Program-made: the position numbers and the translations under genes | In this document: positions 1-40,300 of the stretch, piece by piece | Layout: each line of letters starts with the position of its first letter | Numbering within the stretch: position 1 is the stretch's first letter | NCBI GenBank assembly: GCA_026989935.1 | Contig: JALSIN010000441.1 | Span: forward strand, 1 to 40,300 | Length of the DNA stretch: 40,300 nt | Reading direction: 5' to 3' | Source of the DNA: Polyangiaceae bacterium | GTDB taxonomy: Bacteria; Myxococcota_A; Polyangia; Nannocystales; Nannocystaceae | The notes under the pieces: model-generated | Databases searched by the model: none | What the model saw: the letters and a program-made list of their open reading frames with translations, nothing else | Told to the model about the DNA's origin: nothing

Positions 1-183
1 CCGCGAGGGTGGACCCGTGCGGTTCGGGAAGGGACACGCACCGTCCATTATGGCACCGGACCGGTCGATCCGCGAAATGCGCGCGCGATTTGGCGCGCCG
101 CCCCACCGTCGCGCAACCCGAGGGTCCGGCGGTGGGGTCCCACACCGAACCGGCCGGGCGCGGCGGGCACCGGCACGGGCGGT
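1..183. other. Non-coding tail downstream of the first gene
   Basis: No reading frame here has a credible start, ribosome binding site or protein-like composition. The stretch lies downstream of the minus-strand gene that stops at 184. I see no T-run terminator. It probably holds the 3' end of the cassette transcript. Confidence 0.4.
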
Positions 184-1338
184 TCATCGGTGGGCGCGAA
201 CCGGCGACCGGCGCGATCGACGGCGGCGAAACGCCCATTCGGCGGTGACCTCGATCCCCGAGGCGATCTCGAAGCCGCCGGCCCGCACCCGGGCGCGGCT
301 CCCGGCATGCTCGAACGAGGGCACGTGCGCCCGGCCGCCGGCGAACGACAGACCGGCCCCGAGCTCGGCATACGGCCCTACGCGCACCCGCCGGCCGGCC
401 CCCTCGAAGACCCAACTCGCCGCCAGGCGCACGGCGCCCCCGACGAGCCACGGCCGCCGGCGCTCGCCGCCCCGTGTCGCGGGCGCGACCCGCCCAGCCA
501 CCAGGGGCACGACGGGCTCGGCGTACACGAGGCCGGCGGCCGCAAGCACGACGTCCCGCACGCGCGTTACGGCCCCGAGTCCCACGTCCGTGCGGATTCG
601 CAGGACCCCGGCCCCGGGACCCACGTCGCGCCCGGCCAGCCGAAGGCCGAGCCGCGCCGACAGGCCGTCCGGGCGAAGCAACCGCAGGGCCAGACCGCCG
701 CCGGCCGCGGCGAACACGTCCCCGCCCGCCGGGCGGCCCGGCGCCAGCACCGTGCCCCCGGAGACGGCCAACCCGACCCACGATGGCGCGGGGCCGGAGG
801 AACGCGCGCGGGGCTTCGGGGCGGCGAGGGTCGGGGTGGCGGCCGGTGGGGTCAGCCCCGGCTTCGGCGGTTTCGGCGCATCGCTCGCCGCCACGGGGGT
901 TTCCCGGCCCTGCTCGATCCCCAGGAGCAGGTGGGCGACGGTCATGGCCGCCAGGCGCTCGGGCTCGTCGGCCCCGTCCGGTGCGACGGCCCGCTCGTAC
1001 CGGAGACCGTCGGGGGTGGTCACGCGCACGAACAGGGGATCCGGCCCCTCGAGGGCAACGATCGTCGCCCCCTCCCCTCGGGGCCGCGCGGCCGCCGCCT
1101 CTCCCCTCGGCATCAGGGTCACCGTCCGGCCGCGCAGGCGAACCGCCAGGGCCTGCTCGAGCCGCACGGGGTCGAGCCCCTCGGCCGCGACGACCACCCG
1201 ACCGAGGCGCGGGGCCGGGTCACGGCCGGCGGCACCCGCCCGCCCGGGGTCCGGCGGCGACGGCTCGACCGGCGCCATGGCCCCGACCCCGACGAGGAGG
1301 GCGACAGCGAGGGCGGGTGGGGGCATCGTGGCGCCCAT
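184..1338 (-). CDS. Secreted barrel-like protein of unknown function
   Basis: About 384 residues. A hydrophobic Ala/Leu/Val stretch near the N-terminus looks like a signal peptide. A region of about 120 residues follows with a DPVRLEQAL segment and the motif ERLAAMTVAHLLLGIEQG, then a Pro/Ala-rich linker. The second half alternates Gly, Ala, Val and aromatic residues, as in a small outer-membrane or periplasmic beta-barrel, with phrases such as VGPYAELGAGLSFAGG. No catalytic motif was seen and I cannot name a family. It is the last gene of the minus-strand sigma cassette, 196 bp after the preceding stop, so it may be co-transcribed or have its own promoter. The start is uncertain: ATG at 1338, ATG at 1326, or GTG near 1377, which would add basic residues to the signal peptide. 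None has a strong Shine-Dalgarno sequence. Confidence 0.65.
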   Translation of the reverse strand: MGATMPPPALAVALLVGVGAMAPVEPSPPDPGRAGAAGRDPAPRLGRVVVAAEGLDPVRLEQALAVRLRGRTVTLMPRGEAAAARPRGEGATIVALEGPDPLFVRVTTPDGLRYERAVAPDGADEPERLAAMTVAHLLLGIEQGRETPVAASDAPKPPKPGLTPPAATPTLAAPKPRARSSGPAPSWVGLAVSGGTVLAPGRPAGGDVFAAAGGGLALRLLRPDGLSARLGLRLAGRDVGPGAGVLRIRTDVGLGAVTRVRDVVLAAAGLVYAEPVVPLVAGRVAPATRGGERRRPWLVGGAVRLAASWVFEGAGRRVRVGPYAELGAGLSFAGGRAHVPSFEHAGSRARVRAGGFEIASGIEVTAEWAFRRRRSRRSPVRAHR

Positions 1339-1534
1339 GGTGCCCGATCGGGACCCCGCGCCATAGGGCCCGCGCACCGGTCCCACCCGTCACGGCACCG
1401 ACGGTGGACCCACGCCCGCGCCGCCCGCCGGCCTCGCGGGACCTCCAACGTCGCTGCGGCCAGGCACCGTGCGAGCGCGGCGCACCCTCCCGGATGCAGT
1501 TCGGGGTCGATCCACGAGGCGTCCGGAGCACCCG

Positions 1535-2215
1535 TCACCCCGGGGGGCACACGGAGCTGGCCACGCACGCCGGGCCGGCCCCGGCGACCTCGCAACAGCT
1601 TCGGTCGCCGCAGGCCTCGCACGGACACGCCCCGCAGGGGGCGGGCCACGCGTCGCGGCACGTCCCGCCGGCGCACACCTCGCCGCCGTCGCACGGCTTC
1701 TCGCACCCGCCGCAGTGCAGGGGGTGGCCGTCCGTTCGCACGCAGGCGCCGTCGCAGTCGGTGTAGCCGCTCGGGCAGGCGGCCTGCGTGCACGCGCCTT
1801 CGAGGCAGCGCTGGTCGCCGCCGCAGGCCTGCCCGCAGCCGCCGCAGTGCTCCGGGTCGCTCGCCAGGTCGAGGCAACCCTCGCCGCAGCGGGTAAGCCC
1901 CGGCCGGCAGGTGCACACCCCCGCGTCGCAGACCTCGGTGGCCTCGTCGCAGCCCCCGTCGCACGGGTCGGTGCAGCCTCCGCCCACGCACGCCGTCCCG
2001 GCCGCGCACGCCCGGCCGCAGCCGCCGCAGTGCAGGGGGTCGGTCTGCGGGTCCACGCACACCCCGTCACACGGGAGGCGGCCGTCCGCGCAGGCCGGCC
2101 CCCCCGTGGTGGCCGTCCCGCCGCCGCCGTCCTCCCCCCCGATCTGGTAGACGGCGCCGCAGGCGGCGGTCCACACCAGCGCCACGAACGCCGCGAGCCG
2201 GCCGACCGCCTTCAC
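1535..2215 (-). CDS. Cys-rich repeat lipoprotein (3 repeats)
   Basis: 226 residues. The N-terminus is a lipoprotein signal ending in the lipobox TAAC, so Cys19 would be lipidated and the protein held at the outer or inner membrane. The mature part holds three repeats of the type CDGVCVDPQTDPLHCGGCGRAC (here 22 residues per unit, Cys spacing CxxxC and HCGGCG) and a divergent Cys-rich C-terminus with a CC pair. Such repeats recur in myxobacterial surface proteins; their ligand is not established as far as I know. The start is GTG at 2215, overlapping the upstream stop as GTGA, with AAGGAGG 10 nt upstream, so translation is coupled to the TPR protein. It has the same repeat type as the lipoprotein at 4042-5052, so the two flank the sigma factor gene. 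I infer a sensory or adhesive role. Confidence 0.8.
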   Translation of the reverse strand: MKAVGRLAAFVALVWTAACGAVYQIGGEDGGGGTATTGGPACADGRLPCDGVCVDPQTDPLHCGGCGRACAAGTACVGGGCTDPCDGGCDEATEVCDAGVCTCRPGLTRCGEGCLDLASDPEHCGGCGQACGGDQRCLEGACTQAACPSGYTDCDGACVRTDGHPLHCGGCEKPCDGGEVCAGGTCRDAWPAPCGACPCEACGDRSCCEVAGAGPACVASSVCPPG

Positions 2216-3300
2216 GGCGCCTTCGCCTCCTTGATCGCTCGGCGCGCCTCGGCCACGTGGGCGCCGCTCGGGTGCCGCGCCAGGTAGGTGCGCCAGCACG
2301 CCGCGGCCTTCGGCGCCGGGGCCAGGCGGCACAACCCCGCGCGGGCGTCCGAGGCGAACCGACCGCGGGGAAAGCGGGCGAGGTAGCGCCGGAAGGTCGC
2401 CTGGCGCCGGGCCGGCGACGCGCCGCGCTGGTCCGCCAGCAGGAACAGCTCGCCGAGGGCGATCTCGACGCGCGGGTGACGCCCCCCCTCGGCCACGAGC
2501 CGGCGGAACAGGCGCTCGGCCCGCCGCAGCTCGCCAGCACGCCAGGCCGCTCGGGCCTTGCGATCGAGCGCGGCCAGGCGGGCGTCGAGGGCGGGGCCGG
2601 TCGGCGGAGCCGCATGTTCCGGGGGTTCCGGGTCGGTCGCCTGGGCCATGCTCGCCGGCCCGGGGCCACCGTCCCCGCCCGAAGCGGTGGCGACCCCGTC
2701 GCTGGTCGGCGCCGGGCCGACGGTCTCGGAGCGCCTCACCAGCCCCGAGCCGCGTTCCGAGTCCGCGGCCGGAACGGGCGAACCGCCACCGGCTCTCGCC
2801 ACGGCCACGGCGGGCGCAGCGCGGCGTACGGCCTGGGCCGGTGCGGAACCGGCGGAGGGAGCGAGGATCCGCGTGGCGGCAAGCGCCCCGGCCCCCACGA
2901 ACAGCAGCACGGCCGCTGCCGCGGCGACGGCGCGAGCCGGACGCCACCGCCCCGAACCGCCGCGTCGGACCTCGGGCGGGGGCGCGCCCACCGGTCCGAG
3001 TGCGCGCTCGGCGAGCTGGTCGTCGAGGTGCCGCCGGGTCGCCTCGACGAAGACGCCCAGACGCTCCGCACGCGTCCGGGCCGCGGCCAGCGGCACCACC
3101 GGCGCGAGATCCCGGGTGGCGGCCACGAACGCCTCGGAGACGGCGCGCGGGTCGAGGGCTCGGGCGCGCTCGGCCACGGTGACGGGGTCGGTCGCCGCGT
3201 CGGCCCGCGCGAGACGGCGGTCGAGCTCGTCGCGCAGGGCCTCGCAAAACGGCGCCAGGGGCGACGGTTCCTGCGGCGGACGGGAGGCGCCGCCGCTCAC
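2212..3300 (-). CDS. Single-pass protein with C-terminal TPR-like repeats, possible anti-sigma factor
   Basis: 362 residues from a GTG start at 3300 that overlaps the sigma factor stop (GTGA). Residues 1-110 are charged and helical and would be cytoplasmic. Residues about 122-144 form one clear membrane helix. Residues about 150-245 are a Pro/Ala/Gly-rich periplasmic linker. Residues about 250-360 form TPR/YbgF-like helical repeats (AERLFRRLVAEGG, ATFRRYLARFPRGRFASDAR, CWRTYLARHPSGAHVAEARR). There is no CxxC or HxxxCxxC zinc-finger anti-sigma motif. The position directly after an ECF sigma gene, translational coupling and the cytoplasm-membrane-periplasm layout suggest a transmembrane regulator of that sigma factor: the N-terminal domain would hold it and the TPR domain would sense the envelope. 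This is inference from layout, since I do not recognise the N-terminal domain. Confidence 0.8.
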   Translation of the reverse strand: MSGGASRPPQEPSPLAPFCEALRDELDRRLARADAATDPVTVAERARALDPRAVSEAFVAATRDLAPVVPLAAARTRAERLGVFVEATRRHLDDQLAERALGPVGAPPPEVRRGGSGRWRPARAVAAAAAVLLFVGAGALAATRILAPSAGSAPAQAVRRAAPAVAVARAGGGSPVPAADSERGSGLVRRSETVGPAPTSDGVATASGGDGGPGPASMAQATDPEPPEHAAPPTGPALDARLAALDRKARAAWRAGELRRAERLFRRLVAEGGRHPRVEIALGELFLLADQRGASPARRQATFRRYLARFPRGRFASDARAGLCRLAPAPKAAACWRTYLARHPSGAHVAEARRAIKEAKAP

Positions 3301-3914
3301 GAGGCACCCCCCACGTCCCAGCCCAGCCCGGCGAGGCCGTCGCGCACGCGCCGTCGCGCCCGGCTCGCGCGCACCCGCAGCGTCCCCGGCCGCACACCCA
3401 GGAGGCCGGCCGCCTCCTTGGGGGGCACGCCGCGCAGGTCCACCAGCACGAAGGCCTCGCGCAGGACGGGCGGGAGCGTCTCCAGCACCGCGAGCAGGGC
3501 CTCGGCGCGGCGCTTTGCGAGGTGGTCGGACTCCACGTCGGCGCCCGCCGGGGGGGCGAGGCAGCTGCGGACCTCCCGCAGGCGCTCGAGGGCACGGCGG
3601 CGCCGGCCGCGGGCACGGTAGGTCTTGCGCGCCAGGTTCAGCAGGATCCCGCGCAGCCACCCCCCGAACCCGGCGCGGCCTTCGAAGGTGTGGATCTTCG
3701 CGAGCGCCACGGCGAAGGCCTCGTGCACCAGGTCCTCGGCTTCCGTCACGTTGCCCAGGAGGTACGTGGCCTCGCGGAGCGCTTCATGGAAGCAGATCTC
3801 GTACAGCCGCGCCCACGCCTCGGCGCGCCCGGCCCGGGCCCGCTCGACGAGGATGGCCTCGAGAGCGCCTCGCTGCGCGCGGGGCTGGGCGCCCGGGTCG
3901 GGGCCCGTGTCCAT
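3297..3914 (-). CDS. ECF-type RNA polymerase sigma factor
   Basis: 205 residues from ATG at 3914. Region 2 spans about residues 18-100: the RAEAWARLYEI helix, then AEDLVHEAFAVALAKIHTFEG, which matches the core-binding DxxQExF-like segment, then FGGWLRGILLNLARKTYR. Region 4 spans about 138-193, with LETLPPVLREAFVLVDLRG followed by the helix-turn-helix KEAAGLLGVRPGTLRVRASRAR. Regions 1.1 and 3 are absent, which defines an ECF (group 4) sigma factor. The same frame extends upstream to 4097, but that part is low-complexity Pro/Gly/Ala and overlaps nothing needed; 3914 starts just before the conserved fold, and ATG at 3977 is the alternative. The gene overlaps the next one by GTGA and follows the Cys-rich lipoprotein after 127 bp. 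Target promoters are unknown; autoregulation is likely for the class. Confidence 0.93.
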   Translation of the reverse strand: MDTGPDPGAQPRAQRGALEAILVERARAGRAEAWARLYEICFHEALREATYLLGNVTEAEDLVHEAFAVALAKIHTFEGRAGFGGWLRGILLNLARKTYRARGRRRRALERLREVRSCLAPPAGADVESDHLAKRRAEALLAVLETLPPVLREAFVLVDLRGVPPKEAAGLLGVRPGTLRVRASRARRRVRDGLAGLGWDVGGAS

Positions 3915-4041
3915 CGTCGCCCCGGACGCACGCCGCGGACCGGCCGCGGGTGCCTCGGAGGGACGGGGCCCGCCCATCGCTACCCGCGCCTCCCCCACCC
4001 CGACGCCGCGCGGGCCGACCGGCCCCGGGTCGCCGTCGGGG

Positions 4042-5052
4042 CTACTTGCGACAGTCGCCTTCCACGCAGTTCTCGCCGGCGTCGCACGGGTCCCCACAGT
4101 CTCCGCAGTTTAGCGGATCGGTCTCCAGATCGGTGCAGCTTGCGCCGCACTGGTCGGGAAAGCCGTCACAGCTTCCGACGCACTGGCCGCCGCCGCACAC
4201 CGTATCGGCCGGACACGCGTTCCCGCACCCACCGCAGTGGTTCGGGTCGTTTTGCGGGTTGACGCAGCGGTCGCCGCAGCGCACGAAGCCCGGGCGACAC
4301 TCGCAGCTTCCCATGCTGCAGACCTCCGTGCCGTCGGCGCAGTGCACCCCACAGGCCCCGCAGTTGTTGGGGTCGTTTTGCAGGTCGGCACACTCCCCGC
4401 CGCACAGCTCGGCGCCCTGGGCGCAGGTGCACTGCCCGCCGACGCAGGCGCCCCCATCCCCGCACTCGACGCCACAGGCCCCACAGTGGTCGGGGTCGGA
4501 GTTTACGTCCACGCACCGGTCGCCGCAGCGGGTCAGCCCCTCGATGCACACGCAGCTCCCATTCATACAGGACTGACCGAAGCCGCAGTCGTTGCCGCAG
4601 CCGCCGCAGTGGAGGGGGTCCGAGCTCGTGTCGGGGCAGGCCGCGCCGCAGGGGGTGGTCCCGGCGGGACACATGTCGGTGCAGGTGCCCGCAGCACACA
4701 CCTGGCCCGGTGCGCAGGCATTGCCGCAGCCGCCGCAGTGCTGCGGGTCGGATTCGGTGCTGCGGCATTCCCCGGCGCAGAACGTGGCGCCCTCGGGGCA
4801 CTCGGACAGGCAGGTCCCGGCCACGCAGGTAAAGCCGTCGCCGCAGGCGTTGCCGCACGACCCGCAGTGGTCGTCGTCGTCGGACAGGTCCACGCAGGCC
4901 ATGCCGCACAGGGACTTGCCGGCGCCACAACCGCCGCCGGCCGTGGCGCCGCCCGAGCCGCCGACCCCGGCATCGTCGCCGCACCCGGCGGCGAGGAAGG
5001 CGGTGAGCAAAGGGACAAGGAAGGGGACGAAGGTGGAACGAATGGGTCGCAT
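4042..5052 (-). CDS. Cys-rich repeat lipoprotein (7 repeats)
   Basis: 336 residues from ATG at 5052, with GGAGA 5 nt upstream; a GTG just before it is less likely. The signal peptide ends in LAAGC, giving lipidated Cys24. The mature protein is almost wholly seven copies of a repeat of about 40 residues whose core is CGxxCVDLxxDPxHCGGCGxxC, separated by linkers such as GQVCAAGTCTDMCPAG. Each core carries about five cysteines, so the protein must be a disulfide-rich rod outside the cytoplasm. The first unit varies the core (SDDDDHCGSCG). It lies 127 bp upstream of the ECF sigma gene on the same strand and has the same repeat type as the lipoprotein at 1535-2215. A surface sensor or sigma target is plausible, but no enzymatic motif is present. 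Confidence 0.85.
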   Translation of the reverse strand: MRPIRSTFVPFLVPLLTAFLAAGCGDDAGVGGSGGATAGGGCGAGKSLCGMACVDLSDDDDHCGSCGNACGDGFTCVAGTCLSECPEGATFCAGECRSTESDPQHCGGCGNACAPGQVCAAGTCTDMCPAGTTPCGAACPDTSSDPLHCGGCGNDCGFGQSCMNGSCVCIEGLTRCGDRCVDVNSDPDHCGACGVECGDGGACVGGQCTCAQGAELCGGECADLQNDPNNCGACGVHCADGTEVCSMGSCECRPGFVRCGDRCVNPQNDPNHCGGCGNACPADTVCGGGQCVGSCDGFPDQCGASCTDLETDPLNCGDCGDPCDAGENCVEGDCRK

Positions 5053-5080
5053 CACGTCTCCGTGGCTGCTCTCCCGTGCC

Positions 5081-5097
5081 CGATCGTCGGTCGATCG
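5081..5097 (-). promoter_or_regulatory. Tandem ACGATCG boxes upstream of the 7-repeat lipoprotein
   Basis: On the minus strand, ACGATCG occurs twice with an 11-bp centre-to-centre distance, about one helical turn, 28-45 nt upstream of the lipoprotein start codon. Each CGATCG is itself palindromic. The spacing and place suit a regulator or the -35 area of an alternative sigma promoter. No factor can be assigned. Confidence 0.3.
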
Positions 5098-5303
5098 TTA
5101 CGTCGCGCAGATCGCGCCGTCACCCCGCCACGGCGCACACGGCCGCCCCCGCGGTCTCCAATGCCCCCGATCGTGCCGTCGGCCGGCGCGGGCCGAGGGC
5201 CGCCGCCCGCGGTGGAACTCGCCGCAGGCCGGTGGGGGCGGCTCCCCTGGCGCCTCGTTCGGGCGCCGTCCCAGGGGAACGCGGCCGGGGCGCCGGGCCG
5301 TGT

Positions 5304-5738
5304 TCATGCACCGGACGCGGCGCCGAGCACGTGGCGCCGCGCCGTGTCGGGATCGTGCGTCACCACCACGTCCACGCCGTCGGCCCGGGCGTGCCGCGCC
5401 ACCTGCAGGGCCCCGACCCGCGTGCGCACCAGCACCACCACCCGCGACCCGGCGGTCAACAGCCGCCTGCGAAACGGGATCACGGCCTGCTCGTAGGCGT
5501 CGTCGTTGCGACCCGGCGCGTCCCGAAGGTCCACGAGCACCCCGGCCGGGCGGGTCGCCTCGAGGTACGCGAGGATCGGCTCGTAGGCCCGGGCCAGGTC
5601 CGTCACCTCCATGCGCGTGCCGGTCCGCCGCACCACGACCGCCGTCTCGTCGAGCCGTTCGACCTCGAACCAGCGCGACGGCGACGGCAGCGCCGGAGCA
5701 GCGGATTTGGGCTCGGGCTCCGACACGATGACGAACAT
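5304..5738 (-). CDS. SpoIIAA/STAS-like protein of unknown function
   Basis: 144 residues from ATG at 5738, preceded by AAGGTGG. A beta-rich N-terminus (SRWFEVERLDETAVVVRRTG) is followed by a helix LARAYEPILAYLEATRP, a buried strand GVLVDLRDAPGRNDDAYEQ and another strand SRVVVLVRTRVGALQVARH. This alternating pattern resembles the SpoIIAA-like/STAS fold, in which a strand and short loop hold the functional surface. No phosphorylatable Ser is obvious in the expected loop; Asp residues occupy that place. The gene is alone, divergent from clpS. The assignment is fold-level only. The frame extends upstream to 6053, but that part is Arg-rich low complexity and was excluded. Confidence 0.65.
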   Translation of the reverse strand: MFVIVSEPEPKSAAPALPSPSRWFEVERLDETAVVVRRTGTRMEVTDLARAYEPILAYLEATRPAGVLVDLRDAPGRNDDAYEQAVIPFRRRLLTAGSRVVVLVRTRVGALQVARHARADGVDVVVTHDPDTARRHVLGAASGA

Positions 5739-6123
5739 CGTATGCCACCTTCGGCCCCTTGAGGCCAGCGCCTCGGTCCCGTCGTGGCACGGCCCGGCGC
5801 GACCCGTGCGAACCCGTCCCTTCCCGGTCCGGCAGGCGTCAAGCGGGGAAGGCCGTCTTCTCGTGAGACCACCCGCGCTTGCCCAGCCACGCAGCCACGG
5901 GTCGGACGGCCGTTGGCTCGAATACCTCGCGCGCGCCCGGTGCCCGCGGGGACGCGCATCGGACCCCGCGCTCCCGCATCGAGCCGCCGGGATCCGTCTC
6001 GAACGCGCTCGATGCCCCGGTGACGCCCGGGCTCGAATCGCCCGTAGATCCACCCTGGACCGACGCGCGTACCGCGTTGGCGGCCGGCCGCGGGCGCACT
6101 ACACTGATGGCGAGAAGGTTTCC
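5739..6123. other. Divergent intergenic region before clpS
   Basis: This 385-bp gap lies between the divergent STAS-like gene and clpS. Open frames cross it on both strands, but they are Arg/Pro/Ala-rich and have no ribosome binding sites. The only site I can support is the clpS promoter at its right end. Confidence 0.5.
6077..6105 (+). promoter_or_regulatory. Sigma70-type promoter of clpS-clpA
   Basis: TTGGCG at 6077-6082 and TACACT at 6100-6105 are separated by 17 bp. Transcription would begin near 6112, leaving a leader of about 12 nt that contains GAGAAGG before the clpS ATG at 6124. No heat-shock inverted repeat was seen. Confidence 0.55.
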
Positions 6124-6474
6124 ATGCCGACCCGCCCCCACGAGGAACACGAAAGCGGCGTCGCGGTCCGCGAGAAACAGCGGACGCGGCTGCGGCGCCC
6201 GCGGATGTACCGCGTGCTGTTGCACAACGACGACTACACCCCCATGGACTTCGTGGTGGACCTGCTGCGCAACCTCTTTCACCACGACGAACCCTCAGCC
6301 ACCCGGATCATGCTGCACGTGCACCACAACGGGGTGGGCGTGGCCGGGGTCTTCACCCACGAGGTCGCCGAGACGAAGGTCCTGCAGGTGCACCTGTTGG
6401 CGCGCAAGAACGGCCATCCGCTGATGGCCTCGATGGAACCGGAAGACGACGAGGACGACGACGATGCTCAGTGA
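6124..6474 (+). CDS. clpS: ATP-dependent Clp protease adaptor ClpS
   Basis: 116 residues. ClpS binds proteins with destabilising N-terminal residues and hands them to ClpA-ClpP. The core is typical: YRVLLHNDDYTPMDFVVDLL supplies the Asn-Asp-Asp pocket that grips the substrate alpha-amino group, and MLHVHHNGVGVAG and THEVAETKV are the usual following segments. The N-terminal tail of about 25 residues is charged and flexible, as expected for the part that enters ClpA. The C-terminus ends in a run of Asp and Glu that is longer than in many homologues. The start at 6124 has the ribosome binding site GAGAAGG. The gene overlaps clpA by 11 nt, so the two are co-transcribed and probably translationally coupled. 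Confidence 0.96.
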   Translation: MPTRPHEEHESGVAVREKQRTRLRRPRMYRVLLHNDDYTPMDFVVDLLRNLFHHDEPSATRIMLHVHHNGVGVAGVFTHEVAETKVLQVHLLARKNGHPLMASMEPEDDEDDDDAQ

Positions 6475-8809
6475 AGATCTCGAGCGCACGTTCGAGGCGG
6501 CGATGGAGCACGCCCGCAGCCGCCGCCACGAGTACCTGACGCTCGAGCACCTGCTGCTGGCGTTGCTCGACGACCCGGCCGCCAAGGAGGTCCTCGTCGG
6601 CTGCGGCGCGGACCTCGAAAAGCTGCGCGAGGACCTGTCCGCCTTCCTGGAGCGGCACATGAGCCCCGTGCCGGGCGACGGGGCGTTCACCTGCTACCAG
6701 ACGCTCGGCGTGGGCCGGGTCCTGCAGCGCGCCGAGCTCCACGTCCAGGGGGCGGGCAAGCGCGAGGTGACCGGCGCCCACGTGCTCGTCGCGCTGTTCT
6801 CCGAGCCGGAGTCGTACGCGGTGTACCTGCTGCACGCCCAGGAGATCCGCCGGCGCGACGTGACCCTGTTCATCTCCCACGGGATCGGCCGTGGGCGCGC
6901 CGGGCCGCTGGTCCGGCGCGCCGGCCCCGCCTCCGGCGACGAGCCGGACGACGACGAGCGCGACGTGGCCGACGACCCGCTTTCGGCCTACGCGGTGGAC
7001 CTGCGCGCGCAGGCGGAGGAGGGGCGCATCGAGCGGCTCATCGGCCGCGACGCCGAGGTCACGCGGGTCATCCAGGTGCTGTGCCGCCGCCGCAAGAACA
7101 ACCCGGTGCTCGTGGGGGAGCCGGGGGTGGGCAAGACGGCCATCGTCGAGGGTCTGGCCCTGCGGATCGCCGAGGGGAAGGTCCCCGACGTGCTGTCGGA
7201 CGCCCGCGTCTACGCCCTGGACATGGGCGCGCTGCTGGCCGGCACGAAGTTCCGCGGCCAGTTCGAAGAGCGCCTCAAGGCGGTGATCAAGGCCATCGAG
7301 CAGGACGAGGACGCGATCCTGTTCATCGACGAGATCCACACGGTCGTGGGCGCCGGCGCCACCAGCGGCGGCACGATGGACGCCAGCAACCTGCTCAAGC
7401 CCGCCTTGAACCGCGGCCGCTTCCGCTGCATCGGCGCGACCACCTACCGCGAGTACAAGTCCGCCTTCGAAAAGGACGCCGCCCTCGCCCGGCGCTTCCA
7501 GAAGATCGAGGTGCTCGAACCCTCCGTGGAGGAGACGATCAAGATCCTCCAGGGCCTTTCGGACGCCTACGAGGCGCACCACGGCATCCGTTACACGCCC
7601 GAGGCCCTGGAGGCGGCCGCCCGGCTGTCCCACAAGTACCTGCGCGACCGCCACCTGCCCGACAGCGCCATCGACGTGATGGACGAGACCGGCGCGGCGG
7701 CGCGGCTGGGCCTGCCGGGCGCGGCGGAGACGGCCGACGACGGCAAGAAGGTCGTGGGCGTGGGCGCCATCGAGGCGTGCGTCGCCCGCATGGCCCGGAT
7801 CCCCCCGCGGACGGTGTCCACGGACGACCGCGACATGCTGCGCCGCCTCGAGGAGGAGCTCGGCCGCGTGGTCTTCGGCCAGCAAGAGGCGGTGCGCACG
7901 GTGGCCCGGGCGATCAAGCGCGCGCGCGCGGGCCTGGGACGCGAGAACAAGCCGATCGGGTCGTTCCTGTTCGCCGGCCCCACCGGCGTGGGCAAGACGG
8001 AGCTTGCGCGCCAGCTCGCGCGGCTGTTGGGCCTGCCGTTCCTGCGTTTCGACATGTCCGAGTACATGGAGAAGCACTCGGTCAGCCGTCTCATCGGCGC
8101 GCCGCCGGGCTACGTGGGCTACGACCAGGGCGGGTTGCTGACCGACCAGGTGTCGAAGAACCCGCACAGCGTCGTGGTCCTCGACGAGATCGAAAAGGCG
8201 CACCCGGACATCTTCCAGGTGCTGCTGCAGGTGATGGACAACGCGACGCTGACGGACACGCAGGGGCGCAAGACGGACTTTCGCAACGTCATCCTCATCA
8301 TGACGAGCAACGCAGGCGCCCGCGAGATGGAGGCGCGGCCCGTGGGCTTTGGCGCCGAGGACAGCTCCCCGGGGGCGGCGGACAAGGCACTCGAGCGCGC
8401 CTTCACCCCGGAGTTTCGCAACCGACTCGACAAGATCGTGATCTTCGCCCCGCTGCCGCGCCCGGTCGTGGCCCGCGTCGCCGACAAGATGCTGCGGGAG
8501 CTGGAGCTGCAGCTTGCCGACCGGGACGTGCGCTTTACGTGGACCGAGGCGCTGCGCGACCTGGTCGCCGAGCGCGGCTTCGACCCGAAGTTCGGGGCGC
8601 GGCCCATGGCGCGGGTCCTCGACGATCTCATCAAGACGCCGCTTACGGACGAGCTGCTGTTCGGGCGGCTCGACGGCGGCGGCAGTGTCCACGCCGACGC
8701 CGAGGACGGCCGGGTCGTCTTCACCTTCGACGCCGACCGCGTCCTGCCCGACGGCGACGACGAGGGCCCGCGCGGCGCCCTGCCGCCGACGGTGGAGGCG
8801 CCCGCCTAG
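6464..8809 (+). CDS. clpA: ATP-dependent Clp protease ATP-binding subunit ClpA
   Basis: 781 residues, the usual length for ClpA. It unfolds substrates and feeds them to ClpP. Residues 1-145 form the N-terminal double-Clp repeat ([20 protein letters not shown]). AAA domain 1 has Walker A GEPGVGKT at 218-225 and Walker [12 protein letters not shown] domain 2 has Walker A GPTGVGKT at 505-512 and [13 protein letters not shown]. The long coiled middle domain of ClpB is absent, which separates it from ClpB. The D2 segment with GYVGYDQGG and the sensor 2 region [17 protein letters not shown] are present. Its start lies inside clpS. The stop codon shares CTAG with the stop of the convergent phosphatase gene. 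No clpP is in the window. Confidence 0.97.
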
Positions 8810-10503
8810 GGAGGGGCGAGGTCCAGGGGCCGGGGGTGTCCGTCCACGCCGGCCGGAACCGGCACGGCGAACCGCGCCGCGAGCGAGGGAGCGAGATCCA
8901 CCGTCTCGAACCGCCCGCCCGCGCGGCCGGGCGGGACCGTCGGGTCCAGCACGGCGATGGGCACCTGCCGGTCCCAGGGGTACGGGGTGCCGTGGGTCGT
9001 GCCCGGGTAGTCGATGACCAGGCTGCCGCGGGCGGGCCGCACGAGCAGGTCGGGTGAGCGCGCGGGGTGGAAACTGCGGGCGAAGGCGGCGCCGAAGGGG
9101 CGGCTCGGGGGCTCGGCGGCGGCCAGCTCGTCCGACGTGAAGACGTCCGCCACGTCCGGCCGCGCCCGCAGGGCCGCCGCCGCCGCCGCGCGCACCCGGG
9201 CCCGCACCGCAGGCGGGGTGTTCGCCGAGAATCCGAAGTAGACGCCGTCTTCGTAGGCCACCTTCGGCCGCGGGATCCCCTCGAAGGCCCCTGCGGGGGC
9301 GAAGCCGGCCTCGAGCGCGCGGCGCACCTGGGCGACCAGTTCGTCCGGGCGGATCCGGCGCCCGCCGGCGCGTTCCGGCAGCGGCGTCACGCCGTGGTCG
9401 CTCGCCAGCACGAGCACGTAGCGGTCCCGCCCCACGTGGGCGTCGAGGGCGTCGAGCAGCCGCCCGAGGTCCGCGTCCAGGCGGTCGTAGGTATCGACGA
9501 TCTCCCGGCTGTCGGGCCCGAACCGGTGTCCCACGTAGTCCGTAGACGAAAACGCCACGCACAAAAGGTCCGGCACGTCGTCGCGCCCCAGGGGACCTTC
9601 GGCGATCACGGCCACGGCCAGATCCGCCACGAGGGTGTTGCCGAAGGGCGTGGCGCGGATCGCCGCCTCGACCGTTTCGTCCCAGCGCAGCAGATCGGCC
9701 GTGCGGTGTGGGAAGGTCACGTGCACGCCGTCGGCCTCCGCCTCGACACGGTCCGGCACCGGGTCGTCGGCGCCGCCGCGGGCCACGTCCCACGCCTCGC
9801 CCAGCAACGCGCGGGCGCGCCGGGCCACGTCCACGGCGGACACGAAGGCCGGGAGGGTGTCGGCGTACCAGGTGGAGGTGACCCACCGGCCGGCGTCCCG
9901 GTCGAGCCAGACGGCCAGGTCGGGGTGTTGGCCGCCCAGGGCGATGACGGCCCGATCCTTCAGTCCCAACGACACCGTGTGTGCCCGCGGGTCGGCGGCC
10001 TCCCACCAGTCCGCAAGCCCCGGGCGCAACAGGTGCACGGCCGACCGCGGCCCCGCGTCCGGAGCGCCGACGGGCGCGGCATCCGGGTCCGCCACGGCGT
10101 CCACGGACCGCCAGTGTTCGCGGTCCCACCAGTGGTTGGCGACGAGGCCGTGGTGGGCCGGGTCCGTGCCGGTGGCGAGGGTCCCGTGGCCGGCCGCCGT
10201 GAACGTCCCGGCGTGCCGGTGCCATCCCTCCAGGGTGGAGGCCCCCTGCGAGAAGATCCGCGCGAGACCGTCGCGCCAGCGGGCCCGGTCGCGCTCGACG
10301 ATCCGCGCCGGCATCTGGTCCACCACCACCAGAACCAACAGCCGCGGCGGCATCCGGCGCGGGGTGTCCGCCCCGGACGTGGGCGGCGCCTTCGGCCGGT
10401 CCTCCGGGTGACACGAAAGCGCCGCCAAGAGCGCCCCGACGCCCGCCAGCCGCCCCACCACCCGCGCCATCCGGGGCAGGGCGCGGGTGGAGCGGCGGGG
10501 CAT
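8806..10503 (-). CDS. PafA-type alkaline phosphatase lipoprotein
   Basis: 565 residues of the alkaline phosphatase superfamily, type I phosphodiesterase/PafA branch. The signal peptide ends in AALSC, giving lipidated Cys31. Metal and catalytic residues are visible: Asp62 (VVVDQMP), probable nucleophile Thr102 in TFTAAGHGT, Asn123 in VANHWWDR, and the pair Lys182/Arg184 in LGLKDRAVI, which in PafA marks phosphate-monoester specificity. Later ligands appear in DYVGHRFGP, LASDHGV and TTHGTPYPWDR. The likely role is periplasmic release of phosphate from organic esters. The start at 10503 is supported by TAGCTT ending 6 nt upstream, which would make a leaderless mRNA; ATG at 10470 (MARVV) is an alternative. 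It converges on clpA, with a 4-bp overlap of stop codons. Confidence 0.88.
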   Translation of the reverse strand: MPRRSTRALPRMARVVGRLAGVGALLAALSCHPEDRPKAPPTSGADTPRRMPPRLLVLVVVDQMPARIVERDRARWRDGLARIFSQGASTLEGWHRHAGTFTAAGHGTLATGTDPAHHGLVANHWWDREHWRSVDAVADPDAAPVGAPDAGPRSAVHLLRPGLADWWEAADPRAHTVSLGLKDRAVIALGGQHPDLAVWLDRDAGRWVTSTWYADTLPAFVSAVDVARRARALLGEAWDVARGGADDPVPDRVEAEADGVHVTFPHRTADLLRWDETVEAAIRATPFGNTLVADLAVAVIAEGPLGRDDVPDLLCVAFSSTDYVGHRFGPDSREIVDTYDRLDADLGRLLDALDAHVGRDRYVLVLASDHGVTPLPERAGGRRIRPDELVAQVRRALEAGFAPAGAFEGIPRPKVAYEDGVYFGFSANTPPAVRARVRAAAAAALRARPDVADVFTSDELAAAEPPSRPFGAAFARSFHPARSPDLLVRPARGSLVIDYPGTTHGTPYPWDRQVPIAVLDPTVPPGRAGGRFETVDLAPSLAARFAVPVPAGVDGHPRPLDLAPP

Positions 10504-10540
10504 CGGCCGAAGCTATGGCCGATGCGCGACCGATCCGCAA
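10501..10540 (-). promoter_or_regulatory. Promoter with an 8-bp palindrome over the phosphatase start
   Basis: On the minus strand a TTGCGG hexamer (10540-10535) and TAGCTT (10515-10510) are 19 bp apart. The arms CATCGGCC (10501-10508) and GGCCGATG (10517-10524), in plus-strand terms, form a perfect inverted repeat that encloses the -10 hexamer and includes the start codon. This could be a repressor operator or a start-sequestering hairpin. Confidence 0.4.
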
Positions 10541-10566
10541 GGGCCCGCGGCCCGGCGCCGGCCGGG

Positions 10567-12177
10567 CTATGCGGTGCGGGCGGCGCGGCCCGTCTTCGCC
10601 AGGAAGTCGTCGTAGGGGCCCGGGAAGAAGTCGAACCCCGCCTCGCCGCGCAGCTCCAGGATGCAGGTCGCCACCTCGCCGATGAGCGCCTGATCGTGGC
10701 TTACGAGCACGAGCGTGCCGGGAAACTGCACGAGCGCCTCGGTCAGCGCGCGGATCGACTCGAGATCCAGGTGGTTCGTGGGCTCGTCGAGGACGAGCAG
10801 GTTCGGGCCGAGCAGGGTCAGCTTCGACAGCAAAAGGCGCACCGTCTCGCCGCCCGACAGCACCTTCACCGGCTTTTCGGCCTCCTGGGACGGGAACAAC
10901 ATGCGCCCGAGCAGACCGCGGACCTCCTGCACGGTCACCTTGTCGTCCCACTGGTGCAGCCACTCGTGGGCGTTCTTGTCGAGGTCGTCCCCGAGCCCCT
11001 CCGCGTGGATCTGCGGCATGTACCCGACGCTGACCTCGTGCCCGAGCCGCACCGCGCCCCTGTCCGGCTCGAGCTCCCCTGCGACGATCTTGCACAGGGT
11101 GGACTTGCCGATCCCGTTCGGCCCCACCACGGCCATCTTGTCCCCCCGCGTGAGCGTGAAGGACACGTTCGACAGCACGGTCTGGTCGTCGAAGGACTTC
11201 GACAGGTTCTTCGCTTCGAGCACGAGCCGACCGCTTTGGGTGCGCGGCTCGAAGCGGATGAACGGGCGCTGGATGTTCGAGCGCTTGAGCTCGGCCAGCT
11301 CGATCTTCTCGAGCTGGCGCCGCCTGGACTGGGCCTGGCTCGCCTTCTTGGCGTTGGCCCCGAAGCGGCGGATGAAGTCCTGTAGCTGGGCGATCTTCTT
11401 TTGCTTGGCCGCGTTTTGCCGCTCCACCTGGGCCCGGTACTGCACCTTCTGCCGCAGCATGTCGTCGTAAGCCCCCGGGTAGACGATGATGTTCTCGTAG
11501 TCCACGTCGGCGGTGTCCGTGCAGACGGTGTTCAGGAAGTGCCGGTCGTGGCTGATCACCACGAGCACGCCGCCGAAGCGCTCCAGGAAACCCTCGAGCC
11601 AGCGGATCGAGTCGATGTCCAGGTCGTTCGTGGGCTCGTCGAGCAACAGGATGTCGGGGTTGCCGAACAGGGCCTGCGCCAACAGCACGCGCACGCGCAG
11701 CCCCGGATCGAGCGCGCGCATGGGGCGCTCGTGCAGGGCCTTGGGGATCCCCAGCCCTTCGAGGATCTGCTCGGCCTCCGGCTCGGCGTCGTAGCCGTTC
11801 TCCTCGGCGATGACGACCTCCAGCTCGCCCAGGCGCATCCCGGTGGCGTCGTCCATCGCCCCGGAGGCGAGGAGCTCTTCCTTCTCGACGAGCGCGTCGT
11901 ACAATCGGCGATTGCCCATGATCACCACGTCGCGCACGCGGTCGTCGGCGTAGCGGTCGTGGTCCTGGTGCAGCACGCTCATCCGCGCCGTGGGCGGGTA
12001 GGTGACCTGGCCGGTGTCCGGCTCGATCTCCCCGGCGAGGATCTTCATGAAGGTGGACTTGCCCGCACCGTTGGCGCCCGTAAGGCCGTACCGCCGCCCC
12101 GCGTCGAACGTGGTGGTGACGTTTTCGAACAGGGTCCTTCCCCCGTACGACTTGCTGACTTCTTGAACGGTGAGCAT
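10567..12177 (-). CDS. ybiT: ABC-F family ATPase, YbiT-type
   Basis: 536 residues, two ABC domains in one chain and no membrane segment. ABC-F proteins act on the ribosome, where the interdomain linker reaches the peptidyl-tRNA. Domain 1 has Walker A GANGAGKS at 34-41 and Walker B ILLLDEPTNDLD; its signature is the degenerate LDPGLRVRV, which corresponds to the atypical VAPGWKLRV of YbiT and separates this gene from EttA and Uup. The charged linker includes a QKKIAQLQDFIRRFGANAKK stretch. Domain 2 has GPNGIGKST, a standard LSGGETVR signature and VLDEPTNHLD. The start at 12177 has a strong GGGAGG ribosome binding site 6 nt upstream. It stands alone, transcribed away from the TIMP-like gene. 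A target-protection (antibiotic) role is possible, but the YbiT likeness favours housekeeping. Confidence 0.92.
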   Translation of the reverse strand: MLTVQEVSKSYGGRTLFENVTTTFDAGRRYGLTGANGAGKSTFMKILAGEIEPDTGQVTYPPTARMSVLHQDHDRYADDRVRDVVIMGNRRLYDALVEKEELLASGAMDDATGMRLGELEVVIAEENGYDAEPEAEQILEGLGIPKALHERPMRALDPGLRVRVLLAQALFGNPDILLLDEPTNDLDIDSIRWLEGFLERFGGVLVVISHDRHFLNTVCTDTADVDYENIIVYPGAYDDMLRQKVQYRAQVERQNAAKQKKIAQLQDFIRRFGANAKKASQAQSRRRQLEKIELAELKRSNIQRPFIRFEPRTQSGRLVLEAKNLSKSFDDQTVLSNVSFTLTRGDKMAVVGPNGIGKSTLCKIVAGELEPDRGAVRLGHEVSVGYMPQIHAEGLGDDLDKNAHEWLHQWDDKVTVQEVRGLLGRMLFPSQEAEKPVKVLSGGETVRLLLSKLTLLGPNLLVLDEPTNHLDLESIRALTEALVQFPGTLVLVSHDQALIGEVATCILELRGEAGFDFFPGPYDDFLAKTGRAARTA

Positions 12178-12300
12178 GGCAATCCTCCCGGGGGCCTGGG
12201 TGCGCGTTCTTCGCATCCCGAGCGCGCCCGTGCACCTTGTAGGGCAACCCGGCCCGATGCGCCACCGCGCGCCCGTGTGCGGCGCCCGGGCCGCGGCTGA

Positions 12301-12306
12301 TAGGCT
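12301..12306 (+). promoter_or_regulatory. -10 element next to a start codon
   Basis: TAGGCT at 12301-12306 ends 6 nt before the ATG at 12313, so the predicted start of transcription falls on the start codon. I find no good -35 hexamer at the right distance. Confidence 0.35.
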
Positions 12307-12312
12307 CGTTCC

Positions 12313-12963
12313 ATGCGCTCGTCCCCCCTCCTCGCCGCGGCGATCGCCGCCGCCGTGTTCGCCCTGCCCGCCCCGCGCGCTCGCTCCTGCTCCTGCCTGC
12401 CGCCACCGCCGCCGCCGCGCGCCCTCGAGCAGGCCGACGCCGTGTTCGAGGGGCGGATGTTCGCGCAGGCCCCCGCCGGCAACCAGCAGATCCGCTTCGA
12501 GTTCGAGGTGCGCCGGGTGTGGAAGGGCGAGGTGCCGGAGAAGGTGGCCGTGCTCAGCCACGAGCACTCCGCTACGTGCGGGCGACGCTACGAGACGGGG
12601 GTCACCTACCTCGTATACGCCCGCCGACGGGACGGCGCGCTGCATGACGGCCTGTGCAGCCGCACCCGCACGATCGACAAGGCGGACGAGGATCTCGCGG
12701 CCCTCGGGGAAGGCCGCGCGCCGAAGGCCGGGGGATCGGACGCCGCGAGCGGGGGCGCGCCGGTCGAGGAGCCGCCGCGCGTGGTCCCCGAGCCCGCCCC
12801 GGCGGGCGACGACGCCCGGCCGACGCCGCCGGCGCGCGTGTCCGACGAGCCGCCGCCGGCCGACGCCTCGCCGCGGGGCTGCCGCGTGGGATCGCCGCGC
12901 CCCCGCCCGGCCACCGTCCTCGCGGGGCTTGCGTTGCTCGGCCTGCGGCGTCGCCGTCGTTGA
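12313..12963 (+). CDS. TIMP/netrin-like secreted protein with a MYXO-CTERM-like tail
   Basis: 216 residues. After a signal peptide of about 25 residues the mature protein begins with CSC (Cys26, Cys28) followed by a proline run, as in TIMP/NTR-type domains, where the N-terminal Cys-x-Cys forms disulfides. The conserved continuation ALEQADAVFEGRM, FEFEVRRVWKG and CGRRYETGVTYLVYA fits that OB-like fold. Residues about 130-185 are a Pro/Ala-rich spacer. The C-terminus has a Cys, a hydrophobic Ala/Leu/Gly helix and a run of Arg, like the MYXO-CTERM sorting signal that anchors proteins for surface display in myxobacteria. Whether it inhibits a protease is unknown; the fold name does not prove it. 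The start codon lies at the predicted transcription start. Confidence 0.8.
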   Translation: MRSSPLLAAAIAAAVFALPAPRARSCSCLPPPPPPRALEQADAVFEGRMFAQAPAGNQQIRFEFEVRRVWKGEVPEKVAVLSHEHSATCGRRYETGVTYLVYARRRDGALHDGLCSRTRTIDKADEDLAALGEGRAPKAGGSDAASGGAPVEEPPRVVPEPAPAGDDARPTPPARVSDEPPPADASPRGCRVGSPRPRPATVLAGLALLGLRRRRR

Positions 12964-12972
12964 ACGCCCCAG

Positions 12973-14736
12973 TCACCCGAACACGTCCCACTCGTAGCCG
13001 CCGCGCGCCATGGCGTGGTCGGCGAGCGCCTTGAGGGGCTCGTCTTCGTTCTCGTCCACGTCCGCGAAGTTGCGCGCGATCCGTCGCTGCGCCGCACCGG
13101 CGAAGACCTCGAGGATCGCAAGGTCCTGGCGCGAGGCCGCCTCGCCGCGGCTGCGGATCCGCCCGTCCACCCGCGCCAGGATCGCGGCCAGCACGAACAG
13201 GTCGATCATGATGTCCGCCAGCCGCCGCGTGGCAAGCTGCTTCTCCACGATGTTGCGGCCGTGCTTGCGCAGGAGGCGATCGACCACCTGCGCCAGGATC
13301 CGGACGTCGCCCTCGAACTGCGAGGCGACGCGGTCGAGGCGGGGGTGGAGCTGGGTAAAGCGCGACCGTCCCGCGCCGGTGGCCAGCGACACGTGCTTGC
13401 GCGCGTACTCCGACAGGACGCCGAAGCCCTTGATCGGGTGCAAGAACACGTCCTGCAGCGAGGCAGCGAGCTCCTCGAGCTGGGTCCCCACGTCGTTCAT
13501 GGCGTTCAAGGCGATGAACAGGCGCAGGATCTCGTTCGTGCCCTCGAAGATCCGGTTGATCCGGCTGTCGCGCAGGAACCGCTCGTAGGGATAGTCGCGC
13601 ATGTAGCCGTTGCCACCGGCCACCTGCAGCGCCTCGTCGGCCGTGCGCCACAGGGCCTCGCTCGCGAACACCTTGCCGATGGCGGCCTCGACGGCGTAGT
13701 CGTCCGAACCGGCGTCCACCCAGCCGGCCACGAGGGTGACGACGGCCTCGGCGGCGTAGCAGTCCACCACCATCTGCCCGATCTTCTGCTTGACGAGGCC
13801 GAACTCACCGATGGCGCGGCCGAACTGGCGGCGCTCCTTGGCCTGCGTCGCCGCCAGGCCGATGAGTCGCTTCATGGCACCGACGGCTCCGCCGCCGAGG
13901 CCGCTGCGGCCGCTGTTCAAGATCTTCATCGCCACCTTGAATCCCCCGTGCAACGGGCCGAGCAGGTTCTCCTTCGGCACCTTCACGTCGTCGAAGAACA
14001 CCGCGTTCGTGTACGAGGCCCGCAGCCCCATCTTGTCCTCGTGCGGGGCGACCGACACACCGGGCATGTCGCGGGTGACGATGAAGGCCGACAGCTTGCC
14101 GCGGCTGTCCTTGGGGCCGGTCTTGGCGAACACCGTGAAGAAGTCGGCGATCTCGCCGTTCGTGATCCACAGCTTGCTGCCATTGAGGCGAAAGTGGTCG
14201 CCCTCGTCCACGGCCACGGTCTTGATCGAAGCCGCGTCGGAGCCGGCCTCGGGTTCGGTGAGACAAAAGGCGGCGATCATCTCGCCGGAGGCGAGCTTGG
14301 GGTAATAGGTGCGCCGCTGCGCCTCGGTGCCGAACAGCAGCAGCCCACGCATGCCGATGCTGTTGTGGGCGCCGACGGTCACGGCCACGGAGGCGTCGTG
14401 GCGGGCGATCTGCTGCAAGGTCCGCGAGTAGGCCAGCGAGCCGAACCCGAGGCCGCCGAAGGCTTCGGGCACCACGAGACCGAACAGCCCGAAGGTTCGC
14501 AGCTCGTCGATGAACGAAAGGGGCATCTTCCCCTCGGCATCCCACGCCCGAAAGGCGTCGGCCTTCGGGCCGAGCAGGTCGTCGATGCTGTCGAGGACGG
14601 CCTTCAAGGTCTCGGCGGTCTCGCCGCCGATCCGGGGAAACGGCAACAGGAGATCCTCCTCGACGATCCCCAGACACAACGAACGCATGAAGCTGCGGTT
14701 TCGGTCGGTGGGCACGGACGCGGAGGGTAGCCCCAT
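12973..14736 (-). CDS. Acyl-CoA dehydrogenase, long form with C-terminal extension
   Basis: 587 residues, about 200 longer than medium-chain enzymes and comparable to VLCAD/ACAD9-type proteins with an extra helical domain. It oxidises acyl-CoA to the trans-2-enoyl form with FAD. Residues about 45-410 are the catalytic core: LTEPEAGSDAAS and LWITNGEIADFF bind substrate and flavin, QVAGGNGYMRDYPYERFLRD is the FAD-binding signature, and Glu398 in IFEGTNEI is the expected catalytic base. Residues about 420-587 form a helical extension resembling those that mediate membrane or dimer contact. The N-terminal TDRNRSFMRSLCLG is typical of bacterial long forms. ATG at 14736 was chosen; GTG at 14715 follows TACCCT by 8 nt and could be a leaderless start. 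The redox partner is not in the window. Confidence 0.93.
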   Translation of the reverse strand: MGLPSASVPTDRNRSFMRSLCLGIVEEDLLLPFPRIGGETAETLKAVLDSIDDLLGPKADAFRAWDAEGKMPLSFIDELRTFGLFGLVVPEAFGGLGFGSLAYSRTLQQIARHDASVAVTVGAHNSIGMRGLLLFGTEAQRRTYYPKLASGEMIAAFCLTEPEAGSDAASIKTVAVDEGDHFRLNGSKLWITNGEIADFFTVFAKTGPKDSRGKLSAFIVTRDMPGVSVAPHEDKMGLRASYTNAVFFDDVKVPKENLLGPLHGGFKVAMKILNSGRSGLGGGAVGAMKRLIGLAATQAKERRQFGRAIGEFGLVKQKIGQMVVDCYAAEAVVTLVAGWVDAGSDDYAVEAAIGKVFASEALWRTADEALQVAGGNGYMRDYPYERFLRDSRINRIFEGTNEILRLFIALNAMNDVGTQLEELAASLQDVFLHPIKGFGVLSEYARKHVSLATGAGRSRFTQLHPRLDRVASQFEGDVRILAQVVDRLLRKHGRNIVEKQLATRRLADIMIDLFVLAAILARVDGRIRSRGEAASRQDLAILEVFAGAAQRRIARNFADVDENEDEPLKALADHAMARGGYEWDVFG

Positions 14737-14838
14737 TCCGTCGCGTGCGTCGCGCCGGGAGGACGGCACGCCGCGCGCGGGCGCGGCACCCGTGCACACC
14801 AAGGCCACACCGTCGGGCTGCTAGACTCCGCCTCGCCC

Positions 14839-16290
14839 GTGTGGACCCCGCCGGAGAAGATCCGCCACGCCCCGCCGCCGGGGGACTGGCCCACGGCCGA
14901 GGAGGCCGCGCGGTCGCGCCTGTTCTCCCCCATCGACGTGGGCCCCGTGCGCCTTCGGGAGCGGACCTGGGTGCCGGCCATGGTGCCGTGGCGCGCGAGC
15001 GAGGACGGCTTCGTCACCGAGCCGGTGCTGGCCTGGTACGAGCGCTTCGCACAGGGGCAGCCCGGCGCGATCGTGGTGGAGGCCACGGGGATCCGCGACG
15101 TGCCGTCGGGGCCGCTGCTGCGGATCGGCGACGATCGCTTCGTTGCGGGCCTGGCCACCCTCGTCGAGCGCGTGCGCCGGGCCAGCGGCGGGCGGACGCG
15201 CCTTTTCATCCAGCTCATCGACTTCCTGCGGATCCGCCGGCGGCCGCCGCGCGAGCGCTTCCTGCGCGCGTTCTTGCGGATCACCGAGGGCCACCGCGCG
15301 GCGACGGGGGCCGCGGACGACGAGGCCGTGCGCGAGGCGCTCGTGGCCATGGACGACGACCGCCTGCGCGCGGTCCTGTCGCCGCGCGAGTGGGAAGCTC
15401 TGACGATGGGGGCGCGCGAGCGCGTGACCGACACGGACCTGCCCCACGTCCGCGACCTGCCCCGGGTGCTGCCCGGGCTGTTCGCCGACGCCGCGCGCCG
15501 GGCGAAGGCCGCGGGTTTCGACGGCGTGGAACTGCACTACGCCCACGCCTACACGATGGCCTCGTTCCTTTCGCCCACGAACACCCGCACGGACGGCTAC
15601 GGGACGACCCTCGAAGGACGCCTTCGCCTGCCGGTCGAGGTGTTCGAGGCGGTCCGCGCCGAGGTCGGGCGCGATTACGCCGTGGGGTGCCGGTTCCTCG
15701 CCGAGGAGTGCATCGACGGCGGGGGTACCGTGGAGGACGCCGTCGCCCACGCCCGGGCCTTCGCCGCCGCCGGCATGGACTTCCTGTCCCTGTCGCGTGG
15801 CGGCAAGTTCGACGACGCGAAGCAGCCCAAGGTGGGTGAGGCGGCCTACCCCTACACGGGTCGCTCGGGCTACGAGTGCATGCCCACGGTGCGGTCGGAC
15901 GCCCGCGGTCCCTTCGGCCGGGCCGTGCCGGCCGCGCGCCGGATCCGAGCGGCCGTCCGCGCGGCCGGCTTCGACACGCCGATCGTCGTCGCCGGGGGGA
16001 TCTGCGCCTTCTCGCAGGCCGAGGCGATCCTGGCCCGCGGCGAGGCCGACATCGTCGGCGCCGCCCGCCAGAGCCTCGCCGACCCCGACTGGTTCCGGAA
16101 GATGCGCCTCGGCCTCGGCGCGCAGATCCGCCGCTGCCGCTACACGAACTACTGCGAGGCCCTCGACCAGAAGCACAAGCCCGTCACCTGCCAACTGTGG
16201 GACCGGATCGACGTGGAGGCCTGTGCCCTGCGCAGCCCCGACGGCCGCCGCCGCCTGGTCGCCCCTCCCTGGTCGCCGCCCGCCCCCTGA
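14839..16290 (+). CDS. Old Yellow Enzyme family NADH:flavin oxidoreductase
   Basis: 483 residues, larger than the usual OYE of about 360. A TIM-barrel FMN enzyme that reduces activated C=C bonds is expected. Landmarks are VPAMVPWRASEDGFVT near the N-terminus, Gln125 in FIQL, the anion-binding His pair His233/His236 in ELHYAHAYTMASFLSPTNTR and the final FMN phosphate-binding strands around VVAGGICAFSQAEAILARGEADIVGAAR. About 70 extra residues (128-200) are inserted between strands, with charged helices. The C-terminus has CRYTNYC and CQLWDR, reminiscent of, but not equal to, the four-Cys iron-sulfur motif of 2,4-dienoyl-CoA reductase. The start is GTG at 14839, with TAGACT at 14822-14827 just upstream. 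It is divergent from the acyl-CoA dehydrogenase, so a shared role in acyl or terpenoid catabolism is possible. Confidence 0.9.
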   Translation: MWTPPEKIRHAPPPGDWPTAEEAARSRLFSPIDVGPVRLRERTWVPAMVPWRASEDGFVTEPVLAWYERFAQGQPGAIVVEATGIRDVPSGPLLRIGDDRFVAGLATLVERVRRASGGRTRLFIQLIDFLRIRRRPPRERFLRAFLRITEGHRAATGAADDEAVREALVAMDDDRLRAVLSPREWEALTMGARERVTDTDLPHVRDLPRVLPGLFADAARRAKAAGFDGVELHYAHAYTMASFLSPTNTRTDGYGTTLEGRLRLPVEVFEAVRAEVGRDYAVGCRFLAEECIDGGGTVEDAVAHARAFAAAGMDFLSLSRGGKFDDAKQPKVGEAAYPYTGRSGYECMPTVRSDARGPFGRAVPAARRIRAAVRAAGFDTPIVVAGGICAFSQAEAILARGEADIVGAARQSLADPDWFRKMRLGLGAQIRRCRYTNYCEALDQKHKPVTCQLWDRIDVEACALRSPDGRRRLVAPPWSPPAP

Positions 16291-16458
16291 CCCCGCAACG
16301 CCGCAAGGGCCCGCGGGCCCCCGTTCGGGGCCGCCGCCGGCGCCCCGTCACCGCCGGTGCCCCGCGACGCCCGCAACGCCGGCGTCCCCCGTCGGAAGGC
16401 CCACCAAACGACGCGGGACGGTTGCGTGACGCGGCGGAGCCCGGTTGAAAAATGCCTC

Positions 16459-17727
16459 CTAGCCCGCCGCACCGCGGAAGGCGTCGATGGCGGCGCGGAT
16501 CTCGTCGTCCGCGAGGATGTGGTCCGTGCGCTTGGCCAGGTCGAACAGGTGGCGCACGAGGTCCGGCGCCGGTTCGTAGCCGTGGGACGTCAGCCAGTAC
16601 ACCACGTTCGATTCACCGGACATGAACCCGATCTCGATGGCCTGTTCCTTGCCGAACCAACCGGCCGGCACGCCCGAGTAGACCCGGTCCGCCAGATCGC
16701 GGTCGCCCTTCTTGATCGCCTTGATGACAGCCGCCGCGTGCACGCCCGTGGCCGTGCGGAAGGCGTCGTCGCCCACGAGCGGGTACTGCGGCGGGATCGG
16801 GACCCCCACCGCCTCCGAGACCTTGCGGCACCACGGCACGAGGTTCGTAAGATCCCGATCCGGCAGCGCGCCCAGCAGCTTGAGGTTCATGAGGGTCAGG
16901 TCGAGCGCGGCGTTGCCCACGCGCTCGCCGATCCCGAGCGCCGTGCCGTGGATCCGGTCCGCGCCGGCCTCGATGGCCCGCAGGTTGTTGATGAGCCCCA
17001 GCCCGCGATCGTTGTGCCCGTGCCAGTCGATCCCCACGTGGGGGGCGTCGATGGACTCGAGCAGCAAGCGGGTGAAGTTCACCAGGTCGGCCACCCCTTC
17101 CGGCGTGACGTGGCCCACCGTGTCGCACAGGCACAGCCGGGTCGCCCCTTCCTCCACCGCCGCCCGAAACAGCACGTCCAGGATCTTCGGCGGCGTGCGC
17201 GTCGTGTCCTCGGTCACGAAGGTCATGGGCAGCTCGTACCGGCGACACAGCCGCGCCGCCGTGGTCGTGCGCTCGACGAGCAGGTCCAGGTCCCAGTCCT
17301 CCGCGAACAGCCGGATCGGGCTCGACCCCAAGAAGGCGTAGACCGTGATCTTCGTGCCGGTGGCGTCGGCGATCCGGGCAATCGCCTCGATGTCGGCCGG
17401 GTGGGTCCGCGCCGCGCACGCAAACTCGATCCCAAGGCGCTCCGCGAGGGCGAACTCCACCAGGCGCGTGACGTCCTCCACCGCGCGTGGACCGGCCCCG
17501 GGCAATCCCAGATCCACGGCGTCGATCCCCAGCGAAGCCGTCAGGCGCAAGATCTCCAGCTTGTCGTCGATGCTCGGATCGCGTACGGACGGCGACTGGA
17601 TCCCATCCCGCAGCGTCTCGTCGAAGAACGAAAGGGGGCGTCCGGTCGCCGGGATCGAAAAGCGCCGCCCGTTGCGGGTGTTCCAGTCGTAGATGAGGGA
17701 GCCGGTGTCCACGGTGCGGTCGGTCAT
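16459..17727 (-). CDS. LeuA/HMGL-family acyltransferase (isopropylmalate/homocitrate synthase-like)
   Basis: 422 residues of the DRE-TIM metallolyase family. The metal-binding and catalytic segment is FFDETLRDGIQSPSV with Asp36, Arg40 and Asp41. The metal-binding His pair is WHGHNDRG (His236, His238), and GERVGNAALD is the conserved GxGERxGN-like loop. The TGVHAAAVIK segment near residue 340 corresponds to the catalytic His of the synthases. The C-terminal LeuA allosteric domain is absent, so leucine feedback is not expected. The product could be isopropylmalate, citramalate, homocitrate or an unusual 2-alkylmalate; substrate residues do not settle it. The start at 17727 has GGAGG at good distance. 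No leu or lys genes are nearby. It converges with the OYE gene. Confidence 0.85.
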   Translation of the reverse strand: MTDRTVDTGSLIYDWNTRNGRRFSIPATGRPLSFFDETLRDGIQSPSVRDPSIDDKLEILRLTASLGIDAVDLGLPGAGPRAVEDVTRLVEFALAERLGIEFACAARTHPADIEAIARIADATGTKITVYAFLGSSPIRLFAEDWDLDLLVERTTTAARLCRRYELPMTFVTEDTTRTPPKILDVLFRAAVEEGATRLCLCDTVGHVTPEGVADLVNFTRLLLESIDAPHVGIDWHGHNDRGLGLINNLRAIEAGADRIHGTALGIGERVGNAALDLTLMNLKLLGALPDRDLTNLVPWCRKVSEAVGVPIPPQYPLVGDDAFRTATGVHAAAVIKAIKKGDRDLADRVYSGVPAGWFGKEQAIEIGFMSGESNVVYWLTSHGYEPAPDLVRHLFDLAKRTDHILADDEIRAAIDAFRGAAG

Positions 17728-17851
17728 GGGGAGCCTCCGACCGGCGATCCTACCCCAAAGCCCCCGTGCGCCCGGCGCGGCGCCCGAGGCTGCGGCGGCG
17801 CTTCCTCACGCCCCCGGTGTTCCGACCCGGTTCGGCGTACCATCGCCGGTG

Positions 17852-18694
17852 ATGGCCGCGCTGGCCCCCCTCGTGCTCGTGGCCGCCGCCGGCCTCCTCG
17901 GCCCCCCGGAAGGGGCCCCCGGGCGCCGCGACCCGGCCGCCTTCTCCGGCCCGCCGCCCGCGCGCGGCGCGACCCGGACACACCCGCCTTCGGCGTCCAC
18001 CGGCCCCCGGCCCGCGCCCGACCGGCCCCGCCCCCCCCGTGCGCCGCGGTTCCGGCGCTACCTGTCGCGCCCGATCCTCGAAGGCCCGCACCACCTGCCG
18101 CACGGGGTGCTCGAAGCCACCGCCTCCGCCGGCGTCCCGCACGTCTACCAGGTGGGTCTCGGCCTCGGGTTGCTCGATCACCTCACCGTGCGGTTGCGCG
18201 CCCACGCCTGGCCCGGCCCGCGGCCGGTGCGGATCGCCCCCGACGTGGCGCTGGCGGTGCTGCGCGGCCGGTTCGTGGCGGCCGGGCTGCGCTACCACAT
18301 GCAGATCGAGCGCCCGCCGCCCGCCGACGGCGACCCGGACACGCCGTCGTTCGAGCGGCGGATCCACGTGCTGGCCGCCACGTTCGCCGCCGGCACGCGC
18401 TTCGTCTCGGCAGGCGTGGAGGTCGGCTGGGCGCGCGGGCGGATCGTCGATCCCAAAAGCCCCACCCCCGAGGCCCTCGTCCAGCGCCCCGTCACCGTCG
18501 ATCGCCTCGCGGGCGGCGTGGACCTGCGGGTGGGCACGCGGCGCTTCGGGTTCTTCGCCCGGGCGCTGTTTCCCTTCCTCGTCGTGGACGCCGGGATCGA
18601 CCTGCGCTTCGGCCTGTTCGAGGTGCCCCCGCGCAGCCGCCGAAGACGACCCGAGCACCCGGTCCGCACCACCCCCCGCTGGTGGCGGCGCTGA
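17852..18694 (+). CDS. Secreted protein of unknown function, possible beta-barrel
   Basis: 280 residues. A signal peptide (MAALAPLVLVAAAGLLG) precedes a Pro/Arg-rich linker of about 55 residues. From about residue 65 on, alternating hydrophobic and polar strands appear (VYQVGLGLGLLDHLTVRLRA, VAAGLRYHMQIERP, LAATFAAGTRFVSAGVEVGW, LRVGTRRFGFFARALFPFL), as in a small outer-membrane barrel or a beta-sandwich. No catalytic motif is seen. The frame is open upstream to 17693, but that part overlaps the divergent synthase gene and is low complexity. TACCAT ends 8 nt before the ATG. It is followed 54 bp later by the glutamate-synthase-like gene on the same strand. I do not recognise a family. Confidence 0.65.
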   Translation: MAALAPLVLVAAAGLLGPPEGAPGRRDPAAFSGPPPARGATRTHPPSASTGPRPAPDRPRPPRAPRFRRYLSRPILEGPHHLPHGVLEATASAGVPHVYQVGLGLGLLDHLTVRLRAHAWPGPRPVRIAPDVALAVLRGRFVAAGLRYHMQIERPPPADGDPDTPSFERRIHVLAATFAAGTRFVSAGVEVGWARGRIVDPKSPTPEALVQRPVTVDRLAGGVDLRVGTRRFGFFARALFPFLVVDAGIDLRFGLFEVPPRSRRRRPEHPVRTTPRWWRR

Positions 18695-18748
18695 ACCTCC
18701 GCCCGAGCCCCCTGGCCCGCGCCCGCCGCTCGGGTACGCTTGGCCGCC

Positions 18749-20368
18749 ATGGCACGCCGCCTGTTCTTCGCCGTGTCCGCCGTGCTCGTGCCCGCCGTCA
18801 CGGCCTACGCCTATCTGTGGCCGGGCGCGGTACCGCTGGCGGCCTTCGTGTGGTTCCTGTTCGTCGTCGGGATCTACGACGTCGTCCAGCGTAAACACGC
18901 CATCTTGCGCAACTTCCCGGTGGTGGGCCACGGCCGGTATCTCCTGGAGACGTTCCGGCCGGAGATGCACCAGTACTTCATCGAGTCGGACACGAACGGG
19001 GAACCGTTCTCGCGCGAGATCCGGTCGCTGGCGTACCAGCGGGCCAAGCAGGTGCGCGACACGCTTCCCTTCGGGACCCGGCGCGAAGTCCACGAACCAG
19101 GGCACGAATGGGTCGAGCACACGTTGGACCCACCCGCCGAGGTGGAGGAGGACCCGCGCGTGCGCGTCGGGGGGCCGGACTGCACGCAGCCCTACGACGC
19201 GAGCGTCCTGAACATCTCGGCCATGAGCTTCGGGGCGCTCAGCAGCGCGGCGATCCTGGCACTGTCGGGCGCGGCCAAGGACGGCGGCTTCGCCCACAAC
19301 ACCGGCGAGGGCGGGATCAGCCCCTACCACCTCGAGGGCGGCGGGGATCTCATCTGGCAGATCGGGACGGGGTACTTCGGCTGCCGCAACGCGGACGGCA
19401 CGTTCGACCCGGCGGCCTTCCGCGACAAGGCCGCGCTGCCGGCCGTCAAGATGATCGAGATCAAGCTGTCCCAGGGCGCCAAGCCGGCCCACGGGGGGAT
19501 CCTCCCCGCCAGCAAGGTAACGAAGGAGATCGCCGCGATCCGCAGCGTGCCCCTCGGGCGGGACGTCCTGTCCCCGCCGAAGCACTCGGCCTTCGAGGGC
19601 CCGAAGGGCCTGCTCGAGTTCGTCGCGCGGCTGCGCGAGCTGGCCAGCGGCAAGCCGGTGGGTTTCAAGCTGTGCGTGGGCCGGCCCATCGAGTTCATGG
19701 CGATCTGCAAGGCCATGCTGGAGACGGGGATCCTGCCCGACTACGTCGCGGTGGACGGCGGCGAGGGCGGCACGGGCGCGGCCCCGGTGGAGTTCGCCAA
19801 CTGGGTGGGGGCGCCGCTGTACGAGGGGCTGCCCTTCGTCCACGACATGCTCACGGGGATCGGGGTGCGCGACCGCGTGCGCGTGTTCGCCAGCGGCCGC
19901 GCGGTCACCGGCTTCCACATGGCGATCCGGCTGGCGCTCGGCGCCGACGTGATCTACTCGGCCCGCGGCATGATGTTCGCGCTGGGGTGCATCCAGGCGC
20001 TTCGCTGCAACGCGAACACCTGCCCGACGGGCGTGGCCACCCAGGATCCGGCGCTCGTCGCCGGCCTGCACGTGGGCGACAAGCGCGCCCGTGTGGCCCG
20101 GTACCACGCGAACACCGTGCGGGCGCTCGTCGAGATCGCCGCGGCCGCCGGCTGCCGCCACCCCATCGAGCTGCGGCGGGCCATGTTCCGCCGCCGGATC
20201 TCCCGCACGCAGGTGCGCACCCTCGAACAGATCTACCCATCGCTCGCCCCCGGCGCCCTGCTCGAGCCGCCGTTTCCGGAGGCCTACGCCGCGGACTGGA
20301 AGGCCGCCCGGGCCGACGCCTTCGTCCCCCCCTGCATGCCCGAACGCGACGCGACGCGGTTCGCCTGA
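18749..20368 (+). CDS. Membrane-anchored FMN-binding glutamate synthase family protein
   Basis: 539 residues. Residues about 5-45 hold two hydrophobic helices; the rest is the FMN/Fe-S central region of glutamate synthase (GltB) as a stand-alone protein. Seen are SFGALSSAAILALSGAA, the phosphate-binding VDGGEGGTGAAP (Asp336-Gly343) and Cys414, Cys420, Cys425 with C-x5-C-x4-C spacing, the ligands of the 3Fe-4S cluster, followed by PTGVATQDP. The glutaminase (Ntn) domain and the C-terminal GXGXG domain of GltB are missing, so ammonia transfer from glutamine is not possible in this chain. Such proteins are common, but their reaction is uncertain; an oxidoreductase linked to the membrane is inferred. 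The start ATG is 8 nt after TACGCT. TTG at 18740 is an alternative. Confidence 0.9.
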   Translation: MARRLFFAVSAVLVPAVTAYAYLWPGAVPLAAFVWFLFVVGIYDVVQRKHAILRNFPVVGHGRYLLETFRPEMHQYFIESDTNGEPFSREIRSLAYQRAKQVRDTLPFGTRREVHEPGHEWVEHTLDPPAEVEEDPRVRVGGPDCTQPYDASVLNISAMSFGALSSAAILALSGAAKDGGFAHNTGEGGISPYHLEGGGDLIWQIGTGYFGCRNADGTFDPAAFRDKAALPAVKMIEIKLSQGAKPAHGGILPASKVTKEIAAIRSVPLGRDVLSPPKHSAFEGPKGLLEFVARLRELASGKPVGFKLCVGRPIEFMAICKAMLETGILPDYVAVDGGEGGTGAAPVEFANWVGAPLYEGLPFVHDMLTGIGVRDRVRVFASGRAVTGFHMAIRLALGADVIYSARGMMFALGCIQALRCNANTCPTGVATQDPALVAGLHVGDKRARVARYHANTVRALVEIAAAAGCRHPIELRRAMFRRRISRTQVRTLEQIYPSLAPGALLEPPFPEAYAADWKAARADAFVPPCMPERDATRFA

Positions 20369-20398
20369 ACACGGCCGCCCGGTGGTCTTCGGCCGGCG

Positions 20399-21448
20399 CT
20401 ACGAGGTCTCCTGCGTACCGAGGGGCACGTCCGCCAGCACCGCGCGGCATGGGGCGTTCGGGTCCGGAAACACCCGCGCGGCCTTGCGCCGAAATGCCGC
20501 GGTGAAGCGGCTGTCGTCGAGGACCAGGGAGTAGTACAGGCGGCCGGGATTGAAGCCGGCGTGGTAGCGGGTCTTGCCCAGGGCGCGCTGGAGCTTGTTG
20601 AGGGGCCGCAGCAGGGGGCCGGGGACGCGGCGCAGCGGGATCCGGCGCTCGGCCAAAAACTCGGAGATCGGGCCCACCCGGGGGCCGGCGACATTGTAGA
20701 CACCCTTGCCGTGCAAGAACGCGGCGAGCAGCAGATCGCAGACCAGGCGATCCTTGTTCGTGGGGTTGATCATCGGATCGAACCCCACCGGCAGCAGGGG
20801 CGGGTCGCTCTCGAACAACAGGTTGATCCCCGAGATCACCCCACCGCCGAAGACGCCGCTCGGGCGCAGCACCATGACCTCGCACGTGGCGCTGTCCATC
20901 TTGGCCCGGCACAGGAACTCCGCGTCCAGCGTGTCGCGCAGGATCGGGTGCGCCTTCGGGTCGAGGTTGAGCTCGGCGTCCTCGCGCACCCGGTAGTCCG
21001 TGCGGGGCCCCAGCTTGTAGACCGCATCGGACGAAAGAAAGATGAATTTTCCGACCCGGTGGCGCAGGCTCGCGTCGAGCAGGTGCCGCGTGGCGTGGAT
21101 GTTGAACTCGTGGCCCTTGAGATCGTAGCCGAGGGGGTTGCCCTGGAAGGCCAGGTGCACCACCGTGTCGATGGGGTCTTCGCGCACGAACTCCGCGAGG
21201 AACAGGTTGTCCACGGCGCGACGCTTTCGCAGGTCGGCCGGAACGTAGGAGAAGCGCGTCGGGTCGAGGCCGTGGAGGGCGACCGGGCACGGGCCCTGGT
21301 CGGCCGCCAGCACGCGGGCAACGTCGTCGCGCTCGAGCAGGCGCGTGACGAACTCGGGCCCGAGGCGGCGGTGGACGCCCGTCACGAGCACCGAAAGGGG
21401 GGTCGGTCGCAGGTCGTGGTCCGTGTGGTCCCTGTCGTCGTCGGTCAT
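20399..21448 (-). CDS. Degenerate extended SDR / NAD-epimerase-like protein
   Basis: 349 residues. The Rossmann core of the extended short-chain dehydrogenases is clear: strand VLVTG (20-24), an Asp-rich second strand, ADL at 71-73, and VVHLAFQGNP and FIFLSSDAVYK strands. Two key features have decayed. The glycine motif TGxxGxxG reads TGVHRRLG, and the catalytic YxxxK reads I169-L-R-D-T173 in PILRDTLDAE. The usual Tyr and Lys are therefore absent, so classic dehydrogenase or epimerase chemistry is doubtful. It may bind NAD(P) or a lipid-linked substrate without redox, or act as a regulator. ATG at 21448 has AAGGA upstream and overlaps the acyltransferase stop by ATGA, so the two are made together. 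A larger frame to 22009 on the same strand is a shadow of the acyltransferase gene. Confidence 0.85.
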   Translation of the reverse strand: MTDDDRDHTDHDLRPTPLSVLVTGVHRRLGPEFVTRLLERDDVARVLAADQGPCPVALHGLDPTRFSYVPADLRKRRAVDNLFLAEFVREDPIDTVVHLAFQGNPLGYDLKGHEFNIHATRHLLDASLRHRVGKFIFLSSDAVYKLGPRTDYRVREDAELNLDPKAHPILRDTLDAEFLCRAKMDSATCEVMVLRPSGVFGGGVISGINLLFESDPPLLPVGFDPMINPTNKDRLVCDLLLAAFLHGKGVYNVAGPRVGPISEFLAERRIPLRRVPGPLLRPLNKLQRALGKTRYHAGFNPGRLYYSLVLDDSRFTAAFRRKAARVFPDPNAPCRAVLADVPLGTQETS

Positions 21449-22329
21449 GATCGTCCTTGGGCGGCGGCGTCGCGGGCGGCGAGACCGCGGCGGATGAGGT
21501 CGCGGACGGCGGTCCGCACGCGCTCGACCTCCCGCTCGCGCACACGTACGCTCGACAGCACCGCGCGGTCGATGGTGATCGGGGCGCCGTACTCGATGAA
21601 GTAGCGCACCGGCTTGGGCAACAGGCCCAAGGGGCCGAGCCACGGGAACGTGGTCGTGACGGGCACGTACGGCAGGCGCAGGAGCTTCGCCAGCGGGGCG
21701 AGGTTCGCGATCATGTGCTGCTGCTCCTCGGCGCCGACCAGTCCGAAGGGCACCACCGGGACGCCGTGCCGCGCGGCGAGTTCCACGTGCCCGTGGGAAA
21801 ACGGGTACAGCTCGTAGCGGCGGTGCGCGGGTTTGCCGAGGGCGGCCGCCCCTTCGGGAAAGACCCCCACGACGTGCCCCTCGCGCACGAGGCCGTCGAA
21901 GTTCGCGCGCGTGCCGGGCACCTGCCCCACCCCGCGGAAGAAGACGCCGAGGTAGGGCACCCGGTACACGAAATAGTCCACCATGTACCGAACGAGACGC
22001 GGGGGCCACGTGTTGCGGAACACGTCGGTGGCCACCATCATGGCGTCGAAGGGAAGTACGCCGCTGTGATTGCCGGCGAGCACCGCCGCCCCCCGGGTGG
22101 GGATCGCGTCGTGGCCGGTCGAACGCACCCGAAAGTAGTAGCGGTGCAGCAGGTACCCCAGGGCGTAGGCCGCGGCCAGGGCCTCCTTGCGCGTCCCGAA
22201 GGCGTCCGTGCCGAGCCCGGCGTCCTGCAGGGCGTACGCGGACAGGCGCACCCGCTCGGAGGCGGGCAGGATCCGGGCGGCCAGGCGGCGGCCGAGATCT
22301 TCGGGGACGTGGAGCAGCGCCTCGGGCAC
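21445..22329 (-). CDS. Lysophospholipid (PlsC-type) acyltransferase-like protein
   Basis: 294 residues. It belongs to the glycerolipid acyltransferase group, which moves an acyl chain to a lysolipid or other alcohol at the inner membrane. The active-site region reads AGNHSGVLPFDAMMV with His88 and Asp95, so the gap is six residues rather than the standard HX4D. The acceptor-binding motif is FPEG at 157-160 (VVGVFPEGAAALGK). Hydrophobic patches near 50-65 and 118-135 suit membrane association. The start at 22329 lies 15 bp after the small upstream gene, and the stop overlaps the SDR start. The spacing variant is seen in DAGAT/TMEM68-like relatives, so the acceptor may not be lysophosphatidate. 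Confidence 0.85.
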   Translation of the reverse strand: MPEALLHVPEDLGRRLAARILPASERVRLSAYALQDAGLGTDAFGTRKEALAAAYALGYLLHRYYFRVRSTGHDAIPTRGAAVLAGNHSGVLPFDAMMVATDVFRNTWPPRLVRYMVDYFVYRVPYLGVFFRGVGQVPGTRANFDGLVREGHVVGVFPEGAAALGKPAHRRYELYPFSHGHVELAARHGVPVVPFGLVGAEEQQHMIANLAPLAKLLRLPYVPVTTTFPWLGPLGLLPKPVRYFIEYGAPITIDRAVLSSVRVREREVERVRTAVRDLIRRGLAARDAAAQGRS

Positions 22330-22344
22330 GGGGACGGTCGGGGG

Positions 22345-22623
22345 TCAGTAGCGCGTCGGTGGGCCCTTCGGGGCGGGCGGGGCGATGCGGCGGGCGCGGC
22401 GCACCTCCCAGTCCGCGGCGGGCACCGGGCGAAGGTAGACGGTCGTGGCGAGCGTGCGGCGGTCCAGGTCGCCGATGGGATGCGCCCAGTGCTCGACGTC
22501 CACCACGGTGTGCGGCACGTCGTCCACCACGACGATCTCGCCGATCCGGGGCAGGACGCGAAGGTGCGCCGGATCGACGCGGAAGAGCACGGCGCCCTCG
22601 CGGGCAAACGCCACCTGAGCCAT
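22345..22623 (-). CDS. Small protein of unknown function
   Basis: 92 residues from ATG at 22623. It is strand-rich (AVLFRVDPAHLRVLPRIGEIVVVDDVPHTVVDVEHW, read in pieces) and ends in a basic Pro-rich tail. The pattern of short strands and turns recalls a small beta-barrel adaptor, but I recognise no family. It opens the minus-strand operon with the acyltransferase (15 bp gap) and the SDR-like gene, so all three probably act together. The frame continues upstream to 22713, but that region is low complexity. Confidence 0.6.
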   Translation of the reverse strand: MAQVAFAREGAVLFRVDPAHLRVLPRIGEIVVVDDVPHTVVDVEHWAHPIGDLDRRTLATTVYLRPVPAADWEVRRARRIAPPAPKGPPTRY

Positions 22624-22699
22624 GGCAGGCCGCAGTCTAGGGGAATTGTCCCCGGGGCGGCGGGCCGGCCCCGCGCAACGGGCCCCGGCCCGCGTGGGC

Positions 22700-22729
22700 T
22701 TGGCGGGCCCCACCGGTTTCTGCTAGCAT
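22700..22729 (+). promoter_or_regulatory. Promoter of the serine tRNA
   Basis: TTGGCG at 22700-22705 and TAGCAT at 22724-22729 with an 18-bp spacer. Transcription would start near 22736, 10 nt before the mature tRNA. It resembles the clpS (TTGGCG/TACACT) and asparaginase (TTGGGG/TAGCGT) promoters. Confidence 0.55.
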
Positions 22730-22745
22730 CGGCGCCCCAAAACCA

Positions 22746-22832
22746 GGAGAGGTGTCCGAGTGGTTGAAGGTGCCAGACTCGAAATCTGGTGTGGCCGAAA
22801 GGTCACCGTGGGTTCGAATCCCACCCTCTCCG
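22746..22832 (+). tRNA. tRNA-Ser (anticodon CGA)
   Basis: The acceptor arms GGAGAGG and CCTCTCC pair fully. The anticodon stem CCAGA/TCTGG encloses the loop CTCGAAA with anticodon CGA, which reads UCG. A long variable arm, typical of class II tRNAs, and the T-loop TTCGAATC are present. The discriminator is G and the CCA end is not encoded; CAA follows. Confidence 0.97.
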
Positions 22833-22951
22833 CAAGACGGACGCCGGGCGCGGGCCTCGCCCCGCCCCGCGCGCTCCCCCCAGCCCCGAGGTGCTCCCTC
22901 CACCCCGTATCCCCGAGCACATAGCGCATTCTGCGCAGTATCGTCCCTCCT

Positions 22952-23039
22952 GGGGAGGTGGCCGAGTGGTCTAAGGCGCTGGCCTGGAGTGCCAGTGTGG
23001 GTGCTTCGCCCACCGTGGGTTCGAATCCCACCCTCTCCG
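22952..23039 (+). tRNA. tRNA-Ser (anticodon GGA)
   Basis: Acceptor GGGGAGG pairs with CCTCTCC with one G-U pair. The anticodon loop CTGGAGT gives anticodon GGA, reading UCC and UCU. The variable arm is long (TGGGTGCTTCGCCCA hairpin). The last 28 or so bases are identical to those of the CGA tRNA 119 bp upstream, which points to duplication or gene conversion. CCA is not encoded. Confidence 0.97.
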
Positions 23040-23077
23040 CAACGACATCCTCACCAAGCGCGCCCTGCGCGCCTCGT

Positions 23078-23155
23078 GCCCCGAGCGACGGTTCCCCCGT
23101 AAACCCCGTCAGGACCGGAAGGTAGCAGCGGTAGCGGGGGGCCGGGTGCTCGGGG
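23078..23155 (+). ncRNA. ffs: Signal recognition particle RNA (4.5S, small bacterial type)
   Basis: The domain IV hallmark GTCAGGACCGGAAGGTAGCA is present at 23108-23127, with the GGAA tetraloop and the asymmetric internal loop that Ffh binds. The ends GCCCCGAGC (23078-23086) and GCTCGGGGC (23147-23155) pair perfectly, giving a hairpin of about 78 nt. No Alu domain is present. It targets nascent membrane proteins together with Ffh. It follows the two serine tRNAs, an arrangement also known in other bacteria. The exact ends are set by the closing stem and may be off by a few bases. Confidence 0.95.
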
Positions 23156-23165
23156 CTCTTTTTTT
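23147..23165 (+). terminator. Rho-independent terminator of the SRP RNA gene
   Basis: The GC-rich 3' arm of the SRP hairpin is followed directly by CTC and eight T residues (23158-23165), so the RNA itself serves as the terminator stem. This is the clearest T-run in the window. Confidence 0.8.
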
Positions 23166-23329
23166 GGGGCGCCGTGCGCCCGCCTGCGCCGACCCATCGA
23201 GAGAACTCACGGGAACGGTCGCAAAACATCATGTTCCTGCATGGTAAGGCAGGATCGAGTGGTCCCCTCGTCCGTCGAGACGGCCGGCGCGGGGCCGCCG
23301 AACCCGTTTCCACGACCAGGAGCCGACCC

Positions 23330-23590
23330 ATGCCCGACGAACAGCCGAAGATCGCCGCCCGCACCCCCGCCGTCCTCGAACTCGACCCCGGCACCTACGC
23401 CTGGTGCCGCTGCGGCCGGTCGTCCAACCAGCCGTTTTGCGACGGCTCCCACGCCGGCACGACGTTCACCCCCTTGGCATTCGAGCTGGACACGCGCAAG
23501 AAGGTGGCGCTGTGCCGGTGCAAGCACACGAAGCACCCGCCGTTTTGCGACGGCTCCCACAAGCGCCTCGCAGATCCGACCGGTGGGTGA
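23330..23590 (+). CDS. Tandem CDGSH iron-sulfur domain protein
   Basis: 86 residues. Two copies of the mitoNEET-type motif are perfect: CRCGRSSNQPFCDGSH at 26-41 and CRCKHTKHPPFCDGSH at 62-77, each giving three Cys and one His for a redox-active [2Fe-2S] cluster. A single chain with two motifs therefore folds like the symmetric CDGSH dimer. There is no membrane segment or signal peptide, so it is cytosolic. The start at 23330 has AGGAG 9 nt upstream; longer frames from 23174 lack this. It stands alone after the SRP RNA. The role (Fe-S transfer, redox buffering) cannot be told from sequence. Confidence 0.92.
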   Translation: MPDEQPKIAARTPAVLELDPGTYAWCRCGRSSNQPFCDGSHAGTTFTPLAFELDTRKKVALCRCKHTKHPPFCDGSHKRLADPTGG

Positions 23591-23672
23591 GCTCGGCGCA
23601 ATGCTTGCGTGACCCGAAGGTCGTCCGTGGTGCGCGGTCGCCCTGGACCGAGGAGGAGCGCGCAGGGCCGTG

Positions 23673-25193
23673 ATGGTCGCCGGGATGCTCCTCGGCCGGG
23701 GCGGCCTGGCCGCCGCCGCTGTGCTCGCTCCCGGCGACACGACCCCCGTCGCCGGGCTCGCCCCTGGAGACGCCACCCCCGCCGGCGCACCGAGCCCGAA
23801 GGGCCCGGGGCGCACCGCGCCCGGATCGGCCCAGGGGGATCACCCCGCGCCCGAACGTCCCCCTCCGGCCTCGTCGCCGCCCCCCTCCGCCGCCGTGCCG
23901 GCCGACCCGGCGCCGCCCCTGGTGGAGACGGCGCGCCCGAGGCCCGAACCGACCGCCCCGAACGCACGAGCCGCCGGCACGCGCGCCGCCCGGACCGGGC
24001 CGCCCGGCGGCGCCCCCCACCCGCTCATCCGGGACCGCCTCGCCGGCACGGCGCGGCTGGTCGGGGCGTACCTGCACGTGCCGGACCTCGACCCCGGGGA
24101 CGAGGCCGTGGCCTCGGCCGTGCTGCGGGCGGTGGGCACCCTCGACCTCGGGCGTTCCGTCCATACGGAGATCAACCTCTTCGCCCGGTTCGATCGGACC
24201 CCCGCCGCCCCGGCCCTCGCCAGCGCCTTCAACACGGGCGCCGTCCTCGGCAGCGTCTACCGCTACCCGAACGCCTCGGCCGAGTTCTGGCGCGACGGCT
24301 CGGTAGTGGGCGAGGTCGGGGTGGATCGGTTCGCGGCGAGCGTGACCGCCGGCCCCGTGGTGGTGACCGCGGGTCGTTTCGCGGCCGGCCACTCCGTCAT
24401 GACGCTCGCCACGGTCAACGACTTCTTCGCGCCGTTCAACAGCACGTCCCTCAACCCGCTGTACAAGTCCGGCGTGGACGCGCTGCGCGTGGCCGTCGGG
24501 GTGGGGGCGCTCGGCCAGGTCGAGGTCTTCGGCGCCCTGGGATACGACGGCGCCCGCCCCGTGGCGCGACGAAGTGCACTGCTCGGCCGTGCGAGCCTGA
24601 CGGCCTGGAACGTCGAGTGGGCCGTGCTCGGCGGCCGCGTGGCCGAGCGGTTCGTGGCCGGCGGGTCGATCCAGGGAGATGTCGGCCCCGTGGGCGTGCG
24701 CGCCGAAGGCCACGTGGGCGTGCCCGACCGCGACGGGGACGGCCGCAAGGACGGCGGCGAGGCGGTGTACGGGCGTCTTTCGGCCGGCCCGAACCTTCGG
24801 TTCGACTGGCACGACGTCGCCCTGTCGGCCGAGTACGTCTACCTGTCCGACGGTGCGAAGGGCGGCGCGCAGATCTTGGCGCGGGCCGGGCGCTTCTTCC
24901 CCGACGACCTGCCGTACCTCGGCCGCCACTACGTCGCCCTCGCCGCCTCGATGGAGCTTACGGGGCTGTTGCGCATGGCCCCCTTCGCCTTCGTCAACGC
25001 GGGCGACGGGTCGGGGATCGCCGGCGACGTGCTCACCTTGAGCCTCGGCGACGAGTCGGAGTTGAACCTGGGCGTGTACGTGCCGTGGGGCAAGGCGCCT
25101 CGTTCGGAGACGGGCGGGGCCCTGCCGGCGCTGCGCAGCGAGTTCGGCGCCGTGCCGCTGGCCGCGTACCTGGAGACGCGGGCCTACTTCTGA
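23673..25193 (+). CDS. Outer-membrane beta-barrel (porin-like) protein
   Basis: 506 residues. After a short signal peptide comes a Pro/Ala-rich region (to about residue 115). The remainder is a repeating pattern of amphipathic strands and tight turns: ARLVGAYLHVPDLDPGDEAV, LDLGRSVHTEINLFARFDR, VVVTAGRFAAGHSVMTLATV, LRFDWHDVALSAEYVYL, and a final strand ending in Phe (ETRAYF), as outer-membrane barrels do. A DRDGDGRKDGGE segment resembles an acidic calcium-binding loop. A porin or phosphate/alginate-type channel is possible, but I cannot pick a family. ATG at 23673 has GGAGGAG 14 nt upstream; GTG at 23670 is also possible. It converges with the next gene, overlapping it by 10 bp. Confidence 0.75.
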   Translation: MVAGMLLGRGGLAAAAVLAPGDTTPVAGLAPGDATPAGAPSPKGPGRTAPGSAQGDHPAPERPPPASSPPPSAAVPADPAPPLVETARPRPEPTAPNARAAGTRAARTGPPGGAPHPLIRDRLAGTARLVGAYLHVPDLDPGDEAVASAVLRAVGTLDLGRSVHTEINLFARFDRTPAAPALASAFNTGAVLGSVYRYPNASAEFWRDGSVVGEVGVDRFAASVTAGPVVVTAGRFAAGHSVMTLATVNDFFAPFNSTSLNPLYKSGVDALRVAVGVGALGQVEVFGALGYDGARPVARRSALLGRASLTAWNVEWAVLGGRVAERFVAGGSIQGDVGPVGVRAEGHVGVPDRDGDGRKDGGEAVYGRLSAGPNLRFDWHDVALSAEYVYLSDGAKGGAQILARAGRFFPDDLPYLGRHYVALAASMELTGLLRMAPFAFVNAGDGSGIAGDVLTLSLGDESELNLGVYVPWGKAPRSETGGALPALRSEFGAVPLAAYLETRAYF

Positions 25194-26005
25194 TCCCGCC
25201 GGGCACCGCCCCGGCAGTCCGGAAACGAGGCCTCGAACGAGATCTCGATCTGCCGGTCGAGGACGTCTGCCGGCACACCGTCGGGCCGGGGGAAGCGGGC
25301 GCGGTACACGGCCCGGGCCCGGTCGCACGCCCCGGCGCGGGCGAAGCACGCGGCCCCCGTGTGAAACAGCGCCGCAGCGCCCCCCTCGATCGCCGGGTCC
25401 TCGCGCTCGGCCTCGGCGAGCCGCGGCAACAGGTCGTCTACGAGGGCCAGCAGCGCGTCGCAGTGCGCCGGGCCTCGCGGGTCGAGGTAGGCGGCGCGCG
25501 AAAGGTCGAAAAACGCCGTGCGCAGCCGTTCGGCGGGGCTCGCATCACCGCCGCGGCAGTGCAGGGCCGCGAGGTTCGCGGCGACCTGGCGCGCGCCTTC
25601 CTCCGACATGCCGCCGTAACGCACGTACCAGGCGGCCGCCATCGCCTTGCCCTCCGCACAACGCCCGGCCTCCATCGTGCACTGGGCGCGCACGACGGCG
25701 TAGCTTTCGGCAAGATCCGGCACCTGGGCCGCAAGGGCGTCGAGGTCGGCCAGGCAGCCCGGGCCGTCGTGGTGTGCGAGGCGGGCCTGGGCCGACAGGG
25801 CGAGCGACGCGACGGCGCCCAGCAGGGTCCGATCGTCGTCCGGGGTTCGGTTTCGCCGCGCACCGCCACCTGCGGCCCCTGCCATCGAACCCGGTTCGTG
25901 GGCCATGGCGTGCGGCCGCGTCGTCGGAGCCACGCCCGCAGGACAGCCCGCGCCGGCCAGGCACGTCGCGGCGACTACCGCGCGCTGGAACCGGTTCCCT
26001 TGCAT
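25184..26005 (-). CDS. Cys-containing TPR-like lipoprotein (short paralogue)
   Basis: 273 residues. The signal peptide ends near AGAGC, consistent with a lipoprotein. The rest is helical with paired cysteines. It aligns clearly with the C-terminal half of the next gene upstream: GPGCLADLDALAA with GAGCLRELDAHDR, CTMEAGRCAEGK with CVMKAGKCNAGK, HCDALLALVDDLLPR with FCDERYAAVKRLLPR, CFARAGACDRARAVYRA with CYQRAGDCDKAWQAYQE. The shared Cys positions suggest disulfides between helices of a TPR-like solenoid. It starts inside the upstream gene (31-nt overlap), so they are co-expressed. The function is unknown. Confidence 0.75.
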   Translation of the reverse strand: MQGNRFQRAVVAATCLAGAGCPAGVAPTTRPHAMAHEPGSMAGAAGGGARRNRTPDDDRTLLGAVASLALSAQARLAHHDGPGCLADLDALAAQVPDLAESYAVVRAQCTMEAGRCAEGKAMAAAWYVRYGGMSEEGARQVAANLAALHCRGGDASPAERLRTAFFDLSRAAYLDPRGPAHCDALLALVDDLLPRLAEAEREDPAIEGGAAALFHTGAACFARAGACDRARAVYRARFPRPDGVPADVLDRQIEISFEASFPDCRGGARRDQK

Positions 26006-27495
26006 TTTCGTACGATCGCCTCGAAGCCGCCGCGCAGGACCGAGGCGCGCTGCTCCTGCGCCACGTTCGCCACGGTGTCGGCGGCGACCTCCTGGTAGGC
26101 CTGCCACGCCTTGTCGCAGTCGCCGGCCCGCTGGTAGCAAAGCGGCACCACGGTCACGAGAGATTTCTTTGCGTCGCGGATCTGCACGTCGTCCTCGTCG
26201 CGCGGCTTCGCCCGCGGCAACAGGCGTTTGACCGCGGCGTAGCGCTCGTCGCAAAAGGCCACCGTCTTGCGGCTCGTGAACGCGGCGTCTTGCAGCTCCA
26301 CCAGCGCCTTGCGCAGGGCGTCGGTCGGGTCCATCGCCCCCTCGCAGTACTTGGCGGCATAGGCGTCCACGGTACGATCGATCTTCTCCGGCCCGGCCTG
26401 GGCGAAGGCGGGCTGTCGTTCGAGAGTCTTGCGCATCTGGACCTTGCCGGCGTTGCACTTGCCCGCCTTCATCACGCACATGGCCCGCGTGATCGCGAAG
26501 GGCGAGGCCGGATCCGTGGACTTGTGCTTCGGGTCGAGCCTGTCGTGGGCGTCGAGCTCACGCAGGCACCCCGCGCCGTCGCCCGCGGTGAGTTTGGCGC
26601 TGGCCGCCTCCACGCGCGCCCGCGCCTCGTCGCTCATGGCGAGCTTTCGATCCACGATCGCGGCGGCCGAGAGCGTCTTCGGCGTGTCGGGAGCATCCAT
26701 GGCGGCGGCCTCCGGCGAGCGGCCGGAGCGGATCTTTCGCAGGTGGAGGCGGATCGGCGCCTTGCACCCGGCCACCTCCGTGGCCGCATCGGAGCGGCAG
26801 GCGGACAGGTCACCACCCTGTTTGTCGGCGCGATAGTGACTGTGGCGGCTGCCGCCCGCCCCGAAGCCGTAGACGCTCCCCCCGGCGCTGGCGTCGAACT
26901 CGTTGGCCGACCCCAACGAGAAGGCGCCAAGGTTGTAGGCATAGACGAAGTGCGTCGCGTCCTCGCAGCCGTAGCGCCCTTCGAGGTCCGCGGCATAGAC
27001 GGCGTCCCGGCTGGCATAGCGGGTGCCGGCCACGTAGTACTCCATGCGGAAGCGCTCGCCGCCGGCCACGCGCGCCCCCAGGGTCGCCTTGCCCAGCGGC
27101 AGCTTGGCGTAGAGGTCCCCCTCGTTGGCGATGTCGATGACCTCGAGCTGGCCGGTCGTCCATTCCACGGGCTTGTACGCCCCCTGTTCGCCGCGGATGC
27201 TGTCGTTCTTGCACTCGTCGAGGATCGTCAGCGAGCACCCCTCGTAGTGCACGAAGACGATGTCGCTGGCCGCCAGCGACTCGAACGAGGACATCTGCGT
27301 GGCGTCCCACTCGATGACGAACGGCTTGTCGTGCCCGTCGGGGTTGCAGCGGTTCTTGCCGGCGTAGGTCTCGTCCATCAGGCGCGACTGCCCCGACGCC
27401 CGCAACCCCGAGGTCTGCTTGAGCTTGCAGCCCGGGGCCGCGGCGACGCACACGAGCACGCAGGCGGCGAGCACGAGTTCCTTCCATGCGTCCAT
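25975..27495 (-). CDS. Two-domain lipoprotein with a TPR-like C-terminal half
   Basis: 506 residues. A signal peptide ends in AAAPGC (Cys23), so it is a lipoprotein. Residues about 25-270 form an unrecognised domain with MDETYAGKNRCNPDGHDKPF, FVIEWDATQMSSFE, a Gly/Ser-rich stretch (GSVYGFGAGGSRHSHYRAD) and several cysteines. Residues about 290-500 are helical and homologous to the whole mature part of the gene downstream. The N-terminal domain has strand-rich pieces such as FRMEYYVAGTRY, which resemble a binding domain. I chose the start at 27495 (MDAWKE), before the signal peptide; upstream in-frame sequence is Arg/Pro-rich. It leads a two-gene transcript with the short paralogue. The role is unknown, probably in the cell envelope. 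Confidence 0.8.
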   Translation of the reverse strand: MDAWKELVLAACVLVCVAAAPGCKLKQTSGLRASGQSRLMDETYAGKNRCNPDGHDKPFVIEWDATQMSSFESLAASDIVFVHYEGCSLTILDECKNDSIRGEQGAYKPVEWTTGQLEVIDIANEGDLYAKLPLGKATLGARVAGGERFRMEYYVAGTRYASRDAVYAADLEGRYGCEDATHFVYAYNLGAFSLGSANEFDASAGGSVYGFGAGGSRHSHYRADKQGGDLSACRSDAATEVAGCKAPIRLHLRKIRSGRSPEAAAMDAPDTPKTLSAAAIVDRKLAMSDEARARVEAASAKLTAGDGAGCLRELDAHDRLDPKHKSTDPASPFAITRAMCVMKAGKCNAGKVQMRKTLERQPAFAQAGPEKIDRTVDAYAAKYCEGAMDPTDALRKALVELQDAAFTSRKTVAFCDERYAAVKRLLPRAKPRDEDDVQIRDAKKSLVTVVPLCYQRAGDCDKAWQAYQEVAADTVANVAQEQRASVLRGGFEAIVRKCKGTGSSAR

Positions 27496-27605
27496 GCGCC
27501 CGCACGATAGAGGGCGACCCCCGCCGCGGCAACCGCCCGCCCCGGCGTCCCTGGAGCCAGGATCGTCCCGGGCCGCGGCCGCAGCGGGGCGCGGCGGGTC
27601 CGGGG

Positions 27606-27872
27606 TCAGGCCGGCGGCGTCCCCACGCCCGCCGCCTGCAGGGTTGCCCGATCCACGCCGCGACCGGCGCAACAGTCGGCCAGCTTGCCGTCCACGACGA
27701 CGGCGGGCACGGAGTGGATCCCGAGCTGCTTGGCGCGCGCGGCCACCTGCGGGTCGCGCATGTCGAGGACCTCGACGGTGCAGCCGCTGCAAGCCAGATC
27801 CTGCACCAGGTCGATGGCCTCGTCGCACGCGGGACAGCCGGCGCTGAAGATCTCGATGGTACGGGCTGCCAT
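27606..27872 (-). CDS. Small thioredoxin/glutaredoxin-like protein of the mercury operon
   Basis: 88 residues. The fold begins TIEIFSAGCPACDEAI with the redox pair Cys13/Cys16, has the cis-proline segment GIHSVPAVVVDG and then an extra Cys pair Cys67-Cys68 in LADCCAGRG; Cys28 and Cys31 add another CxxC (ACSGC). Such small proteins accompany mercury and arsenic genes and may shuttle metal or reduce disulfides in the cytoplasm. There is no signal peptide. The start at 27872 has AAAGGAA upstream in a notably AT-rich 23-bp spacer after the transporter gene. It is the last gene of the merR operon. Confidence 0.85.
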   Translation of the reverse strand: MAARTIEIFSAGCPACDEAIDLVQDLACSGCTVEVLDMRDPQVAARAKQLGIHSVPAVVVDGKLADCCAGRGVDRATLQAAGVGTPPA

Positions 27873-27895
27873 GATGTCGTTCCTTTCTTTGTTTT

Positions 27896-28687
27896 CTATT
27901 CGGGGTTCGGGTCGGACGGACCGCCGCAGCAGGGCGCGGCGGGGGCGGAGGTGGTCGCCGGTGCGCAGCACGGTCGGACGGCGATCGGCGGCGCAAGGCC
28001 CCCGCGCGGCCACGCGTTCCAGACCGACGCGGCCATCAGCAGCCCCACGCCGGCGAACATCGCGGGGTCGCTCTCGAAGTGAAACTTGCCGACGAGCAGC
28101 ACGGCCGACGCGAGGCTCCCGAGCACCAGGGGACCGTAGCCGTGGCGGCGGTCGGCGCGAAAGCCGAGGAAGAACAGGGCCACCACGAGGAAGGCGGCGG
28201 TCCAGGCGAACAGGATCCGGCTGTCGATGAGGAAGCCCACCCCGAGGGAGCCGAGGAAGCCGGCGTAGGCGGGCCAGCAGGCCGGACAGGCCACCTTCGG
28301 CAGCAGCCCGATCCCCACCGCCGGCGCGGCGGCCAGGACGCTCTGCCAGCGGGGACGCGACGGGGGCGGCGCGCCCGCGGCGGTCGCCCCCGCCCGCAGG
28401 GCCGCGGCGACGGTCTCCACGTCGGGCACCCCGGCGAGCGTGCCGTCGGCCCGCACGTACGTGCGGCAGGCCTCGCCTTGCGAGGGCGGCGCGGCCGTTG
28501 CGTCCCGCCCGTCCACGAGGATCGCGGGGGAGCCGAACGCGGCGTACCCGGGCGGGCAGTCGGGATCTTCGACGCACCACTCGGTCCACCGCACGGGCAA
28601 CCCCACGCGGCGCAGGGCTTCGACCAGCACGCGCCGGGTCGGCTTGACGTTCGGACAGTCTCGGCTCCAGACGAACTCAACGTTCAT
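27896..28687 (-). CDS. Fusion of a thioredoxin-like domain and a MerC-like mercury transporter
   Basis: 263 residues. Residues 1-100 form a thioredoxin-like domain with VEFVWSRDCPNVKPTRR (one Cys at 11 rather than CxxC), GSPAILVDG and EACRTYV. Residues about 112-230 have four membrane helices; the first ends with the MerC-type PKVACPACWPAYAGF (Cys134, Cys137), the expected Hg(II) entry pair. The C-terminal tail carries two vicinal Cys pairs, 240-241 and 253-254, likely metal-binding. The gene starts 11 nt inside merR, so it is co-transcribed. The fusion of a soluble thiol domain with MerC in one chain is the notable feature. The import direction is inferred from MerC. Confidence 0.88.
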   Translation of the reverse strand: MNVEFVWSRDCPNVKPTRRVLVEALRRVGLPVRWTEWCVEDPDCPPGYAAFGSPAILVDGRDATAAPPSQGEACRTYVRADGTLAGVPDVETVAAALRAGATAAGAPPPSRPRWQSVLAAAPAVGIGLLPKVACPACWPAYAGFLGSLGVGFLIDSRILFAWTAAFLVVALFFLGFRADRRHGYGPLVLGSLASAVLLVGKFHFESDPAMFAGVGLLMAASVWNAWPRGGLAPPIAVRPCCAPATTSAPAAPCCGGPSDPNPE

Positions 28688-29087
28688 GATCGGATCCTCC
28701 TTCGAGGGCTGCGAGGATCGGGCAGTCCCCGACCCCGCCGTCGCCCGGGCACGCGCGCGCCAGGGCCTCGAGGGTGCGCTCGATCCGGCGCAGGTCCTCG
28801 ATCTTGGCCCGCACCCCTTCGAGCTTGTGCCGGGCCTTCGCCCGCACCGTGCGGCACGAGCCGTCCGGGTCCGCCCGTAGTTCGAGCAGCTCGCGGATCT
28901 CCCGCAGCGTAAAGCCGAGGGCCTTGGCCCGCGCGATGAAACGCAGCCGATCGACGGTGTCCGCCGGGAACCGGCGATAGCCGTTCGCCGGGTTGCGCGC
29001 CGGCGGCGGCAACAGACCCTCGCGCTCGTAGAAGCGGATCGTCTCCACCCCGACCCCGGCCGCCCGCGCCACGGCCCCGATCGTCAT
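28677..29087 (-). CDS. merR: MerR-family mercury-responsive regulator
   Basis: 136 residues from ATG at 29087. The N-terminal winged helix (TIGAVARAAGVGVETIRFYEREGLL) and RNPANGYRRF are typical MerR DNA-binding elements. The three cysteines Cys78, Cys113 and Cys122 have spacings of 35 and 9, the same as Cys82, Cys117 and Cys126 of Tn501 MerR, the trigonal Hg(II) ligands. So mercury rather than copper, zinc or redox is the likely signal. A longer frame to 29150 lacks these features. It lies first in its operon, downstream of a mer-type promoter, so it controls itself and the two genes after it. Confidence 0.93.
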   Translation of the reverse strand: MTIGAVARAAGVGVETIRFYEREGLLPPPARNPANGYRRFPADTVDRLRFIARAKALGFTLREIRELLELRADPDGSCRTVRAKARHKLEGVRAKIEDLRRIERTLEALARACPGDGGVGDCPILAALEGGSDHER

Positions 29088-29160
29088 CGTGTCCCGACGG
29101 GCCACGTCGCCGGAAACGGGGCGGCGGGCGCTGGCGGGGCGGCTCCTCACGGCGTCTCCC

Positions 29161-29192
29161 AGTCTAGACCCCGTAGTTGACTACGGAGTCAA
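29161..29192 (-). promoter_or_regulatory. mer-type promoter and MerR operator
   Basis: On the minus strand TTGACT (29192-29187) and TAGACT (29166-29161) flank a spacer of 20 bp, too long for unaided RNA polymerase but usual for MerR promoters. The spacer holds the dyad CCGTAG-TCAA-CTACGG (29186-29171). In Tn501 the merT promoter has TTGACT and the dyad CCGTAC-ATGA-GTACGG, so the match is close. Transcription would start near 29153, with merR at 29087. Confidence 0.85.
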
Positions 29193-29197
29193 GAAAA

Positions 29198-29300
29198 AAA
29201 ACGAGCGCCGTCGAGGATCGGTCTCGGACCCGCGCGTGTTCCGGCGGCGCGCCCGGCGCGGAGGGAAGAAAACGAGCGCCGTCGAGGATCGGTCTCGGAC
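29198..29300. repeat. Two 32-bp direct repeats in a 327-bp gap without genes
   Basis: An identical 32-bp sequence (AAAACGAGCGCCGTCGAGGA, then TCGGTCTCGGAC) occurs at 29198-29229 and 29269-29300, 71 bp apart. It sits between the mer promoter and the protease gene (29193-29519), in a stretch otherwise without a supported gene. Its spread elsewhere in the genome is unknown. Two copies do not make a CRISPR array. Confidence 0.75.
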
Positions 29301-29519
29301 GGCGGCCGGGCGGCCGGGCGGCGCGCCCGCACGCTCGCCCGGCCGCGCGGAGATGGAGACCCCTCGAGGCCCGGGGACGCAGCCGGCACAGCGGGCCCAG
29401 ATGGCTCGCTGGCCGGGGGGCCGGCCAGCCTGGCTGGAAGCCGCGCGGGATCGGCGCGCACGACTGGGCGCAAAGAGCGCGGTTGCGCGGGTGCGCTTCG
29501 TGCGTAGGTTGGGGGGGAC

Positions 29520-30347
29520 ATGCGCTGGTCCCGAAACGTCGGCCGTTTCTTCGGCATCGACGTCGATGTCCACCTCTCCTTCCTCCTGCTGCTGGCATGG
29601 GTGGGCATCGGCGCCCTGGTCGATGGCGGCTCGCTCCTGGCGGCGGCGCTCTCCGTCCTGTTCCTCGTGGGCGTCTTCGCTTCGGTGGTGCTGCACGAGC
29701 TCGGACACGCGCTGACCGCCCGGGCCTTCGGGATCCGCACGCGCCGGATCCTCCTGCTCCCCATCGGGGGCATGGCCCAGCTCGAGCGCATGCCGCGCTC
29801 GCCCGTCGTCGAGCTGGTGGTGGCGCTGGCCGGCCCGGCGGTCAGCTTCGCCCTCGGGGGCGTGCTGATGCTCGCGACCGGCGTGCTGGGTGCGGCCTCC
29901 GCCGGCGCCTTGCCCCTCGTGCGCATGTTCTTCGACTCGCTCGCCTACGCGAACCTCGTGCTCGGCGGCTTCAACCTGTTGCCGGCCTTCCCCATGGACG
30001 GCGGCCGCGCGCTGCGGGCCTTCCTCGCCCGGCGCCGCCCCTACCTCCAGGCGACCGAGCTGGCCGTGCGGGTGGGCAAGGTCGTGGCGGTCGTCCTGGC
30101 CTTGGTCGGGATCTGGACGAACCCATGGCTCGTCGCGATTGCGGCCTTCGTGTGGATCGCCGCCTCCGCCGAGCTGCGCGCGATCCGGATCCAGGCCGCC
30201 GCCGAGGCCGCCGCCCGGCGCATGTTCGCGCTCCTCCAGTCACCCCACGGCCCCGTGTACGTGGACCCCTTCTGGGGCCCGGTCCCCCCCGACGCCACGA
30301 TCTACGACACCACCGCCCGGCCCCGGCCGCCGCCGGACCTGCCGTGA
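29520..30347 (+). CDS. Site-2 protease family (M50) metalloprotease
   Basis: 275 residues with about six membrane helices. The zinc motif HELGH has His59, Glu60 and His63 within a helix, and the third ligand motif NLLPAFPMDGGRALR contains Asp160 (with Asn152 and Pro155). These are the intramembrane protease signatures. The enzyme cuts single-pass proteins within the membrane, often anti-sigma factors. No CBS or PDZ domain is fused, and the C-terminal tail of about 40 residues is Pro-rich and cytosolic. The start at 29520 has a G-rich ribosome binding site (TTGGGGGGG). It is isolated on the plus strand. A link to the TPR-type anti-sigma candidate at 2212-3300 is possible but only speculation. 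Confidence 0.93.
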   Translation: MRWSRNVGRFFGIDVDVHLSFLLLLAWVGIGALVDGGSLLAAALSVLFLVGVFASVVLHELGHALTARAFGIRTRRILLLPIGGMAQLERMPRSPVVELVVALAGPAVSFALGGVLMLATGVLGAASAGALPLVRMFFDSLAYANLVLGGFNLLPAFPMDGGRALRAFLARRRPYLQATELAVRVGKVVAVVLALVGIWTNPWLVAIAAFVWIAASAELRAIRIQAAAEAAARRMFALLQSPHGPVYVDPFWGPVPPDATIYDTTARPRPPPDLP

Positions 30348-30490
30348 CGCCGGCACCGGAGGCCTCGCCCGCGTCCCCACCGTCGCAGACGCCCCGGGTG
30401 AACGCGGACCCCGTCGCCACACCCACGGCACGGGTCTTCCCACCCGCGCCGACCACCGCCGCCGCAACCCGGTACCGCGCCCGGGCTCGG
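30348..30490. other. Gap after the protease
   Basis: 143 bp of GC-rich sequence after the site-2 protease with no supported gene or terminator. The stretch from 30348 to 30903 holds at most the doubtful small gene at 30491-30826. Confidence 0.4.
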
Positions 30491-30826
30491 TCAGCGGCCC
30501 CCGATCGGGCCAAAGGCGGCCCTGCCGCCACGCGCCCGCCGCGCGGGCTCGGCGGCCCGTCCCCGGTCGAACCCTGCGGCCGACGAAGACACCGCGCCGG
30601 CCGGCGCCCACGCCTCGATCCGAAGCGCCGCCTGCACCACGAACAGCGCGAGCACGCCGCCGAGCAACACCAGCGGCAGGCCGCGGCGCTCGAACCACGC
30701 CGGCCCCAGCAGGTCTTCGTCGGACACGTGGGGCAGCGGACCCGTCCGGATCCGCGCCGGTCGTCTCGCCTCGAGGGATCGCGCCGCCACCTCTTTCGGT
30801 GTGACCGACCGGCGCGCCACCGGCAA
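30491..30826 (-). CDS. Possible small single-pass membrane protein
   Basis: 111 residues from TTG at 30826 (GTG at 30820 is the next choice). A charged N-terminus (SVTPKEVAARSLEARRPARI) precedes a clear membrane helix (GLPLVLLGGVLALFVVQAAL) and a low-complexity tail. The composition is more protein-like than the shadow frames around it, and it lies 77 bp downstream of the cyclase on the same strand. There is no good ribosome binding site, so this may be false. Confidence 0.35.
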   Translation of the reverse strand: MPVARRSVTPKEVAARSLEARRPARIRTGPLPHVSDEDLLGPAWFERRGLPLVLLGGVLALFVVQAALRIEAWAPAGAVSSSAAGFDRGRAAEPARRARGGRAAFGPIGGR

Positions 30827-30903
30827 GTTTTCGGCGCCCGCGGGCCCTGGATCTGGAGCCAGAAGGTGCGAAGGACCGTTCGCGGCGCCCCGGGGCCGGC
30901 ACG

Positions 30904-32778
30904 CTACGCCGGCGGTTCGGAACTCGTGCGGGCCAGGTTCACGGCCGCGAGCACGGAGATCCCCCGCACCCCCTTGAGCGCGGTCTCGAATCGCCGGACC
31001 GGATGGGCCGCCGCGAGGGCCGCCACGGCGGGCCGGTCGAGGGCGCTGGCGGCCAGCACGATCTCCCCGGCGCGCGCCGTCCCTTCGAACCGCGCCGCCA
31101 GGTTCACCGTCGTACCGAAGTAATCCACCCGCCCGTTGGCATCCACGACGAGCATGGGGCCCTCACAGACGCCGGCGCGCACCGCCAGGCCCTTGTCGGC
31201 GAAGCGCCGCCGGGTGTCCCTCACGATGACCTCCGCCGCGGAGACGGCCTCCTCCAGCCGGTCGAACGCCGCCATCACGGCGTCCCCGATCGTCTTGACC
31301 ACGGCCCCGCCCGCCGACTCGACGGCGCTCTGGGCCGTGTCGAAATGGGCCTGCACCACCTCGAAGGCGGCGGCGTCTCCGATCCGGTCGTACAGCGCCG
31401 TCGATCCGGTAAGGTCCGTAAAGAGGATCGCCATCCGTCCCACATCGAGGGAAAGACCCGCACGCGCGGCCTCGGCCCCGAACAGGCCGTAGAACGCCGG
31501 CACCGTGGCGACCAGGCGGCCCGTGGCCCGTTCGGTCCCCGCGTGGACCGTCTCGACGAGTAGCACTTCGTCGCGCGGTCCGCCCTCGAACGAAAGGCAC
31601 ACGGCCTCGTCCGCGGGAGCCTCGGCCACGACGGCTTGCAGCGCATCGGCCCCCACCCGCACCACGACCTGCGCCGGCCGCGAGGCGTCCACCTCCACCG
31701 CGCGGGGGCGCTGCATGGTGCGCACGCGCAACCGGCCGGTCCCCGACGGCCGGACGATGGTGCGCCGCCCGCCGGCCGGGACCCGCACCTGGGCGCGCAC
31801 GTGGGGACGAAAGGCCGGCGACGAGGCGCAGCGCACCGCGAGCCGCTCGGGCCGCACGGCGGGGTGCGGGCGAAACACGGCCTCGACGTGGTCGGCGAAG
31901 TCCACCCCGTAGGAGACCTCGCACACCTCGCAGTGGACCGAGCGGCCCACCACGCCGAGATCGTCGGCGTGCGCCGCCGCCACCTTGCACGCGGGACAGT
32001 CCACCTGCCACGACAGGACCACGAGCCCCGCGGTCGTGGCGACGAGCAGGTCCGACAGCGTCGCCTTCGTGGAGACACCGGCCGCCGCCGCGAGCACGTG
32101 GGCGCGAAGGGGCGCGACCCGTACGTCCGGCCACGTGGCGATCGCCGCGACGAGGGTGCGGACGACCGCCTCGGACGCCCCGGCGCGCACGGCCTCGGCG
32201 GCCCGCCGGTCGAGGGCCTCGCGATCGACCCGGATGCGCTCGGCCGCCGAGGCGACCGCCTCGGCGGCCTCGGTCAGGGCGCGGGCCGAGCCGCCCGCGG
32301 CCGCCTGGAGACCGGCGAGCAGCCGCCGCAGCCTCCGCCGCGTGTCCCGGGCGAGGAGCGGACCGGCCAGGCGCAGCAGCCAGGACCGCGGGCGCCCCCA
32401 CACCGCCAGCGCCACCTCACTTTCGCCGCCGGGCGCGGGCTCGACCCGCACACACAGGCCGCCCTCGGCCACCGGCCCGGCGCGAAACCGCCGGCGCCCG
32501 TACAGCCACCGCGGCGCGTTCCACTCGTAGGGCGGCTCCTCCCACACGAAGTGCACCGCTCCCATCCGCGCTCGCCCCACGCGCACCGGTAGACCGTCGG
32601 CCCCGCGCTCCGTGGCGAACACCGCGGCCGGCAGGCCGAGCACCCGGTCGAGCCGGTCGCTGTCCCCGAGCGCCTCGAACACTGCGGCCGGCGGGGCCGC
32701 CACGCGGCCTCGCACCACGATGGCGCCGGGCGGAACCTCGGGCGCCTCCACCGGCGTGATACGCGGCGCGGCACCCAT
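30904..32778 (-). CDS. Class III adenylate/guanylate cyclase with SRPBCC and zinc-ribbon regions
   Basis: 624 residues. Residues about 20-160 look like an SRPBCC (START/polyketide cyclase) domain (GRVAAPPAAVFEALGD). Residues about 200-430 resemble the DUF5939-type region and contain a zinc-ribbon-like pair, C261-P-A-C264 and C283-E-V-C286. Residues about 445-620 are the catalytic domain: metal ligands Asp455 (FTDLTG) and Asp499 (IGDA), base-recognition Lys495 (KTIGD) and Asp552 (DYFG), and transition-state residues Asn559 and Arg563 in TTVNLAAR. The Lys/Asp pair favours ATP, so cAMP. All essential residues are present, so it should be active. There is no membrane segment. ATG at 32778 has AGGA upstream and lies 6 bp after the acyltransferase stop. 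Confidence 0.9.
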   Translation of the reverse strand: MGAAPRITPVEAPEVPPGAIVVRGRVAAPPAAVFEALGDSDRLDRVLGLPAAVFATERGADGLPVRVGRARMGAVHFVWEEPPYEWNAPRWLYGRRRFRAGPVAEGGLCVRVEPAPGGESEVALAVWGRPRSWLLRLAGPLLARDTRRRLRRLLAGLQAAAGGSARALTEAAEAVASAAERIRVDREALDRRAAEAVRAGASEAVVRTLVAAIATWPDVRVAPLRAHVLAAAAGVSTKATLSDLLVATTAGLVVLSWQVDCPACKVAAAHADDLGVVGRSVHCEVCEVSYGVDFADHVEAVFRPHPAVRPERLAVRCASSPAFRPHVRAQVRVPAGGRRTIVRPSGTGRLRVRTMQRPRAVEVDASRPAQVVVRVGADALQAVVAEAPADEAVCLSFEGGPRDEVLLVETVHAGTERATGRLVATVPAFYGLFGAEAARAGLSLDVGRMAILFTDLTGSTALYDRIGDAAAFEVVQAHFDTAQSAVESAGGAVVKTIGDAVMAAFDRLEEAVSAAEVIVRDTRRRFADKGLAVRAGVCEGPMLVVDANGRVDYFGTTVNLAARFEGTARAGEIVLAASALDRPAVAALAAAHPVRRFETALKGVRGISVLAAVNLARTSSEPPA

Positions 32779-32784
32779 GGGATC

Positions 32785-33624
32785 CTACGACGGTGCCTGG
32801 ACGGAAACGGCGGCCGTTTCCCGGGCCGGGCTCGCGGTGCCCGCGGCGTCGTGCGCCCCCAAAGAGGCCAGGTAGCGTGCGCGGACCTCCTTGCGCAGGC
32901 GGCGGGCCGACGGGGGAAAGTCCTCGGGTTGGATGATCTCCCGCACGGAGATCGACACCGTCGGGGTCGCGTCGGGCACCTCGTACCAGGGCTGGCCCTT
33001 GAGGAGGATCGGCGGCTCGACGCGGATCTCCACGCACACGAGCGGCACCTTCGCCCGGATCGCCGCCTCGAACGCCCCCCGGTGGAACGACCGCAGGCCG
33101 TGGGGCGGCGAGCGGGTGCCCTCGGGGAACACCACCAGGTTCAGGCCCTCGGACAGGCGCTCGACCATCGCGTCGAGGACCGCGCGGGATTCGGCCACGC
33201 CGTCCGTCCCGGGCCGGGCGCCCGGCGCCGGCACGTGGCCGCCGAGCCGGAGGATCGGGGAGATCAGGGGGTTGGCGAACCACTCGGCCTTCGCCAGGAA
33301 GGTCGCCTGGGGGATCGTGTGGACGAGCCAGAGGATGTCGAGCAGCGCGGGGTGGTTGGCGATGACCACCGCCGGCCGGGCCTCGGCCAGGACCGGAGGC
33401 AGCGGTTCCGGCTTGTGCAGCCGAAACAGCCCCACCCGCCGCATGAAGCCGATGTACACGCCCGTGGCCTTGTGCAGCGCCCGCTGGGCCTTCTTTCGGC
33501 GCTCGAGCGGATCGGTCACGCCGAGGACCGAAAGCGGCAGGATCACGTAGGCCACCAGCGCCCCGAAGGACGAGAACACGAAGAAGGAGAACCCCGTAAG
33601 GAGGATGCGGAGGACCTTGGGCAT
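32785..33624 (-). CDS. 1-acylglycerol-3-phosphate acyltransferase (PlsC-type)
   Basis: 279 residues. Two N-terminal hydrophobic helices (FSFFVFSSFGALVAYVILP) anchor it in the inner membrane. The catalytic motif is a standard HX4D, NHPALLD with His91 and Asp96, and the acceptor motif is VFPEGTRS (Glu168). The family transfers acyl groups to lysophosphatidate or related alcohols. It is the middle gene of a minus-strand operon: 65 bp after the ketosynthase and 6 bp before the cyclase. The start at 33624 was chosen because sequence upstream in frame is low complexity and overlaps the preceding gene. Pairing with a ketosynthase suggests a specialised acyl chain, which is inference. Confidence 0.92.
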   Translation of the reverse strand: MPKVLRILLTGFSFFVFSSFGALVAYVILPLSVLGVTDPLERRKKAQRALHKATGVYIGFMRRVGLFRLHKPEPLPPVLAEARPAVVIANHPALLDILWLVHTIPQATFLAKAEWFANPLISPILRLGGHVPAPGARPGTDGVAESRAVLDAMVERLSEGLNLVVFPEGTRSPPHGLRSFHRGAFEAAIRAKVPLVCVEIRVEPPILLKGQPWYEVPDATPTVSISVREIIQPEDFPPSARRLRKEVRARYLASLGAHDAAGTASPARETAAVSVQAPS

Positions 33625-33689
33625 CGGTGCGGTGGCGGCGCGCCGTTTCAACGCTAGCAAACGCAGTTTGCCCGCAAAAGACGCCGGCC

Positions 33690-34919
33690 CTACACGGCGG
33701 CGAGGACGAGCGACGTGTTGATCCCGCCGAAGGCGAAGTTGTTGTTCATGATGCGCTGCGGCCGGGCACGGCGCACCTCCCCCGTGAGGTAACGAAGCGG
33801 CGCGCAGCGCGCGTCCACGTGCTCCAGGGTGCGGGTCGGCGGCAGGAAGCCGTGCTCGAGCATGAGGATGCAGAAGATCGACTCGATGGCTCCGCACCCG
33901 CCGAGGGTGTGGCCGGTGTAGCTCTTGGTGGAGGAGACGGGAACCGCGTCGCCGAAGACCTCGTAGGTGGCCTGGCTCTCGGCGATGTCGCCCACCTCGG
34001 TGCCCGTGGCGTGGGCGTTGATGTAGTCGATGTCCCCGGGGCCGAGCCGCGCGTCTTCGAGGGCGCGCTCGATAGCCCGCCGCATCCCCACCGGGGAGGG
34101 GGTCGTCAGGTGGGCGCCGTCGCAGTTGCTGCCGAAGCCGACGATCTCGGCCAGGATCGGCGCGCCCCGCCGCTTGGCGTGCTCGAAGGACTCGAGCACG
34201 AGGGTGCCGGCCCCCTCGGAGATGATGAGGCCGTCCCGGTCGCGGTCGAAGGGCCGCGGCGTCCGGTCGGGGGCGTCGTTGTAGCGCTGGGAGGTGGCGA
34301 GCATCAGGTCGAACACGCCGGCCACCGTAAAGTGCGACTCCTCCGCGCCGCCGGCGATCGCAACCGTCTCACGGCCGGCCCGCACCGACCAGTAGGCCTC
34401 GCCAATGGACTGGCTCGCGCTCGTGCAGGCCGAGCAGATCGGGACGACCCGCCCGGTGATCCCGAAGATCGACGCGAGGTTCGCGGCGCACGTGTGGCTC
34501 ATGAACTTGAGGTACGACGACGCCAAGAGCCCGTGGAAGCTGTCCGTGGTGTAGAGCCTGCGGTAGTACTGCTCGGACGCCTCCGTCGAGCCGTCGGTCG
34601 AGCCGTAGAACAGACTGACCGCACCCGAGCGCAACAGGTCCTCGGACAGCCCCGCCATCGCCACGGCGTCGCGGGTGGCGGCGGCGGCCAGCTTCGCCAC
34701 GCGCCCCATGGCCCGCAGGTGCTTGCGCGAGACGAAGCCCACGTCGAGGTCGCGCACCAGGCCCCCCAGCCGGCTCTCGATCCCCTCGTACCGCTCCCAC
34801 GCGGGGACCCGGGACAGCCCGTGCCGGCGCGAAACGAGCGCCTCGCGGACGGTCGCGAGATCGTTGCCGATCGGGGAGGCGAGCCCCACGCCGGTCACGA
34901 CGACACGGTGGTCGGCCAT
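33690..34919 (-). CDS. Beta-ketoacyl-ACP synthase (KAS I/II, FabF-like)
   Basis: 409 residues. The Cys-His-His triad is complete: Cys165 in ICSACTSAS, His303 in NAHATGTEVGD and His337 in TKSYTGHTLGG, with Lys332 preceding. It condenses an acyl thioester with malonyl-ACP to extend the chain. The FDRDRDGLIISEGAG and NNNFAFGGINTSLV segments are characteristic of the fold. No acyl carrier protein, ketoreductase or dehydratase lies next to it, so it is an accessory KAS rather than part of a full FAS operon. The start is ATG at 34919. It is divergent from the asparaginase gene, 122 bp away. It leads the operon with the acyltransferase and cyclase. Confidence 0.92.
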   Translation of the reverse strand: MADHRVVVTGVGLASPIGNDLATVREALVSRRHGLSRVPAWERYEGIESRLGGLVRDLDVGFVSRKHLRAMGRVAKLAAAATRDAVAMAGLSEDLLRSGAVSLFYGSTDGSTEASEQYYRRLYTTDSFHGLLASSYLKFMSHTCAANLASIFGITGRVVPICSACTSASQSIGEAYWSVRAGRETVAIAGGAEESHFTVAGVFDLMLATSQRYNDAPDRTPRPFDRDRDGLIISEGAGTLVLESFEHAKRRGAPILAEIVGFGSNCDGAHLTTPSPVGMRRAIERALEDARLGPGDIDYINAHATGTEVGDIAESQATYEVFGDAVPVSSTKSYTGHTLGGCGAIESIFCILMLEHGFLPPTRTLEHVDARCAPLRYLTGEVRRARPQRIMNNNFAFGGINTSLVLAAV

Positions 34920-35004
34920 GGCGGCGCCATCTTCGCAGCGCAGGCCGCGGCCGACAATCACCGCCCGGGTCATGGAGCCAGACGGGGGTGCCCGGCGCCG
35001 CCCG

Positions 35005-35034
35005 TTGGGGCACCCGCGCCGGGTTTGCTAGCGT
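35005..35034 (+). promoter_or_regulatory. Promoter of the asparaginase gene
   Basis: TTGGGG at 35005-35010 and TAGCGT at 35029-35034 with an 18-bp spacer. The predicted transcription start is at or next to the ATG at 35042, so the mRNA would be leaderless. No Shine-Dalgarno sequence is present. Confidence 0.5.
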
Positions 35035-35041
35035 GCGGCGG

Positions 35042-36070
35042 ATGACCCGGCCCCGCGTGCTCGTCCTCCACGTCGGCGGCACCATCGGCATGGTGCGCAC
35101 GCCCCGGGGCTACGCGCCGGACCCGGGGTTCCTCGCCGCGTTCATGGCGCGGATGCCCGAGCTGACGCACCCGGACCTGCCGGCCTGGGACCTGGAGGTG
35201 CTCGAACCCCTGCGGGACAGCGCCGACTTCTCGCCGGACGACTGGCTGCGGATCGCCAACGCGGTCGCCGCGCGGGAGGGCGACTACGACGGCTTCGTCG
35301 TGCTCCACGGCACGGACACGATGGCGTACACGGCCTCGGCGCTGAGCTTCCTGCTCGACGGCCTGTCCAAGCCGGTGATCTTGACGGGCTCGCAGCTCAG
35401 CCTCGTGCACCCGCGCAGCGACGGGCGCGAGCACATCGTGACCTCGATCCTGCTGGCGGCCACGTGCCGCGTACCGGAGGTGACGATTTACTTTCGCTCG
35501 CGCCTGCTGCGGGGCAACCGCGCGCAGAAGATCCAAAGCGACGACTTCCTCGCCTTCGACAGCGGCAACCTGCCGCCGCTGGGGCAGGTGGGGGTGTCGA
35601 TCCGGATCGCCCGCCACCTGGTGCGCGCCCCGGGACCGGGCCTTTCGGCGCCGATCGTGCTCGACCGGCGGCCCCACGTGGTGGCCGTGCGGATCTTCCC
35701 GGGGATCACCGCGGAGGTCCTCGACGCGATCCTGGCCCCGCCGACCGCCGGAGCCGTCCTGGAGACCTACGGGGCCGGCAACTTCCCGAGCGCCCAGGCC
35801 GACCTGCTGGCCGCCGTCGAGCGCGCCGTGCGCCGCGGCGTCGTGGTGGTCAACTGCTCCCAGTGCCACGGCGGCGCCGTGCGGCAGGACCTCTACAGCA
35901 CCGGGCGCGCTCTCGCCGAGGCTGGCGTCGAAAGCGGCCACGACATGACCCCGGAGGCCGCGCTGACGAAGCTCTACTACCTGCTCGGAACGTGCGACGA
36001 CCCCGGCGCCGCCCGCGACCGCCTGGGCCGCGACCTCGCCGGGGAGCTTACGACCTCCACCGCGGCTTGA
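35042..36070 (+). CDS. ansA: L-asparaginase type I (AnsA-like)
   Basis: 342 residues without a signal peptide, so cytoplasmic. It hydrolyses asparagine to aspartate and ammonia. Catalytic residues are visible at almost the E. coli AnsA positions: Thr14 in HVGGTIGM, Thr91-Asp92 in LHGTDTMAYTASALS and Lys163 in AQKIQSDDF. The allosteric-like NCSQCHGG segment near residue 270 is present. The first residues MTRPRVLVLHVGG support the start at 35042; upstream frame to 34988 lacks these. It is followed 35 bp later by the thioredoxin-like lipoprotein gene. Confidence 0.95.
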   Translation: MTRPRVLVLHVGGTIGMVRTPRGYAPDPGFLAAFMARMPELTHPDLPAWDLEVLEPLRDSADFSPDDWLRIANAVAAREGDYDGFVVLHGTDTMAYTASALSFLLDGLSKPVILTGSQLSLVHPRSDGREHIVTSILLAATCRVPEVTIYFRSRLLRGNRAQKIQSDDFLAFDSGNLPPLGQVGVSIRIARHLVRAPGPGLSAPIVLDRRPHVVAVRIFPGITAEVLDAILAPPTAGAVLETYGAGNFPSAQADLLAAVERAVRRGVVVVNCSQCHGGAVRQDLYSTGRALAEAGVESGHDMTPEAALTKLYYLLGTCDDPGAARDRLGRDLAGELTTSTAA

Positions 36071-36105
36071 CGCCTGGCGCCGAGCCGTCACGATCACCCG
36101 CGTCC

Positions 36106-36642
36106 ATGGTCCGCCGCGCTCTGCTCGCCGTCCTCGCCGCCGCCCCCGCCTGCCGTGCGTCCGCCTCGGACCCGGCGCCCGCACCCCGCGGCGACGAGGC
36201 GTCCCCCATGGTCGGCTACGACGTGCGCGAGCTCCGCCCGCGCGACGGCCACCGGCTGGCCGAGGACTTCGAGCGCCTGCGGACCCGGGCGGTCGCCGAG
36301 GGCAAGCACGTGGTGGCCTACTTCTCGGCCGACTGGTGCGAGGCGTGCCGGCGCCTCGACCTGGAACTCGGCAACCTGCACCCGGCGGCGTCCATCGGCC
36401 ACGTGCGGATCTTGAAGATGGTCGAGGAGCCCTGGGAGGCGGCCACGCGCATGAACGAGTTCAACGACCTGCGCACGCGCTTCTCCCCCGCGGTCGGCAC
36501 CTACCCGCTGTTCGTCCTGCTCGACGACGACGGACGGCCCGTCGAGGAGATGCGGGAGGCCAAGGCGCGCCTCGAAGGGTTGGGGCTCGAACCCACCGTG
36601 GCGCTGTGGTTCGAGTCGATTGCGGCGCAGGACGCGCAGTAA
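36106..36642 (+). CDS. Thioredoxin-fold lipoprotein
   Basis: 178 residues. The N-terminus is a lipoprotein signal with AAPAC (Cys16). A thioredoxin fold follows with AYFSADWCEACRRLDLEL (CxxC with Glu-Ala between), and a likely cis-proline in VGTYPLFVLLDDDG. It is related to the DsbD C-terminal/TlpA type that reduces or scavenges periplasmic disulfides. The position after asparaginase, in the same direction and with a gap of 35 bp, suggests co-transcription. No partner such as DsbD is nearby. The substrate is unknown. Confidence 0.85.
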   Translation: MVRRALLAVLAAAPACRASASDPAPAPRGDEASPMVGYDVRELRPRDGHRLAEDFERLRTRAVAEGKHVVAYFSADWCEACRRLDLELGNLHPAASIGHVRILKMVEEPWEAATRMNEFNDLRTRFSPAVGTYPLFVLLDDDGRPVEEMREAKARLEGLGLEPTVALWFESIAAQDAQ

Positions 36643-36672
36643 CCCGCCGCGGGCGCGGACGGGTCGGCGGCT

Positions 36673-36700
36673 TTGACCGGTCCGGGCCCCCTGCTATGCC
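36673..36700 (+). promoter_or_regulatory. Promoter of the L,D-transpeptidase gene
   Basis: TTGACC at 36673-36678 and TATGCC at 36695-36700 (preceded by TGC, extended -10) with a 16-bp spacer. Transcription would begin at about 36707, which is the GTG start codon. Confidence 0.5.
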
Positions 36701-36706
36701 ATCGCC

Positions 36707-38542
36707 GTGGCGTCCCGCACCCCCGCCCGGCTGGGCCTCGCCGCCCTGCTCGCCGCCTGCTCCGACCCCACACCCGAACCCGAGCGCGCGGACCGGCCGA
36801 GCCCCGCGCAGGCTTCGGGCCCCGCCTCCGCCGCCGAAGCGGCGCGCCCGGATCGGCCGCCGCGGGACGAAGACGCCGGCACCACGGACGCCGCGGCCCC
36901 GCCGGCGGCGGAGGCGGACGCCGCCGAGCCCCCGCCGGACTACGGCGTCCTCCACCCCCCGGTGCCGCCACCGGCCGACGAGGCGCTCACGATGCACGGG
37001 CTCGCCGGCTACGAGGTCGTGGCGATCTACGCCGAACCCGACATGGCGGCCCGCAAACTGGGGTATCTGCGCCTCGGCCAGCGCCTGCGGGTCACGCCGA
37101 AGGTCGAGCGCAAGGACGGCGACGACGGCGGCTGCCCGAAGGGTTGGCACCACCTCGAAGGCGGGGGCTTCGCCTGCGCCAGCAAGGGGCTGGTGGTCGG
37201 GACGCGGCCGCCGTACATGCACCGCGAGCCCCTGCCGCCGGCGATCGACGACCCAACGCCCTACGCCTACGCCTACGTACGGCGCTGGAACAGCCCCATG
37301 TTCTGGCGGATCCCCACCGCCGAGGAACGCCGCGAGGCCGAACGGATCCGCGCCGAGCGCGAGACGGCCCGCCTGGCCGCGGAGGCCGCCGCCCGCGGCG
37401 AGCCGCCGCCCGCCGACCCCGCGTCCGGGGGAACGAAGCCCGCCGACCCCGCGTCCGGGGGAACGAAGCCCGCCGAGTCCGCATCCGCCGGGACGAAGCC
37501 CGCCGATCCGGCAGGCGCGCAGGACGGCGGCACCGAGCCCAAGAAGGTCGTCGCCGCCGAGCCGGCCGGGACCGAGCCCAAGAAGGTCGTCGCCGCCGCC
37601 GCGGCCCCCGCCGATCCCAAGCCGGTCGTGGCGCAGGCGCCGGCCGGCGAAACACCCTCCGGCGGCGACGAGCCCCCCGCCGAGGAACCCGAGCCCATCG
37701 TCCTGCCGCTCAACCCGAGCACCCCCTGGCTCGAAAAAGGCTTCTTCGTCAGCCTCGCCGAGAAGGAAAAGGACGATCACGGCCGTACCTACTGGCGCAC
37801 GGCCCGCGGCGGCTACGTGGCGGCCTCGGACGTGACCCCGTACAAGGCCAAGGACTTCCGCGGTCAGGTCCTCGACGGCCTCGAGCACCCCTACGGCTGG
37901 GCCATGGATCGCCCGACCACGATCTATCGGCTCGACGACCAGGGGCGCCTGCGGCGGTCGAGAAAGGTCGAGCAGCGCACGTTCCTCGACCTGGACGAGG
38001 CCGTCGAACACGGCAAGAAGACGTACTTTCGCCTGCCTTCGGGCGAGCTGGTGCGCGCCGACCACGTGCGGGTGCCCGTGCTGCGCCCCCCGCCGGAGGG
38101 GCTCGCGCCGTGGGAGAAGTGGATCGACGTGGACCTCGGGCGGCAGATCCTCGTGGCGTACGAGGGATCCACGCCGGTGTTCGCCACGCTCGTGTCCACG
38201 GGCCGCAAGGGCACCGAGGAGGAGTCCTTCGAGACGCCCACCGGAACGTTTCGGATCCGCAGCAAGCACGTGTCCACCACCATGGACGGCAACACCGCCA
38301 GCGACGGCAACTACTCCATTCAGGACGTGCCCTGGGCCATGTTCTTCGAGGGCAGCTACGCCCTGCACGGGGCCTTTTGGCACCGCGGGTTCGGCTACCG
38401 CCGCTCCCACGGCTGCGTCAACCTCGGCCCGAGCGACGCCAAGTGGCTCTTCTTCTGGACGACCCCCTACCTGCCCGAGCGCTGGCACGGCGTCTTCGCG
38501 CAGCCCACGGTCCCCGGGACCACCGTGGTCGTCCACGAGTGA
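36707..38542 (+). CDS. L,D-transpeptidase (YkuD) lipoprotein
   Basis: 611 residues from GTG at 36707. The signal peptide ends in LLAAC (Cys18), so it is lipid-anchored. Residues about 90-215 include segments like SH3 folds (VVAIYAEPDMAARKLGYLRL). Residues about 215-335 are a Pro/Ala/Thr-rich linker with tandem repeats. The C-terminal catalytic YkuD domain has the invariant SHGCVNL with Cys570 as nucleophile and His568, preceded by LHGAFWHRGFG. It forms 3-3 cross-links or attaches proteins to peptidoglycan in the periplasm. It converges with the MscS gene, 7 bp apart. The regular linker probably spans the periplasm. Confidence 0.92.
   Translation: MASRTPARLGLAALLAACSDPTPEPERADRPSPAQASGPASAAEAARPDRPPRDEDAGTTDAAAPPAAEADAAEPPPDYGVLHPPVPPPADEALTMHGLAGYEVVAIYAEPDMAARKLGYLRLGQRLRVTPKVERKDGDDGGCPKGWHHLEGGGFACASKGLVVGTRPPYMHREPLPPAIDDPTPYAYAYVRRWNSPMFWRIPTAEERREAERIRAERETARLAAEAAARGEPPPADPASGGTKPADPASGGTKPAESASAGTKPADPAGAQDGGTEPKKVVAAEPAGTEPKKVVAAAAAPADPKPVVAQAPAGETPSGGDEPPAEEPEPIVLPLNPSTPWLEKGFFVSLAEKEKDDHGRTYWRTARGGYVAASDVTPYKAKDFRGQVLDGLEHPYGWAMDRPTTIYRLDDQGRLRRSRKVEQRTFLDLDEAVEHGKKTYFRLPSGELVRADHVRVPVLRPPPEGLAPWEKWIDVDLGRQILVAYEGSTPVFATLVSTGRKGTEEESFETPTGTFRIRSKHVSTTMDGNTASDGNYSIQDVPWAMFFEGSYALHGAFWHRGFGYRRSHGCVNLGPSDAKWLFFWTTPYLPERWHGVFAQPTVPGTTVVVHE
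37411..37500 (+). repeat. 30-bp tandem repeat in the L,D-transpeptidase linker
   Basis: Three 30-bp units at 37411-37440, 37441-37470 and 37471-37500 encode ADPASGGTKP-like decapeptides. The first two are identical in DNA; the third has diverged. Units in frame (10 residues) suggest slippage expansion and possible length variation between strains. Confidence 0.9.
37532..37598 (+). repeat. 39-bp tandem repeat encoding TEPKKVVAA
   Basis: A 28-bp block is repeated exactly at 37532-37559 and 37571-37598, 39 bp (13 codons) apart. It keeps the reading frame and lies in the same linker. Confidence 0.85.
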
Positions 38543-38549
38543 CCGTGGG

Positions 38550-39305
38550 CTAATCGGTCGAACCGACGGGCGCGGTGCCGCCGTCGGCCAGGCCGGCCGC
38601 GGCGTCGCGGATCTGCCGCTCGACGTCGGCCACGGCATCGGGCACCACGAGGTAGAACGTCACGACCGCCCCGTCGTCCCCCACCGCCACGGTCGGCGCC
38701 CGTGCCACGGACACGGCGTGATGCTCCGAGACCACGCGGGCGAGCGCCCTGCGCGTGTGGGTCGGATCGACGTGCTCGGGCAGCGCCACGCGCACCACGT
38801 GGGCGCTGACCTCGTCCTTCGGCGCGCGGATCATGGGCACCGTCACGAGCCGCCGGTGCGGCACGACGATGCGCTCGCCCCCATCCGTTTCGAGGTGCAG
38901 CGTGCGAAGCCCGACGGCCACGACCTCGCCGGCGATGTCCCCCACCCGGATCCGATCCCCCACCGTACAAAGCCCCGACACGCGCAGGACGACCCCCGCC
39001 ACCAGATCCGCCACCGCGAAGAACCCGGCCACGACCGCCACCGCCATCACCGCCGTCACGGCGACGCGCGCGAGCACTGGATCCCACGAGAACAGGGCGT
39101 GCGCCGCCCACAGGCCGTAGACGACCGCGGTGACGGCGACGCTCAAGGGGAGCCAGCGAAGCAGCACCCGGCGCACGCGCGCGCTGCGAGGCAGGCGGCG
39201 GGCAAGGTCCCGCGCGCCGAGGTGGGCGAGCACGAGCGCGACGCCGACGAGCAGCACCCACAGCCAGGGCGTCGAGGGGACGTCCACCCAAGTTACGTCG
39301 TTCAC
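38550..39305 (-). CDS. MscS-like mechanosensitive channel
   Basis: 251 residues from GTG at 39305, which overlaps the NTPase stop as GTGA. Membrane helices lie at about 14-28, 50-70 and 80-110; the third is Ala/Val/Gly-rich like the MscS pore helix (VAVVAGFFAVADLVAGVV). After it comes the beta domain: CTVGDRIRVGDIAGEVVAVGL and ERIVVPHRRLVTVPM, then an alpha/beta C-terminal part. It is short and lacks a large periplasmic domain. The channel should release solutes on membrane tension. Coupling to an NTPase gene is unusual. Confidence 0.9.
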   Translation of the reverse strand: MNDVTWVDVPSTPWLWVLLVGVALVLAHLGARDLARRLPRSARVRRVLLRWLPLSVAVTAVVYGLWAAHALFSWDPVLARVAVTAVMAVAVVAGFFAVADLVAGVVLRVSGLCTVGDRIRVGDIAGEVVAVGLRTLHLETDGGERIVVPHRRLVTVPMIRAPKDEVSAHVVRVALPEHVDPTHTRRALARVVSEHHAVSVARAPTVAVGDDGAVVTFYLVVPDAVADVERQIRDAAAGLADGGTAPVGSTD

Positions 39306-40300
39306 GGCAACACCCCCCGCTCGGCCAGGTGACGCACGACCTCGTGGCGCACGAAGGGATCGATCCGGTAGCCGCGCTCGGGCGTGCCCACCACGAGCCC
39401 GGCGCGCGCGAGCACCTGCAGGTGTTCGGCCTCCGCCGCGCCGAAGCCCCGCAGGGTCCGGGCACGGGTCAGGTCGAGCTGCTTGTGCAAGACGACCTGG
39501 GACAGACACGCGTCCCACGAAGGCGGCAGGTCCGCGAGGGCCGACAGGCGGTCGGCGGCGGGCACGGCCACGTCGAGCGCCTGGCCGTCGAGGTTCGTGA
39601 TCGAGGCCACCCAGGCGTGCAGCGCGGCCGCCATGTTGCCGCGGCTGCGGGCGTAGATCGCCGAGAACAGCCGCACGCGGGACAGGGCCGCCACCTGCCG
39701 CTCGTCGCGGTCACCGAGGCGGAACGTGCACCCGCTCGACCAATGCCGCAGCAGCACCGCCCGCTCGACGGCCTCGACGCCCACCGGCCCGCACTCGACG
39801 ATCTCGACGGCGCGGTCGCGCAGCCCCACGCCGCGGTCCACCGTGTCGAGTGTGCGCCGGTTGAGCGCGGCGAGGACCAGGAGCTGGTCGCCGCGCCGGT
39901 CCACCAGATCCGCGATCCGTTCCAGCACGGCCCAGCCGCCGGGACCGCGCGTCCACCAGGCCTCGAGGTCGTCGAGCACCAGCACTGAGGGGTTCGGCAG
40001 GGAATCCAGTACGGCGTCGATCTCACCGAGCCGACCCGTGGCGCTGCGCACGGCCGCCTCGAACAGCGCCGCGGTTCCACCGCGCCCCAGCGGCGCCTGC
40101 ACGCGATGGACGGCCCACCTGCGTTCGAGCCGCTCGGCGACCCGGTCGAGCAGGGCGGTCTTGCCCGTCCCGGGGTCGCCGGTGACGAGCAACATCCCCG
40201 CCCGGCCGCGGGCGAACCGGTCCACCGCCCGGTCGCAGGCCGCCTCCAGCGCGGGCCGTGGAATCCAGAAGCTCTCACCCGGTGGCGATCCAGATAGAGA
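39302..40300 (-). CDS. P-loop NTPase (AAA/STAND-like), 5' end outside the window
   Basis: 333 visible residues. The frame is open to the window edge at 40300 without a Met or stop, so the N-terminus is missing; GTG at 40225 would cut off residues such as SFWIPRPALEAACDRA that look conserved. Walker A GDPGTGKTA is at about 41-49 of the visible part and Walker B is SVLVLDDLEAW. The C-terminal region has helices and a winged-helix-like end (AEAEHLQVLARAGLVVG, DPFVRHEVVRHLAERG), as in STAND or ExeA/Orc-like ATPases. It is made together with the MscS-like channel through the GTGA overlap. It may regulate the channel or be a signalling NTPase; this is inference. Confidence 0.85.
   Translation of the reverse strand, partial: SLSGSPPGESFWIPRPALEAACDRAVDRFARGRAGMLLVTGDPGTGKTALLDRVAERLERRWAVHRVQAPLGRGGTAALFEAAVRSATGRLGEIDAVLDSLPNPSVLVLDDLEAWWTRGPGGWAVLERIADLVDRRGDQLLVLAALNRRTLDTVDRGVGLRDRAVEIVECGPVGVEAVERAVLLRHWSSGCTFRLGDRDERQVAALSRVRLFSAIYARSRGNMAAALHAWVASITNLDGQALDVAVPAADRLSALADLPPSWDACLSQVVLHKQLDLTRARTLRGFGAAEAEHLQVLARAGLVVGTPERGYRIDPFVRHEVVRHLAERGVLP

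Follow-up and report, generated by a model that had tools for sequence, protein, structure and literature searches.

What does an ECF sigma factor control, and what controls it, when its gene lies among those of Cys-rich lipoproteins, a membrane-spanning TPR protein and an outer-membrane barrel protein? This arrangement was found in the window, the 40,300-nucleotide stretch of DNA analysed here. Nannocystaceae are predatory soil and marine bacteria. In myxobacteria, ECF sigma factors with obscure inputs and outputs are numerous, as are Cys-rich surface lipoproteins, which form large families without a known role; the cassette ties the two together. We consider it, with a probability of about 60%, to be an ECF sigma/anti-sigma envelope-signalling operon of Nannocystaceae with outer-membrane lipoproteins, including Cys-rich ones, as its output. 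No published description was found in paper searches on the cassette, Nannocystis sigma factors and MXAN_6577, and the cassette is apparently undescribed.

The operon and its conservation in relatives

A sequence-only reading had reported five minus-strand genes between 184 and 5052, the three middle ones coupled by GTGA overlaps. The gene coordinates confirmed this (Table 1), with overlaps at both the sigma/TPR and the TPR/lipB junctions. The fifth gene (184-1338) had been seen but left out of the proposed model; its presence stood but its omission did not, as it is a core member with a predicted 8-stranded outer-membrane barrel. The start of the sigma gene is uncertain, with ATG 3977 preceded by GGGGGAGG and ATG 3914 as the alternative. 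Hairpins in the lipA-sigma and lipB-barrel gaps were not more stable than shuffled sequences (z 0.59 and 1.63), and a terminator or attenuator there was dropped as a candidate.

Table 1. Features of the cassette in the window.
Feature	Positions	Strand	Description
lipA	4042-5052	minus	Cys-rich lipoprotein (predicted); LAAGC lipobox, 7 Stig1/MXAN_6577 repeats, 57 Cys
ECF sigma factor	3297-3977	minus	minimal sigma2-sigma4 type; length 226 aa with ATG 3977, 205 aa with ATG 3914
TPR protein	2212-3300	minus	putative anti-sigma factor, crossing the membrane once; GTG start codon, overlaps sigma by 4 nt
TPR protein, cytoplasmic N-domain (residues 16-100)	3001-3255	minus	AlphaFold model; helices 16-36, 39-49, 56-68, 71-100
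TPR protein, transmembrane helix (residues 121-145)	2866-2940	minus	hydrophobicity and AlphaFold model
TPR protein, periplasmic TPR domain (residues 236-360)	2221-2595	minus	invariant C324 and C335; best fold matches BamD/YbgF
lipB	1535-2215	minus	Cys-rich lipoprotein (predicted); 4-nt overlap with TPR gene; post-lipobox motif CGAVYQI
Outer-membrane barrel protein	184-1338	minus	core cassette gene; ATG 1338, GTG 1386 possible
Barrel protein, periplasmic N-domain (residues 48-142)	913-1197	minus	AlphaFold model; beta-alpha-beta4-alpha, without a family assignment
Barrel protein, 8-stranded OmpA/NspA-type beta-barrel (residues 186-370)	229-783	minus	model and fold match
Putative operon promoter GTAACG-N13-CGGGCAC	5076-5101	minus	just 5' of lipA start; 14 nt separate GTAAC from CGGG

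The sigma factor matched sigma70 region 2 (PF04542, 4e-9), region 4_2 (PF08281, 2.7e-12) and, above the cut-off, TIGR02937 (1.9e-20). It has the ECF composition of region 2 and region 4 only, in about 200 amino acids.

Homologs of the TPR protein were detected in 25 of 29 Nannocystaceae-type genomes, with one to six copies in each. In a phylum-wide profile search the TPR family was essentially confined to Nannocystaceae, and weak in two other families. The sigma gene was located directly 5' of the TPR gene in all 44 fetched family modules, with a 4-nt overlap in most, and the barrel gene was downstream in 42 of them. A different family has these genes as well, there with the barrel gene upstream of sigma (L103, L104, L106, L108 and L110), so the barrel link survives rearrangement. 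Distances correlated between sigma, the N-domain, the TPR domain and the barrel (r 0.77-0.86, Mantel p<=0.001). Based on these sequence comparisons, the core unit of sigma factor, TPR protein, lipB-type lipoprotein and outer-membrane barrel is conserved and co-inherited. The sequence-only reading had proposed conserved gene order in Myxococcota relatives as its own test, which the cassette passed by recurring in the fetched modules. The same recurrence supports its view of sigma and TPR protein as a conserved, translationally coupled pair in a system facing the cell envelope. Separately, module L101 carries a natural in-frame sigma-stop-TPR arrangement.

The TPR protein as candidate anti-sigma factor

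A single hydrophobic helix was found in the TPR protein at about residues 121-145. The AlphaFold model consists of a helical N-domain, the transmembrane helix and a 7-helix C-domain at pLDDT ~97, in agreement with the earlier description of a single-pass protein with a cytoplasmic helical domain and periplasmic TPRs. The classic anti-sigma zinc motif had been described as missing, and Hx3Cx2C was indeed absent from the first 120 residues. Class I anti-sigma domains (ASDI) are defined as cytoplasmic, N-terminal and made of four helices in about 101 +/- 33 aa, and a transmembrane helix usually follows (PMC7406223); a periplasmic TPR fusion is not mentioned in the main text of this classification paper. 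The predicted N-domain fits this layout, with four helices in the model followed by the membrane helix, and, as is also typical of ASDI, the gene adjoins an ECF sigma gene (44/44 family modules). A Pfam search with the N-domain gave no match, anti-sigma families included, and fold searches with the TPR protein and the barrel listed no anti-sigma or signalling-domain structure, both lists being taken up by matches to the TPR domain and to the barrel.

Alternatively, the TPR protein might not be an anti-sigma factor and could instead scaffold the lipoprotein and the barrel in the periplasm, being co-transcribed with sigma merely because the sigma factor drives its own operon. This would agree with an N-domain that has no detectable sequence match to anti-sigma families and that was less conserved than the TPR domain in the alignment of homologs. 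However, anti-sigma domains are usually poorly conserved in sequence (PMC8999054, PMC7406223), the strict sigma-TPR order comes with translational coupling, and the four-helix cytoplasmic domain would require another purpose. We therefore find a scaffold very improbable. As modelled, the TPR protein resembles the class I anti-sigma factors of the zinc-free kind, with a periplasmic TPR domain like that of BamD/YbgF, and it probably holds the sigma factor in check.

The best fold match of the periplasmic TPR domain was BamD (Z 14.8), with YbgF/CpoB also found, at 13-18% identity. A profile of the TPR alignment gave generic TPR-like matches only among solved structures. C324 and C335 of the domain are invariant. 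As BamD is an outer-membrane protein assembly lipoprotein, the cassette may be read as a sigma-E/RseA-like surveillance of lipoprotein and barrel biogenesis. The TPR domain would then sense unassembled periplasmic lipoprotein or barrel instead of a ligand from outside, with the sigma factor feeding back on lipoprotein expression. The predicted output of outer-membrane lipoproteins fits this, as does the operon that lipB and the barrel protein share with the sensor. On the other hand, TPR folds are general and a common fold shows no function, the cassette contains no DegS- or RseB-like gene, and the body of lipB varies highly between modules, which is more in keeping with ligands that differ than with a general check of assembly. 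We judge surveillance unlikely, at odds of roughly one to three.

Lipoproteins, barrel protein and the promoter-like element

The sequence-only reading had placed lipoproteins of the same Cys-rich repeat on both sides of the sigma gene, and Stig1 stretches were detected in both. In lipA there were seven (PF04885, 1e-34), with 57 Cys in 336 aa, and it is a clear member of NF041328, 'MXAN_6577-like cysteine-rich' (254 bits, cut-off 100). In lipB there were three (1.3e-10), with 37 Cys in 226 aa, and its NF041328 score of 98.7 bits was just below the cut-off. NF041328 has no functional name, and none of the papers searched linked it to an ECF regulon. Both proteins are predicted lipoproteins, with the lipobox LAAGC in lipA and WTAAC, weaker at -3, in lipB. 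No solved structure resembling lipA by sequence was found.

A lipoprotein directly after the TPR protein was detected automatically in 36 modules, 33 of them with the post-lipobox motif C-x2-4-[YFIVLW]-x-[VIFLYA] and 32 with at least 6% Cys. Its start is normally within the stop of the TPR gene. The slot holds different Cys-rich repeat types with a highly variable body, and in a few modules (L067, L072, L078 and L087) Cys-poor lipoproteins, so the repeat is not a fixed sensor feature.

The barrel protein has 8 predicted strands and best matched NspA/OmpA (Z 16.7, rmsd 2.7, 152 aligned). A TonB-dependent receptor has a large barrel, a plug and an STN signalling domain; with 8 strands and no such Pfam match, the cassette protein does not belong there, and Pfam gave no informative match for its family. 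A strict STN-type N-domain was considered and seems improbable, as the predicted beta-alpha-beta4-alpha order does not look like STN.

A promoter-like element, GTAAC-N13/14-CGGGNAC, lies ahead of lipA and, in relatives, of many sigma genes. It was spotted by eye first and tested afterwards. The site before lipA is the only one of the conserved type in the window operon, and its spacer is 14 nt whereas most sites have 13. The exact form GTAACGN12-16CGGGCAC was unique in the 4.47 Mb genome. GTAACN13CGGGNAC occurred at three sites in the same genome, each before a lipoprotein: two before other large MXAN_6577-type genes and one before an ORF at the end of a contig, which apparently encodes a lipoprotein. 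Ten genomes contained 45 such sites, compared to 15 for the reversed pattern; several genome-wide sites inside genes are probably due to chance. Most sites in relatives lead into lipoproteins or sigma genes, as compared to 0/6 control sites. TGTAA[CT] was found upstream of 28/38 sigma genes and 17/322 other genes (p 7e-22, near-identical orthologs included), and of 17/27 sigma genes after collapsing orthologs. The relaxed pattern gave 17 matches against 16 for its reversed control, so that only the position before lipoproteins and the stricter pattern are informative.

At the sequence level, lipA-type and other lipoproteins, and often the sigma gene itself, share the same promoter-like element. 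In its best-traced copies the cassette appears to turn on genes of outer-membrane lipoproteins, many of which are very Cys-rich. Because the element precedes lipA-type genes and many lipoprotein genes of relatives, lipA-type proteins look like output, and lipA is probably a product of the sigma factor rather than its sensor. The earlier proposal cast both lipoproteins as sensors at the surface, with repeats that control the sigma factor via the TPR protein. Their position around the sigma/TPR pair, their common repeats and the core status of lipB speak for it. However, lipA adjoins sigma in just three known modules (window, L063 and L064), and its homologs elsewhere are unlinked to sigma yet carry the same element, as fits output. 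The proposal as a whole is thus highly doubtful; it falls for lipA and leaves as the one good sensor candidate among the lipoproteins lipB, whose place between the TPR gene and the barrel gene hardly ever changes from module to module. Together with the barrel protein, lipB likely forms the sensing side.

Proposed signalling and comparison with known systems

In the envelope-signalling reading that we prefer, the four-helix domain of the TPR protein would keep the sigma factor inactive at the membrane, while the periplasmic TPR domain would read what state lipB and the barrel protein are in, likely by contacting the periplasmic N-domain of the barrel protein or the lipB tether. Ligand binding or a change of occupancy in the lipB/barrel complex would make the TPR protein let go of the sigma factor, which would then transcribe its own operon and scattered lipoprotein genes. 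More tentatively, the cassette could represent a lineage-specific class of cell-surface signalling (CSS), multiplied and diversified in Nannocystaceae. Its outer-membrane receptor would consist of a rapidly diversifying lipoprotein, mostly Cys-rich, and a small barrel, to be read by a BamD-like anti-sigma TPR domain, and every paralogous module would have surface lipoproteins of its own under a module-specific promoter. Predatory bacteria might use such a class for recognition or for switching their surface coat. If confirmed, the envelope-signalling reading would make the cassette a case of CSS in which no TonB-dependent receptor takes part, and would reveal a recurrent scheme: the body of the sensor lipoprotein differs from paralog to paralog, and the signalling core is kept. 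For tests in culturable Nannocystis or Plesiocystis, the cassette offers candidates for the anti-sigma factor, the outer-membrane receptor pair and the promoter, together with a few presumed output lipoproteins.

Compared to the zinc-free, membrane-bound ASDI proteins RseA and RskA, the TPR protein is alike in its helical N-terminus of about 100 residues (three short helices and a longer fourth), its one transmembrane helix and its gene directly after the ECF gene, but no sequence-level match to them was found. With BamD and YbgF/CpoB it has the periplasmic fold in common; its TPR domain is, however, fused to a transmembrane and a cytoplasmic domain and has two invariant Cys, and BamD, unlike the TPR protein, is itself a lipoprotein. 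ECF42 also combines an ECF sigma factor with TPRs, but there the TPRs extend the sigma factor at its C-terminus (PMC8103513, PMC8999054), whereas in the cassette they are in a separate transmembrane protein.

As CSS is defined (PMC5411451, PMC11637429), an ECF sigma factor, an inner-membrane anti-sigma factor and an outer-membrane protein are encoded in one cluster, and the cassette has all three, the second as a putative one. Judged from its genes, it is probably a variant form of ECF cell-surface signalling. Its mode of action would resemble that of FecI-FecR-FecA, with a lipoprotein and a small barrel in place of the TonB-dependent receptor. Both systems jointly encode an ECF sigma factor, a single-pass inner-membrane regulator and an outer-membrane protein, with sensing at the outer membrane (in the cassette a presumed role) and envelope proteins among the output (PMC5411451, PMC11637429). 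The cassette differs in that its outer-membrane partner is an 8-stranded barrel with another N-domain, the periplasmic part of its regulator is a TPR domain, a core lipoprotein, often Cys-rich, is added, and the output is lipoproteins rather than iron uptake.

Conservation and composition of the cassette

The cassette lies in a 4.47 Mb assembly of 471 contigs (contig C441), and both GTGA overlaps that the sequence-only reading had described among its genes were confirmed in the window. Upstream of lipA lies a gene for a small protein of unknown function, followed on the opposite strand by the ClpS and ClpA genes; in module L063 a counterpart of the small protein precedes the orthologous operon.

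Features of the cassette region in the window
Feature	Position (nt)	Strand	Remark
Barrel protein	184-1338	-	
lipB, lipoprotein	1535-2215	-	
TPR protein	2212-3300	-	
ECF sigma factor	3297-3977	-	to 3914 with alternative start
lipA, lipoprotein	4042-5052	-	
Putative promoter	5076-5101	-	in front of lipA; spacer 14
Small protein	5304-5738	-	unknown function

Homologs of the TPR protein, the putative anti-sigma factor, were found in 25 of the 29 genomes of the Nannocystaceae-type family (two of them with weak matches only), and individual genomes carried as many as six copies. Forty-four family modules were fetched, each with 6-14 kb of context. A sigma gene of the same group was found directly upstream of the TPR gene in every one of them, mostly with an overlap of 4 nt, and the barrel gene followed downstream in 42; the exceptions were L089, which stops near a contig edge, and L073, with none in reach. 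The order read from the window was thus kept in relatives, and the zinc motif (Hx3Cx2C), claimed to be absent, was found in the cytoplasmic N-domain of none of the 44 modules. Members of a further family, f5, have the barrel gene upstream of sigma instead, and therefore the association outlasts rearrangement. Among 282 genomes of the phylum the TPR family was nearly missing outside the Nannocystaceae-type family, with weak matches only in f5 and one other. Pairwise distances of the sigma factor, N-domain, TPR domain, barrel N-domain and barrel were strongly correlated, as would be expected of units inherited together. The cassette is no chance arrangement, and its order, coupling and co-inheritance mark it as a conserved unit.

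In Plesiocystis pacifica (L101, G008:C110) the sigma and TPR genes share a reading frame and are set apart only by a single stop codon and a short spacer. The window's own genome holds two further ECF sigma genes (C4:33677 and C417:5046; L116 and L117) followed by weak TPR-profile matches, perhaps distant paralogs of the sigma-TPR pair.

Almost every module carries one or two lipoproteins between the TPR and barrel genes, the first normally starting within the stop codon of the TPR gene. An automatic scan detected this first lipoprotein in 36 modules; those of L064, L071, L074, L075, L081, L121 and L122 were missed and seen by eye in the scan output. The motif C-x2-4-[YFIVLW]-x-[VIFLYA] after the lipidated cysteine was common to 33 of the 36 (CGAVYQI in the window; CLKEYTI, CVLQYTV, CGIDTYVL, CTADFFV and CRVEHYDF in relatives), and 32 had a cysteine content of at least 6%. 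Their bodies vary (STIG1-like, DPDC, PDDC...CLEQG and CCQDPEGPCC repeats); therefore the tether motif is conserved, and usually the cysteine richness, and no single repeat. The core lipoprotein is lipB and not lipA, which adjoins sigma in just three modules (the window's, L063 and L064). Two lipoproteins were found in L077, L083, L086, L091 and L119-L122, the second having its own post-cysteine motif (CDVKVDVEE, CQIDIKGGD) and other cysteine repeats.

Predicted folds and topology

The folds and topology of the cassette proteins were predicted from models. The TPR protein model has helices at residues 16-36, 39-49, 56-68 and 71-100, followed by a transmembrane helix (121-145) and, beyond a disordered linker, by a TPR domain of seven helices (236-360), modelled with confidence, that contains two invariant cysteines, C324 and C335. 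No sequence match of the N-domain was found in Pfam. Class I anti-sigma domains consist of four helices, the first three bundled and the fourth separate, with a mean length of 101 +/- 33 residues and about 44% without the zinc motif (PMC7406223); the predicted N-domain matches this layout, a likeness short of proof. In the N-domains of L079 and L080 the LxxFxxxxRxxx helix segment is present in one additional copy, as though these domains were made of a repeated helix.

The TPR domain was nearest to BamD and YbgF (Foldseek 1.7e-4) and aligned with 5waq over 123 residues (VIA Z 14.8, rmsd 3.0), as compared to Z 11-13 for unrelated TPR proteins. Because of the resemblance to BamD, a surveillance role like that of sigma-E/RseA is the main rival to a signalling cassette. 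In the barrel protein model a signal helix leads into a beta-alpha-beta4-alpha N-domain, which a proline-rich linker joins to an eight-stranded barrel resembling NspA/OmpA (Z 16.7, rmsd 2.7, 152 aligned).

Promoter-like element and candidate regulon

We demonstrated a promoter-like element, together with the genes behind it. TGTAAC/T was present upstream of sigma in 28 of 38 modules compared to 17 of 322 other genes (p 7e-22 by Fisher's test, uncorrected for relatedness; 17 of 27 once close orthologs were collapsed). With orthologs of the window's sigma factor it takes the form TGTAAC-N13-CGGGNAC. The strict TGTAAC...CGGGTAC occurred once per genome in six Nannocystis-type genomes (11-13 Mb), immediately before the orthologous sigma gene, and the window's exact form was unique in its own genome. 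A cytosine that the relaxed search pattern leaves open followed the A in 19 of 20 collected sites, all chosen among sites that precede lipoproteins or sigma. Paralogous modules have different promoter-like sequences, e.g. TGTAATGCC...CTCGCGGTAAG, suggesting separate circuits.

In the own genome nine sites fitted a relaxed pattern, as compared to five for the reversed control. The nine included those of lipA and of the only two other large lipoproteins of the cysteine-rich NF041328 model (C183, C200), 40-51 nt ahead of their start codons, and that of a lipoprotein-like ORF at the end of contig C304; once spacer 13 and an exact CGGGNAC were required, the C183, C200 and C304 sites remained. The C304 ORF (G000:C304:14016, L128), with its lipoprotein-like start, may also belong to the regulon and be truncated by the assembly. 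Sites in the sister genome G001 included those of a 67-Cys protein (C160) and a 13-Cys lipoprotein (C88). In Nannocystis-type genomes, sites recurred before sigma itself, a divergent lipoprotein (CDIELNGKN...), the lipoproteins CDIDLNGSVFDRDGDG..., CNLVGLPG... and CDSPGTEL..., and one secreted protein. A mutated-pattern control gave no lipoproteins at six sites. As sites precede both sigma and lipoproteins, the most likely targets of the sigma factor are its own operon and a group of outer-membrane lipoproteins.

Proposed mechanism and known systems

In the proposed mechanism the sigma factor would be bound by the N-domain of the TPR protein, the TPR domain would sense lipB/barrel protein, and the sigma factor would then be released. 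No published description of the cassette was found in the literature searched. FecI-FecR-FecA signalling is the closest functional parallel; however, that system is defined by a TonB-dependent receptor, and because the cassette has none we did not class it as a member.
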